64,000 nucleotides of DNA from Rhizomonospora bruguierae (GTDB taxonomy: Bacteria; Actinomycetota; Actinomycetes; Mycobacteriales; Micromonosporaceae), in the NCBI RefSeq assembly GCF_018397995.1, contig NZ_BBQH01000018.1, positions 62,001 through 126,000 of the forward strand, read 5' to 3'. The translations under genes and the position numbers were made by a program. Position 1 is the stretch's first letter, and each line of letters opens with the position of its first letter. Positions 1 through 64,000 of the stretch are shown here, in pieces. The notes beneath the pieces were generated by a model that was not told where the DNA came from, did no database searches, and saw only the letters and a list, made by a program, of their open reading frames with translations.

Positions 1-289
1 TGGCGCCGTCCGGCTCGGTGCGGGTGACCGTGACGGTCGGCGGTACCGGGCGCGAGGCCCGCCACTGCGCGATCGCCAGCAGCAGCTGCACAGTGGAGAT
101 TCCGGTGCCGAGGACCAGGGACACCACGTCCACGGCGGTACCCAGCTCCCTCTCTGCCGCCGCACCGCCCCACTGGATCCGGGCGTACCGGCGCACCGAC
201 GGCTCGTCCGCGAGCCAGGATCTCAGCGACCGCAGCGCCTCCAGGTCCGGCGCGTCATCGGTACCGGAGATGCTCAGCCGCAGGCGCAT
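1..289 (-). CDS. EACC1-domain protein, N-terminal part (cut by window edge)
   Basis: The gene runs off the left edge; 96 codons from an ATG at 289 are visible (a GTG four codons upstream at 301 is an alternative start). The translation starts MRLRLSISGTDD, continues with LRSLRSWLADEP and ends in a hydrophobic helix (VSLVLGTGISTVQLLLAIAQW) followed by VTVTRTEPDG. That layout (beta strand, acidic LRxLxxWL helix, glycine-rich amphipathic helix, PxVTVxxxDG strand) matches the effector-associated constant component EACC1. EACC1 is a small adaptor-like domain of actinobacterial NTP-dependent conflict systems, usually followed by genes for caspase, trypsin or NTPase partners. Those partners, if present, lie outside the window. 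Family assignment is from memory of the motif pattern. Confidence 0.6.
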   Translation of the reverse strand, partial: MRLRLSISGTDDAPDLEALRSLRSWLADEPSVRRYARIQWGGAAAERELGTAVDVVSLVLGTGISTVQLLLAIAQWRASRPVPPTVTVTRTEPDGA

Positions 290-399
290 GGAATCGGACA
301 CTATCCAAGCGTTACACCTTCTGTCACTACTCGCCCACGGAACGCATCCGCTCCGTGACGCTGTGCCCACCCGTCCGACGCACCGGCGAAGATGGAGAG

Positions 400-1206
400 A
401 TGCGTCTTGCTACCTGGAACGTGAACTCGGTGCGGTCGCGGCTGCCGCGACTGCTGGAGTGGCTGGCCGCCACCCGGCCGGACGTGGTGTGCCTGCAGGA
501 GACGAAGTGCGCCGCGGCCGAGTTCCCCGCGGCGGAGGTCGCCGACCTGGGGTACGAGACCGCCGCGCACGGCGACGGCCGGTGGAACGGCGTGGCGCTG
601 CTGTCCCAGGTCGGGCTGGCGGACGTCACCCGGGGGCTCGTCGGCAAACCCGGCTTCCCCGAACCGGAGCCCCGCGCCATCGCCGCCACCTGCGCGGGCG
701 TGCGCATCTGGTCCGTCTACGTGCCGAACGGGCGGGTGCCGGACTCGCCGCACTACGGGTACAAGCTGGCCTGGTTCGAGGCGCTGCGGGACACGGTCGC
801 GGTGGACGTGTCCGCCGGGGCGGAGGTGGCGGTCTGCGGCGACTTCAACGTCGCGCCGACCGACGCGGACGTGTGGGACCCGGCGGTCTTCGTGGACTCG
901 ACGCACGTCACGGCCCCGGAGCGGGCGGCCCTCGCCGCGCTGCGCGCCACCGGACTGCACGACGTGGTCCCCCGGCCGCTGAAGGGTCCGCATCCCTTTA
1001 CGTACTGGGACTACCGGGCCGGCATGTTCCACCAGAACAAGGGCATGCGCATCGACCTGGTGTACGTGACCGAGGGCGTCGCCGAGCGGGTGCGGGACGC
1101 GTACGTGGACCGGGAGGCGCGCAAGGGCAAGGGCCCCTCCGACCACGCCCCGATCGTCGTCGACCTGGCCGACAGCGGCGCCCAGGCCGCGGCCGACCCG
1201 GCTTAG
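400..1206 (+). CDS. xth: Exodeoxyribonuclease III (AP endonuclease family)
   Basis: A 268-residue endonuclease/exonuclease/phosphatase-fold enzyme of normal XthA length. It removes 3' blocking groups and cuts abasic sites in base-excision repair. Visible family motifs are NVNSVRSRLPR with the metal-binding LQETK near the N-terminus, YVPNGR in the middle, the catalytic GDFNVAPTD loop, and SDHAPIVVDL near the C-terminus. The ATG at 400 is chosen because the protein then begins MRLATWNVNSV exactly at the family start and a GGAGAG lies directly upstream; an earlier in-frame ATG at 355 would add 15 non-conserved residues. It converges with the next gene, overlapping it by four bases. Confidence 0.95.
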   Translation: MRLATWNVNSVRSRLPRLLEWLAATRPDVVCLQETKCAAAEFPAAEVADLGYETAAHGDGRWNGVALLSQVGLADVTRGLVGKPGFPEPEPRAIAATCAGVRIWSVYVPNGRVPDSPHYGYKLAWFEALRDTVAVDVSAGAEVAVCGDFNVAPTDADVWDPAVFVDSTHVTAPERAALAALRATGLHDVVPRPLKGPHPFTYWDYRAGMFHQNKGMRIDLVYVTEGVAERVRDAYVDREARKGKGPSDHAPIVVDLADSGAQAAADPA

Positions 1207-1592
1207 AGCAGCGCCTTGAGCGCCCAGAGCACGAGGGCGATCAGGCAGGCGAGGACCAGCGCCCCGGAGGCGAGCAGGGCGATGCCGAGGGCGCGGGCCG
1301 GCCCGGCGATCGGGCCGTTGCCCCTGGTCATTCCCAGGACGACGGCGAGCGGGGGCGCGTCGCGCCCGGCTGGCCGCTCATCGGGTGCGAAATCGTCTTC
1401 GTTCGGCGGGGTCGGCTCCACCCGGGGGTCGTCCGCCTCGGCGCCGTACCGGGTGCCGTGCTGCTGGGGTTGTGCGCGCTCGTCCGGGTAGGGCATGCGG
1501 TTGCCGGAGCGCTGCCGGGGTGCGCGGGGCCGGAACCGGAACCGGGCGGGACGCCCGTTGCCGCCGCGGTTGCCGGCAGACGGCCTGACCAT
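1203..1592 (-). CDS. Small single-pass membrane protein, unknown function
   Basis: 129 residues. The first ~40 residues are very basic (RPARFRFRPRAPRQR), the middle is acidic and proline-rich, and the last ~30 residues form one strong transmembrane segment (ALGIALLASGALVLACLIALVLWALKALL). The start at 1592 has an excellent ribosome-binding site (GGAGGAGA, 2-4 bases upstream). This looks like a tail-anchored cytoplasmic-facing protein. I do not recognise a domain. It reads away from the lut operon and overlaps xth at the 3' end by four bases. Confidence 0.8.
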   Translation of the reverse strand: MVRPSAGNRGGNGRPARFRFRPRAPRQRSGNRMPYPDERAQPQQHGTRYGAEADDPRVEPTPPNEDDFAPDERPAGRDAPPLAVVLGMTRGNGPIAGPARALGIALLASGALVLACLIALVLWALKALL

Positions 1593-1770
1593 CGTCTCCT
1601 CCAGGCTTCCCGGTCGGGGCGGGCCGGAAAGCGGATCGGCGGAAGGGACCCCGTAGGTTCCTCGGGCTATGGGACTACCCCACACCACCGGCCGCGACGC
1701 ACACAATCCGTAAGCTGACGGCCACCCGTGAAAATCGATATCCCGTTCCCCCGATGGAGGGACGGCGAAG

Positions 1771-1791
1771 GATCGTATAGGATCCACGATC
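1771..1791 (+). promoter_or_regulatory. Inverted repeat abutting the GntR start; candidate leaderless promoter/operator
   Basis: GATCGT (1771-1776) and ACGATC (1786-1791) form a perfect inverted repeat around a 9-base spacer that holds TATAGGAT. TAGGAT at 1778-1783 is a good -10 hexamer, and the ATG begins 8 bases after it. There is no Shine-Dalgarno sequence, so the transcript probably begins at or next to the ATG (leaderless). A repressor dimer bound here would cover the -10, fitting autoregulation by the GntR protein encoded immediately downstream. This is inference from sequence only. Confidence 0.4.
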
Positions 1792-2505
1792 ATGCGACCC
1801 GCCCGCCGGTTGGTCCTCAGCGACGACGTGTACGAGTCCCTGCGCGGCCTGCTCATGGACCACGCGGTCGCGCCCGGCGCCCGGATCACCATCGACGCGC
1901 TCGCCCGGCAACTCCAGGTCTCGGCGACCCCGGTCCGCGAGGCCCTCGCCCGGCTGGAGGCCGACGGGCTGGTCCGCAAGCGCCCGCTCGCCGGGTACAC
2001 CGCCACCCCGCTGCTCACCCGGGAGGAGTTCGAGGAGCTGTTCGAGATGCGGGCGATCCTCGAGGTGCCCGCCGCCGAGCGTGCCGCCCGCCGGTCCGCC
2101 GCCGGCGAGCTGGACGCGTCGGCCGCCGACCACCTGCGGGCCGAGGCCGACCTGCCCGGGCCGGAGGGGCACCACGGCTGGGCCGGGTACGCGGCGTTCA
2201 CCGCGCAGGACGCCCGGTTCCACAACCTGCTCGCCGAGCTGGCCGGCAACCGGATGCTGCACGAGTCCGTGGTGCGGCTGCGTCCACACCTGCACCTGTT
2301 CCGGCTGCACTTCCCCGCCGCGCACTTCGGGGTCAGCGCCCGGGAGCACCACCGCGTCGTCGACGCCGTCCTGACCGGGGACCCGGCCGGCGCCGCCGCG
2401 GCGATGCGCGACCATCTCGACGCGTCCCGGCAGCGCCACCTGCCCTTCTTCGATGAGGCGACCGTATGCGCATCGCACTGTTCATCACCTGCGTCAACGA
2501 CCTGA
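1792..2505 (+). CDS. GntR/FadR-family transcriptional regulator of the lut operon
   Basis: 237 residues. The N-terminal winged helix (about residues 10-75) contains the GntR signature LARQLQVSATPVREALARLEADGLV. The C-terminal part (about 85-220) is an all-helical FCD effector domain with EEFEELFEMRAILE and the spaced metal/ligand residues D..H near RFHNLLAELAGN and the late REHHRVVDAV. Its stop lies 40 bases inside lutA, so the regulator and lutABC are co-transcribed. By analogy with LldR/LutR-type regulators it should sense L-lactate or a related hydroxy acid and repress this operon; the ligand is inferred from context. Confidence 0.88.
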   Translation: MRPARRLVLSDDVYESLRGLLMDHAVAPGARITIDALARQLQVSATPVREALARLEADGLVRKRPLAGYTATPLLTREEFEELFEMRAILEVPAAERAARRSAAGELDASAADHLRAEADLPGPEGHHGWAGYAAFTAQDARFHNLLAELAGNRMLHESVVRLRPHLHLFRLHFPAAHFGVSAREHHRVVDAVLTGDPAGAAAAMRDHLDASRQRHLPFFDEATVCASHCSSPASTT

Positions 2506-3197
2506 TGTTCCCCGGCACCGGCCGGGCGGTCGTCCGGGTGCTGGAGCGGCTGGGGCACACCGTGGAGTTCCCCGCCGAGCAGACCTGCTGCGGGCAGATG
2601 CACGCCAACAGCGGGTACCGGGCCGAGGCGATGCCGCTCGTGCGCCGCTTCGTCGACGCCTTCGCCGGGTACGACGCGGTGGTCGGGCCCTCCGGGTCGT
2701 GCGTGGCGATGGTCCGCGATTCGTACCCCCACCTCGCCGAGGGCGACCCGGGCCTGGCGGCCGCCGTGAGCGCCGTGGCACCCCGCACGTACGAGCTGTC
2801 CGAACTGCTGGTGGACGTGCTCGGGGTGACCGACGTGGGCGCCCGCTTCCCGTACCGGGTCACCTACCACCCGACCTGCCACGGCCTGCGCATGCTGCGC
2901 CTGGGCGACCGCCCGCTGGCGCTGCTGCGCGCGGTCGGCGGGATCGACCTGGCCGACCTGCCCGGCGCGGCGGAGTGCTGCGGCTTCGGCGGCACGTTCG
3001 CGGTGAAGAACGCCGGCGTCTCGGGCGCCATGCTGGCCGACAAGTGCGCCGCCATCGCCGCCACCGGGGCGCAGTACGTGGCCGCGGTGGACAACTCCTG
3101 CCTGGCGCACATCGGCGGCGGCCTCTCCCGGGGGGCCGGCGGCGGCGCGCGTCCCATCCACTACGCCGAGATCCTCGCCAGCGAGGGGGCACAATGA
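2466..3197 (+). CDS. lutA: Lactate utilisation protein A, Fe-S oxidoreductase subunit
   Basis: 243 residues with two CCG domains: EQTCCGQMH near residue 38 and AAECCGFGG near residue 169. These cysteine-rich repeats are typical of heterodisulfide-reductase/glycolate-oxidase-type subunits. LutA, LutB and LutC together oxidise L-lactate to pyruvate in the cytoplasm. The ATG at 2466 starts MRIALFITCVND, the family start, and lies inside the end of the GntR gene; the stop overlaps lutB by four bases (ATGA), indicating translational coupling. Confidence 0.95.
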   Translation: MRIALFITCVNDLMFPGTGRAVVRVLERLGHTVEFPAEQTCCGQMHANSGYRAEAMPLVRRFVDAFAGYDAVVGPSGSCVAMVRDSYPHLAEGDPGLAAAVSAVAPRTYELSELLVDVLGVTDVGARFPYRVTYHPTCHGLRMLRLGDRPLALLRAVGGIDLADLPGAAECCGFGGTFAVKNAGVSGAMLADKCAAIAATGAQYVAAVDNSCLAHIGGGLSRGAGGGARPIHYAEILASEGAQ

Positions 3198-4645
3198 CCA
3201 CAGTGGATAGAGGTAGCGGGCACATCGTCACCCCGCTGCCCTTCCCCCGGTACGCGGCCAGGGAACTGGGCGACGCGCAACTGCGGACGAACCTGCGCCG
3301 GGCCACCCACACGATCCGGGACAAGCGGCTGCGGGTGGTCGGCGAGGTACCCGAATGGGAGGCCCTGCGGTGGGCCGGCGCGGCGACCAAGGACGACGCG
3401 CTCGCCCGGCTGCCCGCGCTGCTGGAGCAGTTCGAGGCCGCCGCCACCGCCCGGGGCGCCACCGTGCACTGGGCCCGGGACGCCACCGAGGCCAGCGCGA
3501 TCGTCACCGACCTGGTCCGATCCACCGGTACGACCGAGGTGGTGAAGGTCAAGTCGATGGTCACCCAGGAAATCCGGCTGAACGAGACACTCGCCGAGGC
3601 CGGCATCGCCGCCGTGGAGACGGACCTCGCCGAACTGATCGTCCAACTCGCCGACGACGCACCGTCACACATCCTGGTGCCCGCGATCCACTACAACCGG
3701 GGGCAGATCCGCGACATCTTCCGCGCCCGCATGGCGGGCGTCGACCCGGACCTCGGCGACGCGCCGGCCGCCCTCGCCGAAGCCGCCCGGCGGCACCTGC
3801 GGGCGAAGTTCCTCACCGCGAAGGTCGGCATCTCCGGCGCCAACTTCGCCATCGCCGAGACCGGCACGCTGGTCGTGGTCGAAAGCGAGGGCAACGGCCG
3901 GATGTGCCTCACCCTGCCCGAGACGCTGATCTCCGTGGTCGGCATCGAGAAGCTCCTGCCCCGCTTCGCCGACCTGGACGTGTTCCTCCAACTGCTGCCC
4001 CGCTCCTCGACCGGCGAGCGGATGAACCCGTACACCTCCCTGTGGACCGGCGTGACGCCCGGCGACGGCCCGCAGAACGTGCACATCGTCCTGCTGGACA
4101 ACGGCCGGACGGCCACCCTCGCCGACCCGCACGGCCGGGAGGCCCTGCGCTGCATCCGCTGCTCGGCCTGCCTCAACGTGTGCCCCGTCTACGAGCGGGT
4201 CGGCGGCCACGCGTACGGCTCGGTCTACCCCGGCCCGATCGGCGCGATCATCTCCCCGCAGCTCGCCGGCCAGGACGCCGGTTTCAACCGCAGCCTCCCG
4301 TACGCGTCCACGCTGTGCGGGGCCTGCTTCGACGCCTGCCCGGTCCGCATCGACATCCCCCGCATTCTCGTCCACCTTCGACAGTCTGGAGTGGACGCTA
4401 AGCGCGGCAGGCCGTCGGCGGAGCGCACGGCGATGCGCGCGCTCTCCTTCCTCATGCGGGACCGCCGCCGCTACGCCGCCGCCCTGCGAGCCGCCCGGCG
4501 CGGCGCCGCCCCGCTACGCCTGGGCCGCCGCCGCGACACCCTGCGCCGCCTCCCCTGGCCCCTGTCGGCCTGGACGACCAGCCGGGACGCCCCGCTGCCG
4601 CCCGGCGAGACCTTCCGCGAATGGTGGTCCCGTGAACGCGCGTGA
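3194..4645 (+). CDS. lutB: Lactate utilisation protein B, ferredoxin-type iron-sulfur protein
   Basis: 483 residues. The large N-terminal domain (about 70-300) is the LUD/LutB fold with VVKVKSMVTQEIRLNE and ANFAIAETGTLVVVESEGN. Two 4Fe-4S clusters follow: CIRCSACLNVCPVY around residues 319-332 and CGACFDACPVRIDIP around 375-389. It is the presumed electron-transferring core of the LutABC lactate dehydrogenase. The ATG at 3194 overlaps the lutA stop. It contains a basic arginine-rich tail typical of actinobacterial homologues and overlaps lutC by 14 bases. Confidence 0.95.
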   Translation: MTTVDRGSGHIVTPLPFPRYAARELGDAQLRTNLRRATHTIRDKRLRVVGEVPEWEALRWAGAATKDDALARLPALLEQFEAAATARGATVHWARDATEASAIVTDLVRSTGTTEVVKVKSMVTQEIRLNETLAEAGIAAVETDLAELIVQLADDAPSHILVPAIHYNRGQIRDIFRARMAGVDPDLGDAPAALAEAARRHLRAKFLTAKVGISGANFAIAETGTLVVVESEGNGRMCLTLPETLISVVGIEKLLPRFADLDVFLQLLPRSSTGERMNPYTSLWTGVTPGDGPQNVHIVLLDNGRTATLADPHGREALRCIRCSACLNVCPVYERVGGHAYGSVYPGPIGAIISPQLAGQDAGFNRSLPYASTLCGACFDACPVRIDIPRILVHLRQSGVDAKRGRPSAERTAMRALSFLMRDRRRYAAALRAARRGAAPLRLGRRRDTLRRLPWPLSAWTTSRDAPLPPGETFREWWSRERA

Positions 4646-5300
4646 CGAGATCCTGAGCCGCATCCGGCGCGCCCTCACCGCCGCACCGCCCGCCACCGCC
4701 GCACCGGCCACCGCCGCACCCGCCGGAGCGGTCTCCGGTGCAGCGCTTGTGGGGGCGGGCGCCGCGGGCAGCGGCGATGTCATCGCTCTGCTCGCCGACC
4801 GTCTCGTCGACTACAAGGCGAACGTTCGCCACTGCCCGGCCGGGTCGGTCGGCTCGGTCGTCGGGGAACTGCTCGCCGGCGCGACCGCCGTCGCGACGCC
4901 GCCCGACATCCCCGCGGACTGGCTCTCCGCCTGGACCGGAACCGTCCTGCGCGACGGCGCCCCGGAGCCGCTGACCGTCGCCCGGCTCGACGCACCCGGC
5001 GTCGCCGCCCTCACCGGGTGCGCGGTCGCCATCGCCGAGACCGGCACCCTGATCCTCGACACCGGGCCGGTGCAGGGTCGCCGCGTGCTCACCCTCGTCC
5101 CCGACCACCACATCTGCGTCGTACCGGCGAGCCGCGTCGTGGCTGGGGTGCCGGCCGGCTTCGCGGCGCTGCCCGACCCGTCACGCCCCATCACGCTGGT
5201 CTCCGGCCCCTCGGCGACCAGCGACATCGAGCTTGATCGGGTGGAGGGCGTCCACGGCCCCCGTCGCCTCGACGTCGTCATCGTGGTGGACGCCCAGTAG
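4632..5300 (+). CDS. lutC: Lactate utilisation protein C (LUD domain)
   Basis: 222 residues, single LUD domain with the signature AIAETGTLILDTG (about 131-143) and LVPDHHICVV. It starts at a GTG at 4632 inside lutB, giving VNARDEILSRIRRAL, the conserved LutC N-terminus. Residues 17-50 are an alanine/proline-rich low-complexity insert (AAPPATAAPATAAPAG) not expected in the family core. It is the last gene of the lut operon; no lactate permease follows. Confidence 0.93.
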   Translation: MNARDEILSRIRRALTAAPPATAAPATAAPAGAVSGAALVGAGAAGSGDVIALLADRLVDYKANVRHCPAGSVGSVVGELLAGATAVATPPDIPADWLSAWTGTVLRDGAPEPLTVARLDAPGVAALTGCAVAIAETGTLILDTGPVQGRRVLTLVPDHHICVVPASRVVAGVPAGFAALPDPSRPITLVSGPSATSDIELDRVEGVHGPRRLDVVIVVDAQ

Positions 5301-5353
5301 TTACGCCCAGATCTGCGAGAGCCTGGAGGTGAGATCCCTCCCGGCTACTCGAC

Positions 5354-6082
5354 CTATAGCATGGTCCTGATGACCACAATAGCGTGCCAAATAGTGGCGC
5401 TTGCCATGGTCGAGAGCATCAAGCTCAGTGCGAGCGCAGGCCAAGAAACTGTCCTTTCTCGATTCCAAAGAACAAGAGCAAATGCTCCACCAACAAAGAG
5501 CATCTGGATGAGCGCCGATCGCAGTTGATCCACAGCAAAAGCGTCGAACGGTCCAGCCCAGAGCACTGCGATGTGGAAGAGGCCGTATGTTCCCTGCCCT
5601 GCGAGCAATCCGAACGCCACTCCCGTCGCGACGGTGCTGTTTCGCGCGGAGCCGCGCCTCATGATGTCAGCCAAGACTCCCATCATAAGGCCTGCGCAGC
5701 CCGATGCGGCGACCCAGAAAACTGCCGACCTAATTACCGACAGAAGACCATACCATGACTCGCCGCCGGTAAGGGCGTCAGGTTTGTGGTACCAACGGCG
5801 GCTAAGGAATACTATTAGCGTATAGTAGGTGACGGTTGCCAGCGAGAGTGCTCCTATCGCGAACCTGATGGCCGACACCCGCTCGTTGGCAAGCATGGCG
5901 GCCAGGAGGGCTACTAATCCCCAGGCGAACCCGGAACTGACAACGGGCAGTAGAAGTTCTGTTGCCGAGTTCGGAAACAAGTCCGGAACGACCGCAGCCA
6001 CCCCAATCCCGACCCCCATTAGTAATGGGGACGCGATAGAGGGGCTAGCTGTCCGGAGGTCTCCCGGCGTAGATTCTGTCAT
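5354..6082 (-). CDS. Polytopic membrane protein, unknown function
   Basis: 242 residues with about seven hydrophobic segments (for example LLMGVGIGVAAVV, AWGLVALLAAMLA, GLMMGVLADIM, ATGVAFGLLAGQG). It resembles small actinobacterial DUF6518-like membrane proteins, but I cannot confirm the family. It overlaps the upstream lipoprotein gene by four bases (ATGA), so the two are translationally coupled. Base composition is much lower in GC than the surroundings (one sampled 60-base line, 5401-5460, is 55% GC), and rare A/T-ending codons are common, suggesting recent acquisition. Confidence 0.75.
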   Translation of the reverse strand: MTESTPGDLRTASPSIASPLLMGVGIGVAAVVPDLFPNSATELLLPVVSSGFAWGLVALLAAMLANERVSAIRFAIGALSLATVTYYTLIVFLSRRWYHKPDALTGGESWYGLLSVIRSAVFWVAASGCAGLMMGVLADIMRRGSARNSTVATGVAFGLLAGQGTYGLFHIAVLWAGPFDAFAVDQLRSALIQMLFVGGAFALVLWNRERTVSWPALALSLMLSTMASATIWHAIVVIRTML

Positions 6083-6585
6083 TCAGGCGCCGCCGGGCAG
6101 TTGAGGTCGATGATTTGCCGCAACTCCTCAACCCGTCCATCGCTGGCGTCATTCAGGACGGCATCTCGGCTACTGCGCCCCGCCTCATCGAGACCCCATT
6201 TGTAGAACGCCGATTGACGTAATGCTAGCACTTGTTTCAGTGCCGCTCGCCGTTCTATCGCATCCCTCGTCGAGAAGAACGTGCGACCCCATGAGCAGTG
6301 CCAGTACCAGGCGGCATCCACCCTACCGGTGTTGGTTTCGTACATTTGCAAACCGCCGTCGTCGGCACGCTCGGGGTACCCGGGACTCGCGGGCCACTCC
6401 CACCCCGGTCCTAGCTGTAACCTCTTGGACTCCTCTCGGAACTCGTTCGCTGCCTCCTGCACGCTTCCATACTTCCGTTCTGCAGATGGGCTACTGCAGG
6501 CACTGCTGGCCAATAGCGGGATCAGCAAGGGAACAGCCGCACGCGCCCATCCAGTTCGCCTGGTTACATAATAGTTGCCGAACAT
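6079..6585 (-). CDS. Putative lipoprotein, unknown function
   Basis: 168 residues from the ATG at 6585. The N-terminus has positively charged residues, a hydrophobic stretch and a lipobox-like LLASSAC|SS, so the mature protein should be lipid-anchored on the outer face of the membrane. The rest is soluble and tryptophan-rich (GPGWEWPASPG, DAAWYWHCSWGR). The start at 6585 is preferred over one 27 codons upstream because it places the signal peptide at the N-terminus. It is coupled to the downstream membrane protein. Lower GC than the neighbourhood; no recognised domain. Confidence 0.7.
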   Translation of the reverse strand: MFGNYYVTRRTGWARAAVPLLIPLLASSACSSPSAERKYGSVQEAANEFREESKRLQLGPGWEWPASPGYPERADDGGLQMYETNTGRVDAAWYWHCSWGRTFFSTRDAIERRAALKQVLALRQSAFYKWGLDEAGRSSRDAVLNDASDGRVEELRQIIDLNCPAAPE

Positions 6586-6697
6586 CCTTAGGCCAATCAG
6601 TCCATTCTCGCTGGCCACTCCATTGCTCACGCGAGCCGCATGTGATCCTCGCTGCTCAAGGCCCACATACGACTCACATGAAATGCAAGAGGATTGG

Positions 6698-7138
6698 TCA
6701 GTAGGTCATCCTGCCCGAGAAGGAATGGTCACAGTTGGAGCAGGTGGTGCCGCGGGCGAACTTGTTCCTAAATTGGGTGCCAGGAGGGCCATAGTAGCCA
6801 AGATCGGTGTATGTGGATGCCGTCTGGTTGATGGCATAGGTCGGACCATCATCGGTGACCTTGATTCGCCACTTGATATAGTCAGGCGATCCACTGCGCA
6901 ACTTGGGCGCCTTACTGATGTTGATGCTGACATATGGCCCGTCTGCGAACGAGACGGTTCGCCACGTAGCTGACGTGTACCAAACCCCTGAATCACTCCA
7001 GGTATCGCCGCTGATTGGCACACGATAGTCGGCCCATGCCGCTGTCGGGAATCCCGCGATGGCCAGCATCGTGCCCACAATGGCGGCAGATGCGATCGCC
7101 CGAATGCGACTTCTGCTGTACCTCGTACTTGACATCAT
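6698..7138 (-). CDS. Small secreted protein, unknown function
   Basis: 146 residues. A clear Sec signal peptide ends at AAWA|DYRV (about residue 38). The mature part has beta-rich, serine/tyrosine-rich composition (SGDTWSDSGVWYTSATW) and a CSNC motif near the C-terminus (TTCSNCDHSF), the only cysteines, able to form a disulfide or bind metal. The start is a tandem ATGATG with GGGGAG immediately upstream. It belongs to the same lower-GC islet as the two genes downstream on the same strand. Confidence 0.7.
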   Translation of the reverse strand: MMSSTRYSRSRIRAIASAAIVGTMLAIAGFPTAAWADYRVPISGDTWSDSGVWYTSATWRTVSFADGPYVSINISKAPKLRSGSPDYIKWRIKVTDDGPTYAINQTASTYTDLGYYGPPGTQFRNKFARGTTCSNCDHSFSGRMTY

Positions 7139-7187
7139 CTCCCCATCCAGTGGGCGCCCGGTGCCGTCCGGTTTGGACTCACATAGA

Positions 7188-7215
7188 AGGTTATCAGAGG
7201 GTGGCCATCTGACAA
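7188..7215 (-). promoter_or_regulatory. Candidate promoter of the secreted-protein gene
   Basis: On the minus strand TTGTCA (7215-7210) and TAACCT (7193-7188) are separated by 16 bases. The -10 ends 49 bases before the ATG-ATG at 7138. This is the best housekeeping-sigma-like pair upstream of the islet genes. Confidence 0.35.
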
Positions 7216-7307
7216 CAGCCCGTACTCGTGGTCTCTCCTGGTCAATGTGGACCGTCGAAGGCCACCGACGGATCGATGAGAAAGTGACAAGATCAACGAA
7301 ACAGAGG

Positions 7308-7484
7308 CACGACCTCGAGTTCGCCGGCATGCTGTCGACGCCGCTCACCTCGGTCCGCCAGCCCAAGTACCGGCTCGGCCGCACCGCCGCCGACCTGATG
7401 CTCGGCGAGTCCGACCCGGACCACCGCCACCGGCGCGTCCTCTTCCAGCCCGAACTCGTCGTCCGCGACTCCAGCCGCCCCTGA
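7308..7484 (+). pseudogene. Remnant: C-terminus of a LacI-family regulator
   Basis: The in-frame end of this stretch reads MLSTPLTSVRQPKYRLGR, then AADLMLGE and RRVLFQPELVVRDSS before a stop. This is the canonical LacI C-terminus (PPLTTVRQP, GRRAAELLL, LPPELVVRxST). Upstream codons are unrelated and low in GC, and no helix-turn-helix or effector-binding core is present. A regulator gene was therefore truncated at about 7308, at the boundary with the low-GC islet. Confidence 0.7.
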
Positions 7485-7500
7485 CCGTCGGCGGGCGCAA

Positions 7501-7531
7501 CCCGCCACACCGATCTCGCACGTGTGGCGGG
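7501..7531 (+). terminator. Hairpin terminator after the LacI remnant
   Basis: CCCGCCACAC (7501-7510) pairs perfectly with GTGTGGCGGG (7522-7531) around an 11-base loop, 16 bases after the remnant's stop codon. There is no long T-run, as is common in high-GC actinobacteria. It could serve both strands, since the minus-strand Pr6Pr gene ends at 7573. Confidence 0.5.
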
Positions 7532-7572
7532 CGGCAACGGCCACCAGGAGCGGGCACCACAAACCGCGATGG

Positions 7573-8160
7573 CTAGAGCCGCGGGCGGGAGGAGAGCCGG
7601 GTACGGAGCCGGGCGAGGGCGAGGACGGCGACGCCGAGCAGCAGGATCAGCGCGGCGAACACCGCGATCCGGCCCAGGAAGCCCGGGACCGTCGGGTTGA
7701 GGAACGGGTACTGGTACCGGCGCCACGCCGGCCCGGTCATGAGCGTACCGACGATCAGCGTCATGACCAGGTACGCGACCGGATAGGCGAGCCAGGCGAC
7801 CGGCAGCCACCGGGGCGGCGCGGGCTCGTCGCGGCCGGTGAGCAGCCAGTCGGCGAGGACCAGCAGGGTGGTGACCAGGTGGGCCAGCAGCGAACGCGGC
7901 GTACCGCCGTCGCCACCCTCGGCGAAGAAGATCGCACTGAGCGCGAGCGCCGCGACCAGGACGCCGCCGCGCAGCGGGCCGGTGTACCGGGCGGGGCGGC
8001 GGGCCGCCGGCGGGCGCAGGGCGAGCCAGCCGTAGCAGGCGGCGATCAGCAGGTTGACCTGGACGGTGAACGCCCGCAGGCTGATCGTCCCCTCGATCCA
8101 GGAGGCGGCGGCGACGGCGGCGGTAACGGCGATCACGAGACGCCACACGGTCCGGGGCAC
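7573..8160 (-). CDS. Pr6Pr-family integral membrane protein
   Basis: 195 residues starting at a GTG (8160) as VPRTVWRLVIAV. It has six predicted transmembrane segments and family-like features: FTVQVNLLIAACYGWLAL in helix 2, SLLAHLVTTLLVLADWLL in helix 4, and PYPFLNP-like RYQYPFLNPTVPG before the last helix. Pr6Pr proteins are widespread actinobacterial six-helix proteins of unknown function. It stands alone between the LacI remnant and ppgK. Confidence 0.75.
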   Translation of the reverse strand: MPRTVWRLVIAVTAAVAAASWIEGTISLRAFTVQVNLLIAACYGWLALRPPAARRPARYTGPLRGGVLVAALALSAIFFAEGGDGGTPRSLLAHLVTTLLVLADWLLTGRDEPAPPRWLPVAWLAYPVAYLVMTLIVGTLMTGPAWRRYQYPFLNPTVPGFLGRIAVFAALILLLGVAVLALARLRTRLSSRPRL

Positions 8161-8507
8161 GCCAGCACAGTACCGGCTTCGAGGGCCGGGGCGGACGGGC
8201 TGACGACCCCCTAACGCCTTCCCGTCCACCCCGGTACCCATGGGCCGCGCCCGCGGACGAGCTCGCCCACCGGAACGGCGGGGTGGGCGCGGCGATGGCT
8301 GATACCCGCCTGCGCGCCGGTAAACCGGCGAACCGGCTCGGCTTCCGAGTGCACCGGCCCATCGGGCCGGCGGCCCACGCCGAACCGCACGGCGGCGCGG
8401 TAGCGGCCCGCGCACAGCCACATGGGCGGGCTCGCGCCAGTCGTCGGCGGGGTGGGCGCCCCGCAACTAGGCTTGAGGATCAAACGGTACGGCGGAGGGC
8501 CGAAACA
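8161..8507. other. Intergenic region between divergent Pr6Pr and ppgK genes
   Basis: About 350 bases, very GC-rich, separating two divergent genes. It must contain both promoters. TAGGCT at 8468-8473 and GGCGGAGGG at 8491-8499 (ribosome-binding site for ppgK) are the only recognisable signals. No convincing ORF, repeat or RNA was seen. Confidence 0.4.
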
Positions 8508-9248
8508 GTGATCCTGGGAATCGACGTCGGCGGGTCGGGCATCAAGGGCGCGCCGGTCGACCTGGTCACCGGCGCGCTCGCCGAGCAGCGGCACCGGGAG
8601 CCGACGCCCCACCGGTCCGACGTGGCGCGGGTGGTCGCCACCGTGCGGCGGGTGGCCGAGCACTTCGGGCCGGCCGAGCGGGTGGGCGTCACCTTCCCGT
8701 CGGTCGTGGTCGGCGGCGTCACGAAGACCGCCGCGAACGTGGACCGGTCGTGGATCGACGCGCCCGCGGCGGAGTTGCTCTCGGCCGCGCTGGACCGGCC
8801 GGTCACCGTGGTCAACGACGCGGACGCAGCCGGCATCGCCGAGATGACCTACGGCGCCGGGCGGGGCCGCCGGGGCACGGTGATCATGCTCACCTTCGGC
8901 ACCGGCATCGGCAGCGCCGTGTTCCTGGACGGCAGGCTGCTGCCCAACACCGAGCTGGGCCACCTGGAACTGCGCGGCGAGGACGCCGAACTGCGCGCCT
9001 CCGACCGGGCCCGCGAGCAGCACGACCTGGGCTGGGACAAGTGGGCCCGGCGGGTCGAGGAGTACCTGCGGCACGTGGAGTCGCTGTTCCAGCCCGACCT
9101 GTTCATCATCGGCGGCGGGGTCAGCAAGAAGGCCGAGAAGTTCTTCCCCGCGATCGACATCCGGACCCCGATGGTCACGGCGGAACTGCTGAACAACGCC
9201 GGCATCGTCGGCGCCGCGATCGCCGCCCACCGGGCCGCCGGCGCCTGA
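8508..9248 (+). CDS. ppgK: Polyphosphate glucokinase (ROK family)
   Basis: 246 residues from a GTG with GGAGGG 8 bases upstream. It phosphorylates glucose using inorganic polyphosphate (or ATP). The ATP/polyP-binding DVGGSGIKG motif is at residues 5-13, followed by [10 protein letters not shown], the catalytic [25 protein letters not shown] and the ELGHLELRG motif. The C-terminal [14 protein letters not shown] is also typical of PpgK. Stand-alone gene, followed after 65 bases by a STAS protein. Confidence 0.95.
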
Positions 9249-9313
9249 CCGCTCGCCGGGTGGGAACCCCTCCGGGGTGGCACGATGGCGTGATCGGCAA
9301 GGAGGGAACGGCC

Positions 9314-9637
9314 ATGGAGATCGGGGTCAGCAGGGGGGACGGCGCGGGCGCCGTGATCGCGATCACGGGCGAGATCGACGTGTCGCACGCCGCGACGCTG
9401 CGCCGCACGCTGCTGGCCGAGATCGCCGGGCCGGCCACCTCCGTGACCGTGGACCTGACCGGCGTGACGTTCCTGGACTCCTCCGGCATCTCGGTACTGA
9501 TCGCCGGGCACAACGCGGCCACCGAGGCGGGCGTCCCGTACCTGGTGACCGGGGTGACCGGCCGGGTCGCCCACGTGCTCACGATCACCGGAGTGATCAA
9601 CAAGCTGACCGAGGGGACCCGGCCCGAGCCGTCCTAG
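9314..9637 (+). CDS. STAS-domain anti-sigma-factor antagonist
   Basis: 107 residues, one STAS domain. It has the antagonist signature [20 protein letters not shown], in which the first serine of DSSG is the usual phosphorylation site for an RsbW/SpoIIAB-type kinase. Start ATG 9314 with AAGGAGGG upstream. It converges with a SigB/SigF-type sigma gene only 8 bases away, making it a plausible part of that sigma factor's partner-switching control. No anti-sigma kinase gene is visible. Confidence 0.9.
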
Positions 9638-9645
9638 CCGGATGC

Positions 9646-10503
9646 TCAGAAGCCCGATCCGGCGGCGCCGAGTTCGCCGCGCAGCTTGGTCAGCGCCCGG
9701 GCGAGCAGCCGGGAGACGTGCATCTGCGAGACGCCGACCCGCTCGGCGATCTGCGACTGGGTCAGGTTGCCGTAGAAGCGCAAGGTGAGGATCTTCTGCT
9801 CGCGGTCGTCCAGCGTCGCCAGCGCCGGGCCCAGGGCCACCCGCAGCTCGGCCAGCTCGAACTCGGGGTCCGCGCCGCCGAGCGTGTCACCCAGCTCGGT
9901 GTTGCCGTCCGCGGTGGTCGGGGTGGACAGCGAGGTGGCGTTGTAGGCGCGGGCGCCCTCCAACCCCTCCAGCACCTCCTCCTCGCCGATGTCCAGGTGC
10001 GCGGCCACGTCCGCGACCGTCGGCGAGCGGCCCAGCGTCTGGGTCAGCTTGCTGGTCGCCTCCGAGATGGCCAGCTGCAGCTCCTGGAGCCGCCGCGGCA
10101 CCCGCACGTCCCACGTGCGGTCCCGGAAATGCCGCTTGATCTCCCCGATGATCGTCGGGATCGCGTACCCGGCGAAGTCCACACCCCGCTCGGGATCCCA
10201 CCGGTCCACCGCCTTGATCAGCCCGATCATCGCGGTCTGCACCAGGTCGTCCAGCGGCTCGCCCCGGCCGTGGAAGCGCAGCGCCAGGTGGCGGGCCAGC
10301 GGCAGGAACGCCTCGATCGCCTGGTCGCGCAGCGCGGGCCGGTCCGGGTGCCCGGGCGGCAGGGCGGCCATGGCGGTGAGCAGGTCGGCGGCGCCGCCGC
10401 TGTCCGCGCCGCTCTTTGTGCGACCCGCGAGCTGCTCGAACGCCTCGGTCAGCTCGGCATCGGGCCCGATCCGGGTGGTCGTCAAAGTCCGTGTCGCGGT
10501 CAT
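9646..10503 (-). CDS. RNA polymerase sigma factor, SigB/SigF/SigG class
   Basis: 285 residues. Region 2 ([19 protein letters not shown], then [19 protein letters not shown]), region 3 ([12 protein letters not shown] through [18 protein letters not shown]) and region 4 ([29 protein letters not shown]) are all present. This is the group 3 stress/development class that recognises GTTT-N14-16-GGGTA(T/A/C). Start 10503 has GGGAGGA 7 bases upstream. Two such promoter sequences drive the convergent lipid operons at 33387-46521, so it is a candidate regulator of them. The 217 bases upstream hold no confident promoter. Confidence 0.93.
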
Positions 10504-10720
10504 GGTGGTTCCTCCCTGCACCTCGTCCGCGGGGAAAGCCAACTGTTGCCGGTGCGGAATCCGTCGGTGTCAGGGGTCGGGGATCGTAGCGACGGATCCC
10601 CTGCTCGGGGCGTAAATCCACCAGAATCTCGGTCTCATAGTGGCGCCCAAGTACCCAGCCGCCATCGGTTCTAATCTCCCGACCGGCTGACCCTGGGAAG
10701 GCGAGGGCGGGTGAGCCGGC

Positions 10721-10906
10721 CTACCGCTCCCTCGGGCGCTGCGGGCCCGGGCCGGGCGGCGGGTCCACGTTCAGCTCCGGCAGGACCGAGTCGTCGTCCA
10801 CCGCCTCCGCGTACGCCTCGGTCTCTTCGACCGGCTGCACCACCGGCGGCTCGTCCGGCATCAGGTCCTCGGGTCGGTCGGGCTCGGGTCGGTCGGGCTC
10901 GGTCAT
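10721..10906 (-). CDS. Small acidic proline-rich protein, unknown function
   Basis: 61 residues: MTEPDRPEPDRPEDLMPDEPP followed by acidic EETEAYAEAVDDDS and a proline-rich tail. Predicted to be disordered. The codon positions show the strong third-position GC bias of real genes. No domain recognised. It lies between the sigma factor and an MBL hydrolase on the same strand, each with its own gap. Confidence 0.55.
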   Translation of the reverse strand: MTEPDRPEPDRPEDLMPDEPPVVQPVEETEAYAEAVDDDSVLPELNVDPPPGPGPQRPRER

Positions 10907-10955
10907 GGCCTCGGCGCTACCCCTGGCGCGGGCCGGGCAAACGGCACGAAACCCC

Positions 10956-12077
10956 TCAGGCGACCTGCTGCCACCACGCCTCGACGGCCGGCGGCGCGTC
11001 GACATCCACGCGCTCGCCGGGGCGGGGCACCGCGATCCGCACGTCCCGCGCCTTCGCCTCCGACCACAGCCGGTCCACCGGCTCCGACCACGGGTGCGGC
11101 GCCAGCACGAACGTGCCCCAGTGGACCGGGACCAGCAGCCCGCCGCCGAGGTCCAGGTGGGCGGTGATCGCCTCCTCGGGCGTCATGTGGATGTCCGGCC
11201 ACGCCTCGCCGTACGCCCCGATCTGGGCCAGCGTCGCGTCGAACGGGCCGTGCTCGGCGCCGATCGCGCGGTACCCGTCGAAGTAGCCGGTGTCCCCGGT
11301 GTAGAAGACCCTCCGCCGCTCCCCCGCGATCACCCAGGACGCCCAGAGGGTCGTGTCCCGGGTGAACCCGCGACCCGAGAAGTGCCGGGCGGCGGTGCAG
11401 GTGAGCCGCACCCCGCCCAGGTCGACGCCCTCCGCCCACTCCAGCTCGACGATCCGCTCCGCCGGCACACCCCAGCGCTCCAGGTGCGCGCCGACCCCCA
11501 GCGGTACCACGAAAGGCGCCCGCTGCGACCGGACGAGCGCCCGCACGGTCGCCATGTCGAGGTGGTCGTAGTGGTCGTGGGAGATGACCACGGCGTCCAG
11601 GGCGGGCAGATCCTCCAGGGCCACCGGCATCGCGTGCAACCGGCGGGGACCCACCACCGACGACGGGGAGCAGCGCTCGCTCCACACCGGGTCCAGCAGC
11701 ACGCGCCTCCCCTCGACCTCCACGAGCGCGCTGCTGTGCCCGTACCAGATGACGGCCAACTCGGCGGACTCGCCGGGGCCGGCCGAGAGCAGCGGGATCG
11801 GCGCGCTCGGCCGGCGACGCGCGCCGGCGCGGAGCATGTCGCGGACCGCGTGCCTCATGGCGCTGCGCGGGACGGGGCGGGCCGGGAGGGTGTTGTGGAA
11901 GGCGCCCTTTCGAAACTGCGGGGAGCGGCGCACCCGCTCCAGCCGCGCACCCCGGGACCCCGCACCGAGTTGGACGGGCACCTCCCGGGCCAGCCAGGCG
12001 AGGCCGGCGGCGGCCCCGGCGACGAGCGCCGCGGCGACCAGGCCACGGCGGCTTCGGTTGCGGTTCCCCGTCGTCAT
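10956..12077 (-). CDS. MBL-fold metallo-hydrolase (NAPE-PLD-like)
   Basis: 373 residues. An N-terminal hydrophobic segment (GLVAAALVAGAAAGLAWLA) suggests a membrane anchor or signal peptide. The metallo-beta-lactamase core begins at IWYGHSSALVEVEGRRVLLDPVW, with the zinc motif SHDHYDHLD, the RHFSGRG motif, FYTGDTGYFDGY and the late VPVHWGTFVLAPHPW histidine. This order is typical of the UlaG/NAPE-PLD-like subgroup. Start ATG 12077 is preferred over an upstream ATG because it opens directly on the basic-hydrophobic anchor. Substrate unknown. Confidence 0.88.
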   Translation of the reverse strand: MTTGNRNRSRRGLVAAALVAGAAAGLAWLAREVPVQLGAGSRGARLERVRRSPQFRKGAFHNTLPARPVPRSAMRHAVRDMLRAGARRRPSAPIPLLSAGPGESAELAVIWYGHSSALVEVEGRRVLLDPVWSERCSPSSVVGPRRLHAMPVALEDLPALDAVVISHDHYDHLDMATVRALVRSQRAPFVVPLGVGAHLERWGVPAERIVELEWAEGVDLGGVRLTCTAARHFSGRGFTRDTTLWASWVIAGERRRVFYTGDTGYFDGYRAIGAEHGPFDATLAQIGAYGEAWPDIHMTPEEAITAHLDLGGGLLVPVHWGTFVLAPHPWSEPVDRLWSEAKARDVRIAVPRPGERVDVDAPPAVEAWWQQVA

Positions 12078-12117
12078 GCCCACCCCCGTCGAAGCCCTGC
12101 GTGCTTCCCCGCTCAGC

Positions 12118-13854
12118 TTAGTGCGATTCGCGGGCCACCCGGTCGCCGCTGGAACCCACCAGGAAGTCCAGGTCGGCACCCTTGTCGGCCTGCATCACGT
12201 GCTGCACATAGAGCCGTTCCCAACCCCGGGCCGGCGCGGCGTACGCGGCCCGCGCGGCGGGTGCCGGCTCCCGCCGCGCAAGCTCCCCCGCCGGGACGAG
12301 CAGGTTCAGCCGCCGCCCGGGAACATCGATCTCGATGAGGTCACCGTCGCGGACCAGGGCCAGCGCGCCACCCACCGCCGCCTCGGGCGCCACGTGCAGC
12401 ACGACCGTCCCGTACGCGGTGCCGCTCATCCGGGCGTCGCTGATCCGGACCATGTCCCGCACGCCCCGGGCGAGCAGCTTCGCCGGCAGCGGCATGTTGC
12501 CCACCTCCGGCATCCCCGGGTACCCGCGCGGCCCGCAGCCGCGCAACACCAGCACGCTGTTCTCGTCCACCGCCAGATCCTCATCGTCGAGGCGGGCGTG
12601 CAGGTCCTCGATGCTGTCGAAGACGACCGCGGGGCCGGTGTGCCGCAGCAGGTGCGGCGAGGCGGCGGCGGGCTTGACCACGGCACCGTCCGGGGCGAGG
12701 TTGCCGCGCAGGACCGCGATGCCGGCCGCCGCCCGCAGCGGCTCGCCCCGCGCGCGGATCACCTCCCGGTCCCACACCTCGGCCGCGTCGAGATGGTCGA
12801 CCAACGGGCGCCCGGTGACGGTGATCGCGGCCGGGTCGAGCAGGTCGCGCACCTCGCGCAGCGCCGCCAGCAACCCGCCGGCGCGGTGGAAGTCATCCAT
12901 CAGGTGCCGGCCGGCGGGTTGCAGGTCGACCAGGAGCGGCACGTCCGCGCCGATCGCGTCGAAGTCGTCCAGGCTCAGCTCGACCCCCAGCCGCCCGGCG
13001 ATCGCGAGCAGGTGCACGACCGCGTTGGTGGAGCCGCCGATCGCGGCCAGCGCGACGATCGCGTTGTGGAACGAGCCGCGGGTCAGCACCGCGCTCGGCC
13101 GGCGGTCCGCGTGGACCAGGTCCACCGCGAGCCGGCCGCTGGCGTGCGCCCGCTCCAGCAGCCGGCTGTCCGGCGCCGGGATGCCGGCCACCCCCGGGAT
13201 CGTCATGCCGAGCGCCTCGGTCACGCACGCCATCGTGGACGCGGTACCCATCGTGTTGCAGTGCCCGCGGCTGCGGTAGGTGGCCGACTCGGACTCGAGG
13301 AACGCCTCCTCGGACAGGGTGCCGGCGCGGACCTCCTCGCTCAGCCGCCACACGTCGGTGCCGCAGCCGAGCGCCGTGCCGCGGAAGTGCCCGGTCAGCA
13401 TCGGGCCGCCGGGCACCACGACCGCGGGCAGGTCGACGCTGGCGGCGGCCATCAGCAGCGACGGGATCGTCTTGTCGCAGCCGCCGAGCAGCACCACACC
13501 GTCGATCGGGTTCGCCCGCAGCATCTCCTCCGCGGCCATCGCGGCCAGGTTGCGCCACAGCATCGCGGTCGGCTTCACCTGCGTCTCGCCCAGCGACACC
13601 ACCGGCAGGTTCAACGGGACGCCGCCGGCCGCGAACACGCCGTCCTTCACCGCCCGGGCCACCTCGTCCAGGTGGACGTTGCACGGCGTCAGGTCGGACG
13701 CGGTGTTCGCGATCGCGATGTGCGGGCGGCCGTCGAACGCGTCGGCCGGCAACCCCCGGCGCATCCACGCGCGGTGGATGTAGGCGTTGCGGTCTGTACC
13801 GGCGTACCACTGCTGGCTGCGCGTCGGACGGTTCACCCCGTCAACTCGTGTCAC
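12118..13854 (-). CDS. IlvD/Edd-family dehydratase (sugar-acid dehydratase-like)
   Basis: 578 residues from the GTG at 13854 (a GTG three codons earlier is possible). Fe-S dehydratase motifs are present: TPCNVHLDEVARAVKDGV, LGGCDKTIPSLLMAAASVDLP, RSRGHCNTMGTASTM and GGSTNAVVHLLAIAG, with the C-terminal RMSGTAYGTVVLHVAPEA. The length and the NTMGTASTMACVTEALGM wording fit the arabonate/xylonate dehydratase branch rather than housekeeping IlvD. It is divergent from an RpiB-like isomerase 88 bases away, which supports a role in pentose or sugar-acid breakdown. The substrate is inferred. Confidence 0.85.
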   Translation of the reverse strand: MTRVDGVNRPTRSQQWYAGTDRNAYIHRAWMRRGLPADAFDGRPHIAIANTASDLTPCNVHLDEVARAVKDGVFAAGGVPLNLPVVSLGETQVKPTAMLWRNLAAMAAEEMLRANPIDGVVLLGGCDKTIPSLLMAAASVDLPAVVVPGGPMLTGHFRGTALGCGTDVWRLSEEVRAGTLSEEAFLESESATYRSRGHCNTMGTASTMACVTEALGMTIPGVAGIPAPDSRLLERAHASGRLAVDLVHADRRPSAVLTRGSFHNAIVALAAIGGSTNAVVHLLAIAGRLGVELSLDDFDAIGADVPLLVDLQPAGRHLMDDFHRAGGLLAALREVRDLLDPAAITVTGRPLVDHLDAAEVWDREVIRARGEPLRAAAGIAVLRGNLAPDGAVVKPAAASPHLLRHTGPAVVFDSIEDLHARLDDEDLAVDENSVLVLRGCGPRGYPGMPEVGNMPLPAKLLARGVRDMVRISDARMSGTAYGTVVLHVAPEAAVGGALALVRDGDLIEIDVPGRRLNLLVPAGELARREPAPAARAAYAAPARGWERLYVQHVMQADKGADLDFLVGSSGDRVARESH

Positions 13855-13942
13855 GTGCCCCACCCTGGCGGAGAGCGGAAATCGATGTCAACGGGGCGGC
13901 GCGAAGTCCGCCCCGGCCCGGGTCCGGTGCAGGATGAGGGGT

Positions 13943-14368
13943 ATGCGGATCGCTTTCGGTACCGACGACGAGAACGAGACCACCCGGGCGGTGCGGGAAC
14001 ACCTGGCCGGCGCCGGCCACGAGGTCGTCGCCGCGACCACCGCCCGGCAGTGGCCGGAGATCGGCGCGGCGGTCGGTCGGGCCGTGGTGGACGGGCGCGC
14101 CGACCTCGGCGTCGTCATGTGCTGGACCGGCACCGGCACCGCCATCGCCGCGAACAAGGTCCCCGGGGTGCGGGCCGCCCTGGCGTGGGAACCGTGGATC
14201 GCCCGCCACAGCCGGCTCTGGAACGACGCGAACGTGCTCGCGCTCAGCCTCAAGCGGCTCGCACCGGACGTCGCCGTCGAGGTGGTGGACGCGTTCCTCG
14301 CCGGCCCCGCCGCCGACCCGTCCGAGGCGGAGAACATCGCCCGCCTGAGCGACCTGGAGCGGGGGTAG
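13943..14368 (+). CDS. RpiB/LacA/LacB-family sugar-phosphate isomerase
   Basis: 141 residues, close to normal RpiB length. It shows DD near the N-terminus (GTDDENETTRAV), the catalytic cysteine in VVMCWTGTGTAIAANKVPGVRA, and the family DANVLALSLKRL. The CW in place of the usual CGTG-type loop marks it as a divergent member, so the substrate may be a sugar phosphate other than ribose-5-P. AGGGG precedes the ATG at 13943; an ATG three codons earlier is possible. Divergent from the sugar-acid dehydratase. Confidence 0.85.
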   Translation: MRIAFGTDDENETTRAVREHLAGAGHEVVAATTARQWPEIGAAVGRAVVDGRADLGVVMCWTGTGTAIAANKVPGVRAALAWEPWIARHSRLWNDANVLALSLKRLAPDVAVEVVDAFLAGPAADPSEAENIARLSDLERG

Positions 14369-14378
14369 ATTCGAGGCC

Positions 14379-14681
14379 ATGGCCGTCGTGAAAATCAATG
14401 CCATCGAGGTGCCCGAGGGTGCCGGCCCCGAACTGGAACGCCGCTTCGCCAACCGCCGGCACGCCGTCGAGGGGCAGCCCGGCTTCCTCGGCTTCGAACT
14501 GCTGCGCCCGGTCGGCGACGAGCGGCGGTACTTCGTCTACACGAAGTGGGAGAGCGAGGAGGCGTTCCGGGCCTGGGCCTCGGGACCGGCCCGCGCCGCC
14601 CACGGCGACCAGGGCCAGCCGGTGGCGACCGGCGCCAGCCTGCTCGAGTTCGAGGTCGTTGAGGAGACCGGCCCGCGCTAG
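14379..14681 (+). CDS. ABM-domain (antibiotic biosynthesis monooxygenase / heme-degrading type) protein
   Basis: 100 residues forming one ferredoxin-like ABM domain: MAVVKINAIEVPEGAG, then ELERRFANRRHAVEGQPGFLGFELLRPV and YFVYTKWESEEAFRAWASG. The layout (VEGQPGFLGFELL and W.SEEAFRAW) matches HmoB/MhuD-like heme-degrading monooxygenases, although a catalytic histidine cannot be assigned by eye. It begins 10 bases after the RpiB-like gene and is probably co-transcribed. Confidence 0.85.
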   Translation: MAVVKINAIEVPEGAGPELERRFANRRHAVEGQPGFLGFELLRPVGDERRYFVYTKWESEEAFRAWASGPARAAHGDQGQPVATGASLLEFEVVEETGPR

Positions 14682-14791
14682 GTCCTCACCCCCGATGATC
14701 TGGCGGGCTATCAGGACCTTCTGGCGTCGCTGGCGCCCCCCGGCTCGTTGCCTGGCTGGAGGATGGCGACACCGCCCGTTAGGGTGCGCCG

Positions 14792-15271
14792 GTGAGCAGA
14801 CTCTGGTCCGGCGTGACGGCGGTGCTGAGCCGCGTCGGCAGCCGGGTAACCCCTCGCCGCCCGCTCAAGAGCCCCAGCGCACGCCCGCTGCCGACCGCAC
14901 GGGTACGCCGGAAGCTCGTCTACTCTCCGGAGCTCGACGGCCGGGCGGACCCGGGCGAGGTGGTGTGGACGTGGGTGGCGTACGAGGACGAGCCGAACCT
15001 GGGCAAGGACCGCCCCGTGCTCGTGGTGGGCCGGGACGGCGACATTCTGCTCGGCCTGATGCTCTCCAGCCAGCAGGATCGGGACGGCCAACGGAACTGG
15101 CTGGCGCTCGGCACCGGCGCGTGGGACCGGGAGGCGCGGCCCAGTTGGGTGCGGCTGGACCGGGTGCTCACGGTGGCGGAGATGGGCATCCGCCGCGAGG
15201 GGGCGATCCTGGACCGGCGCCGGTTCGACGTGGTCGCCCATGCGCTGCGGGACGGCTACGGCTGGAGTTGA
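14792..15271 (+). CDS. PemK/MazF-like protein without an evident antitoxin
   Basis: 159 residues starting at a GTG. After a basic ~45-residue N-terminal extension the MazF/PemK-like SH3 barrel is recognisable: GEVVWTWVAYEDEPNLGKDRPVLVVGRDGD, the strand LLGLMLSSQQ, and WVRLDRVLTVAEMGIRREG. Classical MazF proteins are ~110 residues and have an antitoxin directly upstream; here the upstream gene is a monooxygenase. It may be a domesticated RNA-binding or nuclease-like protein rather than a toxin. Confidence 0.7.
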   Translation: MSRLWSGVTAVLSRVGSRVTPRRPLKSPSARPLPTARVRRKLVYSPELDGRADPGEVVWTWVAYEDEPNLGKDRPVLVVGRDGDILLGLMLSSQQDRDGQRNWLALGTGAWDREARPSWVRLDRVLTVAEMGIRREGAILDRRRFDVVAHALRDGYGWS

Positions 15272-15340
15272 CCGCCCTGCGCCGGCCCGAGGACGCTCAC
15301 CCGGACCTATCGCTCGGTCTCGGCGGCGGGCGCGGGCGGC

Positions 15341-15397
15341 AGATCTTGGTACCGGACCGGTCAGAAAGTCGAAAGTCGGCGTGTCTTACCAGGATCT
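15341..15397 (+). repeat. Dispersed intergenic element, copy A
   Basis: AGATCTTGGTACC opens the element, followed by GGTCAGAAAG and CGGCGTGTCTTACC. The end ACCAGGATCT is the inverted complement of the start with one mismatch, so this copy has 10-base terminal inverted repeats and could fold into a hairpin. Related copies occur at 19808 and 53071. Confidence 0.5.
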
Positions 15398-15779
15398 CGC
15401 GCCCACTGTGGTCCGGCGTGAGCGGGCCGGAGGAGCGTGTACTTCAGTGAAAGCCTGTGCGTGTCACGCACACATAGTGCGCGGCACGCACGGTCCTCAA
15501 CAGATACATATCACCATCCACCGCTGCCGCTGCCAACGCGGCCACCGCCGACGGCGCTGACGACCGCGAGGCCCAGGGCACGGGGCCCAGGGCGCGTGTA
15601 AGGGGGTGGTGTTTCCTATATGGAAGCAGAGTCGGGCCCGAACCACCCGACGACCCGCTGCACGGCCGGGGTCGTCGGGCCTTGCGCCGCGACCCACCCG
15701 CCGGGGGGCAAGGCCACCTCACTGATCGACATCCGGGAGCGTCAGCCGGCCGTGCACGCCGGTTGGCAAAGGTCCGGAT

Positions 15780-15811
15780 GTATAGACAAAGGGTCCAACC
15801 GGTGCTTACAT
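15780..15811 (+). promoter_or_regulatory. Promoter with GntR/HutC-type operator for the ABC sugar operon
   Basis: TAGACA (15783-15788) and TTACAT (15806-15811) are spaced by 17 bases, a good -35/-10 pair. GTATAGAC at 15780-15787 fits the HutC-subfamily operator pattern GT-N-TA-N-AC and overlaps the -35, suggesting repression by a GntR-family protein encoded elsewhere. The operon's first start codon is about 40 bases downstream. Confidence 0.45.
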
Positions 15812-15850
15812 TTGGGAACCTACTCGGTACGGCCTGGGTGGGAGGCGGAC

Positions 15851-16858
15851 GTGCGGGTTGGCCTCATCGGCGTCGGTCGGATCGGGATGGTGCACGCCGG
15901 AACGCTGGCCGCCCTCCCCGAGGTGGAGCCGCTGTTCATCGCCGACCTGGACGGCCGGCGGGCCGCCGTGGCGGCGGCGGGGGTCGGCGCGGTCGCGGCG
16001 GCCTCCGTCACGGACCTGTTCGCCGCCCGGCCGGACGCGGTGGTCGTCGCGGCGCCCACACCGGAACACGACGCGCTGATCCGGGCGGCGGTCACCGCCG
16101 GCATCCCGGTGTTCTGCGAGAAGCCCATCGCCGACGAGGTGGCCGCCGCACGGCGGCTCGTCGTCGACCTCGCCCGCGCCCGGGTGCCCGTCCAGGTGGG
16201 TTTCCAGCGCCGGTTCGACCCCGGGTACCAGGCGATCCGGGAGGCGGTGGGCGCCGGCAAGCTGGGTTGGCTGCACACGCTGCGCGCCTGCACCAGCGAC
16301 CCGGCGCCGCCGCACGCGGGTTACATCCCCACCTCCGGCGGGATCTTCCACGACTGCGGGGTGCACGACTACGACGCGATCCGGTACGTGACCGGGCGGG
16401 AGGTGGTGGACGTGTACGCGACCGGGTCGAACCGGGGCGCCCGGTTCTTCGGCGAGGCCGGCGACGTGGACACCGCCGCCGCCGTGTTGACCCTCGACGA
16501 CGGGACTCTCGCCGTGTGCACCGCGACCCGGTACAACGGCGCGGGGTACGACGTGCGGCTGGAGGTGTGCGGGTCGGCCGGGACGATGGTGGCCGGCCTG
16601 GACGAGCACGCTCCACTGCCGACGGCGCCCCCGTCGCCGTGGCCCGGCGGCACCCCGTACCCGGGCTTCCTGGCACGCTTCTCCACCGCGTACGAGGCGG
16701 AGATGCGCACCTTCCTGGCGGTCGCCGCCGGCCGGGTGTCGAACCCGTGCACACCGCGGGACGCCCTGCGGGCGATGATGATCGCGGAGGCCGCGACCCG
16801 TTCCTGGCGCTCCGGGCGCCGGGTCGCCGTCGCCGAGGTGGAACGGGCCCGCCGGTGA
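15851..16858 (+). CDS. Gfo/Idh/MocA-family NAD(P)-dependent oxidoreductase
   Basis: 335 residues from a GTG with GGGAGGCGG upstream. The Rossmann start VRVGLIGVGRIGMVHAGTL, the VVVAAPTPEHD loop, the catalytic-lysine motif FCEKPIADEVAAAR and the C-terminal-domain GGIFHDCGVHDYDAIRY with a catalytic aspartate/histidine pair are all present. The sequence resembles inositol 2-dehydrogenase-type members. As first gene of an operon with a sugar ABC transporter it should oxidise the imported sugar or cyclitol. Confidence 0.9.
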   Translation: MRVGLIGVGRIGMVHAGTLAALPEVEPLFIADLDGRRAAVAAAGVGAVAAASVTDLFAARPDAVVVAAPTPEHDALIRAAVTAGIPVFCEKPIADEVAAARRLVVDLARARVPVQVGFQRRFDPGYQAIREAVGAGKLGWLHTLRACTSDPAPPHAGYIPTSGGIFHDCGVHDYDAIRYVTGREVVDVYATGSNRGARFFGEAGDVDTAAAVLTLDDGTLAVCTATRYNGAGYDVRLEVCGSAGTMVAGLDEHAPLPTAPPSPWPGGTPYPGFLARFSTAYEAEMRTFLAVAAGRVSNPCTPRDALRAMMIAEAATRSWRSGRRVAVAEVERARR

Positions 16859-16961
16859 GCATCGCGACCGGCGGTGCACCATGATGGCGCAGGAACCCCT
16901 GACCGCCGTCGCCGCGCGCGCAGCCCACCACCTGCGCCGCCACACCCCCGCTGGAGGAGAC

Positions 16962-17957
16962 ATGAAGGCACGGACCCGGTCGGCCGCCACGCTGGCCGCG
17001 TTGGCCGCGCTGACCCTGCTGGTCGCGGCCGGCTGCACCGGCTCGAACGAGCCGGCCACCCCGAACGGCTCCGCCGGGGCGGACGCCCCCGCCGGTGGCG
17101 GCTACACGTTCGCCGTCGTCACCCACGCCTCGGCCGGCGACGCGTTCTGGGACGTGGTGAAGAAGGGCGCCGAGGCGGCCGGCAAGGACCAGGGCATCAC
17201 CGTCAGGTACGACGGCAACGGCGACCCGGCGCAGCAGGCCACCCTGATTGACGGCGCAGTCAGCCAGAAGGTCTCCGGGCTGGTGGTCTCGATGGCCAAC
17301 CCGGACGCGCTGCGCGAACCGATCGCCAAGGCGGTGGCGGCCGGCATCCCGGTCGTCACCATCAACTCCGGACAGTCGCAGTCCGCCGCGTTCGGCGCGA
17401 TCGCGCACGTCGGCCAGGACGAGACGGTCGCCGGGCAGGGCGCGGGCGGCAAGCTCGCCGAGGCGGGCGTCAAGCACCTAATCTGCGTCGTGCACGAGGC
17501 CGGCAACGTCGGCCTGGAGCAGCGCTGCGCGGGCGCGAAGAGCAAGCTCGGCGGCACCGTGGAGAACCTCCAGGTGAAGATCAGCGATGTCGCCGCCGCG
17601 CAGAACACCATCTCCGCGAAGCTCCAGCAGGACAAGTCCATCGACGGTGTGCTGACGCTGAACCCGGCCGTCGCGATGGCCGCGACCGCCGCGGTGAAGT
17701 CGGCCGGGTCGGCCGCGAAGGTCGCCACCTTCGACCTCAACGGGGACGTCGCCGACGCCATCGGTGCCGGCGACGTCCTGTTCGCCGTGGACCAGCAGCA
17801 GTACCTCCAGGGCTACCTGCCGATCGTGATGCTGAAGCTGTACATCACCAACGGCAACACGGTCGGCGGCGGGCTGCCGGTGCTCACCGGCCCCGGCTAC
17901 GTCACCAAGGAGAACGTCGAGCAGGTCAAGCAGTTGGCCGCGGCAGGGACGAGGTAG
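16962..17957 (+). CDS. Sugar ABC transporter substrate-binding lipoprotein (RbsB-like)
   Basis: 331 residues with an N-terminal signal and lipobox ([10 protein letters not shown]). It is a periplasmic-binding-protein type I fold: [25 protein letters not shown], the hinge region [31 protein letters not shown] and late [30 protein letters not shown]. The pattern is typical of ribose/inositol/xylose-type binding proteins. GGAGGAGA precedes the ATG at 16962. The permease gene begins 4 bases after the stop. Confidence 0.92.
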
Positions 17958-17960
17958 CGC

Positions 17961-19001
17961 ATGGCCACCGCCACGGCGGCCCGAGACGAGCGGCTCAGAC
18001 CCACCGGCCTGGGCCGCCGCCTCCTGTCCCGGCCCGAACTGTCCGCGGTCTGCGGCGCGGTCGCGGTCTTCGCGTTCTTCGCCTCGTACACCGACGCGTT
18101 CGCCACCGCGACCGGCTTCGCCAACGTGCTGGACCCGGCGGCGACGCTCGGCATCATGGCGGTGGTCGTGGCGCTGCTGATGATCGGCGGCGAGTTCGAC
18201 CTGTCCGCCGGCGTGATGACCGCCAGTTCCGGGCTGCTGATCGCCATCCTCAGCACCCGGGCCGGCCTGCACATCGGGCTGGCCATCGCGATCGCCCTGG
18301 TCGCCGGCGCGCTGGTCGGGCTGGCCAACGGGCTGATCGTCGTGCACACCGGGCTGCCCAGCTTCATCGTCACGCTGGGCACGTTCCTCGTCCTGCAGGG
18401 GCTGAACCTGGGCATCACCAAGCTGGTCACCGGCACCGTCCAGGTCGGCGGGCTGACCCGGGCCGCCGGCTACCACTGGGCCGACATGGTGCTGGCCAGC
18501 ACGGTCCGCATCGCCGGCGGCCACTACCGGGTCACCATCCTGTGGTGGCTGCTCATCACCGCGGCCGCGACCTGGGTGCTGCTGCGCACCCGTCCCGGAA
18601 ACTGGATCTTCGCGGTGGGCGGCGGCGCGGCCGGCGCGCGCAACGTCGGGGTGCCCACCGCGCGCACCAAGATCTTCCTGTTCATGACCGTGTCGACCGG
18701 CGCCGCGCTGGTCGGCGCGATGGCGGTGGTGCGGCTCACCTCGATGCAGGCCAACGCCGGCATCGGCCAGGAGTTCCAGTACATCATCGCCGCGGTGATC
18801 GGCGGCTGCCTGCTCACCGGCGGCTACGGCTCGGCGGTCGGGGCGGCGGCCGGCGCGCTCATCTTCGGCATGGCGCAGCAGGGCATCGTCTTCGCCGGCT
18901 GGGACAGCGACTGGTTCATGGCCTTCCTCGGCACCCTGCTGCTGATCGCGACGCTGCTGAACCACTACATCCGCCGGCACGCCGAACGGGCCAAGCGATG
19001 A
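17961..19001 (+). CDS. Sugar ABC transporter permease (RbsC family)
   Basis: 346 residues with about ten transmembrane helices. Family motifs include [71 protein letters not shown] and [23 protein letters not shown]. It forms the membrane channel for the substrate captured by the preceding lipoprotein. The stop overlaps the ATPase start by four bases. Confidence 0.93.
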
Positions 19002-19777
19002 CCGGGCCGCTGCTCGCCGTCCGCGACGTCGGCAAGACGTACGGGTCGATCGTCGCCCTGCACGGCGTCTCCACCGAGGTGCACGCCGGCTCCGTCACCT
19101 GCGTCCTGGGCGACAACGGCGCCGGCAAGTCCACCTTCATCAAGCTACTCTCCGGCGTGCACCAGCCCGACTCCGGCCGGCTGCTGTACGACGGCGAGCC
19201 GGTGGCCTTCGCTAGCCCGCGCGACGCCCTGGACCGCGGCATCGCCACCGTCCATCAGGACCTGTCGCTGATCCCGCTCATGTCGGTCTGGCGGAACTTC
19301 TTCCTCGGCGCCGAACCGACAACGGGGTGGGGCCCGTTCCGCCGGTTCGACGTCGGCTTCGCCAAGCGCACCACCCGCGCGGAACTGCGCGCCATGGGCA
19401 TCGACATTCGCGACCCCGACCAGCCCGTCGGCCAGCTCTCCGGCGGCGAGCGCCAGTCCGTGGCCATCGCCCGCGCGGTGTACTTCGGCGCCCGCGTCCT
19501 CATCCTGGACGAGCCGACCTCCGCGCTCGGCGTGAAGCAGGCCGGCGTGGTGCTGCGGTACATCGCCCGGGCCCGCGAGCGCGGGCTGGCGGTCGTCTTC
19601 ATCACCCACAACCCCCACCACGCGTACCCGGTCGGCGACCGCTTCCTGCTGCTCAACCGCGGTCGCAGCATGGGGGACTTCGGCAGGGCCGACATCACCC
19701 GGGAGGATCTGACCCGGCTGATGGCCGGCGGCGCCGAACTGGACCAGTTGGCGGCCGAGTTGCCCTCGGGGGCGTAG
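18998..19777 (+). CDS. Sugar ABC transporter ATP-binding protein, single ABC domain
   Basis: 259 residues with Walker [18 protein letters not shown]-loop [15 protein letters not shown] signature [15 protein letters not shown], Walker [15 protein letters not shown] and H-loop FITHNPHHA. Many CUT2-class sugar importers use a double-domain RbsA-type ATPase; this single-domain version must work as a homodimer, as in other single-domain CUT2 systems. Last gene of the operon. Confidence 0.93.
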
Positions 19778-19807
19778 GCGTTGAGCGTTGGCGCGGGCCC
19801 ACCGACG

Positions 19808-19889
19808 AGATCTTGGTACCAACACCGCCAGAAAACGGCTGTCATGTCCCGGTAGATGTGTCACGGCGATGTCCCGGTACTTGTGTCAC
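19808..19889 (+). repeat. Dispersed element copy C with adjoining tandem repeats resembling an IS end
   Basis: AGATCTTGGTACC (19808-19820) and GCCAGAAAACGGC match the dispersed element at 15341 and 53071. It is followed by two 21-base repeats (19844-19864 and 19869-19889) of pattern ATGTCCCGGTA-NN-TGTGTCAC, differing at two positions. Such tandem ATGTCCC/GTGTCAC blocks resemble transposase-binding ends of IS481-type elements, but no transposase lies nearby, so this would be a solitary end. Confidence 0.45.
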
Positions 19890-19959
19890 CGGGTCGGGGC
19901 TCGCGGAGCAGCGGCGATAAGCGAGGGCGGGCAGCGGGCGGCGCCGGTAGATTCGGCGC

Positions 19960-21093
19960 ATGAGCGACGACGAGCGGGAGCGCCGCCTCGCGGCGGTGCG
20001 GGCCTGCACGCGTGTGTTGTCCGGCGTCCGGCCGGAGACGATGCGGGAGCGGCTGGCCGCCATCGCGGGCCGGTCCGAACTGGACGGCTGGCCGGACCGG
20101 TACGGGGACGGGCCGGTCGCGGCGCTCGAGGAGCGGGTGCGGGAGTTACTCGGTACCGCGTCCGCGACGTTCTTCCCGACCGGGACGATGGCCCAGCAGG
20201 TGGCCCTGCGGTACTGGACCCACGACGGCGAACCGGTGGTGGCGATGCACCCGCTGGGGCACCTGGAGGTGCACGAGCGGCACGCGTACGCGCGGCTGGG
20301 CGGCCTGGCGGCGGTGTGGCCGACGACGGCGCCGCGCCAGCCCACCGCCGCCGAGGTGGCCGGGCTGGGCGAGCCGTTCTCGGTGCTGCTGCTCGAACTG
20401 CCGCTGCGGGAGGCGGGCTTCGTGCTGCCCACCTGGGACGAACTGGTCGCCGTGGTGGGTGCCGCCCGGGAACGTGGCGCGTGGGTGCACGTTGACGGGG
20501 CGCGGCTGTGGGAGTCCACAAGCCACCTTGGGCAGCCGCTGCCCGAGGCCGCCGCGCTCGCGGACAGCGTCTATGTCTCGTTCTACAAGTCGCTCGGTGG
20601 GCTCTCGGGCGCCGTCCTCGCCGGCCCGGCGGAACTGGGCGGGTACGCGAAGGCGTGGCGGCACCGGTACGGCGGGCAGGTGTTCGAGCAGTGGCCGGCG
20701 GCGCTGAGCGCCCTGCACGGCCTGGCGGCGCACCTACCCCGGCTGCCGGAACTCGTGGCGCACGCGGCGGTGGTGGCCAAGGCGCTGGCCCAGGTACCCG
20801 GCGCGCGGGTGTTCCCGGAGCCGCCGCACACCCACCAGTTCCGGCTGTGGCTGCCCCATTCGGCCGGGGCGCTGAACGCGGCGGCGCTGGAGATGGCCGA
20901 GCAGGAGCGGGTTCTGTTCGTCGACCGCTGGTCGGAGACGGACGTGCCCGGCGTGGCGATGGCGGAGGTGACGGTCGCGGAGCCGGCGCTGGAGTGGACC
21001 GCGGCCGAGACGGTCGACGTGGCCGAGCGGTTCCTCGCCCGGGTGACCGCCGCGCCGCAGGGCCCGACAGGGGCAGCGCCGGACGCCACCTAA
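19960..21093 (+). CDS. Threonine aldolase-like / beta-eliminating lyase family PLP enzyme
   Basis: 377 residues, fold type I PLP enzyme. FFPTGTMAQQVALRYW is the N-terminal cofactor loop, AWVHVDGARLWES holds the PLP-contacting aspartate, and SFYKSLGGLSGAVLAGP holds the Schiff-base lysine. Overall order matches the threonine aldolase/tryptophanase-like family; the actual substrate is not deducible. ATG at 19960. It follows the solitary IS-like end and appears to be a stand-alone gene. Confidence 0.85.
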   Translation: MSDDERERRLAAVRACTRVLSGVRPETMRERLAAIAGRSELDGWPDRYGDGPVAALEERVRELLGTASATFFPTGTMAQQVALRYWTHDGEPVVAMHPLGHLEVHERHAYARLGGLAAVWPTTAPRQPTAAEVAGLGEPFSVLLLELPLREAGFVLPTWDELVAVVGAARERGAWVHVDGARLWESTSHLGQPLPEAAALADSVYVSFYKSLGGLSGAVLAGPAELGGYAKAWRHRYGGQVFEQWPAALSALHGLAAHLPRLPELVAHAAVVAKALAQVPGARVFPEPPHTHQFRLWLPHSAGALNAAALEMAEQERVLFVDRWSETDVPGVAMAEVTVAEPALEWTAAETVDVAERFLARVTAAPQGPTGAAPDAT

Positions 21094-21224
21094 TGCTGGC
21101 CCGGCTGGAGGACCGCAACGTCCTGAACACCCCCTCCCCCGCCCGCCACGGTCGGGCGGATGGAACCCGCGCCACGGGCACCACTACCACCGGGGCCCAG
21201 CGGACGGGCGGCGCCGGGGGAATT

Positions 21225-21238
21225 GTTGACGCGTCAAC
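21225..21238 (+). promoter_or_regulatory. 14-bp perfect palindrome upstream of the flavin monooxygenase operon
   Basis: GTTGACGCGTCAAC is a perfect inverted repeat that also contains a TTGACG -35-like hexamer, 54 bases before the monooxygenase start. Its size and position suit a MarR-type regulator repressing the operon. No MarR gene is in the immediate neighbourhood. Confidence 0.5.
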
Positions 21239-21291
21239 TATGTTGGGTGGGGTGTAGGAAGCTGAACCACGATCGGACGCGGAGCGCAACG

Positions 21292-22392
21292 ATGCAGTTT
21301 GGGGTCTTTACCGTCGGCGACGTCACGCCGGACCCGACCACCGGCCGGGTGTCGACCGAGGCCGAGCGGATCAAGGCGATGGTGGCGATCGCGCTGAAGG
21401 CCGAGGAGGTCGGGCTCGACGTGTTCGCCACCGGCGAGCACCACAACCCGCCGTTCGTGCCCTCCTCCCCCACCACGATGCTCGGCTACATCGCGGCCCG
21501 CACCGAGCGCCTGCTGCTGTCCACGGCCACCACGCTGATCACCACGAACGACCCGGTGAAGATCGCCGAGGACTACGCGATGCTCCAGCATCTCGCGGGC
21601 GGCCGCGTCGACCTGATGATGGGGCGCGGCAACACCGGGCCGGTCTACCCCTGGTTCGGCCAGGACATCCGCAACGGTATCGCGCTGGCGGTCGAGAACT
21701 ACGCGCTGCTGCACCGGCTGTGGCGCGAGGACGTGGTCGACTGGGAGGGCAAGTTCCGTACACCGCTCCAGTCGTTCACCTCGACGCCGCGCCCGCTGGA
21801 CGGCGTGCCGCCGTTCGTCTGGCACGGCTCCATCCGCAGCCCCGAGATCGCCGAGCAGGCCGCCTACTACGGCGACGGCTTCTTCGCCAACCACATCTTC
21901 TGGCCCAAGCAGCACACCCAGCGCATGGTCGGCCTGTACCGGCAGCGCTTCGAGCACTACGGCCACGGCTCCGCCGACCAGGCCATCGTGGGCCTCGGCG
22001 GCCAGGTCTTCATGCGCCCCAACTCGCAGGACGCGGTCCGCGAGTTCCGGCCGTACTTCGACAACGCCCCGGTGTACGGGCACGGCCCGTCGCTGGAGGA
22101 CTTCAGCCGGGAAACGCCGCTGACCGTGGGCAGCCCGCAGCAGGTCATCGACCGGACCCTGTCGTTCCGCCGGTACGTCGGCGACTACCAGCGCCAACTG
22201 TTCCTGATCGACCACGCCGGGCTGCCGCTGAAGACGGTCCTGGAGCAGCTGGACATCCTGGGCGAGCAGGTCGTGCCGGTCCTGCGCAAGGAGTTCGCGA
22301 CCGGGCGGCCGGCACACGTCCCGGACGCGCCGACGCACGCCTCGCTGCGAACCGCCGCCCGCACGACCCCGGAGACGGAGGCGCGGCGATGA
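21292..22392 (+). CDS. LLM-class flavin-dependent monooxygenase (CE1758-like)
   Basis: 366 residues, bacterial luciferase-like TIM barrel. MQFGVFTVGDVTPDPTTGR is the start typical of the CE1758 subgroup. Also present are DVFATGEHHNPPFVPSSPTTMLGYIAARTERL, LMMGRGNTGPVYPWFGQD and GSPQQVIDRTLSFRRYVGDYQRQLF. It oxidises an unknown organic substrate with FMNH2 supplied by a reductase, most likely the next gene, whose start overlaps its stop by four bases. Confidence 0.9.
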   Translation: MQFGVFTVGDVTPDPTTGRVSTEAERIKAMVAIALKAEEVGLDVFATGEHHNPPFVPSSPTTMLGYIAARTERLLLSTATTLITTNDPVKIAEDYAMLQHLAGGRVDLMMGRGNTGPVYPWFGQDIRNGIALAVENYALLHRLWREDVVDWEGKFRTPLQSFTSTPRPLDGVPPFVWHGSIRSPEIAEQAAYYGDGFFANHIFWPKQHTQRMVGLYRQRFEHYGHGSADQAIVGLGGQVFMRPNSQDAVREFRPYFDNAPVYGHGPSLEDFSRETPLTVGSPQQVIDRTLSFRRYVGDYQRQLFLIDHAGLPLKTVLEQLDILGEQVVPVLRKEFATGRPAHVPDAPTHASLRTAARTTPETEARR

Positions 22393-23003
22393 GCGAGCGG
22401 ACCATCGCGGTGATCTCGGCGGGGATCGGCCAGCCCTCGTCCACCCGGCTGCTGGCCGACCAGCTCGCCGCCGCCACCCGCGCGGACCTCGAGCACCGCG
22501 GCGTCGCGGCCCGACCGCACCCGGTCGACCTGCGGGACCACGCCCACGACCTGGTGAACAACCTGCTCACCGGCTTCCCGCCGGCCGCGCTCCAGCCCAC
22601 CGCCGACGCGGTCCGCGGCGCGGCCGGGCTGATCGCCGTCACGCCGGTCTTCAACGCCTCGTACAGCGGCCTGTTCAAGCTGTTCTTCGACGTGCTGGAC
22701 GACGCGGCGCTGGTGGACAAGCCGGTGCTGATCGCGGCGACCGGCGGCACCGCCCGGCACTCGCTGGCGCTGGAGCACGCGCTGCGCCCGCTGTTCGCCC
22801 ACCTGCGCGCCGTGGTCGTGCCAACGTCCGTGTTCGCCGCACCGGAGGACTGGGCGGGGGCCACCGCCACCGGGCCGCTGAACGCCCGCATCGGCCGCGC
22901 GGGCCGCGAACTCGCCGACCAGATCGCCCGCCGCGAACCGGCCGCCCCGGCCGACCCGTTCGCCCTCACGACGAGCTTCGAGGAACTGCTCGCCGGCGAG
23001 TGA
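22389..23003 (+). CDS. NADPH-dependent FMN reductase (CE1759-like)
   Basis: 204 residues, flavodoxin-like fold. ISAGIGQPSSTRLLADQL is the phosphate-binding loop; TPVFNASYSGLFKLFFDVLDDAALVDKPVLIAATGGTARH is the characteristic flavin-binding segment. Overlap (ATGA) with the LLM monooxygenase gene indicates a two-component flavin system, with this enzyme delivering reduced FMN. Cytosolic. Confidence 0.9.
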   Translation: MSERTIAVISAGIGQPSSTRLLADQLAAATRADLEHRGVAARPHPVDLRDHAHDLVNNLLTGFPPAALQPTADAVRGAAGLIAVTPVFNASYSGLFKLFFDVLDDAALVDKPVLIAATGGTARHSLALEHALRPLFAHLRAVVVPTSVFAAPEDWAGATATGPLNARIGRAGRELADQIARREPAAPADPFALTTSFEELLAGE

Positions 23004-23040
23004 CGCGCGGCCCGCCGGACCGTTGGGCTAGGTTGCCCGG

Positions 23041-23151
23041 GTGGCGCGGCAGAGACTGGGACCCGACTTCGGCCGGCTCTGGACCGCCGCCACGATCAGC
23101 GAGGCCGTGGCGGTCCGTGCAGCCGCCGGCACACTCCCCGCACGCTCCTGA
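23041..23151 (+). pseudogene. Remnant: N-terminus of an MFS transporter
   Basis: A GTG-started 36-codon frame opens with ARQRLGPDFGRLWTAATIS, a very common start of actinobacterial MFS efflux proteins (LGPxFxRLWxAxxISxxGDG). It then diverges into unrelated codons and stops. The 12 transmembrane helices are missing. Probably the residue of a deleted transporter gene. Confidence 0.45.
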
Positions 23152-23226
23152 GGCGGCCCCGCCGATCCCCGTTCGTACGGCGGGCTGACGCCACGCGGCG
23201 GCGGGGGCGCGTACCACAATGGGGGC

Positions 23227-23616
23227 ATGCTCACCGGATGCCCCTGCGGCAGCGGCCACGGGTACGACGAGTGCTGCGGCGCCCTCCACGGGGGCGCCGC
23301 GGCCGCCACCGCCGAACTGCTGATGCGCTCGCGGTTCAGCGCGTTCGCCGTCGGCGACGCGGAGTACCTGCGCCGGACGTGGCACCCCACCACCCGGCCG
23401 CGTCGCCTCGATCCGGACCCGGGAGTGCGCTGGACCCGCCTCGAGGTGCTCGCCACCGAGGGCGGCGGCCTGTTCGACCGGACGGGCGTCGTCGAGTTCC
23501 GGGCCCACTACCGCGAGAACGGTCGCGCCGACGCGCTGCGGGAGCGCAGCACGTTCGTCCGCGAAAACGGCGCCTGGACCTACGTCGGCCCCGAGCGGGC
23601 GGCGGACGGGGCATGA
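23227..23616 (+). CDS. YchJ/UPF0225-family protein (SEC-C-like zinc motif)
   Basis: 129 residues. The N-terminal CPCGSGHGYDECCGALHGG is the YchJ/SEC-C zinc-binding knuckle (C-x-C-x8-C-C); the rest is the NTF2-like domain with LLMRSRFSAFAVGDAEYLRRTWHP and VVEFRAHY. Function of the family is unknown. It lies 8 bases ahead of the LigD-type polymerase gene and may be co-transcribed with it. Confidence 0.88.
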   Translation: MLTGCPCGSGHGYDECCGALHGGAAAATAELLMRSRFSAFAVGDAEYLRRTWHPTTRPRRLDPDPGVRWTRLEVLATEGGGLFDRTGVVEFRAHYRENGRADALRERSTFVRENGAWTYVGPERAADGA

Positions 23617-23623
23617 TGCGCAG

Positions 23624-24580
23624 ATGAGCGAATCCCGGGCCGGTGTGCCGCTGAGCAACCTGGACCAGCCGCTGTTCGACGGCGCGGGCGCCACCAAGCG
23701 GGAGCTGGTGGAGTACCTGGACGCGGTCCGCGACCACCTCCTCCCCCACCTGCGGGACCGGCCGCTGTCGGTGATCCGGGTGCTGCGCGGCCAGCAGCCG
23801 TTCATGCAGAAGAACCTGCCGAAGTACACGCCGGAGTGGGTGCCGTCGGTCCGCCACTGGGCCGAGTCGTCGCACCGGGAGATCTCGTACGCGCTCTGCG
23901 ACGACCGCCGGACGCTGCTCTGGTTCGCCAACCAGCGGGCGGTGGAGTACCACCCGACGCTCATGCGGGCCGGCGACCCGGCCCACCCCACCCACCTGGT
24001 CCTCGACCTGGACCCGCCGGAGGGCGACTCGTTCGCGCTGGCGGTGCGGGCGGCCGGGCTGATCCGCCGGGTGCTGGATGACGCCGGGCTGGCCGGCGTG
24101 GTCAAGACCAGCGGCGCCAAGGGCGTGCACATCTTCGTGCCGGTGGGCGGCGTGGACGCGGAGGCGGCGGCCGCCGCCACCCGGGCGATCGCCGCCCGGG
24201 CCGAGCGCCTCGACCCGGACCTCGCCACGACGGCGTTCATCCGTGAGGACCGGGGCGGCAAGGTCTTCCTGGACTCCACCCGAGCCGGCGGGGCGACTGT
24301 GGTGGCCGCCTACAGTCCCCGGTTGCGGCCCGGCACGCCGGTCTCCTTCCCGGTGCCCTGGGCGGACCTCGACCGGGTGGCCCCCGGCGACTTCACCGTC
24401 CACACGGCACCGGCGCGGCTGGCCGCGGGCGACGCGTGGGCCGACTACCCGGCGCCGCAGCGGCTCCCGGCCGACCTCGTCGAGGAGGGGCGTGGCATCC
24501 CGGTCGCCCGGGTGCAGGCGATGCACGAGGGGAAGCGCCGCGCCCGCGCCCGCCGGGCCGCCGATGCGAGCGAGGCATGA
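23624..24580 (+). CDS. ligD: Stand-alone LigD-type polymerase/primase domain (NHEJ)
   Basis: 318 residues, archaeo-eukaryotic-primase-type polymerase domain of bacterial LigD. The catalytic LVLDLDPPEGD carries the paired aspartates; FMQKNLPKYTPEW, LLWFANQRAVEYHP and the KTSGAKGVHIFVP motif are also present. It fills gaps during non-homologous end joining. No ligase or phosphoesterase domain is fused. An ATP-dependent ligase is encoded separately about 1.5 kb downstream on the other strand; no Ku gene is in the window. Confidence 0.92.
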   Translation: MSESRAGVPLSNLDQPLFDGAGATKRELVEYLDAVRDHLLPHLRDRPLSVIRVLRGQQPFMQKNLPKYTPEWVPSVRHWAESSHREISYALCDDRRTLLWFANQRAVEYHPTLMRAGDPAHPTHLVLDLDPPEGDSFALAVRAAGLIRRVLDDAGLAGVVKTSGAKGVHIFVPVGGVDAEAAAAATRAIAARAERLDPDLATTAFIREDRGGKVFLDSTRAGGATVVAAYSPRLRPGTPVSFPVPWADLDRVAPGDFTVHTAPARLAAGDAWADYPAPQRLPADLVEEGRGIPVARVQAMHEGKRRARARRAADASEA

Positions 24581-25167
24581 CCCCCGGCGTGCCATCGGTC
24601 AGCGACTATCTGGCTCGGATGGTGGTGGAGGTCCGCTCACCCGATCAGCAGATCACCGCGCGGGTGACCAACTACACGCAGGTCGACGTGTCGTTCCGCC
24701 CCGAAGCCTACGACCGCTACCGGGAGGACGACCTCGCCCACCAGCTCGCCCGGTTGGGCGGCACCGCCTGGGTGGCGTACCACCGCGGCCGTTCCGAGGC
24801 GTACCGCCGGTCGCAGAACCTCACGGCCGAGGAGCTGAGGGCCGCCGAGCGTCCGCCGACGGACCCCAAGCAGCGGGCGTACGAGGAGGAGCTGAACGCG
24901 GTCGAGGGCGTCGGGCGCTCCCCGGACGGCGCCGTCCGGATCGACGCCCGCGGCATGACACAGTGGACGGTGCGGATCGCCCCGGGCACCATCCGCCGGC
25001 TGGCCGAGCGCGCCTTCCTGGCCGGGCTACACGCCGCCGTCGAGGGGCTGTTCGCCGACCGGCAAATGAAGATCATCCTGCTCAAGTCCCGCTACTTCGA
25101 CCTGGGCCTGCCGCAGCGGTGGCTGGACATCATGGCCAGGCTGGACGCCGCCAACCGCCGTCGCTGA
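24577..25167 (+). CDS. Hypothetical protein coupled to ligD polymerase
   Basis: 196 residues. The start overlaps the polymerase stop by four bases, so the two are translated together. N-terminal half: VVEVRSPDQQITARVTNYTQVDVSFRPEAYDRY, a beta-rich stretch reminiscent of YbaB/EspG-type DNA- or peptide-binding proteins but not assignable. C-terminal half contains TQWTVRIAPGTIRRLAERAFLAGL and a basic end. No catalytic motif recognised. Coupling suggests, but does not prove, a role with the polymerase. Confidence 0.75.
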   Translation: MTPGVPSVSDYLARMVVEVRSPDQQITARVTNYTQVDVSFRPEAYDRYREDDLAHQLARLGGTAWVAYHRGRSEAYRRSQNLTAEELRAAERPPTDPKQRAYEEELNAVEGVGRSPDGAVRIDARGMTQWTVRIAPGTIRRLAERAFLAGLHAAVEGLFADRQMKIILLKSRYFDLGLPQRWLDIMARLDAANRRR

Positions 25168-25184
25168 CCGCCCGCCGGCCCCGC

Positions 25185-25454
25185 TCAGAGCGGGCGGACG
25201 ACCAGCCCGAGGGCGCCCGCGATAATGACGGCCTGCGCGGGGTCGATGGTGGCACCCCGCAATTGCGCGGCCCGCGGGTCCAGCGCCGTCAGGTCGGAGC
25301 CGCGCAGGTCCGCGTCGGTCAGGTCGGCGAGGTCCAGGTCCAGGAACGCCACATTGGCCAGGTCGGCGCCGGACAGGTCGCGGTCGCCCCAGTCGCCCTG
25401 CCGGATCTCCGTGTGGATGGCCGGCGTCACCGCGCCGGAATGCCGTTCCGCCAT
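25185..25454 (-). CDS. Short pentapeptide-repeat protein
   Basis: 89 residues from the ATG at 25454 (a start six codons upstream is possible). The centre has pentapeptide repeats of the A(D/N)LXX type: DLSGADLANVAFLDLDLADL, then TDADLRGSDLTAL and AQLRGATI, enough for about two turns of a right-handed beta helix, with a final hydrophobic PAQAVIIAGALGLVV. Such proteins may mimic DNA; the repeat block is too short to assign a function. Confidence 0.75.
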   Translation of the reverse strand: MAERHSGAVTPAIHTEIRQGDWGDRDLSGADLANVAFLDLDLADLTDADLRGSDLTALDPRAAQLRGATIDPAQAVIIAGALGLVVRPL

Positions 25455-25502
25455 CCGATCACCCTGCCACACGCAGCGGTCACCGGGTGCGGTGTGGCGC
25501 GG

Positions 25503-26030
25503 CTATTCGAGGCTGATGCCCCGATCGGTGCGAAGCTCGGCCTGGTTCGCCGCGTACCCCACCATCCACCGCGGACGGTAGCGGTACATCCGGACGTCCT
25601 CGCCCCAGGACAGCGGCGAACTGCCGTAGTGCGCCGTCCAGTGCCCGATCGTCTCGGCCCAGTCCGGGTCGGACGGCGCCATCTCCGCCACCCGGCCATG
25701 GCTGAACACCGCGAGCCGCTCGCCGTCGACGTGGGCGACGCTGACCGCCGGGCGGGCCCTCATGTGCCGCGCCTTCGCGGCGGCGCCGCTCGTCCCGAAC
25801 GACCAGGTGCCGTGCAGGAAATGACCGTCCACCGCGCTGATCCGCGGCTCGCCGCCGGCGGTGACCGTCGCCAGGCTGAGCACCTTCATCCCGGTCAGCA
25901 ACGCGACGAGATCCCGCGCGGTCAGCACGCCCTCGCCCGTCACGATGTCGCGCAGGTGCGCCGTCGCGGCACCGTGCGAGGCGTCCAGCAGCCGTTGCAG
26001 GTCCGCGACCTCCTGTGGTGTCTCGTACAT
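25503..26030 (-). CDS. Pyridoxamine 5'-phosphate oxidase-like flavin protein
   Basis: 175 residues, split-barrel fold. The first ~45 residues are helical (EVADLQRLLDASHGAATAHLRDI), followed by MKVLSLATVTAGGEPRISAVDGHFLHGTWSFGTS and ARPAVSVAHVDGERLAVFSHGRVAEM, typical of actinobacterial F420/FMN-binding split-barrel proteins. Ends with SWGEDVRMYRYRPRWMVGYAANQ. Probably a flavin- or F420-binding oxidoreductase. Confidence 0.82.
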   Translation of the reverse strand: MYETPQEVADLQRLLDASHGAATAHLRDIVTGEGVLTARDLVALLTGMKVLSLATVTAGGEPRISAVDGHFLHGTWSFGTSGAAAKARHMRARPAVSVAHVDGERLAVFSHGRVAEMAPSDPDWAETIGHWTAHYGSSPLSWGEDVRMYRYRPRWMVGYAANQAELRTDRGISLE

Positions 26031-26055
26031 CGCCCCACCGTACTGCCGGGCGCCG

Positions 26056-27123
26056 TCAGGCCGGCGGGCGCAGGCCGGGGACGATGTCGTTCAGGTCGAC
26101 CGAAACCGGGCGGTCGAGCTGCGCGAACGTGCACGAGCGTGGGGTCCGGTCGGGGCGCCAGCGGACGAACTGGGCGGTGTGCCGGAAGCGGTTGCCCTCC
26201 ATGTGGTCGTAGCGGACCTCGACCACCCGCTCCGGGCGCAGCGGCACGAACGAGAGATCCTTACCCGCGTTCCAGCGCGAGCCGTACTCCCGCTGGCCGG
26301 TGGGCGCCACCTGCCCCGCCCAGCTCCACGGGTGCCGGTCGAACGTGGTGACCAGCGGCTGAAGGTCGGCGAACAGGGCGGCGCGCTGGGCCATCGGGAA
26401 CGCGCCGATCACCCCGACCGAGGCGAGCGACCCGTCCTCGGCGTACAGGCCGAGCAGCAGCGAGCCGACCCGGTCCGGCCCGCTCTTGTGCGTCCGGTAG
26501 CCGGCCACCACGCAGTCCGCGGTGCGCACGTGTTTGACCTTGAACATGACCCGCCGGTCCGGCTCGTACAAGCCGTCCAGCGGCTTGGCGATCACGCCGT
26601 CCAGGCCGGCGCCCTCGAAGATCTCGAACCAGCGCAGCGCCAGCGCCCGGTCCGTGGTCGCCGGCGTCACGTGCACCGGGGGACGCGCGTCCCGCAGTGC
26701 CCGCTCCAGACGTTCGCGGCGGTACGCGAACGGCCGCCCGGTCAGGTTCTCGTCCCCGATCGCGAGCAGGTCGAACGCGATGAACGCGGCGGGCGTCCGC
26801 CCGGCCAGCAGGGCGACCCGGGACGCGGCCGGGTGCAGGCGCAACTGGAGCGCCTCGAAGTCCAGCCCGTGCGGGGTGGGCAGGACGATCTCGCCGTCCA
26901 CCACGCACCGCACCGGCAACTCGGACCGCAACGCCGCGACCAGTTCCGGGAAGTACCGGGTCATCGGCCGCTCGTTCCGGCTGCCGATCTCCACCTCGTC
27001 GCCGTCCCGGAAGACGATCGAGCGGAACCCGTCCCACTTCGGCTCGTAGCAGCCGGCGGCCGGGAGGTCCGGCACCGGCCTGGCGAGCATCGGCTGCACC
27101 GGCGGCATGATCGGTAACTGCAC
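26056..27123 (-). CDS. ATP-dependent DNA ligase (LigC-like)
   Basis: 355 residues from a GTG start. The adenylation motif YEPKWDGFRSI puts the nucleotidyl lysine at about residue 29. Then come GSRNERPMTRYFPEL, VVDGEIV, FIAFDLLA, GLDGVIAKPLDGLYEPDRRVMFKVKHVRTADCVVAGY and the OB-fold part ending ELGSRW-like EYGSRWNAGKD. This is the two-domain LigC architecture. With the LigD polymerase gene nearby it could form a split NHEJ or base-excision repair unit. Confidence 0.92.
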   Translation of the reverse strand: MQLPIMPPVQPMLARPVPDLPAAGCYEPKWDGFRSIVFRDGDEVEIGSRNERPMTRYFPELVAALRSELPVRCVVDGEIVLPTPHGLDFEALQLRLHPAASRVALLAGRTPAAFIAFDLLAIGDENLTGRPFAYRRERLERALRDARPPVHVTPATTDRALALRWFEIFEGAGLDGVIAKPLDGLYEPDRRVMFKVKHVRTADCVVAGYRTHKSGPDRVGSLLLGLYAEDGSLASVGVIGAFPMAQRAALFADLQPLVTTFDRHPWSWAGQVAPTGQREYGSRWNAGKDLSFVPLRPERVVEVRYDHMEGNRFRHTAQFVRWRPDRTPRSCTFAQLDRPVSVDLNDIVPGLRPPA

Positions 27124-27150
27124 ACCGCCAGTGTGCTCGCAAAAGACGTG

Positions 27151-27184
27151 ACCCGGTGCGGGCGGCGCACCGCCCGCACCGGGT
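27151..27184 (-). terminator. Strong hairpin terminator of the xylanase gene
   Basis: A perfect 15-bp stem (27151-27165 with 27170-27184, ends ACCCGG/CCGGGT) and a 4-base loop CGCA lies 11 bases past the xylanase stop. On the minus strand the stem is followed by CACGTCTTTTG, giving a short T-run. Confidence 0.8.
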
Positions 27185-27195
27185 ACCGGGTCAGG

Positions 27196-28780
<1,585 letters not shown>

Positions 28781-28852
28781 TCCCTCGGTCCGCGTCGATC
28801 CCCGGCGCTCCCCGCGGCCTCCTACCGCACCCGGCGATCTCCGAGCGCCGAA

Positions 28853-29386
28853 TCACACACCGCCACGTACCGTAACTTTTCCGAAACTTTCGGGACGGGG
28901 TGGTCGAGTGTCCGGCGACGGCGCCGCCGCTGGCACCCCCTCGCCCACCGCCGGGCGGGGAGCGAGCGGCAAGGGCGGGTCGAAGTCGGAGCCGACCTCG
29001 CCGCGCCGGCGGTGGTCCAGCCGCTTCAGGGACGCAACCAGCACGAAGCTGACACTGACCAGCAGCGCCCTGGACCCGAACTTCGACACGTGCACCACCC
29101 GCCAGATGTCCCCCTGGTTCGGGTATCGCCACGCGTGAAGGAACGTGGCCGCGTTCTCGGCCAACCAGAGAAACGCGCCGATGACCAGCACCTCACGGCC
29201 CGTCTCGACGCGGGCGGCCCACAGCCCGAGGGTGAGCGGCACACAGCCGATCAACAGCGCGTCGTACCGCGGGACCGGCAGGGGCACGACCCGGGCCACC
29301 GCGAGCATCACGAACACCGCCGCGGCGAACAGGCAGCTCAGCGCCTCCTGCGCCGCGAAGCGCAGCAGTTGCCCTACCCGCCACCG
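28853..29386 (-). pseudogene. DUF817-family membrane protein with internal deletion
   Basis: The frame reads RWRVGQLLRFAAQEALSCLF and continues to PLPVPRYDALLIGCVPLTLG, then WAARVETGREVLVI, all DUF817 N-terminal features. It then passes directly into AFLWLAENAATFLHAWRYPNQ and FGSRALLVSVSFVLVASLK, which are C-terminal features. From memory the family has roughly 130-150 residues between those blocks (FxLYK, SGFMYAAVGSY, YVNFFTHH), all missing here. The homologous frame also has no ATG/GTG before 29317 and begins right after the cbiO stop. Likely a non-functional remnant that was the last gene of the ECF transporter operon. The C-terminal tail is unrelated. Confidence 0.6.
28881..28893. promoter_or_regulatory. 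CCGAAA-C-TTTCGG palindrome, candidate xylanase operator
   Basis: A perfect 13-base palindrome with single-base centre, about 100 bases upstream of the candidate xylanase promoter and inside the tail of the DUF817 remnant. GAAA..TTTC palindromes are known upstream of actinobacterial xylanase genes; the match is from memory. Confidence 0.4.
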
Positions 29387-29398
29387 GATCCGGCCACG

Positions 29399-30199
29399 TT
29401 AACCAACGACCGCTTCCCCCGCCGGACCGGTGACCCGCGCTAGCCGCTGGGCGGCGAACGCGGGGTCGAAGCCGAACGGGAGTTCCAGCCGGTGCGCGGC
29501 TAGCAGGTCGGCGTCGGCCAGCAGGTCGATGGTGCGGCCGTCGGCGACGACGCGGCCGGTGTCCAGGATGACCGAGCGCGGGCACAGTTCCAGCGCGTAC
29601 GGCAGGTCGTGGGTGACCATGAGCACCGTCACCGGCAGGGACCGGAGGATCTGCGCCAGTTCCCGGCGACTCGCCGGGTCCAGGTTGGACGAGGGCTCGT
29701 CGAGGACGAGGATGTCCGGGCGCATGGCCAGGACGGTGGCGACGGCGACCCGGCGGCGCTGGCCGAAGGAGAGGTGGTGGGGCACCTGGTCGCGGTGGGC
29801 GGTCATGTCCACGGCGGCGAGGGCCTCGTCGACCCGGGCGCGTAGCTCGTCGCCCCGGATGCCGAGGTTGGCCGGGCCGAAGGCGACGTCCTCGGCGACG
29901 GTGGGCATGAACAACTGGTCGTCCGGGTCCTGGAAGACGATGCCGACGCGGCGGCGGATCTCGGCCAGGCCGGCCCGGTCGGCGGGGTAGACCCGGACGC
30001 CGCCGACCTCGACGGTGCCGGCACCGCCGTGCAGGATGCCGTTCAGGTGCAGCACAAGGGTGGTCTTGCCGGCACCGTTGGGGCCGAGCAGGGCGGCCCG
30101 CTCCCCCGGCTCCAGCCGCAGGTCGACGCCGTTGAGGGCGGCGCTGCCGTCCGGGTAGGCGAAGTGCAGGCCGGTGACGTTGAGGGAGGGCGCGGTCAT
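29399..30199 (-). CDS. cbiO: ECF-type (CbiO/NikO) metal transporter ATPase
   Basis: 266 residues with Walker A LLGPNGAGKTTLVLHLNG, Q-loop VFQDPDDQLFMPTVAEDVAFG (the DDQLF wording is diagnostic of CbiO/EcfA), signature LSFGQRRRVAVATVLA, Walker B ILVLDEPSSNLD and switch VTHDL. It powers nickel or cobalt uptake with the permease components encoded upstream. Start overlaps the cbiQ stop by four bases. Confidence 0.92.
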   Translation of the reverse strand: MTAPSLNVTGLHFAYPDGSAALNGVDLRLEPGERAALLGPNGAGKTTLVLHLNGILHGGAGTVEVGGVRVYPADRAGLAEIRRRVGIVFQDPDDQLFMPTVAEDVAFGPANLGIRGDELRARVDEALAAVDMTAHRDQVPHHLSFGQRRRVAVATVLAMRPDILVLDEPSSNLDPASRRELAQILRSLPVTVLMVTHDLPYALELCPRSVILDTGRVVADGRTIDLLADADLLAAHRLELPFGFDPAFAAQRLARVTGPAGEAVVG

Positions 30200-30957
30200 C
30201 GCAGCACCGCCGCGACGGCGATGCCGGCGGCCGCGGCGGGCAGCAGCGCCGAGGCGGCCCACTGCGTGGCGGACGCGTCGGCGCCCTCGGGGCGGGGCAG
30301 CCGCCCGGTGTAGCCGCGCGCCACCATCGCCAGGTAGACCCGTTCGCCCCGCTCGAACGCCCGCAGGAACAGCGCGCCGACGCTGACCGCGAACGCCTTC
30401 ACCTGCCACAGGAACCGGGGGTCGTACCCGCGGGAGAGCCGGGCGATCCGCATGCGGCGGGCGTCGTCCGCGAGAATGTCCATGTACCGCAGCATGAACG
30501 TGGCGATCTGGGTGAACACCCGGGGGCAGCGCAGCCGGTCGAGCCCGAGGATGAGGTCCCGCATCGTGGTGGTGGCGGCCAGCAGCAGCGAGGCGACCAC
30601 GCCGAGGGTGCCCTTGGCGAAGATGTTCCAGGCGCCGTAGAGGCCGTCGACGGACAGCGACATGCCCAGCCAGGTGACCCGCTCGCCGTGCCCGGCGAAC
30701 GGCAGCGCGACGGCGAGCAGCACGAACGGAAGCTCGATGGTGGCCCGCTTGGCCAGCCACGGCAGCGGTACCCGGGCCGCCGCGGCCACGGCGGCCAGCA
30801 GCGCGGCGTACCCGGCGAAGGCGGCGAACTCCGCCCGCGGGGTGATGACCACGACGACGGTGAACAGCAGCACCGCGACGATCTTCACCTCGGCGGGCAG
30901 CCGGTGCACGGCGCTGTCCCGGGCCAGGTGCAGCGGGTGGGCGTGGCCGCCGGCCAC
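30196..30957 (-). CDS. cbiQ: ECF transporter transmembrane component (CbiQ/NikQ)
   Basis: 253 residues from a GTG at 30957, beginning VAGGHAHPLHLARDSAVHRLPAEVKIVAVLLFTV, the usual CbiQ start. Five to six transmembrane helices follow. The two coupling-helix motifs that dock onto the ATPase are visible as DDARRMRIARLSRGYD and the later FERGERVYLAMVARGYTG. Start overlaps the cbiN stop by one base. Confidence 0.9.
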   Translation of the reverse strand: MAGGHAHPLHLARDSAVHRLPAEVKIVAVLLFTVVVVITPRAEFAAFAGYAALLAAVAAAARVPLPWLAKRATIELPFVLLAVALPFAGHGERVTWLGMSLSVDGLYGAWNIFAKGTLGVVASLLLAATTTMRDLILGLDRLRCPRVFTQIATFMLRYMDILADDARRMRIARLSRGYDPRFLWQVKAFAVSVGALFLRAFERGERVYLAMVARGYTGRLPRPEGADASATQWAASALLPAAAAGIAVAAVLR

Positions 30958-31361
30958 TAGCGCTCCCCGGCGTCCGCCGGTGCTCCGCCCGCGGCCACGC
31001 CGCCGCGGGGTGTGGTGCCCACCGCCGGACCGCGCCGGCGGACGACCCAGAACAGCCCGGCGCCCAGCCCGAACGTGATGAGCACGCCGGCGACGCCGGA
31101 CAGCCCGGTCGCCAGGTACGGGTTGTCGATGCCCTTGATGCCGTAGTCGGCGAGCGGACTGTCGGCCATCTGGTGTTCGCCCTCGCGCTGGGCCATGCAC
31201 GTGCCGCCGGTGATGGTGCCCTCGGCGTCGACGGTGCAGCCCTTGAGCGCCGTGGCGTCCAGGCCGTCCGGGCTGGACGAGGCGAGGGCGCTCACCACAC
31301 CGGCCAGCACCAGCGCGACGAGCAGCCCGCCGGCCAGGAACCACCCGAGCCGCCGGCTCAT
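30957..31361 (-). CDS. CbiN-like / PDGLE-domain ECF transporter accessory protein
   Basis: 134 residues with an N-terminal transmembrane helix (LGWFLAGGLLVALVLAGVVSALA), the PDGLE-like SSSPDGLDATALKGC and a second transmembrane helix (ATGLSGVAGVLITFGLGAGLFWVV). The extracytoplasmic loop carries two cysteines and the SPLADYGIKG motif of the family. It substitutes for CbiN/NikN. Overlaps the cbiM stop by four bases. Confidence 0.85.
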   Translation of the reverse strand: MSRRLGWFLAGGLLVALVLAGVVSALASSSPDGLDATALKGCTVDAEGTITGGTCMAQREGEHQMADSPLADYGIKGIDNPYLATGLSGVAGVLITFGLGAGLFWVVRRRGPAVGTTPRGGVAAGGAPADAGER

Positions 31362-32080
31362 GCCGCACCTCCCGCCACCGTCGCCGGGGTCGGCGCCGCC
31401 GCGGGCCGCGGGACGGCCCGGAACCGGCGCAGGGCGTAGACCAGGTCCGGCCGGACCCGGCTGACCGTGGCCACCGTGGTACCGGCGATCAGGCCCTCGC
31501 CGATGCCGATGAGCACGTGCACCCCGGCCATCGTGAGCGAGATCGTCGGCAGCGACAGCCGCGTGGTGCCGCCCAGCCAATATTCGAGGACGAACCCCTG
31601 CGAGGAGATCACCACGCTGGCCACGGACGCCACGAACGCGGTGGCGGCCAGGCCGGTCGGCGTCCTGGGCAGCAGCCGCAGCAACCCGGCGACGAGCAGG
31701 TACCCGGCGGCGGTGCCGAGCAGCGCCATGTTCGTGATGTTCAGGCCGAGGGCGGTGAGGCCGCCGTCGGCGAACAGCAGGCACTGGATGACGAGCACGG
31801 TCGACACGCACAGCGCGCCCACCCACGGGCCGACGAGGATCGCCGCCAGCGTCCCGCCCAGCAGGTGGCCGGAGACGCCCGGCAGCACCTGGAAGTTGAG
31901 CATCTGCACGGCGAAGATGAACGCCGCGACCAGGCCGGCCATCGGCGCCAACCGGTCGTCGAGGTCGGCCCGGCCGCGCCAGACGCAGACCGCCAGCGCC
32001 AGCACGGCGAGGGCGGCGAACGCGCCCGAGACCGGGCCGTTCACGATCCCGTTGGCGATGTGCATCGCCTCTACGTTCAT
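31358..32080 (-). CDS. cbiM: ECF transporter substrate-binding component (CbiM/NikM)
   Basis: 240 residues, about seven transmembrane helices, with VQMLNFQVLPGVSGHLLGGTLAAILVGPW, the conserved metal-site helix. In NikM/CbiM the processed N-terminal Met-His pair binds the metal. Here MHIANG begins five codons in (ATG 32065), whereas GGAGGGG points to the ATG at 32080. The true start, or N-terminal processing, therefore deserves checking. A Nur-like box 68 bases upstream argues for nickel rather than cobalt. Confidence 0.92.
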   Translation of the reverse strand: MNVEAMHIANGIVNGPVSGAFAALAVLALAVCVWRGRADLDDRLAPMAGLVAAFIFAVQMLNFQVLPGVSGHLLGGTLAAILVGPWVGALCVSTVLVIQCLLFADGGLTALGLNITNMALLGTAAGYLLVAGLLRLLPRTPTGLAATAFVASVASVVISSQGFVLEYWLGGTTRLSLPTISLTMAGVHVLIGIGEGLIAGTTVATVSRVRPDLVYALRRFRAVPRPAAAPTPATVAGGAA

Positions 32081-32469
32081 GACCCCTCCCCCTGGGCCTC
32101 GTACCGCGGCCCGGACATCGCGGCCAGCATATTGCGTCACTCTTGCTGTTGCAAAGAGCTTGCAACAAGCCCCCGACCAGGGGACGGGAGGGCGGGAGGC
32201 CGTTCACGCCTCCTGCGCCGAGGGCGGACGGCCGGCCACGACCCCGGGCGACTCCGCCGGTGCGGCAGCCGAGCGCCTCGGAGATGACGATGCCCGCGAA
32301 GTAGTGGTCGATGCCGCGCACCCTCCAGATGAACCAGACAATCAGGACACTCCGCCCCACCGGACGTGCCGGTTTCGTCGCGGCTTCCCGCGCTCGCATT
32401 TACGCAGTTCAGCTTGGTAACATGCGCCGACCCGAAGCACCGACGCCAGGCAGCTACGGAGGTTGCTCC
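32081..32469. other. Intergenic region between cbiM and the DivIVA-like gene
   Basis: About 390 bases between divergent genes. The cbiM side contains the Nur-like box. A minus-strand open frame through 32200-32400 (with a stretch GIDHYFAGIVISEALG) has coding-like bias but no start or family, possibly a gene remnant. TAACAT at 32416-32421 is a possible -10 for the plus-strand gene. Nothing else is supported. Confidence 0.4.
32148..32166. promoter_or_regulatory. Nur-box-like operator for the ECF metal transporter
   Basis: GTTGCAA-N5-TTGCAAC is a perfect inverted repeat. Its core fits the published Nur (nickel uptake regulator) box of Streptomyces, tGCaa-N5-ttGCA. It lies 68 bases upstream of cbiM, the expected place for a Ni-dependent Fur-family repressor to shut off nickel uptake. 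Confidence 0.7.
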
Positions 32470-33282
32470 GTGACCGACAATCGGATCAAGGATCGCGTCA
32501 AGATTATGTTGAACGGAGCCACTTCGGAGCTTGCGGCCACCGAGCCGCCGCCCATGCACCCGCCGTCCCCGCAGGCGCCGCCCACCCCGCCGCCACCCAT
32601 GCTCCCACCGGACCCGGGCCATCACCCGAACCACGCCCTCCAGGTGCTGACGCTGGCCCAGCGCACGGCCGACGAGCACATCAACCGCGCGCACCAGCAC
32701 GCCGACAAGATCCGGGCGGACGCGCAGGCGGCCGCCGAGCAGATCGCCCGGGACGCCCAGGCGCACGCCCAGCGCGTGCGCGGCGAGGCGGACTCGGTCC
32801 TCGGTGAGGCCCGGGCGACCGCCGAGCGGGCCGCACGGGACGCGCAGGCGCGGGTGGAGGAGGCGCGGCGCAGCGCCGAGCAGATCGTGGCGGACGCGCG
32901 GACGCAGGCCGAGGCGGTAGCGGCCACCGCGGCGGACAACGCCGAGGAACTGCGGCAGCACGCCCAGCGGCGCTACGACGACGTGGTCGGCGGGCTGAGC
33001 ACCAAGCGGGAGGCGCTCCAGCAGCAGATCGAGGCCCTGGAGCGGTTCGACCGCGAGTACCGGGCCCGGCTGAGCGGCTTCATGCAGGCCCAGTTGCGCG
33101 CCCTGTGGGTCGATCAGCCGCAGGTGGCCGGTGAGCCGGACGAATCGGAGCTGCCCCCCGCGCCGGCCGTGCCGCTCCAACGGCACCGGCTCGTGCCGGT
33201 CGAGGAGCTCATGGACGAGCACCTCGACGAGCTCGACGACGAGCCCGTGGATGAGCCGGTGGAGGAGCGGGTCGGCGCCTGA
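32470..33282 (+). CDS. DivIVA-like coiled-coil protein
   Basis: 270 residues from a GTG with GGAGG 8 bases upstream. A proline-rich, disordered segment (about residues 25-55) is followed by a long coiled coil (60-200) rich in ADAQAAAEQIARDAQAHAQR-type heptads, typical of actinobacterial DivIVA/Wag31/FilP-like cytoskeletal proteins. The C-terminal ~50 residues are strongly acidic (EELMDEHLDELDDEPVDEPVE). The canonical DivIVA N-terminal lipid-binding motif is not evident. Likely a polar or septal scaffold; function inferred. Confidence 0.75.
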   Translation: MTDNRIKDRVKIMLNGATSELAATEPPPMHPPSPQAPPTPPPPMLPPDPGHHPNHALQVLTLAQRTADEHINRAHQHADKIRADAQAAAEQIARDAQAHAQRVRGEADSVLGEARATAERAARDAQARVEEARRSAEQIVADARTQAEAVAATAADNAEELRQHAQRRYDDVVGGLSTKREALQQQIEALERFDREYRARLSGFMQAQLRALWVDQPQVAGEPDESELPPAPAVPLQRHRLVPVEELMDEHLDELDDEPVDEPVEERVGA

Positions 33283-33298
33283 CCGGCGCGATCGGCGC

Positions 33299-33348
33299 GG
33301 GCGCCCGCGCTCCCCCACGGGTCCTACCGTGGCGGGGCGCGGGCGCCC
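33299..33348 (+). terminator. Large hairpin terminator
   Basis: GGGCGCCCGCGC (33299-33310) pairs with GCGCGGGCGCCC (33337-33348), and an inner CACGG/CCGTG stem extends it. It begins 16 bases after the DivIVA-like stop and insulates the downstream lipid operon. Confidence 0.7.
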
Positions 33349-33386
33349 ATTGCGTACCTCATTTCCGCGACCGTCGTTCTTTGGCG

Positions 33387-33410
33387 GTTTCCCCAGCCGG
33401 TACCGGGTAA
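33387..33410 (+). promoter_or_regulatory. SigB/SigF-type promoter of the GT-WS/DGAT operon
   Basis: GTTT (33387-33390), 14 bases, GGGTAA (33405-33410) match the stress-sigma consensus GTTT-N14-16-GGGTA. The ATG follows 9 bases after the -10 without a clear ribosome-binding site, so the transcript may be leaderless or nearly so. Confidence 0.6.
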
Positions 33411-33419
33411 CGGCGACCC

Positions 33420-36188
33420 ATGACCGCACGCCTGACCGTTGTGAAGCCGGAACCCGCCCGGGTGGCCACGGGGCCACCGCCGGCGCGCCGGGTGCTGGTG
33501 GTCTCGGCCGAGATCGGCGGGGGGCACGACGCGACCGGCCGGGCGCTGGAGGAGCGGGTCGCGCGGCTGTGGCCGGGCAGCGCCATCCGTTGGGTGGACA
33601 CGCTGGCGGCGATGGGGCCGGGGGTCGGGCGGGCCATCCGCCGCACCTACGTCACGAACGTCGACAGCGTCCCGTGGCTGTACGAGTTCTTCTACGCCTC
33701 GGTCTGGCGGCACCGGTGGTTCGGCTCCGCCGCCAAGCGGTTCGTCGGCGCGTGGGCGGGGCGGCGGCTGGCCGGTGTGGTCGAGGGCTTCGACCCCGAC
33801 CTGATCCTGTCCACCTACCCCCTGGGCAGCGCCGGCCTGGCCTGGCTGCGGCGGCACCGGGGCCTGGCGGTGCCGGTCGGCGCGTGGATCTCGGACTTCG
33901 CGCCGCACCCCTTCTGGGTGTACCCGCAACTGGACCTCAACCTGGTCGTGCACGACACCGCCGCGCCGCTGGCCGCGGCGGCCGCCCCGGGCGCGGCCGT
34001 GGCGGTGTGCCCGCCGCCGGTGGTCGAGGCGTTCCACCCGGGCGACCCGGTGCCCGCGCGCCAGCGCCTGGGCCTGGACCCGCACCGGCCCGTGGTGCTG
34101 GTGGCCTGCGGGTCGCTCGGGTTCGGCGAGGTGGAGGAGGCGGTACGGGCGCTGGCCGGCGACGGGCCACCCGGCATCGCCGGCGACCCGGCGGCCGGCA
34201 GCCAGGTGGTGGTGGTCTGCGGGCGGAACGAGCGGCTGGCCGGGCGGCTGGCGGCGCTCGACCTGCCCCCGGACCGGCTGACCGTGCTGGGCTGGGCGGA
34301 CACCATGCCGGACCTGTTGCGGGCCGCCGACGTGCTGGTCAACAACGCCGGCGGCGCGACCGCCCTGGAGGCGGTGGCCAGCGGCACGCCGGTGGTCATG
34401 TACCGACCGATCGCCGCGCACGGCGTGGCGAACGCGGCGCTGATGACCGTCTGTGGGCTGGCCGAGACCTGCCACACCCCCGCCGCGCTGGCCACCACCG
34501 TACGGGCGGTGCTGCGCCGCCGGCGCGTCGGGGCCGGACCACGCACCGCCGTCGAAAACGCGCCGGACCTGGGCCTGCGGGCGCTCAGCGACGCCCCGCC
34601 GCCGCCCGCCGCCAGGCCGGCGAACGCCTGGCCGCTGCGCGCGCCGGACGCGTTCTTCCTGCACGTCGAGTCACCGACGGTGGTCCAGCAGGTCGGTACC
34701 GTGCTGGACATCGGGCCCATTCCGGACCGGCGCCCCCTTCGCCGGGACGACGTGCTCGACGTGCTGCGGCGGCGGCTGCCCGCCATGGTGACGCTGCGCC
34801 GGCGGCCGGTGCGGACGGCCTCCTGGCGCCGGGCCGGCTGGGTCGTCGAGCGCCACGTGGACCCGGCCGCGCACGTGGACGAGCGGCCGGTACCCGGCGG
34901 CGGTGAGCCGGCCGCCGCCCGGCTCCTCGACGAGTTCTGGTCCCAGCCGATGCCCCTGGACGCGCCGCCGTGGCGGATGCTCCTGCTCACCGGGCTGCCC
35001 GGGGGCCGCACCCGGCTGGCGATCAAGATGCACCACAGCCTCGGCGACGGCATGGCGGTCCTCGCCACCATGCGGCGCATCCTGGACCCCCACCCCGGCG
35101 GCACGGCACAGGGTTCGATGACCCCGCGCCGGGAGACGGTGGCCGGCCGGATCCGCGGCGGGCTCCGGGCGGCGGTGCTGACCGGGCGAGGACTCGTCCG
35201 CCTGGCCTTCGCCGGGCCGGCCCCGCGCAGCGCGCTCAACCGCCCGCTGACCACCCCGGACCGCCGCCTCGTCACCGCGACGCTGCCCATGGCGAGCCTG
35301 AACCGGGCGGCCCGGGCGTGCGACGTGCGCGTCAGCGAACTGCTGTACGGGCTCGTGGCCGAGGCGCTGCGCGCCACCTACCCCGCCGCGCCGGTACCCG
35401 ACCGGCTGCGGGCCACGGTCCCGGTCGCCCGCACGCCCCGGGAGCGCTGGCGCACGCACGGCAACTGGACCGGCGCCGTCGCGCTCGACCTGCCGCTGGG
35501 CCCGATGTCCACCCCGGCGCGGGCGGCCCTGATCCGCGACCGGCTGCGCCGGAGCCTCGACGCGGGCGAGCAGCATGCGGCGGGACTGGTGATGCGGGCG
35601 ATCGGCACGCTGCCCGCGCCGGCGCACGCCTGGCTGGCCCGCCGCCTCTACACGAACCGGTTCACCAACGTGAACGTCTCCTACGTCATCGGCACCCGGA
35701 AGGCGCTGACGCTGGCCGGGGCGCCGGTCGTGGGCGCCGTCCCGGTCATCGCCCTGGCCGAGGGCGTACCCGTCGGGATCGGCGCCATGCGCTGGGAGGA
35801 CACCATCGGGGTGGGCGTGCTGCTGGACTCCTCGCTGGCCGGGTTCGGCGAGGCGTTCACCGTGGCCCTGCACGCCGCCCTCGACGGGATCGCCGGTGAA
35901 CCCCCGGCTCCCGCCGCCGCGGCCATGGGCGAGCCCTCGGATCGCGTTGCCGCCGTCATTGACGAACCCCCAGACCGCGTTGCCGCCGTCATGGGCGAGC
36001 CCTCGGACCGCGTTGCGGCGGTCATGCGCGAGCGCCCGGATCACGCCGCCGCAGTCGTAGGCGAGGGCCCGGATCGCGCCGCCGCCGTCGTAGGCGAGGG
36101 CCCGGATCGCGCCGCCGGGATGATTGGCGAGGCTCCGGCTCATGCCGCGCCCACGGCGGCCGCCCAGGCCCGGGAGGCCGCCGGGTGA
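33420..36188 (+). CDS. Fusion: GT28/MGDG-synthase-type glycosyltransferase + WS/DGAT acyltransferase
   Basis: 922 residues. Residues ~22-385 are a glycosyltransferase of the MGDG synthase/processive diacylglycerol glucosyltransferase kind: VLVVSAEIGGGHDATGRALEE, LGWADTMPDLLRAADVLVNNAGGATALEAVASGTP. After a proline-rich linker, residues ~408-825 are a wax-ester synthase/diacylglycerol acyltransferase: PDAFFLHVESPT, the catalytic HHSLGDG at 538-544, RLRATVPV, NRFTNVNVSYVIG. A tail of 11-residue repeats follows (836-909). Such enzymes act on lipids at the inner membrane face. A single chain could glycosylate and acylate one lipid, but that is inference. Operon start behind a SigB/SigF-type promoter. 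Confidence 0.88.
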   Translation: MTARLTVVKPEPARVATGPPPARRVLVVSAEIGGGHDATGRALEERVARLWPGSAIRWVDTLAAMGPGVGRAIRRTYVTNVDSVPWLYEFFYASVWRHRWFGSAAKRFVGAWAGRRLAGVVEGFDPDLILSTYPLGSAGLAWLRRHRGLAVPVGAWISDFAPHPFWVYPQLDLNLVVHDTAAPLAAAAAPGAAVAVCPPPVVEAFHPGDPVPARQRLGLDPHRPVVLVACGSLGFGEVEEAVRALAGDGPPGIAGDPAAGSQVVVVCGRNERLAGRLAALDLPPDRLTVLGWADTMPDLLRAADVLVNNAGGATALEAVASGTPVVMYRPIAAHGVANAALMTVCGLAETCHTPAALATTVRAVLRRRRVGAGPRTAVENAPDLGLRALSDAPPPPAARPANAWPLRAPDAFFLHVESPTVVQQVGTVLDIGPIPDRRPLRRDDVLDVLRRRLPAMVTLRRRPVRTASWRRAGWVVERHVDPAAHVDERPVPGGGEPAAARLLDEFWSQPMPLDAPPWRMLLLTGLPGGRTRLAIKMHHSLGDGMAVLATMRRILDPHPGGTAQGSMTPRRETVAGRIRGGLRAAVLTGRGLVRLAFAGPAPRSALNRPLTTPDRRLVTATLPMASLNRAARACDVRVSELLYGLVAEALRATYPAAPVPDRLRATVPVARTPRERWRTHGNWTGAVALDLPLGPMSTPARAALIRDRLRRSLDAGEQHAAGLVMRAIGTLPAPAHAWLARRLYTNRFTNVNVSYVIGTRKALTLAGAPVVGAVPVIALAEGVPVGIGAMRWEDTIGVGVLLDSSLAGFGEAFTVALHAALDGIAGEPPAPAAAAMGEPSDRVAAVIDEPPDRVAAVMGEPSDRVAAVMRERPDHAAAVVGEGPDRAAAVVGEGPDRAAGMIGEAPAHAAPTAAAQAREAAG
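35925..36146 (+). repeat. 33-bp tandem repeat encoding the tail of the fusion protein
   Basis: About seven degenerate 33-base units encode 11-residue repeats such as GEPSDRVAAVM, DEPPDRVAAVM and GEGPDRAAAVV. The DNA periodicity is clear; later copies diverge. Probably a flexible or protein-binding tail. Confidence 0.75.
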
Positions 36189-37126
36189 GCGCCCTGTCGG
36201 TCGTCGCGGGTGTGCCCCTCGCCGTGGCGTCCGCCGGCTGCTTCGGCTCCTCGGGCGTGCTCCAGTACCGGGCCACCCACCAGGTGCCGGACCGGCCGGC
36301 GGGCCAGCCCGCGCTGCTGACCGACCTGGTCCGCCTGCCGTCGTGGCGGTGGTCGATCGTGCTCGCCACCGCCGGGTTCGGGTTCCAGGTCGTGGCCCTG
36401 CGACTGGCACCGCTGAGCCTGATCCAGCCGCTGCTGGTGACCGGCGTGCTGTGGTACGTGCTGCTGTCGGCCCGGGTGTACCACCGCCCGCCCGACCGGA
36501 TCATCGTCACGGGCACGGTGCTGTGCCTGGCCGGCCTCACCACGTTCCTGGTGGTGGCCGACCCGTCGGCGGGCATGCGCGGCCATCATCGCCCGGCCGC
36601 CGGCCTGGTCCTGTTCCTGGTGCTCGGCGGCATGATCGTGGCCTGCCTGGCCCTGTCCCGGGTGATGGGGCGCAAGTGGCGGTCCCTGCCGCTGTCGCTC
36701 GCCGCCGGGATCTGCTACGGCCTGACGGCCGGGTTCGTCCGCGACCTGTCCCCCCACCTCACGCAGGGGCCCCTCGCGATCGCCCGGCAGTGGCAGACGT
36801 ACACGATCTGCGGGCTCGGGCCGCTCGGGGTGCTGCTCAACCAGAACTCGTACCAGGCGGGCTGGATCGGCGCACCGGCGCTGGCGGTCATCACCGTCGT
36901 CGACCCGCTGGTGTCCATCATTTTCGGCACGGTGTGGCTGGGCGAGAGCGTCCGGGGCGGCACCTGGCCGATCATCGGCGAGTCGCTGGGCCTGATCATC
37001 CTCGCCGGCGGGGTGCTGCTGCTGGCCCTGCGCGCGCCGCACGTGGCGGGCACCCCCGTCCCGGACGGGCACAACCACCCGGACCGGCCGGCGGACAAGT
37101 CGGAGGGCGCGACCCATGCGGGTTGA
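36185..37126 (+). CDS. DMT/EamA-superfamily membrane protein (transporter-like)
   Basis: 313 residues from a GTG overlapping the fusion-gene stop by four bases. Nine to ten transmembrane helices; VALRLAPLSLIQPLLVTGVLWYVLLSARV and DPLVSIIFGTVWLGESV are the paired DMT-superfamily signatures. A hydrophilic, histidine-containing tail (DGHNHPDRPADKSEG) ends the protein. Coupling to a lipid-modifying enzyme suggests export or flipping of a lipid or precursor; this is inferred from context. Confidence 0.85.
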   Translation: MSALSVVAGVPLAVASAGCFGSSGVLQYRATHQVPDRPAGQPALLTDLVRLPSWRWSIVLATAGFGFQVVALRLAPLSLIQPLLVTGVLWYVLLSARVYHRPPDRIIVTGTVLCLAGLTTFLVVADPSAGMRGHHRPAAGLVLFLVLGGMIVACLALSRVMGRKWRSLPLSLAAGICYGLTAGFVRDLSPHLTQGPLAIARQWQTYTICGLGPLGVLLNQNSYQAGWIGAPALAVITVVDPLVSIIFGTVWLGESVRGGTWPIIGESLGLIILAGGVLLLALRAPHVAGTPVPDGHNHPDRPADKSEGATHAG

Positions 37127-37859
37127 CGGGGCGGTGGCGCTGGTGACCGGGGCGTCCTCCGGCATCGGACGCCGGCTCGCGACGCGGCTGGTCGACTCGG
37201 GGGCCCGGGTCTTCGCCCACGGCCGCGACCCGGCCGCCCTGGCCGAGGTGCCCGGCGCCACCCCGATCGCCATGGACCTGGCCGACCCGTCCGCCCCACG
37301 GGCGCTGGCCCGCCGGGTGCTCGACCTGGCCGGCCGGGTGGACCTGCTGGTCAACAACGCGGGCGCGGGTTGGGCCGGCCCGTTCGCGGACCTGCCCCCC
37401 GAGGACCTGGACCGGCTGCTCGCGGTCAACCTGCGCGCGCCCGCGCACCTGACCCGGGCGGTCCTGCCGGGCATGCTCGACCGCGGCCGGGGCCGGTTGC
37501 TGTTCGTCGGCTCGATCGCCGGGCGCCTCGGGGTGCGCGAGGAGGCCGTATACGCGGCGGCCAAGGCGGGCCTGGACGTGTTCGCGGAGAGCCTGCGCCT
37601 GGAACTGGCCGGCACCGGCGTCGGGGTGACGGTCGTGGTGCCGGGTGTGGTCGACACCCCGTTCTTCGAGCGGCGCGGCCTGCCGTACCGGCGCCGGCGG
37701 CCGCGACCGCTGCCGGTCGAGCGGGTCGCCGAGGCGGTGCTGGACGCGGTCGAGGCGGACCGGCCCGAGGTGTACCTGCCGGCGTGGCTGCGCCTGCCGG
37801 TGGCGGTGCGGGCGCTGGCACCCGGCGGCTACCGGCGGCTCACCCGCCGCTTCGGGTGA
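37116..37859 (+). CDS. Short-chain dehydrogenase/reductase
   Basis: 247 residues, classical SDR: TGASSGIGRRLATRL (cofactor loop), LLVNNAGAGWAG, active-site serine in FVGSIAGR, catalytic YAAAK in VYAAAKAGLDVFAESLRLEL, then VVVPGVVDTPFF. The start overlaps the transporter gene by 11 bases. Sequence wording is close to SDRs acting on acyl chains or sugars in lipid clusters. The gene converges with hpnH across a 37-base gap. Confidence 0.9.
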   Translation: MRVDGAVALVTGASSGIGRRLATRLVDSGARVFAHGRDPAALAEVPGATPIAMDLADPSAPRALARRVLDLAGRVDLLVNNAGAGWAGPFADLPPEDLDRLLAVNLRAPAHLTRAVLPGMLDRGRGRLLFVGSIAGRLGVREEAVYAAAKAGLDVFAESLRLELAGTGVGVTVVVPGVVDTPFFERRGLPYRRRRPRPLPVERVAEAVLDAVEADRPEVYLPAWLRLPVAVRALAPGGYRRLTRRFG

Positions 37860-37896
37860 CCGAGGCGGCGCGGGTGACCGAGGGGCGCCGCGGCGG

Positions 37897-38904
37897 TCAC
37901 GCGCCGCCGCGCAGCGCCCGGATCGACTCCTTCAGCGACGACATGGTCGCCATGACGGCCGTGGGCTCGTAGCCACAGTGCGCCATGCAGTTGGCGCAGC
38001 GCGGGTCGCGGCCGCGCCCGTACTGATCCCAGTCCGTGCTCTCCAGCAGTTCCCGGTAGGAGGCCGCGTACCCGTCGCCCATCAGGTAGCAGGGCCGCTG
38101 CCAGCCGAGCAGGGAGTAGGACGGGATGGCCCAGGCGGTGCACGGAAAGTCCACCCGGCCCTCGAGGAAGTCGAGGAACATCGGCGAGTGGCTCAGCCGC
38201 CACCGGCGGCGCCGGCCGTTCGCGAACGCCTTGCGGAACAGTTCCCGGGTCTCCGCCACCCCGAGGAAGTGCTCCTGGTCCGGCGCCTTCTGGTACGCGT
38301 ACGCCGGGGAGATCATCATTTCGTCGACCCGCAGGTCGTCGTTGAGGTAGTCGAGCACCTCGATGATGGTCTGCGGGGTGTCGGTGTTGAAGAACGTGGT
38401 GTTCGTGGTGACCCGGAAGCCGCGCCGCTGCGCCTCGCGCACCGCCGCCACCGCCTCGTCGAAGACGCCCGGCTTGCACACCGAGGCGTCGTGCCGGTCC
38501 CGCAACCCATCGATGTGGACGGTGAACGCGAAGTACGGCGACGGGCGGAACAGGTCCAGCTTCTTCGGCAGCAGCAGCGCGTTGGTGCACAGGAAGACGT
38601 ACCGGCGCCGGGCGATCAGCTCGCCCACCATCCGGTCGATCTCGGGGTGCATGAGCGGCTCCCCGCCCGCGATCGAGACCATCGGCGCGCCGCACTCCTC
38701 GACCGCGGCGACCGCCTGCTCCACCGGCATGCGCTGGCGCAGCAACTGGGCCGGCTGCTGGATCTTGCCGCAGCCGGCGCACTTGAGGTTGCAGGCGAAC
38801 AGCGGCTCCAGTTCCAGCAGCAGCGGGAACCGTTCCCGGTGCCGCAGCCGGTTGGCCATCAGGTACCGGCCGACCCGCAGCCGTTGACGCAGCGGAATCC
38901 CCAT
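37897..38904 (-). CDS. hpnH: Adenosyl-hopene transferase, radical SAM (HpnH)
   Basis: 335 residues, normal HpnH length. The radical-SAM cysteines are in LFACNLKCAGCGKIQQP (about residues 38-45); VSIAGGEPLMHPEI is the SAM-binding GGEP. The C-terminal CTAWAIPSY and CANCMAHCGYEPTAV cysteines match HpnH. It joins the adenosyl radical to diploptene, making adenosylhopane, the first step of extended hopanoids. Last gene of the hopanoid operon. Confidence 0.95.
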   Translation of the reverse strand: MGIPLRQRLRVGRYLMANRLRHRERFPLLLELEPLFACNLKCAGCGKIQQPAQLLRQRMPVEQAVAAVEECGAPMVSIAGGEPLMHPEIDRMVGELIARRRYVFLCTNALLLPKKLDLFRPSPYFAFTVHIDGLRDRHDASVCKPGVFDEAVAAVREAQRRGFRVTTNTTFFNTDTPQTIIEVLDYLNDDLRVDEMMISPAYAYQKAPDQEHFLGVAETRELFRKAFANGRRRRWRLSHSPMFLDFLEGRVDFPCTAWAIPSYSLLGWQRPCYLMGDGYAASYRELLESTDWDQYGRGRDPRCANCMAHCGYEPTAVMATMSSLKESIRALRGGA

Positions 38905-38920
38905 CGGCTTCGCCGCCCGG

Positions 38921-40444
38921 CTAGGCCGGGCGTACCTCCTTCGGCAGCGTGAAGTGGACGTCCTCGGTGGCGCGCACGCGCTCGTCGACCTCGCCCGCGC
39001 CCAGGCCGCGCAGCACGGCCACGGTCTGGTCGACCAGCCGGGGCGGCGCGGAGGCCCCGGCGGTCACCCCGACCGCGGTGGCGCCGGCCAGCCAGCGCGG
39101 GTCGATGGCGTCGGCGTCCTCGACCAGGTACGCCGGGGTGCCCGCGCGCTCCGCCACCTCCACCAGCCGGCGCGAGTTCGACGAGTTGCCCGAGCCGAGC
39201 ACCAGCACGACGTCGGACTCCGCCGCGATCGCGCGCACGGCCCGCTGCCGGTTGGTGGTGGCGTAGCAGATGTCGTCGGAGCCCGGGCCGGCCAGCGCCG
39301 GGAAGCGCCGGCGCAGCACGGCCACGACCTCCTCCGCCTCGTCCACCGCGAGCGTGGTCTGCAGCAGGTACGACACCCGCTCCGGATCCTCCACGGTGAC
39401 CCGCTCGGCCGCCGCCGCGTCCGGCACCAGGCGCACCCGGTCCGGCGCCTCGCCCTGGGTGCCCTCGGTCTCCTCGTGGCCCGGGTGCCCGACCAGCAGC
39501 ACCGTGTCGCCGCGGCCGGCGAACCGGCGTGCCTCGCTGTGCACCTTCGTCACCAGCGGGCAGGTGCCGTCGATGACCGACAGTTGCCGGTCGGCCGCCT
39601 CGGCCCGGACGGCCGGGGCCACGCCGTGCGCGGAGAACACGGTGACGGCGCCGTTGGGCACCTCGTCCAGGTCGTCGACGAAGACCGCCCCCCGGTCCCG
39701 CAGGGCCGCCACGACGTGGGCGTTGTGGACGATCTGCTTGCGCACGTACACCGGCGCGCCGTACCGGTCGAGCGCCTGCTCCACGACCGTGATGGCCCGC
39801 TCCACGCCGGCGCAGAACGAGCGCGGCGAGGCGAGCAGGACCTGGCGCACCGTGGCCGCCGCGGACCACTCGGCCAGCCCGGCGGCGACCGGCGGAAGGG
39901 AGCGCAGGGCCCGGCGGATGTGCGCGAGCGTGATGGGGCGCAGCACGTGACCCGGCGCCGGATCGGCCACCACCCGCACGCACGCCGGTACCGCGCCGGG
40001 GCGGGCGGACAGCACCCAGGCGGATTCCAGGTCGGCGGCGAGGGCGCCGGTGGCCGCCAGCCGCTCCCGCTGCGCGCCGGACGCGAGCCGGTCGGTGCTG
40101 ACCATCGGTCCAACATGGACGGTCAGCCCGCGCCGGCGCAGGGCGGCGGCGAGCAGCGGCGCGGCGGGTAGGTGGAGCGTCGCCGGGATCGCGCCCTCGG
40201 TCAGCGCGTCCGTGCGGACCTCGTCGGCGACCACCACGTCGCCGGGGCGCAGCTCCGGGTCCAGCCCGCCGCACATCCCCGCGACCGCCATCACCGGCGG
40301 CACGGTCCCGGCCCGGAACGCCTGCCGCGCCCGCCGGGCCCCCACGCCGGTCCGGTGAACGTGGCCGTCACCGTCGGGCAGCCCGGCCCGCAGCGCCCGC
40401 GTCTCCATCCGCATCGGCGCGTAGATCGCCCATCCAGCCGTCAC
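38921..40444 (-). CDS. ispH: Fusion: hopanoid-associated phosphorylase (HpnG-like) + IspH reductase
   Basis: 507 residues from a GTG. Residues 1-~195 are a nucleoside-phosphorylase domain ([41 protein letters not shown]) like HpnG, which removes adenine from adenosylhopane. Residues ~200-500 are a complete IspH with its three Fe-S cysteines: [34 protein letters not shown], plus [12 protein letters not shown]. IspH makes IPP/DMAPP in the MEP pathway. The fusion links the first precursor step to a late hopanoid step in one polypeptide. Overlaps the shc stop by four bases. Confidence 0.93.
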
Positions 40445-42360
40445 GTCAACTCCCCCACCTCTCGGAGTACCCGCCCCAGGGCGCTGATCGGGAACACCTG
40501 CCGGTACAGGTGGTAGTTGATGGAGAAGTCGCCGGGGAAGCCGGTCCCGGTGTACTGCGGCTCATCCCAGCCGCCGTCGGGGCGTTGGGTGGTCACCAGC
40601 CAGTCCACCGCCCGCCGGACCGCCTCGGTATCGGACTGCCCGGCGGCGTGCAGGGCGAGCAGCCCCCACGCGGTCTGGGACGCGGTGGAGCCGCCGCGGC
40701 CGATCCAGGCGGGGTCGCGGTAGGAGCGGATGTCCTCGCCGAAGCCGCCGTCGTCGTTCTGGTGGCACAGCAGCCAGGCCACGGCCGCCGCGACCGCCGG
40801 GTGCGTCGGCGGCAGCCCGGCGGCGCGCAACGCGGGCAGCACCGCGCCGATCCCGTAGACGTGGTTGACGCCCCACCGGCCGAACCAGGACCCGTCCGGG
40901 CGCTGGTCGCGCAGCAGCCACGCCACGCCCCGCTCGACCGGGGTCGAGCCGGCGAGCCCCTCGACGCACAGCGCCTCCACGATGTGGGCGGTGACGTCCG
41001 CGCTGGGCGGGTCGATGACCTCACCGAAATCGCAGAACGGCAGATCGGCGAGTATCCGCCGGGTGTTGTCGGCGTCGAAGGCGCCCCAGCCGCCGTCGCG
41101 GGACTGCATGCCGCACAGCCACCGCACGCCCCGTCGCAGCGCGGCGCTGGCCGGGACCGCCGTGCGCCGCAGCGCCAGCATCACCTCGGCGGTGTCGTCG
41201 GTGTCCGGGTAGTTGACGTTGTCGAACTCGAACGCCCACCCGCCGGCCGGCAGCCCGGGGCGGCGCACCGCCCAGTCCCCGCGCACGGTGATCTCCTCGC
41301 GGAGCAGCCACCGCCCGGCCTGGCCCAGGGCGGGGTGGTCGGCCGGCAGCCCCGCGTCGGACAGGGCGGTGACCGCCAGGGCCGTATCCCACACCGGGGA
41401 CTGGCACGCCTCCAGCCAGCGGGCCGGCCCCTCGGGCGTGTCGGTGTGGACGGTGAACCGCTCCAGCCCGGCCAGGCCGCGCCGCATCACGGGGTGGTCG
41501 AGCGGGCAGCCGAGCAGGTGCAGCGCGATGAGCGAGTACACCCACGGCGGCTGGATGCCGCCCCAGGAGCCGTCCGCCTCCTGCCGGGCCACGATCCAGG
41601 CGGCGGCGCGGCGCAGGGCGTGCTGGCGCAGCGGCGCGGGCACCAGGTGGTCGTACCCGGCGGCCAGCCGGTCCAGCCGGTGCAGCTTGCCCGCCGTCGT
41701 GCCCAGCGGCGGTGGCGGCGGGGGCGTGCGGTAGGTGCGCAGCTCGTCCAGCCGGAAGCCCAGCGGGCGCACCGGGCGCAGCGCGCGCACCACCGACAGC
41801 GGCACGACGGTCTGCCGCGCCCAGCACCCGAAGTCGTAGACGCTGAGCGGCGACCAGGTGGGCAGCAGGACCAGTTCCGGCGGGATCGCGGGCAGTCCCC
41901 GCCACGGCCACTGCCCGAACAGCGCCAGCCAGATGCGGGTGAACACCCGGCTGGACTCGATGCCGCCGGCGTCCAGGATCGCCTCCCGCGCGGCGCGCAT
42001 GTGCCCCGCGTCGGGTGGGTCGCCGGCCAGCCGCAGCGCGGTGTACGCCTCGATGTTGGTGGACAGGTCCGACGGTCCATCATGGAACGTCGCCCAGCTG
42101 CCGTCGTCGCGCTGCTGGGAACGGATCCACCGGGCGGTGCGCTCGGTGTCGCCACCGGTGCGGATGCCGAGGAACTGGCGCAGCAGCAGATCCTCGGCGT
42201 CCATGGTGACGTTGGTCTCCAGGTCGCCCTTCCACCAGCCGGCCGGGTCCTGCCGGCCGAGCAGGTGCTGCACCGCCCGGTCCAGGGTGTGCCGGGCGGA
42301 ACCCCAGTCCGGTCCGGTGGGCGCCGCGTCGCCGCGGTGGCCGGTGAGCAACTGGGTCAT
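40441..42360 (-). CDS. shc: Squalene-hopene cyclase
   Basis: 639 residues, standard SHC length. The protonating DxDD is DTDD at 386-389. Multiple QW repeats occur ([63 protein letters not shown]). Cyclises squalene to hopene/hopanol at the membrane. Start ATG 42360 overlaps the prenyl synthase stop by one base (TGATG on the coding strand), so translation is coupled. Confidence 0.97.
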
Positions 42361-43358
42361 CAGTGGTCCCGCCCAACCACGCGGACGGCCAGATTGGCCA
42401 GTTCCCGACGGACGTCCTCGGGCAGCTCGAGCCGGTCCAGCCCGCTGATCGCCGAGCGGACCCGCCGCGACGCGTACTGGGTGGTCCACTCCCGGGCTCC
42501 GCTCAGCTCGATGAGCCGCGCCAGCTCGCCCTCGTCCGCGCCGGCCTTCTCCCGGTACCGCAGCGCGAACTCCCGGCCCGCCGGGGTGTCCGACGTCGCG
42601 GCACGCACCGTCGGTACCGTCCACTTGCGAGCGGCCAGGTCCGATCCGACCGGCTTGCCGGTCCGCTCCGGCTCGCCCCAGATGCCCAGCAGGTCGTCGA
42701 CGAGCTGGAAGGCCAGGCCGATCTGCTCGCCGAACCGGGACAGCCCGGCGACCAGGTCGGCCGGCGCGCCGCAGATCAGCGCGCCCAGCGTGCAGGCGCA
42801 GGAGATCAGCGCGCCGGTCTTGTCCGCGGCCATCCGCAGGCACTCGTCCAACCCGACCGCCTCGCGCCCCTCGAACTCCAGGTCGGCGGCCTGGCCGGCG
42901 GTCAGCCGGGCGACCGCGGCGCCGAGCCGGCGGGTGGCGGCACCCCCGTTGGGCGCGTCGATGAGCACGTCGTACGCCAGGCTCTGCAACGCGTCCCCGG
43001 CCAGCAGCGCCGGACCCGGGCCGAACACCGCCCAGGCCGTGGGGCGGTGCCGGCGCTCGGTGTCCGCGTCGATGAGATCGTCGTGCAGCAGCGAGAACGT
43101 GTGCACCAACTCGACCGACACGGCGGCCGGCACCGCCAGGTCGAGCGGCGCGCCGGCGGCCCGCGCCGAGAGCAGCGCCAGCGCCGGGCGCAGCCCCTTG
43201 CCGCCGGCCTCGGCGGGCTCGCCGTCCGCGTCCCAGAAGCCGATCTGGTAACCGGCCACGAGGCGGTTGCGCTGGTCCAGCCGGTCCAGCAGCGCCCGCA
43301 TGGCCGGCTGCACCCGGCTGCGGACCTGATCGGCGGTGTCGACGGTGCTGAGGGTCAT
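42360..43358 (-). CDS. Polyprenyl diphosphate synthase (FPP/GGPP type)
   Basis: 332 residues. First aspartate-rich motif LLHDDLIDAD (DDxxD), GKGLRPALALLSA near the N-terminus, and a second motif LAFQLVDDLLGIWGEP with DDLLG in place of DDxxD, as seen in some actinobacterial homologues. It supplies farnesyl diphosphate for HpnC/HpnD in this operon. Chain length is not deducible with certainty. Overlaps hpnE by four bases. Confidence 0.92.
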   Translation of the reverse strand: MTLSTVDTADQVRSRVQPAMRALLDRLDQRNRLVAGYQIGFWDADGEPAEAGGKGLRPALALLSARAAGAPLDLAVPAAVSVELVHTFSLLHDDLIDADTERRHRPTAWAVFGPGPALLAGDALQSLAYDVLIDAPNGGAATRRLGAAVARLTAGQAADLEFEGREAVGLDECLRMAADKTGALISCACTLGALICGAPADLVAGLSRFGEQIGLAFQLVDDLLGIWGEPERTGKPVGSDLAARKWTVPTVRAATSDTPAGREFALRYREKAGADEGELARLIELSGAREWTTQYASRRVRSAISGLDRLELPEDVRRELANLAVRVVGRDH

Positions 43359-44713
43359 CGCGGTGCCTCCGGAGGTCGGGGCCGGCCGGACAGGTGATGG
43401 GCGGCGACCTCCGCGGCCTGCTGGCCACTGCGCACGGCGCCTTCCATCGTGTCGGGCCAGCCGGTATCGGTCCACGCGCCGGCCAGAGCCAGGCCGGGCA
43501 GCGCGGTGCGCGGGCCGGGCCGCAGCGACCGGGATCCCGGCGCCGGGCGGAACGTGGCATGCGGTTCGCGGGTCACGAACGCGTCGAGCAGGCGGGTCGA
43601 CCGGGCCGCCGGGAACAGGTCGGCCAGCGCCGCCGCCTGCTCCCGGACCAGCGCGGCCGCCGGCCGGGCCACCTGCGCGTCCGCGGCCGACAGCGACACG
43701 ACCAGGTACTGGCCGCGCTCGCAGCCGGGCCCGGACCGGTCGAACACCCACTGGGTGGGCGACTCGACGGCGGCGGCGAACGGCAGGTCGGTGACCGGGC
43801 GGGAGTAGCGCAGGTGGACGTTGACGATCGGGGACGAGCCCAGCCCCGCCCACCGACCCGGGTCGGCCACCGCGCCCGGCGGGACGAGGTGGGCCGCGAT
43901 CCGGTGCGGCACGGCGAGCACCACGCCACCGGCGCTGACGGCGGCGGTCCCGGTGTCGACGGTGAACCCGCCGGGGCCGGCGCTGATCCCCCGCGCCCGG
44001 GTCCGGGTCAGCACCCGCACGCCCATCCGCTCCAGCAGCGCGCGGGCCGCCCCGCCGTGCAGGTCCGCCAGCGGGACCGTGGGCCGGCCGATGTCGCCCG
44101 CGTCCGCCCGCTCCAGCAGCCCGGTCCGGAACACCCGGGCGGCCGAGGCCAGCGACGCCCGCTCCGAGGCGAGGTTCAGGGACGCGACCGCGATGAGGTC
44201 CCACAGGTACCGCACGGCGCGGGGCCCCTGGCCGTGCGACCGCAGCCACGCGCCGAAGGTCGTCGCGTCGTTGGCCCGCTCGTCCGGGTCGACGCGGCGC
44301 AGCGCGGCCGCCGCCCGCACCGCGGCCAGCCGCTCCCCGCCGCTGAGCAGCCGGTACCGGGTGAGCGCGCCGAGCAGGTGCAGTGGGGCCGGCAGGTCAC
44401 CCCGGACGAGGGTGTGCGGCGGCCGGCCGGGCGACAGCACGGGCACCGCGAACCGGTCCTGGAGTTCCACGCTACCGGCCACACCGAGCCGGTCCAGCAG
44501 TTCCCGGTACCGGTGGTAGCAGCGCAGGAAGACGTGCTGACCGGTGTCGGCGACCAGGTCGCCGCGGCGGAGCGAACGGGCCGCCCCGCCGAACTCCGGC
44601 CGCGCCTCCAGCATGGTCACCCGGGCGCCCCGGTCGGCCAGGCGCACGGCCGCCGCGATCCCGGCCAGCCCGCCCCCGACCACGCACACGTCGGTACCCC
44701 CCGCGCGGCTCAT
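43355..44713 (-). CDS. hpnE: Hydroxysqualene dehydroxylase / squalene-associated FAD desaturase (HpnE)
   Basis: 452 residues. N-terminal FAD-binding VCVVGGGLAGIAAAVRLADRG, then ARPEFGGAARS; the family TGQHVFLRCYHRYRELLDRLG and C-terminal LALAGAWTDTGWPDTMEGAVRSGQQAA are diagnostic of HpnE. It reduces hydroxysqualene to squalene. Overlaps the neighbouring genes by four bases on both sides. Confidence 0.95.
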   Translation of the reverse strand: MSRAGGTDVCVVGGGLAGIAAAVRLADRGARVTMLEARPEFGGAARSLRRGDLVADTGQHVFLRCYHRYRELLDRLGVAGSVELQDRFAVPVLSPGRPPHTLVRGDLPAPLHLLGALTRYRLLSGGERLAAVRAAAALRRVDPDERANDATTFGAWLRSHGQGPRAVRYLWDLIAVASLNLASERASLASAARVFRTGLLERADAGDIGRPTVPLADLHGGAARALLERMGVRVLTRTRARGISAGPGGFTVDTGTAAVSAGGVVLAVPHRIAAHLVPPGAVADPGRWAGLGSSPIVNVHLRYSRPVTDLPFAAAVESPTQWVFDRSGPGCERGQYLVVSLSAADAQVARPAAALVREQAAALADLFPAARSTRLLDAFVTREPHATFRPAPGSRSLRPGPRTALPGLALAGAWTDTGWPDTMEGAVRSGQQAAEVAAHHLSGRPRPPEAPR

Positions 44714-45576
44714 GCGCCGGTCCCGGCCAGCGCCCGCACGGCCACCCATGCCTTCTCGCGGGTCGGCAGCGCCACCCGCTGCCGGGTCACCGCGAGCGGG
44801 TTCGCGCTGATGCGGGCGAGCAGGCGGTGGTAGATGCCGGCCATCGCCGCGGTGCAGGCGCCGCTGCGCCGGTCCAGCAGCGGCAGCAGGCGCAGCCCGT
44901 CCTCGTACCAGTCCTCGGCGCGCCGCGCCTGGTAGGTCAGCAGCGCCGTCAGCCGGTACGGCGGGTCGGTCAGCCGCCCGTCGCGCAACTCCAGCTCGCA
45001 GCCGAACCGGCGCAGGTCCGCGGCGGGCAGGTAGACCCGCTGCTGGGTGCGGTCCTCGACCACGTCGCGGAGGATGTTCGTCAACTGCAACGCCACGCCG
45101 AGGGTGTCGGCCAGCGGGCGGGCGGCGTCCGGGTCGGCGGCACCGAACACGCCCAGCGAGAGCCGGCCGATCGAGCCGGCGACGCTGCGGCAGTACCAGA
45201 GCAGGTCGTCGAAGCTGTCGTAGCCGCGCCCCCGCACGTCCGCCGCGCAGCCGTCGATCAGCTCGTCGAACGCCTCCAGCGGGATCGGCAGCCGCCGGGC
45301 GGCGTCGACCAGCGCGGCCAGCACGGGGTCGCCGGCGCCCCCGTCGCCGCCGGCGATCCCGTGCAGCCCGGCGCGCACGCCGTCGAGCAGGACGAGCTTG
45401 CGCTCGGCCGGCAGGTCGCCGTCGCCGATGTCGTCGATGCGCCGGGCCATCGCGTACACCGCGGACAGGGCGCGGCGCTTGACCGGCGGCAGCAGCCGGA
45501 TGCCGTACGAGAAGTTGCGGGCCTGCTGGCGGGTGATCAGCTGGCACTGCCGGTAGGCGGCGTCCACATCGGTCAT
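44710..45576 (-). CDS. hpnD: Presqualene diphosphate synthase (HpnD)
   Basis: 288 residues, squalene/phytoene synthase fold. ITRQQARNFSYGIRLLPPVKRRAL, the first Asp-rich AMARRIDDIGDGD, and the second LTNILRDVVEDR are intact. It condenses two farnesyl diphosphates to presqualene diphosphate. Starts within the hpnC stop (ATGA overlap). Confidence 0.95.
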   Translation of the reverse strand: MTDVDAAYRQCQLITRQQARNFSYGIRLLPPVKRRALSAVYAMARRIDDIGDGDLPAERKLVLLDGVRAGLHGIAGGDGGAGDPVLAALVDAARRLPIPLEAFDELIDGCAADVRGRGYDSFDDLLWYCRSVAGSIGRLSLGVFGAADPDAARPLADTLGVALQLTNILRDVVEDRTQQRVYLPAADLRRFGCELELRDGRLTDPPYRLTALLTYQARRAEDWYEDGLRLLPLLDRRSGACTAAMAGIYHRLLARISANPLAVTRQRVALPTREKAWVAVRALAGTGA

Positions 45577-46445
45577 CCGGCGCTCCTGACCGTCGCGGCG
45601 ACCCAGTGTGCGAGCACGAGCCGGGAGCTGCGCCCCGGCGGTTCGCGCAGCGAGTCGTGCCCGGTGCGGGCCAGCGCGGTCAGCGCCGCGCGCCCGCCGG
45701 CCAGGTAGCCGCTGACCGCCAGCCGGGCCCAGCCGCGCAGGGTGGCGACGAGCGGCGCCCCCGACGTCAGCCACGCCGCGGCCCGTTCGGCCTCGAACGC
45801 GACCAGGGCGCGCAGCGCCGGTCCGGCGCTACCGGCGTCCAGGTCCGCCTCCGTGACCCCGAACCGGTCCAGATCCTCGGCCGGCAGGTACACCCGGCCG
45901 CGACGGCGGTCCTCGCCCACGTCCTGGAGATGCTCGACCAGTTGCAGCCCGGTGCAGACACGGTCGGACAGCGCCACCTGCTCCGGCCGCGGCGTACCGA
46001 ACACGTGCAGGACCAGCCGGCCCACCGGGTCCGCCGAGAAGGTGCAGTAGTCGACCAGCCGCTCGAACGTGTCGTACCGGGTCACCAACTGGTCGATCCG
46101 GTTGGCCTCGATCAGGCGCAGCAGCGGCGCCATCGGCAGGCCCCGCTCGACCACCGCGGGTCCCAGGCGCGCGACGGCCGCCAGGGTGACCGGGCGACCG
46201 GCGTACAGGTCGTGCACCTGCGCCTCGACCGCGTCGAGGGCCGCCAGCCGCTCGGCCCGGCCCACGCCGGGCACCGGCTCGTCGCCGAGGTCGTCCAGCA
46301 TCCGCGCGTACCCGTAGACCGCGTGCAGATGCCGGCGCACGCGACCCGGCAGGACGCGCAGGGCCACCGGGAAGTTCTCCCCCGCCCGCACGCCGTCCGG
46401 ATCGCGAAGCCCCGCCAAGGGCGCCGCCTCCAACAGGCTCATCAC
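45573..46445 (-). CDS. hpnC: Hydroxysqualene synthase (HpnC)
   Basis: 290 residues from the GTG at 46445 (ATG at 46442 equally possible). GENFPVALRVLPGRVRRHLHAVYGYARMLDDLGDE carries the first Asp-rich motif; QLVEHLQDVGEDRRRGRVYLP the second. It converts presqualene diphosphate to hydroxysqualene. First gene of the hopanoid operon; the leader starts at a SigB/SigF-type promoter. Confidence 0.95.
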   Translation of the reverse strand: MMSLLEAAPLAGLRDPDGVRAGENFPVALRVLPGRVRRHLHAVYGYARMLDDLGDEPVPGVGRAERLAALDAVEAQVHDLYAGRPVTLAAVARLGPAVVERGLPMAPLLRLIEANRIDQLVTRYDTFERLVDYCTFSADPVGRLVLHVFGTPRPEQVALSDRVCTGLQLVEHLQDVGEDRRRGRVYLPAEDLDRFGVTEADLDAGSAGPALRALVAFEAERAAAWLTSGAPLVATLRGWARLAVSGYLAGGRAALTALARTGHDSLREPPGRSSRLVLAHWVAATVRSAG

Positions 46446-46496
46446 CTCCGCCTTCCACAGCGCACGTACTCTGTCGGCGCTGTTTCCGCGCGGCGG

Positions 46497-46521
46497 TTAC
46501 CCGGGGTGAATCACCACAAAC
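46497..46521 (-). promoter_or_regulatory. SigB/SigF-type promoter of the hopanoid operon
   Basis: On the minus strand GTTT (46521-46518), 15 bases, GGGTAA (46502-46497). It is 52 bases before the hpnC start. The same pattern drives the convergent GT-WS/DGAT operon. Confidence 0.6.
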
Positions 46522-46592
46522 GCATGGCCGCGTGGGCGGGCGGTCCGGCGCCCCTCTCGCAACGCTGTCCCCACCGGTAGTCGGGGACGCGC

Positions 46593-47501
46593 CTACCCGG
46601 CCTCCTCGTGGTCCGCCAGGACCTCGCGGACGACCCGCTCGTTGGCGGCGGCCCGCTCCGGGTCGGTGTCGATGGTGCCGGCGAGGACCAGCAACGCCTT
46701 CCACAGCGCCCATCCGCGCGCCCGCGCCCAGGTGCCCTCGTCCGCGCCCACCGCCGCGCGGAACGCCCGCCGGCTCCCGCCGCCGAACCGGGTCCACGCG
46801 ATCACCAGGTCGCAGGCCGGGTCGCCGACGCCCGAGGTGCCGAAGTCGATGACCGCCGCCAGCCCGCCGTCCACCACCAGCAGGTTCCCGGACGCGACAT
46901 CGCCGTGGAACCACACCGGCACCCCGCGCCACTCGCTGGCCAGGGCCGCGGCCCAGACGGCGGCGGCCCGGTCGGTGTCCACCCGGCCGGCGAGCGCGGC
47001 CAGGCAGCGGCGCGTCTCACCGTCGTAGTGGGCCGGCGCCGCGCCGCGGTAGCAGCTGTGCTCGCCGGCGGGCGGCGCCCCGGTGGTGTCGCAACGCCGG
47101 AGGGCGCGGAGGAACCCCGCCAGCTCGACCGCGAACCCGGGCAGGTCGTCGATCCGGGCCCGGTCCGCCGTCTCGCCCGGCAACCAGCCGCGCACCGACC
47201 ACGGGTACGGGTACCCCTCGCCGGGCGCCCCCCTGGCCAGGATCGGCGGCACCGCGACCGGCAGCGCCGGGGCGAGCCGGGGCAACCACTCGTGCTCCTT
47301 GTGTACGGCGGGGACGTAGCCGGCGGCCGTCGGCAGGCGGACGGTCATCCCGTCGCCCAGGCGGGTAGGTGCGGTTGTCCCAGCCGTCGACCTCGACCGG
47401 GGTCACCGGCAGGTGGCCCACCGCGGGAACTGCGCGGCGACGAGCCGCGTCACGAGCGCGGCGTCGATGCCGGCGCGACCATCGGCGGGGCTGGATACCA
47501 C
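46593..47501 (-). pseudogene. Aminoglycoside-phosphotransferase-family gene with two compensating frameshifts
   Basis: The main frame (from ATG 47348) encodes TVRLPTAAGYVPAVHKEHEW, the catalytic VWFHGDVASGNLLV (HxDxxxxN-like) and AVIDFGTSGVGDPACDLVIAW. The N-terminal ~50 family residues are present but in other frames: IDAALVTRLVAAQFPRWA, then after a one-base loss near 47414 LPVTPVEVDGWDNRTY, then after a one-base gain near 47363 LGDGMTVRLP. A GTG at 47501 would start the ancestral protein. Either a decaying gene or two sequencing errors; the short downstream ORF alone would lack the first strands of the kinase lobe. Confidence 0.7.
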
Positions 47502-47574
47502 GAGCCGATCATGGCGACTCCCGGCACGCACCGCCAGCGGATTACCGCCCGCCCCCGCGGGGTACCGGGCGCCT

Positions 47575-47816
47575 GTGAGCGCGAGGAGCGCCCGGAGCGC
47601 GCCGGGCCGAAGGACCGGCGACCGCGCAGGAAGCACCGCAGTCGCGAACGAAAGACAGGCACCGTGAGCGCGAGGAGCGCCCGGAGCGCGCCGGGCCGAA
47701 GGACCGGCGACCGCGCAGGAAACACCGCAGTCGCGAACGAAAGACAGGCACCGTGAGCGCGAGGAGCGCCCGGAGCGCGCCGGGCCGAAGGACCGGCGAC
47801 CGCGCAGGAAACACCG
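47575..47816. repeat. 89-bp tandem repeat, 2.7 copies
   Basis: Units begin at 47575, 47664 and 47753 (GTGAGCGCGAGGAGCGCC...); the third breaks off at 47816, six bases before the next gene's ATG. Copies are nearly identical (one G/A difference seen between units 1 and 2). Each contains a GGGCCGAAGGACC hairpin-like core and AGGAAACACC, which in the last copy serves as ribosome-binding site. As 89 is not a multiple of 3, the open frames across it are not a protein repeat. Confidence 0.9.
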
Positions 47817-47821
47817 TGGGC

Positions 47822-49975
47822 ATGGTGCAGAACCTGCGGGTGCGTCCGGATCTGCTCTACGTGGCCAGCGGGTGGAGCACGCTCGTGACGGACGTGCGGG
47901 GCCGGTTGGCTGGCTCCGGACCGCAGGGCTTCTTCGCCCGCAACACCCGGGTCCTGGCCGTGGAGGAGGTCCGCCTCGACGGGCGGGAGCCGCTGGCGTT
48001 CAGCACGGCGAACGTGCGGGGCCACGCCCAACTGTCGTACGCCGACATCGGCGACGGCGAGGTGCTCCCCGCCCGGGCGGCGTACCTGCGCACGCAGCAC
48101 TTCGTCGGCGAGGGCCTGCGAACACAGTGGACACTCATCAGCTACGCACCGGATCCGGTGAGCACCCGGATGACCGTGCGCCTGGCGGCCGACTTCGCGG
48201 ACACCAGCGAGACCACGGATTCGGGGCAGCGCAGGCAGTTCGCCGGGGTGGACACCGCCTGGGACGCCGGTGCCCGGGAACTGCGCCTCACCTACCGGCA
48301 CCCCGGACTCGACCGCGCCGTCGTGCTGCGGGTGGTCGCCCCGGTGCCCGTCCAGCACGCCGACGGCACGCTCACCATGGACCTCACCGTCCCGCCACGC
48401 GGCCAGATCCGGGTGGACCTGCTCGTCGAACCGGTCATCGACGGGCAACACCTGCACGCCCCACCGGCCACGTTCGCCGAGCCCGGCGACGCCGCCTCGC
48501 GCGCCCGCGCCGATCTGGTCCGCGAGTTCACCCGGCTGCGCAGTTCCGCCCTCGACGTCGCGGCCGCCTGGCGACGCGCGGTGGACGATCTGGCCGTCCT
48601 GCCGCTCGGCGAGCCACCCGGCCCCGCCGCGCCGATCGCCGGGCTCCCCGCGTACCAGGAGGTCTTTGGTCGGGACACGCTGACCGCCTCGTGGCAGGCG
48701 CTGCTCGCAGGCCCCACGATGCTGCGGGACAGCCTGCGGCTGAACGCGGAGCACGTGGGCCGCCGCTTCGACCCGTGGCGGGACGAGGAGCCGGGCAAGC
48801 CGCTGCACGAGGCCCGGCGCGGCCCCGTTTCCGCGCTCGGCCTCGACCCGTTCAACGACTACTACGGGGACTGGGCCACCGCCCCCGACTTCCTCGTCTT
48901 CCTGGGCCAGTACTTCGCCTGGACCGGGGACCTGCGGACGGTACGCGACCTGCTGCCCACCGCGCGCCGCGTGCTGGCGTGGATCGAGGAGCACGCCGAC
49001 CTCGACCGTGACGGCTTTCTCGAGTACCGGCGGCGCTCCGCGTCGGGGTTGAAGAACCAGGGCTGGAAGGACTCCGACACCGCCATCGTCGACGAGCACG
49101 GCCGGGTGGTGGAGAACCCGATCGCGACAAGCGAACTCCAGGCGTACTGGTACGCCGCTCTGCGCCACGGGGCCGCCGTCTTCGCCGCCACGGGCGACCC
49201 CGTGCGGGCGGCCCGGCTCCTCGCCGGCGCCACGCGACTGCGTCGACGCTTCCAGCGCGCGTACTGGATCCCGGAGCACGGCAACTACGCCATGGCGCTC
49301 GGCCCGGACAAGCGCCAGGTGCGCTCCGTCAACTCCAACGACGGTCACCTGCTGTGCACCGGGATCGTCCCGGCCCGGGTCGCCCGCACGGTCGCGCGGC
49401 GGCTGTTCGCCCCCGACATGTTCAGCGGCTGGGGCATCCGCACCCTCTCCGCCGACCACCCCGCGTACAACCCGTTCAGCTACCACCGCGGCAGCGTCTG
49501 GCCCGTCGAGGCGGGCACCATCGGCCTCGGCCTGGCCCGCTACGGCTGCTGGGACCAGTTGCACCGGCTCGCCGAGGCCACGTTCGCGGCCGCGGCCCTG
49601 TTCGAGGGGCACCGGCTACCCGAGGTGCTCAGCGGCCTCCCGCGCGACCCGGCCCACCCGCACCCCGGCGTCTACCCGCAGGCGTGCTCCCCGCAGGCGT
49701 GGTCCGCGAGCGCGATCGTCGCCCTCGTCCAGGCGTTGCTCGCGTTCCGTCCGGCCGCGCCGTTGCGCACCATCGTCGTGGACCCGCACCTGCCCGACTG
49801 GCTGCCCGAGCTCACCCTGGAGGGCGTCCAGGTCGGCAGGGCCACCTTCGATCTCACGGTTCGCCGCCGGCGTCACGGCCGCACCTCCGTCCGCACCCGG
49901 GGCGACCACGTCACGGTCATCCGCCGTCCACCGGTACAGGCGACCTTCGCCCGCCTGTCCCGCACCCACCGATGA
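47822..49975 (+). CDS. Amylo-alpha-1,6-glucosidase / glycogen-debranching-type glycoside hydrolase
   Basis: 717 residues. The N-terminal ~200 residues are the beta-sandwich 'glycogen debranching N-terminal' domain (FFARNTRVLAVEEVRLDGREP). The (alpha/alpha)6 barrel follows: YQEVFGRDTLTASWQALLAGP, NDYYGDWATAPDFLVFLGQYF, GLKNQGWKDSDTAIVDEHG, YNPFSYHRGSVWPVEAGTIGLGL. Probably removes alpha-1,6-linked glucose or acts on related oligosaccharides. ATG 47822 is taken; a GTG at 47816 has better spacing to AGGA. Its leader is the 89-bp tandem repeat. Confidence 0.88.
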   Translation: MVQNLRVRPDLLYVASGWSTLVTDVRGRLAGSGPQGFFARNTRVLAVEEVRLDGREPLAFSTANVRGHAQLSYADIGDGEVLPARAAYLRTQHFVGEGLRTQWTLISYAPDPVSTRMTVRLAADFADTSETTDSGQRRQFAGVDTAWDAGARELRLTYRHPGLDRAVVLRVVAPVPVQHADGTLTMDLTVPPRGQIRVDLLVEPVIDGQHLHAPPATFAEPGDAASRARADLVREFTRLRSSALDVAAAWRRAVDDLAVLPLGEPPGPAAPIAGLPAYQEVFGRDTLTASWQALLAGPTMLRDSLRLNAEHVGRRFDPWRDEEPGKPLHEARRGPVSALGLDPFNDYYGDWATAPDFLVFLGQYFAWTGDLRTVRDLLPTARRVLAWIEEHADLDRDGFLEYRRRSASGLKNQGWKDSDTAIVDEHGRVVENPIATSELQAYWYAALRHGAAVFAATGDPVRAARLLAGATRLRRRFQRAYWIPEHGNYAMALGPDKRQVRSVNSNDGHLLCTGIVPARVARTVARRLFAPDMFSGWGIRTLSADHPAYNPFSYHRGSVWPVEAGTIGLGLARYGCWDQLHRLAEATFAAAALFEGHRLPEVLSGLPRDPAHPHPGVYPQACSPQAWSASAIVALVQALLAFRPAAPLRTIVVDPHLPDWLPELTLEGVQVGRATFDLTVRRRRHGRTSVRTRGDHVTVIRRPPVQATFARLSRTHR

Positions 49976-50038
49976 CGCGTGCCGAGGACGCGGCCGGTGA
50001 ACAGCTCACCGACCTGCCGATGCCGCTGGACGGGCCGC

Positions 50039-50521
50039 TCAGACGGCCCCATCGGCCAGCATCTTGTCCAGCTTGGCGTATCCCTCGTTGACGCCGGTCT
50101 CCATGCCGCTGGCCAACCAGGCGTCACGGTCCTCGAAGCTGTCCACCAGCGACTGGGCGTGCAGCCGGGTGCGACCGTCACCCAGATCCTCGAACCACAG
50201 CGTCTCCAGCGCCACACCCTCCGGCTGGCCGTCGAAGGTGAAGGTCTGCACGATGCGCTCCGGGCGGACCTCGTGGAAGCAGCCGTGGAAGCCGTACTCG
50301 GCGTCGCCGTGCGCCGCGACGTACCGCCAACTGCCGCCCGTGCGGGCGTCCCAGTGCTCGATCCGGGTGCCCGTGGCGTCCGGGCCGACCCACCGGGCGA
50401 ACAGATCGGGGTCGGTGTGCGCCCGGAACAGTTGCGCGGGCGTCGCCGCGAAGTCGCGGGTCAGGCGGATCACCGGGACCCTCGGGTCCGCCTCAATCCT
50501 GGTCTGCGTCGCCTCGGTCAC
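50039..50521 (-). CDS. AHSA1/SRPBCC-family protein
   Basis: 160 residues from a GTG. START-like fold with IRLTRDFAATPAQLFRAHTDPDLFARWVGPDA, GSWRYVAAHGDAEYGFHGCFHEVRPERIVQTFTFDG and late GMETGVNEGYAKLDKMLA. This subgroup is nearly always paired with an ArsR-type repressor, as here (29-base overlap). Ligand unknown. Confidence 0.9.
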   Translation of the reverse strand: MTEATQTRIEADPRVPVIRLTRDFAATPAQLFRAHTDPDLFARWVGPDATGTRIEHWDARTGGSWRYVAAHGDAEYGFHGCFHEVRPERIVQTFTFDGQPEGVALETLWFEDLGDGRTRLHAQSLVDSFEDRDAWLASGMETGVNEGYAKLDKMLADGAV

Positions 50522-50867
50522 GATCGGTTCCCTCCTGCTCGTCGGTGTCGTTCATCGCCGCCAGAACGGCGTCCAGCCGGCGGTAGCGCCGCTCGGCCCG
50601 GCGCCGGTAGCGCTCGATCCATTCGTCCATCGCGTCGAAGACCTTGGTCTCCAGCCGGACCGACCGGGGCTGCGGCCCGGGCGGGCGGCTGACCAGCCCG
50701 GCCTCCTCCAGCACCCGCAGGTGCTTGTAGACCGCCTGTAGCGACATCCGGTACGGCACGGCCAACTGGTTCACCGTGGCGTCGCCCTCGGCGAGCCGGG
50801 CCACGATGTCGCGGCGGGTCGGGTCGGCGAGGGCGGAGAAGACCTGGGACAGGGTGTCCGCGGCCAT
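50493..50867 (-). CDS. ArsR-family transcriptional regulator
   Basis: 124 residues. Winged helix with VFSALADPTRRDIVARLAEGDATVNQLA and MSLQAVYKHLRVLEEAGLV. No cysteine metal site is visible, consistent with the non-metal ArsR subgroup linked to AHSA1 proteins. A palindrome sits 11 bases upstream and overlaps the region just before the ribosome-binding site GGAGGGGG, suggesting autorepression. Confidence 0.9.
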   Translation of the reverse strand: MAADTLSQVFSALADPTRRDIVARLAEGDATVNQLAVPYRMSLQAVYKHLRVLEEAGLVSRPPGPQPRSVRLETKVFDAMDEWIERYRRRAERRYRRLDAVLAAMNDTDEQEGTDRDRGDADQD

Positions 50868-50877
50868 CGCCCCCTCC

Positions 50878-50897
50878 TTTCAACTCCCGAGTTGAAA
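50878..50897. promoter_or_regulatory. Palindromic operator of the ArsR-AHSA1 operon
   Basis: TTTCAACTC-CC-GAGTTGAAA: 9-base perfect arms. A second, related inverted repeat CAACC-GCTA-GGTTG lies at 50928-50941 followed by AAA, so two operator sites 30 bases upstream of each other are likely. Confidence 0.6.
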
Positions 50898-51092
50898 GTC
50901 AGGGTAGACCGCCGCGATCGGATCCGTCAACCGCTAGGTTGAAACTGCTGCTGAAGCCGGCTCACCCCGGCGCGGGCCGACACCGGCCAGGCTGGGCCAC
51001 ATCGGACCCCAACCGCGCCGGCGCCCGGATCGCGCCGACGCGCACGCCCGCGAAGCCCGCGCGACAGGCGGGCGCGCCAGGCGGGCGCGCGG

Positions 51093-51473
51093 CTACCCGG
51101 CTACGGGCGGGGCCAGAAGCCAGAACTCCTTGGGCAACCTCGCCACGATCTGCCGGAACCGCCGGCCGCTGATCGCCTCGTCCAGGGTGAGGAAGACGGC
51201 GCGGACCCGCTCCTCGACCCGGTCCGCCGGGATGCCCGCCCGCCGGCCGACGCGCTGCGCGAACTCGTCCGGGCCGAAGCGGCGCGGGGGCTGCCGCTCG
51301 GACATCAGCCACCGGCCCACGCCCGGCGGCAACTCGCCGGCCAGGTCCCGGACCTCGCCCCCGCTGACCCGCTCCGCGAGGGTCCGCAGCGTCGCGCGGG
51401 CCAGCGCCTCGGCCTGGCCCCGGGAAATGCCGGCGCGCGCCGCCACCCGGTCAAGGAACTCTGCCTCGTCCAT
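51093..51473 (-). CDS. DUF2267-family protein
   Basis: 126 residues. Two similar halves, each with a FLDRVAARAGISRGQAEALARATLRTLAERVSGGE-like helical unit (second: FAQRVGRRAGIPADRVEERVRAVFLTLDEAISG), ending LPKEFWLL. This is the DUF2267 layout (two tandem repeats that resist or sense stress, function unknown). ATG 51473. Confidence 0.85.
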   Translation of the reverse strand: MDEAEFLDRVAARAGISRGQAEALARATLRTLAERVSGGEVRDLAGELPPGVGRWLMSERQPPRRFGPDEFAQRVGRRAGIPADRVEERVRAVFLTLDEAISGRRFRQIVARLPKEFWLLAPPVAG

Positions 51474-51550
51474 CCGTCCCCACTCTCCTGCTCGCTTGGA
51501 ACCAGCCTGCGTGCGGGCCGGGTGACGGCGGCTCGCCCGGTCGGGGGTAG

Positions 51551-52174
51551 TCAGGCGTCCTCGCGGTGCGGGTTCTCCAGCACGAAGAAGTTGCTCGGCC
51601 GCCCGTCCTTGAGCTGCTCCTGGTACACGAAGTTGAGCTCGCGGACGTCGAACGCCTCGAACCACTCCTCCCAGCTGATGTGGCGCAGCCGCCCCGCGCC
51701 GCCACGGCCGAAGTCGAAGCGCAGCACGCCCACGTGGCCGTCGTGCTCGCTGCCCTCCACCGTCGCCGGGGTGCCGTCGCGCGACTCGGCCCACCGCCGG
51801 ATGACCTCGTGGTTCGTCGTCGCCAGGCTGCGACCCGGCCGCTCGGGCCGGTCCCCGGCGCCGGCGATCTCCTGCGAGTTACGGATCGACTTCGAGGACG
51901 ACTCGCCCGTACGCAGGTGTCCGCCCGCCGGTCCGGCGTCCCCGGGTCCACCGGCTCCCCCGGGGGCCTGCCGGTGCGTCTCCCCACCGCCGTGGCCCTT
52001 CGGGGCGCCGCGTTTGTACGCCTTGCTGACCGCCTCCACGAGCTCCTGCTTCCGCATCGAGGTCGCGCCCTTGACCCCCTTGGCCCTGGCCCGGTCCCGC
52101 AGCTCGTCCAGCTTCAGGCCGCGCAGTTCGGACTCGCTGATGCCCGGCGTGTTGGGCGTCTCGTTGCCGCTCAT
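51551..52174 (-). CDS. Rho-termination-factor N-domain (SAP-like) protein
   Basis: 207 residues. The N-terminal ~50 residues are a Rho_N/SAP-like nucleic-acid-binding domain (ELRGLKLDELRDRARAKGVKGATSMRKQELVEAV). A glycine-rich linker and a C-terminal domain (TNHEVIRRWAESRDGTPATV, LRFDFGRGGAGRLRHISWEEWFEAFD, LNFVYQEQLKDGRPSNFFVLE) follow; the C-terminal part resembles a small actinobacterial family of unknown role. Probably cytoplasmic, nucleic-acid-associated. Confidence 0.75.
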   Translation of the reverse strand: MSGNETPNTPGISESELRGLKLDELRDRARAKGVKGATSMRKQELVEAVSKAYKRGAPKGHGGGETHRQAPGGAGGPGDAGPAGGHLRTGESSSKSIRNSQEIAGAGDRPERPGRSLATTNHEVIRRWAESRDGTPATVEGSEHDGHVGVLRFDFGRGGAGRLRHISWEEWFEAFDVRELNFVYQEQLKDGRPSNFFVLENPHREDA

Positions 52175-52290
52175 CGCTCCTCCTTCCCACCGGTACGCGT
52201 CGATGTGGACTACCCGGAAGGGGCCGCTTCATGCCGCCCCTCGCGCGGGGAGCTTGCCGGGGATCCTCCCGGTCGGCGCGGTGAGCGCGC

Positions 52291-53007
52291 TCAGGCGCGG
52301 CGATCGGGTGGGCCGCGCCGGCGGTCCAGCGCCCGCGGCAGCGGCAGGCGCGCCCACGGGACCCGCAGGAGCAGCCGGACCATCACGAAGCCGAGCAGGT
52401 ACCCGGCGATCGAGTCGGTGAGCCAGTGGTAGGCGATGTACGTGGTGCCGAACGCCACCAGCACGCCCGGCGCCCAGCGCAGGACCTCCCGCGCCCAGCC
52501 GCTCAGGTACGGCGCCAGCAACAGGGCGAGCGCGCCGTAGTAGACCAGCCCGTTGTTGACGTGGCCCGAGGGGTACTCGGTGTAGTGCGAGCCGGCGAAC
52601 ATCGTCACCGGACCCTCGTGCGGGCTGCCCCGCTGGGTGAGCATCTTCAGCGGCACGATCGAGGCGGTGGTGAGGATCGGGGCCAGCCCCGCCGGCCCGA
52701 TCGGTCGGGCGCTGCGGTCCCGCCAGGCCAGCACGAAGCCCACGATCAGCGTGAGGATCATGATCGGTCCGCCCTGGCCGAGGATGTCCATGCCCAGGAC
52801 CAGCCACTTCACCGGGGGCGGGCGGTGCGAGTCCACCCAGTCCCGTACGGCGAGGTCGAGCCGGAGCAGCGATGGCACCCAGATCAGGGCGAGCGTGAGC
52901 GCGATGAAGCCCGCCGCCGCGGCGGCGTCCGGCCACCAGCTCCGCGGCCGCATCGCCGCCCGCGGCCCACCCCACCGTGGGTCCCCCGCCCGGTTGTCGT
53001 GGTACAC
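52291..53007 (-). CDS. PAP2-family phosphatase (membrane)
   Basis: 238 residues, about six transmembrane helices. The tripartite phosphatase motif is readable: KMLTQRGSPHEGP (motif 1), YPSGHVNNG (motif 2) and YHWLTDSIAG (motif 3). Lipid phosphate phosphatase or undecaprenyl-pyrophosphate phosphatase activity is likely. Starts at GTG 53007; ATG at 52953 is the alternative. Confidence 0.88.
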   Translation of the reverse strand: MYHDNRAGDPRWGGPRAAMRPRSWWPDAAAAAGFIALTLALIWVPSLLRLDLAVRDWVDSHRPPPVKWLVLGMDILGQGGPIMILTLIVGFVLAWRDRSARPIGPAGLAPILTTASIVPLKMLTQRGSPHEGPVTMFAGSHYTEYPSGHVNNGLVYYGALALLLAPYLSGWAREVLRWAPGVLVAFGTTYIAYHWLTDSIAGYLLGFVMVRLLLRVPWARLPLPRALDRRRGPPDRRA

Positions 53008-53070
53008 GCAATGGGTTTTCCGCCCGCGGGCGACCTAATCACTCCCGAGGCCACCACTACCGGCCGTGGG

Positions 53071-53113
53071 AGATCCTGGTACCGATCTGGCCGGAAAGGC
53101 GGCGTGTCTTACC
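53071..53113 (+). repeat. Dispersed intergenic element, copy B
   Basis: AGATCCTGGTACC, then GGCCGGAAAGGCGGCGTGTCTTACC. Shares order and spacing with copies at 15341 and 19808. It sits 26 bases before the GDPD start codon. Confidence 0.5.
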
Positions 53114-53138
53114 TCGCTCCCGGGCTACCCTCGGGCGG

Positions 53139-53891
53139 GTGAGCGCCCGGCCGGCCATCTCCGCGCACTGGGGCGTTCGTGGCCACCGACCCCCCGCCAG
53201 CATGGAGACGTACGAGAACGCGCTGGCCACCGGCGCCGAGTACGTCGAGTTCGACATCCGGCGCCTCGCCGACGGCACCCTTGTCTGCTTCCACGACGGG
53301 CGCGTCGGGCACACCGGACCGCCCCTGGCGACCCTGTCGTACGAGAGGTTCTGCGGCCTGGTCGGGTTCGCCGTGCCGACCGTCCCCGACGTCATGGCGC
53401 TGCTCGCCGGCCGGGCCCGGGCGCACCTGGACCTGAAGGAGATCGGGTACGAGGCCGAGGTGGTCCGGTTGGCCGTCGCGGCCCTCGGCGCGGACGGGTT
53501 CGTGGCCACCACGCTGGAGGACGAGTCGATCGCCGCCATCGCCCGCGAGTTCCCGAACGTCCGCACCGCGCTCTCCCTGGGGCGGGACAACCGGGAGATC
53601 CCCCGCCGGAAGCTGCCGGCCGTCCGGATCAGCGAACTGCTCCCCCTGCGACGCGCCCGGGCCTGCGGCGCGCACTGGGTGGCGGTCAACTACCGGATCG
53701 CCGGGCCGGTGCTGCGCCAGTGCGCGCGCCACGGCGTCGGCGCCATGGTGTGGACCGTCGACGAGGACCGCCTGATCGACCGGTACCTGCGCGACGACCG
53801 CGTGGACGTGCTGATCACCAACCGCCCCGGGTACGCGCTGCACCGCCGGGCATCGCTGGCCGCCCCGCGGTCAGAGGACGCAGCCGAGTAG
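53139..53891 (+). CDS. Glycerophosphodiester phosphodiesterase
   Basis: 250 residues from a GTG. TIM-barrel GDPD with SAHWGVRGHRPPASMETYENALATGAEYVEFDIRRLADGTLVCFHDG (the two catalytic/metal glutamates and H), LDLKEIGYE, and WTVDEDRLIDRYLRDDRVDVLITNRPG. The first catalytic histidine is in AHWGVRGH instead of the common AHRG. Cytosolic by lack of a signal peptide. Convergent overlap of 21 bases with the next gene. Confidence 0.9.
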   Translation: MSARPAISAHWGVRGHRPPASMETYENALATGAEYVEFDIRRLADGTLVCFHDGRVGHTGPPLATLSYERFCGLVGFAVPTVPDVMALLAGRARAHLDLKEIGYEAEVVRLAVAALGADGFVATTLEDESIAAIAREFPNVRTALSLGRDNREIPRRKLPAVRISELLPLRRARACGAHWVAVNYRIAGPVLRQCARHGVGAMVWTVDEDRLIDRYLRDDRVDVLITNRPGYALHRRASLAAPRSEDAAE

Positions 53892-54545
53892 CGGGAGGCA
53901 GAGCAGGCCGCTGTGCGAGGGTGCCGTGGTTTCCGGGGTGGCGGGTGCCGGTGCGGGTTCGGGTGCGGGTGGCGGAGCCGCCGGGGTCGCCGGCTGCGGG
54001 GCGTGCTGCTGCGGGGCGATCAGTTCCGGCTCCGGCTGCCGGGCCGGCGAGCCGCCGGCCCCCGGACCCGCCGCCTGACGCCCCGCCGGCTGGGTGGTAC
54101 CGCCCGCCCCAGCCCCACCCACAAGGGACGGTGGCCGGGTGGGTCCCGCGACCGGCACGGTGACGGTGCAGCCGTAGCGGCCACCGACGTCCCGCACGAC
54201 GGTGTCGCGCGCGGCGCCACGGCCGGCGACGGCGCACATGTCCCGGCGCACCTGGGTCAGGGTCACCTCGTTCGCCTGCCGCATGCCGGCCTGCGCCGCG
54301 CGCACGCCCTCGAGGTCGGCCTCCAGGCTCGCGACGTTCCGCTCCAGCCGCGTGTTGGCCTCGGCCTGCGACCGCCGGCCCGCCGCGTACGCGGCCGGGT
54401 TGGTCGCGATGAGGACGGCGGCGATCGCGACCAGGATCACCGGCAGCCCGGGCGGTCGGCCGAGGGGGGTGTGCGCGTCCCCCGGCGCCGGCCGGTGTCG
54501 GGGCCGGTACCGATGTCGGTGGTGCACACTGCTGTGCCTGCCCAT
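53871..54545 (-). CDS. Single-pass membrane protein with coiled coil and proline-rich tail
   Basis: 224 residues. A basic, histidine-rich N-terminus (HHRHRYRPRHRP) precedes one transmembrane helix (LPVILVAIAAVLIATNPAAYAAG). A coiled coil (RSQAEANTRLERNVASLEADLEGVRAAQAGM) and a small cysteine-bearing segment (DMCAVAG, RYGCTVTVPV) follow, then a long Pro/Ala/Gln-rich tail ending in a hydrophobic LLCLPLLGCVL. No family recognised. Confidence 0.7.
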   Translation of the reverse strand: MGRHSSVHHRHRYRPRHRPAPGDAHTPLGRPPGLPVILVAIAAVLIATNPAAYAAGRRSQAEANTRLERNVASLEADLEGVRAAQAGMRQANEVTLTQVRRDMCAVAGRGAARDTVVRDVGGRYGCTVTVPVAGPTRPPSLVGGAGAGGTTQPAGRQAAGPGAGGSPARQPEPELIAPQQHAPQPATPAAPPPAPEPAPAPATPETTAPSHSGLLCLPLLGCVL

Positions 54546-54579
54546 CCGGCGCCCCTTCCGGGGAGTGGACTATGGAGGT

Positions 54580-54846
54580 TCATGCAGCCGGCCCACAGCC
54601 TAGACCCGAGCCACCTATTCGTGTCCACCGATCCGCGGCGGCCGCTTCCCGGGCCAGCCGCGCCGCGCCGGACGGCGCCGCGCCGGCAACGGGGCCGCGG
54701 AACTCGATCTCCGGCGGGTGCCGGAACGCCGCGGCGAGCAGGTCGCGCAGCAGGTCACGCGCCGCCACCCGCCCGGCGGTGAGGACCCCGCCGGCCACCA
54801 CCGGCCTGGGCCACGGGCGCCCGGACCGTTGCCGTGCCTGATCCAG
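54580..54846 (-). pseudogene. Remnant: possible C-terminus of an NAGK/ROK-type sugar kinase
   Basis: The frame reads RPWPRPVVAGGVLTAGRVAA, then RDLLRDLLAAAF, PPEIEFRGPVAGAA and GAARLAREAA to a stop. This resembles the end of N-acetylglucosamine/ROK kinases (P.VLAGGVLTA..., PxxGAALLA). There is no kinase core or convincing start upstream. Together with the surrounding 450 bases it looks like gene debris. Confidence 0.35.
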
Positions 54847-54998
54847 CAGTCCGGCCGGTTGACCGCCAGCAGAGACCCCCGGGGCCGGCCAGCGGTACCG
54901 CTAACGAACCGCGCCGCTGCCGGTCGCCGCTCGTGCGCCCGTCGAGCGGCCGGCGGCCCGGGTGCGGTGCCCGCAGCCGCCGGCGTTCCCTGACGGGG

Positions 54999-55577
54999 TC
55001 AGCGGCCCTGCAGCGCGTCCAGTCCGACCGCCATCGCGACCACCAGGCGCCGGTCCAGGCGCTGGTCCTGGATCTCCACGACGTACCGGTCGCGCAGGCC
55101 CCACTTCTTCACGACCGAGAACGCCGGCTGGCCGTCCATAGTGAAGTCGAAGTGGTAGGGCAGCCAGGACAGGCTCTCCACGAAGCGGCGCAGCAGCGCC
55201 ACGACCGTGCTGCGCTCCTGGCCCGTCGCCGCACCCAGCCCGGGCTGCTCCAGGTGCCAGGTGGAGCGCAGCAGCGACCGCGCGAAGTCCTTGCGGAACA
55301 GGCCGATCGGGGCACCGGCCGCGTCGGTCACGTCGTACGTGGCGCCGAGGTCGATCACCTGGCGGGCCCGGAACCCCAGCACCGGCGTGGTCTTGGTGTC
55401 GTCCGAGTACAGGGTCACCTGCTCCTTGAAGGCGAGGCGCTTCTGCTGGGCGAACGCCAGCAGGTCGCCCTCCGACCCGTCCGACCGGACGGTGTGCACC
55501 TCGTACTGGTTGACCATCAGCCGCACCCGCTGCCGGACGATTAACTGCTGCTGGGCCTGAAGCTGCTGAAGTTGCAT
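54999..55577 (-). CDS. LURP-one-related family protein
   Basis: 192 residues. The beta-barrel, Tubby-like LURP-one fold is suggested by LIVRQRVRLMVNQYEVHTV, EGDLLAFAQQKRLAFKEQVTLYSDD, LGFRARQVIDLGATYDVTDAAGAPIGLFRKDF and YVVEIQDQRLDRRLVVAMAVGLD. The N-terminus is a glutamine-rich repeat (MQLQQLQAQQQ). GAGGAGGAG precedes the ATG at 55577. Function unknown, possibly membrane-lipid binding. Confidence 0.85.
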   Translation of the reverse strand: MQLQQLQAQQQLIVRQRVRLMVNQYEVHTVRSDGSEGDLLAFAQQKRLAFKEQVTLYSDDTKTTPVLGFRARQVIDLGATYDVTDAAGAPIGLFRKDFARSLLRSTWHLEQPGLGAATGQERSTVVALLRRFVESLSWLPYHFDFTMDGQPAFSVVKKWGLRDRYVVEIQDQRLDRRLVVAMAVGLDALQGR

Positions 55578-55621
55578 GACATCTCCTCCTCGATGGCCCG
55601 GGGAGTGTCGCACACCACAGC

Positions 55622-56716
55622 TCAGTCCGGCGTGCCCGGTTTCCGGTCCTCCGGACGCTGGGGCGGGATCGGCGTAGCCGGGAAGTCGCGACCGCCGCTC
55701 CACAGCGCCGGTACCGAGTCGATGGCCCGGGCCAGGGCGTACGCGATGCCCTCGTAGTTGACGCGCCAGCCCCGGAAATGCGGCCAGGACTCCTCCGCCG
55801 AACGCTCCAGCGGCATGCCGGCCCGCCGCACCCGGTCCACCGCCTCCGCGTACTCCTCGAAGGTGAGCCGGATCGGGTCGTCGGGGCGCGGGTCGGGGTT
55901 GAACGGGACGCGGATGACCGCCGCGATCTGGCGCAGCGCGGAGTACCCGGCGCGCAGCATCAGCCGCGCGGCGGCGACCGGCGCCGCGCTCGGCGCGAGG
56001 GAGATGTGCATCGCGGCGGCGTCCATCATGGCCAGTAGGGCGATCAGCCAGTCGCGGTTCGGGTAGGACGAGCGGAACGACAGCAGGATCGGGTAGGTGG
56101 TGTGGGTCTCACCGATCTCGGCGGCCAGCCGCTCCCACCGCTCGTAGAGCCCGCGCAGTTCGTCCAGGGTGCCGACGAGCGCCTGCCGGGCCAGCAGCTC
56201 GGGGCCCCAGGCGGGCTCGGAGACCCGGGACTGGAGCAGGGCCACCTCCACCTCCCGCTGGTTGTAGGCGTTGTACAGCGCCGGCAGGTAGGCGATCAGC
56301 AGCGCGGTGACGCCCGGCCCGCTCGCCGCGGCGAAGAAGTCCAGCGTGGTGAGCTGGCTCCGGACGCCGGACGCGTAACCCAGCGTGAACAGGCTGGAGC
56401 CGGCCTCGCGGTACGCGACCAGCAGCGGCAGCCCGGACACCGCCTGCATCAGCAGGCTGTACCCGATGAGCAGCGCGAGCAGCCAGGACCACAGCATGCC
56501 GAGCAGCACGATCGGGCCGAGCCAGGCGAGGATCGCGTCCCGCCGTTGGTAGCCGCGCACCGGGACCGACACCCGGCGCAGCAGCCAGCGCGCCGACAGC
56601 CACAGCACCCGCACCAGCGCCGACCGCAACCCGCGCGGCACCACGAGGTTGCGCAGGATGCTGGCGAGCGTGCCGGTCACCACGACCGCGCCGAGAATGC
56701 CGAAGAACCACCGCAC
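55622..56716 (-). CDS. Ion-channel-like integral membrane protein
   Basis: 364 residues from a GTG. Transmembrane helix near the N-terminus (FFGILGAVVVTGTLASIL), then IVLLGMLWSWLLALLIGYSLLM, a re-entrant-like segment GSSLFTLGYASG and another helix (GPGVTALLIAYLPALYNAY). The helix - FTLGYA - helix order is reminiscent of 2-TM K+ channel pores, though the TVGYGD filter is not intact (LGYAS). The C-terminal half is soluble and helical. Channel function is a guess; annotated homologues are probably hypothetical proteins. Confidence 0.65.
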   Translation of the reverse strand: MRWFFGILGAVVVTGTLASILRNLVVPRGLRSALVRVLWLSARWLLRRVSVPVRGYQRRDAILAWLGPIVLLGMLWSWLLALLIGYSLLMQAVSGLPLLVAYREAGSSLFTLGYASGVRSQLTTLDFFAAASGPGVTALLIAYLPALYNAYNQREVEVALLQSRVSEPAWGPELLARQALVGTLDELRGLYERWERLAAEIGETHTTYPILLSFRSSYPNRDWLIALLAMMDAAAMHISLAPSAAPVAAARLMLRAGYSALRQIAAVIRVPFNPDPRPDDPIRLTFEEYAEAVDRVRRAGMPLERSAEESWPHFRGWRVNYEGIAYALARAIDSVPALWSGGRDFPATPIPPQRPEDRKPGTPD

Positions 56717-56796
56717 CGGGGCCGATGCCCCGCGCGGGAGGGCTCATCCGTCACCCGAACAGATGACCCGCGCGGGGCGCCCCGGCCGGCGGGGGT

Positions 56797-57630
56797 TCAG
56801 CCCTGCTGCTCGTCCAGGAAGGCCAGCGCGGCCGTGGCGAACAGCGGCGAGGCGAAGACGTTGTAGTGGGTGAGGCCGGGCAGGATGGCTAGCGCGTGCC
56901 CGCCCTTCGGCCGACCCTCGCCCATCCAGCCGCCGTCCCGCAGGCCGCCGTCGAGCAGCGCGAAGACCTCGGCGAAGTGGCTGGGCGGGGCCATGTCCGC
57001 GTCGCCGGCGACGATCATCGTGGGCACCTGGAGGCCGCGCACCTGCTCGGTCAGGTCGAAGTCCTCCGCCATCGCCGCCCCGATCTTGTCCAGCAGCCGG
57101 GGGAAGTCCTCCGGGCGCGGCGCGACCCGCTGGTACAGCTCGTACATCGGGGTTTCCTTCATGAACTCGGCGGCGGCGGCGCCCACCTGGCCCTGCTGCC
57201 CGCGGATCTCCGGGTACACCGCGTCCGCACGGATGTACGCCGAGGCCGCGACCAGCTTGCCCACCCTGTTCGGGTACCGGGACGCCACCCGCAGCCCCAC
57301 CCCGCCGCCGAGGGAGTAGCCGACGACGTCCGGCCGGTCCAGGCCGAGGTGGTCGACGAGCGCGGCGATGTCGTCGGCCATGGACCACGCGTCGAGCGGC
57401 CGGTCGATGTCGGCGGTCCGGCCGTGCCCCTGTAGGTCCGGGACGATGACCCGGCGCCGCTCGGCCAGCAGCGGCAGGAGCGGGCCGAACATCTCACCCG
57501 AGCCGAGCCCGCCGTGCAGCAGGATCAGCGGCCGCCCGGTCCCGTGCGTCTCGTAGTACAGGTTGAGGCCATTGACCTCGGCGTACCGGCCGGCGCCCGG
57601 CGTCCCGCTCGTCCATTCCGTGCTGGTCAT
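56797..57630 (-). CDS. Alpha/beta hydrolase
   Basis: 277 residues. Oxyanion loop [15 protein letters not shown], the nucleophile elbow [14 protein letters not shown] (serine), and late [21 protein letters not shown] with the acid. It is divergent from the ECF sigma gene and transcribed from the first of three identical-architecture promoters (57668-57699). Substrate unknown. Confidence 0.9.
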
Positions 57631-57667
57631 GGTGTTTCCCACCTTCGTCGTCCATGGCTGTCGTACC

Positions 57668-57699
57668 GTCAGACCCGGCGTCGGTCCGGAACTCATCGG
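57668..57699 (-). promoter_or_regulatory. ECF-type promoter of the alpha/beta hydrolase
   Basis: On the minus strand CCGATGAGT (57699-57691), 16 bases, GTCTGAC (57674-57668), ending 38 bases before the ATG. The same two blocks with identical spacing recur at 59063-59094 (minus) and 59102-59133 (plus). Confidence 0.6.
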
Positions 57700-57775
57700 T
57701 GCGGGCGGAAATACCGCCGCGAGCCCCGGAACCGCTCGCCGGGAGCGATCGCGCCGGGTCGGGTACGTTGGGCCG

Positions 57776-58726
57776 GTGAGCGACGCTGCCACCATCGACG
57801 AGCCGGCTGAGCTGCGCCTGGAGGCGTTCCGGGGCGAGCTGACCGGCTACTGCTACCGCATGCTCGGCTCCGCGTTCGAGGCCGAGGACGCCGTACAGGA
57901 CACGATGATCCGGGCCTGGCGCGGCCTCGACCGGTTCGAGGGCCGGGCGGCGCTGCGGTCCTGGCTGTACCGGATCGCGACGAACGTCTGCCTCACCATG
58001 CTGGGCAGCGCGCAGCGGCGCGCCCGGCCGATGGAGCTGGGCCCGGCGGGTACCGCGCGGTCGGCACCGGGCGAGCCGCTGCCGGAGGAGGTGTGGGTCG
58101 GCCCGGTCCCCGAGGCCCGGATCATCGCGGGCGACCCCGCCGACGTCGCCGTCGCCCGGGAGTCGATCCGCCTGGCGTTCGTGGCGGCCCTGCAGCACCT
58201 GCCGCCCCGGCAGCGCGCGGTGCTGATCCTGCGCGAGGTGCTCGCCTGGTCGGCCGCCGAGGTCGCCGAACTGCTCGACACCTCGGTGGCCTCCGTCACC
58301 AGCGCGCTCCAGCGGGCCCGCACCGCGCTGGCCGGCGCCGACCTCGGCGGGGAGGCCCTCCGCCCGCTGGACCGGGAGCAGTCCGACCTGCTGGAGCGTT
58401 ACGTCCGGGCGTTCGAGGGCTACGACATGGCCGCGCTCACCGCGCTGCTGCACGAGGACGTGACGCTCAACATGCCGCCGCTGCCGCTGTGGCTGCGCGG
58501 GCACGCCGACCTCCGCGACTGGATGCTGGGCACCGGCAGCGGGTGCCGGGGCTCGCGCCTGGTGCCGACGGTGGCGAACGGGATGCCGGCGTTCGGCCAG
58601 TACCGCACGACCGGGCCGTGGGCGCTCATCGTCCTGGACGTATCAGCCGGGCGGATCCGCGGGATCACCAACTTCCTCGACGTCGAGCGGCTGTTCCCGC
58701 TGTTCGGCCTGCCGTTGCCGGGCTAG
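57776..58726 (+). CDS. ECF sigma factor with SnoaL-like C-terminal domain
   Basis: 316 residues from a GTG. Sigma region 2 ([35 protein letters not shown]) and region 4 ([41 protein letters not shown]) are followed by a SnoaL/NTF2-like domain ([31 protein letters not shown]), typical of SigG/SigJ-like ECF groups controlled by that domain rather than by an anti-sigma factor. TACGTT at 57764-57769 lies 6 bases before the GTG without a ribosome-binding site, so the message is probably leaderless. Three nearby promoters of one type are likely targets. Confidence 0.92.
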
Positions 58727-59032
58727 CGGGAGGACCGCGCCGAGGCCGGTGAGGGCGAGCAGCTGACCCAGGCGCGCGTGCGCCGGGTACACGCGGATGT
58801 CCGCGCCGAGCCGCCGCGCGGTCAGCCGCAGCCGGGCGAGGGCGTCCAGCGTGACCACGCTCGGTTCGACCACCGCGCTCACGTCGCACACGACCACGGC
58901 ACCCACCGCCGGGAACGGCGCGAGCAGGTCGGCGAGGCGGGCGCACAGCGCGGGGATGTCGGCGCGCCCGAGGGCGGCGCCGATGACCAGAACGGGTGGG
59001 CCGAGAGCCCGCTGCCCTGCTCCTCCGCCCAC
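58643..59032 (-). CDS. STAS-domain protein
   Basis: 129 residues from a GTG. STAS-like pattern [27 protein letters not shown], then [31 protein letters not shown]. The usual phosphorylated DSS of anti-anti-sigma factors is replaced by EPS, so it may be a non-switching STAS member. The last 28 codons overlap the sigma gene on the opposite strand by 84 bases. Driven by its own ECF-type promoter. Confidence 0.75.
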
Positions 59033-59062
59033 GGCGACTCCCGTCCAGTTGTGGCCCTCCTG

Positions 59063-59094
59063 GTAGGACCGGACGGCCGCCGCGAACTCATCGG
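59063..59094 (-). promoter_or_regulatory. ECF-type promoter of the STAS gene
   Basis: Minus strand CCGATGAGT (59094-59086), 16 bases, GTCCTAC (59069-59063), ending 31 bases before the STAS start. Back-to-back with the next promoter; the two -35 blocks form an inverted repeat. Confidence 0.6.
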
Positions 59095-59101
59095 AGCGCG
59101 A

Positions 59102-59133
59102 CCGATGAGTCCGGCTCCCCCCGCGAGTCTGAC
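59102..59133 (+). promoter_or_regulatory. ECF-type promoter of the oxidase remnant
   Basis: Plus strand CCGATGAGT (59102-59110), 16 bases, GTCTGAC (59127-59133), ending 32 bases before the ATG at 59165. Third copy of the same architecture. Confidence 0.6.
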
Positions 59134-59164
59134 CCGGCGACGATCACGAGCCAGGGGGAACGAC

Positions 59165-59354
59165 ATGCTGGTGCAGCAGGCGCACCGCTTCGCCGGACCG
59201 GTGTACCGGCCGGGCGACGAGGGGTACGACGCGCGGCGGGGTGCGCTGAACCCGGCAATCCGGCACCCGCCTGCGCCTGGTGAAAGTGGCCTACGACCCG
59301 GAGTGCCTGTTCCGCCCCGGCCACACCATCCCGCCCGCCGGGGCCAGCGCGTAG
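59165..59354 (+). pseudogene. Remnant: FAD-linked oxidase with internal deletion
   Basis: It opens MLVQQAHRFAGPVYRPGDEG, the start of an FAD-linked (BBE-type) oxidase, and ends in a +1 frame as RLRLVKVAYDPECLFRPGHT, IPPAGASA, stop, matching the oxidase C-terminus. The FAD-binding and substrate domains (about 400 residues) are missing and the two ends meet near 59265. The promoter and GGGGGAA ribosome-binding site are intact. Confidence 0.6.
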
Positions 59355-59659
59355 GCGCCCGCTAGCATTCACCGTCGATGGCGCGTGCTGCTACGCCGAG
59401 GCAGCGCGCGCCGTCGCGGTTCCCGGGCCTGCGCCGGCGCGCCGCCCGCTTAGGCGCAGGTGCTGGCCCCGGCGCCCTATATCGGTTGTTGGACGCGGCC
59501 GGCTTCGGGATCGTGTCTCCATGACGTTCTGACGGACAGCAGTCTCCCGTTGCTACGAGGCCCATGCGCCGATCCGCGCCGTCCGCCCGTTCCCCTCTGT
59601 TGAAGAGAGCGTCCTTGTCTCTACCATCCTCCCGACAGGAGTCCCCTCCGGAGTCCACT
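59355..59659. other. Intergenic region upstream of rtcB
   Basis: About 305 bases. Only a GGAG ribosome-binding site 6 bases before the GTG start at 59660 is clear. Base composition falls to a lower GC level between about 59480 and 59660. No ORF with coding character or RNA structure could be supported. Confidence 0.4.
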
Positions 59660-60811
59660 GTGGCATCAGCCGCGACGGTCACCGTATTCGCCTCGCCCAC
59701 GAGTTGGATCGAGTCGGACGCGCTCGCACAATGCGACCGGATGGCCGCCCTCGACGGCATGATCCACGTCGCCGCCATGCCGGACCTGCACCCCGGCAAG
59801 GGCGCACCCATCGGCGCCGCCATGGCGTCGAGCGTGTTGTACCCCTTCCTGGTCGGCTCCGACATCGGCTGCGGCATCGCGGTGTTCCCCATCGATCTCA
59901 AGCGCCCCGTACCCGCGAGGCTGGCCGCCCGCTTCCCCGACCTGGACCGCCCGCTGGACCCGGAACGGGACGCCGACGACCCGGCCTGGTCCGTCGTGGC
60001 GGGCGACATTCCGGCCGGTCACCCGGACGGCCTGGGGACGGTCGGCCGGGGCAATCACTTCGTCGAGCTGGCGCGGATCGACACCGTGTTCGAGCCGGGG
60101 CACGCGAGCCGCCTCGGGCTGGCCGGCGGCGACCTGGTGCTGATCGTCCACAGTGGCTCACGAGGGCTGGGCGAGCGGATCCTCCGGGCGCACACGGAGG
60201 TGCACGGCGCGGGCCCCGCCCCCGATCCCGCCGCCTACCTGGCCGCCCACGACGCGGCGGTCCGCTGGGGATCGCTCAACCGGCGGCTGATGGCCGCCCG
60301 GGTCGCCCACGCCCTCGGCGCCGAGCCCACCGAACCGGTCGTCGACCAGTGCCACAACCTGGTGGAGGTTCGCGACGGCGCGTACCTGCACCGCAAGGGC
60401 GCCGCGCCGGGGGACGGCGGCGACGTGCTCGTCGCCGGTACCCGCGGCACCCACTCGTACCTGGTGGCGACCCACGCCGGGCCGGAGGCCAACCATTCGG
60501 TCGCGCACGGCGCGGGCCGCAAGATGTCACGCGCCGACGCGCTGCGCCGGGGGCGGGTCAAGCACACGGTGGAGGAACTGCGCCGCACGCCGGTCGGGTC
60601 GCTGGTGGTCTGCGGCGACCGGCAACTGCTGTTCGAGGAGGCGCCGGCCGCCTACAAGCGCATCGAGCAGGTGATCGCCGACCTGGTCGCCCACGGCCTG
60701 GCGACGCCGGTGGCCAGCACGGTCCCGCTGGTCACCTACAAAACCGCCGACCTCGGCTCCGCGCCCCGGCGGGACCGCCGCGACCACCGCCGCAAGCGGG
60801 GCCGCCCGTGA
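59660..60811 (+). CDS. rtcB: RtcB2-type RNA ligase
   Basis: 383 residues from a GTG. DLHPGKGAPIGAAMAS, the metal motif SDIGCGIAVFPID, GTVGRGNHFVELARID, the VIHSGSRG-like VLIVHSGSRGLGERI and the guanylated histidine motif HGAGRKMSR (His 283) are intact. Joins 2',3'-cyclic phosphate to 5'-OH RNA ends. The short form and coupling to prfH (GTGA overlap) place it in the RtcB2 group, which repairs 16S rRNA cut at the decoding centre. Confidence 0.93.
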   Translation: MASAATVTVFASPTSWIESDALAQCDRMAALDGMIHVAAMPDLHPGKGAPIGAAMASSVLYPFLVGSDIGCGIAVFPIDLKRPVPARLAARFPDLDRPLDPERDADDPAWSVVAGDIPAGHPDGLGTVGRGNHFVELARIDTVFEPGHASRLGLAGGDLVLIVHSGSRGLGERILRAHTEVHGAGPAPDPAAYLAAHDAAVRWGSLNRRLMAARVAHALGAEPTEPVVDQCHNLVEVRDGAYLHRKGAAPGDGGDVLVAGTRGTHSYLVATHAGPEANHSVAHGAGRKMSRADALRRGRVKHTVEELRRTPVGSLVVCGDRQLLFEEAPAAYKRIEQVIADLVAHGLATPVASTVPLVTYKTADLGSAPRRDRRDHRRKRGRP

Positions 60812-61416
60812 CCGTCCACCTGCTCATGTCCGCCGGGCGCGGCCCGCAGGAGTGCGCCTGGGCGCTGGCCCACCTGCTGCGCCGCCTGGAAGCCGAGGCC
60901 GCCCGCCGGAACCTGGCGACCCAGCGGTCCCGGACCGTCCCCGGCGACCGGCAAGGCACCTACCGGTCCGTGCTGGTGCACATCTCGGGAGCCGGCGAGG
61001 AGGCGTTCACAGCCTCGTGGACCGGCACCCTGTGCTGGCAGGCCCCCAGCCCCTACCGTGCCGGCACGGGCCGGAAGAACTGGTACATCATCGCCCGACC
61101 GTGCCAGGTGGACACTGCCTGGACGGCGTTCGAGGAGTCGGACATCGACCTGGTGCCCTGCCGCACCGGCGGCCCGGGCGGGCAACACCGGAACAAGGCC
61201 AGCACCGCGGTGCGGGCGACCCACCGCCCCACCGGCATCGTGGTCGTGGTCGACACCGAGCGGCACCTCAGCCTCAACCGCCGGATCGCCGTGGACCTGC
61301 TCCGGCAGCGCGTCGAGGACGGCGACGAGGCCGCCGGCCGCGCCGCCACCACCGCCCGCTGGCAGATCCACGACCAACTCGTCCGCGGCAACCCCACCCG
61401 CACCGAACGCCCGTAA
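60808..61416 (+). CDS. prfH: Peptide chain release factor homologue PrfH
   Basis: 202 residues from a GTG overlapping rtcB by four bases. The GGQ-like motif RTGGPGGQHRNKASTAVRATH lies at about residues 119-139. Only the N-terminal domain analogous to release-factor domain 3 and a short additional domain (LLMSAGRGPQECAWALAHLLRRLEAEA) are present; the stop-codon-reading domain is missing. Known to release peptidyl-tRNA from damaged ribosomes so RtcB2 can religate the rRNA. Confidence 0.93.
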   Translation: MTVHLLMSAGRGPQECAWALAHLLRRLEAEAARRNLATQRSRTVPGDRQGTYRSVLVHISGAGEEAFTASWTGTLCWQAPSPYRAGTGRKNWYIIARPCQVDTAWTAFEESDIDLVPCRTGGPGGQHRNKASTAVRATHRPTGIVVVVDTERHLSLNRRIAVDLLRQRVEDGDEAAGRAATTARWQIHDQLVRGNPTRTERP

Positions 61417-61472
61417 CCGGGGCCGCGCCACGGCATCAGACCGGGCCGGGTAGCCCGGTGGGCGCCGGCCCG

Positions 61473-61847
61473 TCAGCGGGGCGTGAGCCTCAGGGTGGCG
61501 GCGCGGGCCGGGGGCGCGAGAATCATGTCGACGTACTCGGAGACCCCGTACTTGTTGCGGTACGCCGCGTCGACATCCTCGTTCACCGGGTCGTCCGCGA
61601 TCACGTCGGTGAGCGTGACGGCCTTGTCGATGCCGTTGGCGCGGATGTGGCCCTCGTGGCGGGCGCGGGTGGAGCGGTACCAGGCGGAGCCGGGGCCGTT
61701 GGCGGCGCGTACGTACAGGCTGTCACGGCAGGGGACGACCCAGATCGTGGTGGGCCGGCGCAGGTTGCCGTCCTGGCGCACCGGGGCGATCTGGAGTTCC
61801 TCGGCGGCGCCGATGGCGGCCAGTTCGTTGGGCGTCCACGTGCTCAT
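61473..61847 (-). CDS. DUF2255-family protein
   Basis: 124 residues. MSTWTPNELAAIGAAEELQIAPVRQDGNLRRPTTIWVV opens the family, with VRAANGPGSAWYRSTRARHEGHI and IDAAYRNKYG-like VDAAYRNKYGVSEYV. Small beta-barrel proteins of unknown function, possibly nitroreductase-like flavin binders (DDN-like). ATG 61847. Confidence 0.85.
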   Translation of the reverse strand: MSTWTPNELAAIGAAEELQIAPVRQDGNLRRPTTIWVVPCRDSLYVRAANGPGSAWYRSTRARHEGHIRANGIDKAVTLTDVIADDPVNEDVDAAYRNKYGVSEYVDMILAPPARAATLRLTPR

Positions 61848-62201
61848 CACGCCCAGCATCCGCGCCCGCGCGCCGCCGGAGGCGGGTAACCGGCCAGCAC
61901 AACCCGACAGGGGTGGCGTGCCGCCGCGGGGAACCCGCCGCCCGCGAGCAACCGGCGGAGCACCAGAAAGATCTTGGTGGGTGCTGTCGGATCCGGTCCG
62001 CGCCGTTCGAGGTCCAGGTAGAGACCTCGGAAGAAGGGGACGAATGATGACTCTCGTCGGCACGATGGCGGACCCCCGCGCGGCCCGCCCGCTGCTGGGC
62101 CGGTACTTCGGCCGGTCGAGGTGGGCCGGGCTGGCCTGGTTCTCCCGCATCGCGGGCAAGGCCGGGTGCGGCATTCGCCGGGCCCGGCCCGAACGGGGTG
62201 C
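61848..62201. other. Intergenic region between DUF2255 and the GH30 gene
   Basis: About 350 bases. AGATCTTGGT at 61969-61978 recalls the dispersed element but lacks the rest. An ATGATG at about 62047 with GAAGAAGGGGA upstream opens a plus-strand frame that runs antisense into the GH30 gene; no similarity was recognised and I do not call it. No terminator stands out. Confidence 0.4.
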
Positions 62202-63971
62202 TCAGGTACAGGTGGCGCCGTTGAGGGTGTACCCGGTCGGCGCGGCGTTGTTGCCGCTGTGGGTGGCCTGGTAGCCGATGGTCGTCGAACCGCCCGCCGG
62301 GATCGAGCCGTTGTAACTCATGCTGGTCGCGGTGACCTGACCGCTGGAGGGCGAGTACGTCGCGTTCCAACCGGAGGTGATGGTCTGCCCGGACCCGAGG
62401 GTGAACCGCAGCGACCACCCGCCGCTGATCGCGGACGAGCCGGTGTTGGTGATGGTGATGTCGTTGGTCAGGCCGTTGTTCCAGGCGTTGACCGTGTTGG
62501 TGACCCGGCAGGCACCGGTGCCGGGGGGCGGGGTGGTCACGGGCGGGGTGGTCGCCGGCGGGGTCGTCACGGGCGGGGTCGTCGCGGGCGGCGTGACCGG
62601 CGGGGTGGTGACGGGTGGAGTCACCGGCGGAGTGGTCGGGGCGGCGCCCTCGCTGACGGTGATGGTGGAGATGCTCCGCGCCGGGATGGTGACGGTCGCC
62701 TGTCCGCCGCCGAGAGTCACCGGCTGTGCCGCGGCGCCGAGGCTTTGCGCGGTGACGGTGTACTCGGCGTTCGAGATGCTCTGCGGCGTCTGGATGACGG
62801 CATTGTTGATCGCGCTCGTCGAACGGTTGAGGATCACCAGCGTGATCTTGCCTCTACCCTGGTAGGCGGTGACCTCCAGACCGGCGGTTCTCGAGCTCTT
62901 CGAGAGCGCGACGCGCTTGTCGCCGGGCCGGACGTACTTGGCGTACTGCGCGAACGCCTGGCCGCGCCGCAGGACCGCGCCCTTCGTGGTCCCGTACTGG
63001 GCGTCGCCGTCACCGATGAAGGAGTAGAAGCGGCGGGCGTACCACCAGATGTACGCGCTCCAGTTGGCCTCCATCGACCTGTGTACGGTCCGCATGATGT
63101 CGTCCAGGGTTTCGTTCCAGGCCGCCGCGTTGCTGGGATTCCCCCAGATGTTCGAGCCGTTGCCGTCGGCCGCGTGCAGGTTCCACTCGGTCATCCACTG
63201 GTTCTTGCCGTACTGGGCGGCGAGCGGGTAGGCGGACAGGTTTCCACTGTTCTCCGCGTCGTACAGGTGGCCGCCGACATAGCCGATGTTGTTGCGCGCG
63301 GTGGCGTCCTGCAGGGTCGGGTCGGAGTACGCGCGGTCGAATCTCAGGGATTCGCCAACCAGGAGCCTGGTGTCCCTGACCTTGGCGCCCTGGTCGCGGA
63401 CCCAGTTACGCATCTCGGTGCCGGTCCAGTCCATCGAATCGTAGTCCGGGTGCCAGTCCGGCTCGTTCTGGACCGAGGTCACGTCGATCGTGACGCCCTG
63501 GCTCTTCATGTACTGAACGTAGCCGTCCAGGTGCGCGGCATAGTCGTCGTAGTAGTCGGTCTTGAGTTTGCCGCCGTTGGTCCTGCTGTTGTTCGTCTTG
63601 AAGTTCGCGGGGGCCGTCCAGGGCGAGGCAAGGATCTTGACATTGGAGCCGTACGACTTCGCCGTCCGCAGGCTGCTCGCGTACAGGCTCCACTCGCTCG
63701 ACACCGGCGACACCACGGTCCGAATGATCGACAGACCGAGCTGCCCCTGACCCATACCGACCAGGGTCTGGGTTTCCGCGTCCGTCCACGGGCTGCCGGA
63801 GCCGTTGAAGATCGGGGTCGCGCCCCCGAACCCGTCGATCGTCTGGTACGACGTGCCGGTATTGACGGTTATGTCGGGCGTCGCGGCCTGCGCGGGCGGG
63901 GCGACCAGAACGCCGCCCGCCACGGTGGCCAGCACGGCCGCGGCCACCAACCCCATCCGAGACTTCTTCAC
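62202..63971 (-). CDS. Secreted GH30 xylanase/glucanase plus CBM2
   Basis: 589 residues from a GTG. Signal peptide to about residue 29 (PPAQA|A). GH30 domain ~32-430 with the acid/base E170 in VQNEPDWHP and nucleophile E262 in QWMTEWNLHAA; SYQTIDGFGGA and VKILASPWTAPANFK are family motifs; a beta-sandwich (ITLVILNRS..., TVTIPARSISTITV) flanks the barrel. A Thr/Pro/Val linker (~450-490) and a CBM2 domain (CRVTNTVNAWNNGLT, GGWSLRFTLGSGQTIT) end it. Works with the GH10 xylanase on xylan outside the cell. Upstream regulatory DNA is cut off by the window end. Confidence 0.95.
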   Translation of the reverse strand: MKKSRMGLVAAAVLATVAGGVLVAPPAQAATPDITVNTGTSYQTIDGFGGATPIFNGSGSPWTDAETQTLVGMGQGQLGLSIIRTVVSPVSSEWSLYASSLRTAKSYGSNVKILASPWTAPANFKTNNSRTNGGKLKTDYYDDYAAHLDGYVQYMKSQGVTIDVTSVQNEPDWHPDYDSMDWTGTEMRNWVRDQGAKVRDTRLLVGESLRFDRAYSDPTLQDATARNNIGYVGGHLYDAENSGNLSAYPLAAQYGKNQWMTEWNLHAADGNGSNIWGNPSNAAAWNETLDDIMRTVHRSMEANWSAYIWWYARRFYSFIGDGDAQYGTTKGAVLRRGQAFAQYAKYVRPGDKRVALSKSSRTAGLEVTAYQGRGKITLVILNRSTSAINNAVIQTPQSISNAEYTVTAQSLGAAAQPVTLGGGQATVTIPARSISTITVSEGAAPTTPPVTPPVTTPPVTPPATTPPVTTPPATTPPVTTPPPGTGACRVTNTVNAWNNGLTNDITITNTGSSAISGGWSLRFTLGSGQTITSGWNATYSPSSGQVTATSMSYNGSIPAGGSTTIGYQATHSGNNAAPTGYTLNGATCT

Positions 63972-64000
63972 GGTTTACTCCACTGGCTCGTACGACAGCA

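Follow-up and report, generated by a model that had tools for sequence, protein, structure and literature searches.

A single protein encoded by Rhizomonospora bruguierae joins a GT28-type glycosyltransferase (GT) to a WS/DGAT acyltransferase (WS), and fusions of this kind occur almost only in hopanoid-making bacteria. It lies in the window, the 64,000-nt stretch of contig NZ_BBQH01000018.1 that was analyzed. The fusion, its conservation, its intact catalytic motifs, its predicted folds, its linkage to hopanoid genes, and its near-complete co-occurrence with hopanoid synthesis were directly observed. The reading we prefer, with slightly better than even confidence, is that the fusion is a bifunctional hopanoid-tailoring enzyme yielding an acyl-glycosyl-hopanoid; the acceptor, the sugar, the acyl position, the order of steps, and the role of a flippase are inferred.

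The fusion is one uninterrupted open reading frame of 922 residues with an ATG start (Table 1). Its GT half passes the Pfam cut-offs for MGDG_synth (residues 56-181, 3.8e-11) and Glyco_tran_28_C (225-361, 5.8e-6), and its WS half those for WS_DGAT_cat (407-638, 3.7e-19; 70 bits vs. a gathering score of 23.6) and WS_DGAT_C (681-822, 7e-11; 42.8 bits vs. 20.7). Both domains, their GT-then-WS order, and the HHSLGDG motif had been claimed in the initial annotation, and all are present. In NCBIfam, the WS half scored 170.9 bits with TIGR02946 (acyl_WS_DGAT), below the cut-off of 309.95, so we did not classify the protein as a wax ester/TAG synthase of that subfamily. For the GT half, NCBIfam ranked PRK13609 (diglucosyl-DAG synthase) highest, at 118.8 bits against a cut-off of 500, and the HpnI profile was not among the NCBIfam matches of the fusion protein. 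The window genome gave no second WS/DGAT match besides the fusion. Conservation starts near residue 20 and covers residues ~20-830, while residues ~833-922 form a non-conserved tail, with an in-frame 33-bp tandem repeat, that lies outside the conserved enzyme.

Table 1. Features of the fusion gene and its neighborhood, in window positions
Feature	Position	Strand	Evidence
GT28-type glycosyltransferase / WS-DGAT fusion enzyme	33420..36188	+	single ORF, Pfam, 63 further single-chain homologues, AF2 model
Glycosyltransferase domain, residues ~20-393, MGDG_synth + GT28_C, GT-B fold	33477..34598	+	Pfam, MGD1 4wyi fold match, invariant residues
WS/DGAT acyltransferase domain, residues ~404-830	34629..35909	+	Pfam; 6chj and 7nxg fold matches
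HHSLGDG acyltransferase active-site motif, residues 538-544	35031..35051	+	HHxxxDG positions H538, H539, D543, G544
33-bp tandem repeat, 6.6 copies, disordered C-terminal tail	35901..36117	+	TRF; low pLDDT from residue 833
DMT-family transporter, candidate flippase	36185..37126	+	NF038012 DMT_1 above cut-off; start overlaps fusion stop (GTGA)
Short-chain dehydrogenase/reductase (SDR), candidate for hopanoid side-chain reduction	37116..37859	+	Pfam adh_short
HpnH, adenosyl-hopene transferase	37897..38904	-	TIGR03470 above cut-off
HpnG-like phosphorylase fused to IspH	38921..40414	-	one chain, also in other loci
Squalene-hopene cyclase (SHC)	40441..42360	-	TIGR01507 above cut-off
Polyprenyl diphosphate synthase	42360..43358	-	family-level matches below cut-offs
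HpnE, hydroxysqualene dehydroxylase	43355..44713	-	TIGR03467 above cut-off
HpnD, presqualene diphosphate synthase	44710..45576	-	TIGR03465 above cut-off
HpnC, squalene synthesis	45573..46442	-	TIGR03464 above cut-off

One genome scan returned 118 relatives, and the best 80 were kept, a set biased to close relatives. A profile search for both domains across genomes had been proposed as a check on the original idea; domain scans of these best 80 of 118 plus the window identified 64 single-chain GT-WS fusions, window included. The non-fusion loci among the best 80 of 118 were 11 with the GT alone, one of them (L051) a gene cut by a contig end, and six with a PAP2-WS fusion. Over all fetched loci, 71 GT-WS single ORFs were counted, including a few duplicate records. 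The hosts are Micromonospora, Actinocatenispora, Actinopolymorpha, Kutzneria, Saccharopolyspora, Amycolatopsis, Prauserella, Intrasporangium, Arthrobacter, Sinomonas, and several MAGs, and the homologues are about 39-60% identical to the window protein. The GT-WS fusion is not an oddity but is conserved in several actinobacterial families. The same domain order in one ORF in independent genomes rules out a frameshift or an assembly chimera, so the join is not an assembly artifact.

Among the columns that do not vary in 40 fusions are G33, G35, H36, D159, E317, H334, and G335 in the GT half and H539, D543, G544, G681, and N682 in the WS half. Every GT-fused WS domain used for the tree (35/35) retains HHxxxDG; for the fusion at L014, a simple pattern scan did not show the motif. 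A degenerate domain was ruled out by the conservation of catalytic motifs in both halves. The initial annotation held that one dead domain in all homologues would refute it, and the catalytic positions are instead kept in both. Judged from these residues, both halves look active, although catalysis itself is inferred.

Structure prediction, another check that had been suggested, recovered both domain folds: both were predicted confidently in an AlphaFold2 model built from 65 sequences (mean pLDDT 88.9, pTM 0.87). In structure comparisons, which were also run with Foldseek, the WS half matched 6chj (Z 37.4 over 350 residues, 2.9 A) and 7nxg (Z 35.8), and the closest solved structure to the GT half was MGD1, 4wyi (Z 28.2 over 319 residues, 3.4 A). 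Likeness of fold to 6chj, 7nxg, and 4wyi does not show function.

These matches also feed the main rival explanation, which we consider unlikely, that the product is an acylated glycosyl-diacylglycerol. The GT would then act on DAG as UgtP or MGDG synthase does, the WS half would esterify the sugar, and the hopanoid genes would adjoin only because both remodel the membrane. MGD1 as the nearest GT structure and PRK13609 as the best NCBIfam match fit such a role, as does the known ability of WS/DGATs to acylate DAG. A lipidome of Paenarthrobacter, which has an MGDG-synthase-type gene, contains MGDG esters and "acylhexosyl sterols" by mass annotation (PMC11719660), a lead only, with no link to the fusion gene shown. 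Yet the PRK13609 score is far under its cut-off, and the donor loop differs: MGD1 and 9wde carry a Q-E pair where H334-G335 was found in all 64 GTs compared (37/37 fused, 17/17 hopanoid-cluster, and 10/10 Amycolatopsis). With H-G in place of Q-E, MGDG synthase is not a safe guide to the donor sugar or the acceptor.

In the window, the fusion stop overlaps the DMT start at 36185 and the DMT gene overlaps the SDR gene by 11 bp, from which we infer that the three genes are probably co-transcribed. A scan for sigma-70 promoters and terminators found none. A full hopanoid cluster, HpnH to HpnC, lies convergent to the three genes. IspH, here in one chain with the HpnG-like phosphorylase, is the last enzyme of the MEP pathway, and the same single chain recurs in 21 first-set loci as well as in many other hopanoid clusters. 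Catalytic residues N105, S133, Y146, and K150 of the SDR were present in 48/48 homologues, and the SDR is a candidate, its function inferred, for the reduction of ribosylhopane to bacteriohopanetetrol. It was also observed beside HpnH in clusters without GT or WS (L130, L135, L136, L140, L142) and is absent from the Streptomyces cluster L147.

Hopanoid genes were found within 8 kb of the fusion in 52/64 cases, a DMT gene within 1.5 kb in 59/64, and an SDR gene within 2.5 kb in 57/64 (window plus fusions from the best 80 of 118 relatives); the other 12/64 fusions had no hopanoid cluster in view. The linkage was seen in several families with differing gene orders, so it is not simply shared local synteny. 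SHC was present in 77/80 scan genomes (best 80 of 118), 39 at the locus and 38 elsewhere, meaning that 38 of the 41 genomes without SHC at the locus have it elsewhere; among fusion genomes of this set other than the window's, the count was 61/63. The three scan genomes without SHC are two MAGs (L037 and L023) and the draft at L051, where the contig ends inside the gene. Next to its fusion, L023 has genes for HpnE, polyprenyl synthase, and squalene synthesis. For comparison, the background rate of SHC was 29/101 in sampled members of the family Micromonosporaceae, and that of HpnH was 92/395 in genomes of the class. In the Micromonosporaceae sample, 8/8 genomes with the fusion or a split form had SHC (hypergeometric 2e-5, uncorrected for relatedness, four genera); these co-occurrence statistics ignore phylogeny. 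A protein search of 80 sampled HpnH-negative genomes gave neither fusions nor WS matches at 1e-30, while GT-alone homologues appeared in 6/80, so the GT type is not hopanoid-specific. Two side observations concern hopanoid genes themselves: many genomes of one family (f20) have a second HpnH gene away from the hopanoid cluster in addition to the one inside it (L138/L139 of G100; L148/L149 of G356), and one locus (L115, G422:C16) has a divergent squalene-hopene cyclase with no other hopanoid gene in view.

The hopanoid link is strong. It had been guessed from a single neighboring operon and has since gained support from SHC co-occurrence, from linkage in several families, and from sister GT-only and PAP2-WS forms in hopanoid clusters. 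A general glycerolipid enzyme would not be expected to co-occur near-completely with SHC, which further weakens the diacylglycerol alternative. Given its near-restriction to hopanoid makers, the fusion probably decorates a hopanoid with a sugar and a fatty acyl group. This distribution does not identify the acceptor, however. An HpnO-like aminotransferase was sought as an acceptor clue, but the best own match had 44% identity and covered only part of the query. Another isoprenoid of the same cluster, squalene or carotenoid-like, could be the acceptor, giving a staphyloxanthin-like acyl-glycosyl isoprenoid. HpnC/D/E of the cluster resemble carotenoid enzymes and carotenoids with glycosyl-ester groups are well-established lipids, but we hold this to be very improbable, with SHC kept in nearly all of the best 80 genomes, HpnH in many of the clusters, and no carotenoid gene among the conserved neighbors.

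We also inspected 60 regions surrounding hopanoid genes and their GT/WS relatives, 51 of which had SHC or HpnH in view. Among those 51, 17 had a stand-alone GT28, 10 a PAP2-WS fusion, one a GT-WS fusion, and 23 no module in view, the last including Streptomyces as well as Actinocatenispora, whose fusion is elsewhere in the genome. DMT and SDR genes were nearly always present in the 17 stand-alone GT28 regions and mostly in the 10 PAP2-WS regions. The PAP2-WS protein, a PAP2_3 membrane domain joined to WS/DGAT, is a second uncommon fusion, located in the hopanoid clusters of Phytohabitans and Actinoplanes, among others (L076, L077, L078, L081, L090, L095, L100, L103, L105-L107, L109, L123, and L124).

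In the WS tree, the GT-fused domains form one clade (SH-aLRT support 99), sister to the PAP2-fused domains (97) and apart from 32 stand-alone WS/DGATs (94). The idea of an ordinary TAG/wax synthase that acquired a GT is not favored, the WS clade being separate and tied to hopanoids. In the GT tree, the fused GTs are a clade sister to the stand-alone GTs of hopanoid clusters, with the Amycolatopsis GT-alone proteins nested inside the fused clade, which implies that the WS half was lost there. Both trees are quick searches. Together with the cluster contents, they indicate that the hopanoid clusters of actinobacteria have a slot for tailoring in which one module can stand in for another, the modules having either the GT or the WS in common.

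The existence of these modules apart bears on whether the two halves cooperate. They could act independently on the hopanoid side chain, the GT on one fraction and the WS on a free hydroxyl (or amine) of bacteriohopanetetrol or a relative, giving separate glycosyl- and acyl-hopanoids. GT alone and PAP2-WS hold the same slot in other hopanoid clusters, and at L116 (5838-12108) the GT and WS are separate genes ~3.4 kb apart. We nonetheless think this improbable, as clusters with only a GT or a PAP2-WS show merely that the steps can be separate, and the long-kept single chain with its well-defined predicted arrangement suggests that a product is handed to the other site. At the split locus, DMT genes lie between the GT and WS genes, and a squalene-synthase-like gene follows the WS gene.

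For the preferred acyl-glycosyl-hopanoid synthase, the proposed route would begin with bacteriohopanetetrol, made from diploptene via HpnH, HpnG, and a reductase, perhaps the neighboring SDR. The GT-B domain would transfer a sugar from a nucleotide donor to a C35 hopanoid polyol, most likely this one, and the WS/DGAT domain, through its HHxxxDG histidine, would then esterify a hydroxyl with a fatty acyl group taken from acyl-CoA; the probable site is a hydroxyl of the newly attached sugar. The product, an acyl-glycosyl-hopanoid, would be a bacterial counterpart of acyl steryl glycosides, and the overlapping DMT protein, a likely flippase, may move it across the membrane. An acylated glycolipid "in one step" had been suggested at the outset; the single chain stands, but the wording is loose, as there would be two chemical steps. 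Counting against a hopanoid product are the absence of lipid or enzyme data and the fact that the best GT profiles and fold belong to DAG glycosyltransferases.

Each half has known relatives. With bacterial WS/DGATs of the AtfA/Tgs type (TIGR02946, PF03007; 6chj, 7nxg), the fusion shares the fold and HHxxxDG active site, but it differs in its attached GT, its tie to hopanoid genes, its separate clade, and its sub-cut-off TIGR02946 score. With DAG glycosyltransferases of the MGDG synthase/UgtP type (PF06925; 4wyi, 9wde), it shares the GT-B fold, a GxGH motif, and a conserved donor-site Glu, and differs in the donor loop, the fused acyltransferase, and the hopanoid linkage. If the proposal holds, it shares with HpnI/HpnK/HpnJ of Proteobacteria a glycosyltransferase that decorates bacteriohopanetetrol (PMC12583986), although that route has no acyltransferase and the fusion no HpnI profile among its NCBIfam matches. 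The nearest chemical parallel is the acyl steryl glycosides of Borrelia and Helicobacter, in which a sterol-like lipid is glycosylated and then acylated (PMC8168883, PMC8549234); there, the sterol is host-derived, the glycosyltransferase is a separate protein, and the paper on Borrelia had not identified the acyltransferase. Acyl-glycosyl bacteriohopanetetrols and acylated side chains are known lipids, and the N-acylglucosaminyl-bacteriohopanetetrol of Alicyclobacillus demonstrates that a glycosylated and acylated hopanoid exists, although this lipid of a Bacillota member differs in carrying its N-acyl group on an amino sugar (PMC8537080). No description of a GT-WS fusion or of a hopanoid acyltransferase was found in the open-access literature, to which our search was limited, so "undescribed" means not found there. 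With that restriction, the architecture and the pathway assignment appear undescribed, while each domain family was already known.

Hopanoids, the sterol counterparts of bacteria, give rise to geological biomarkers. Outside Proteobacteria, their late tailoring is largely without assigned genes, and the fusion, SDR, and DMT offer testable candidates for acylated glycosyl hopanoids and their export. The enzyme converting ribosylhopane to bacteriohopanetetrol is not established, and the companion SDR is possibly a candidate for that step (PMC12583986). Our results suggest that the GT-fused clade is misannotated where it is labeled as storage-lipid (WS/DGAT) enzymes. We give about even chances to the fuller claim that the fusion synthesizes an acyl-glycosyl-hopanoid with a single chain and is the first enzyme assigned to acylated glycosyl hopanoids. 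In that claim it is also one of three interchangeable tailoring modules (GT-WS, GT alone, PAP2-WS) that actinobacteria insert into their hopanoid clusters, accompanied by a flippase of the DMT family and a reductase of the SDR family. If true, these actinobacteria would have a bacterial parallel to the synthesis of acyl steryl glycosides.
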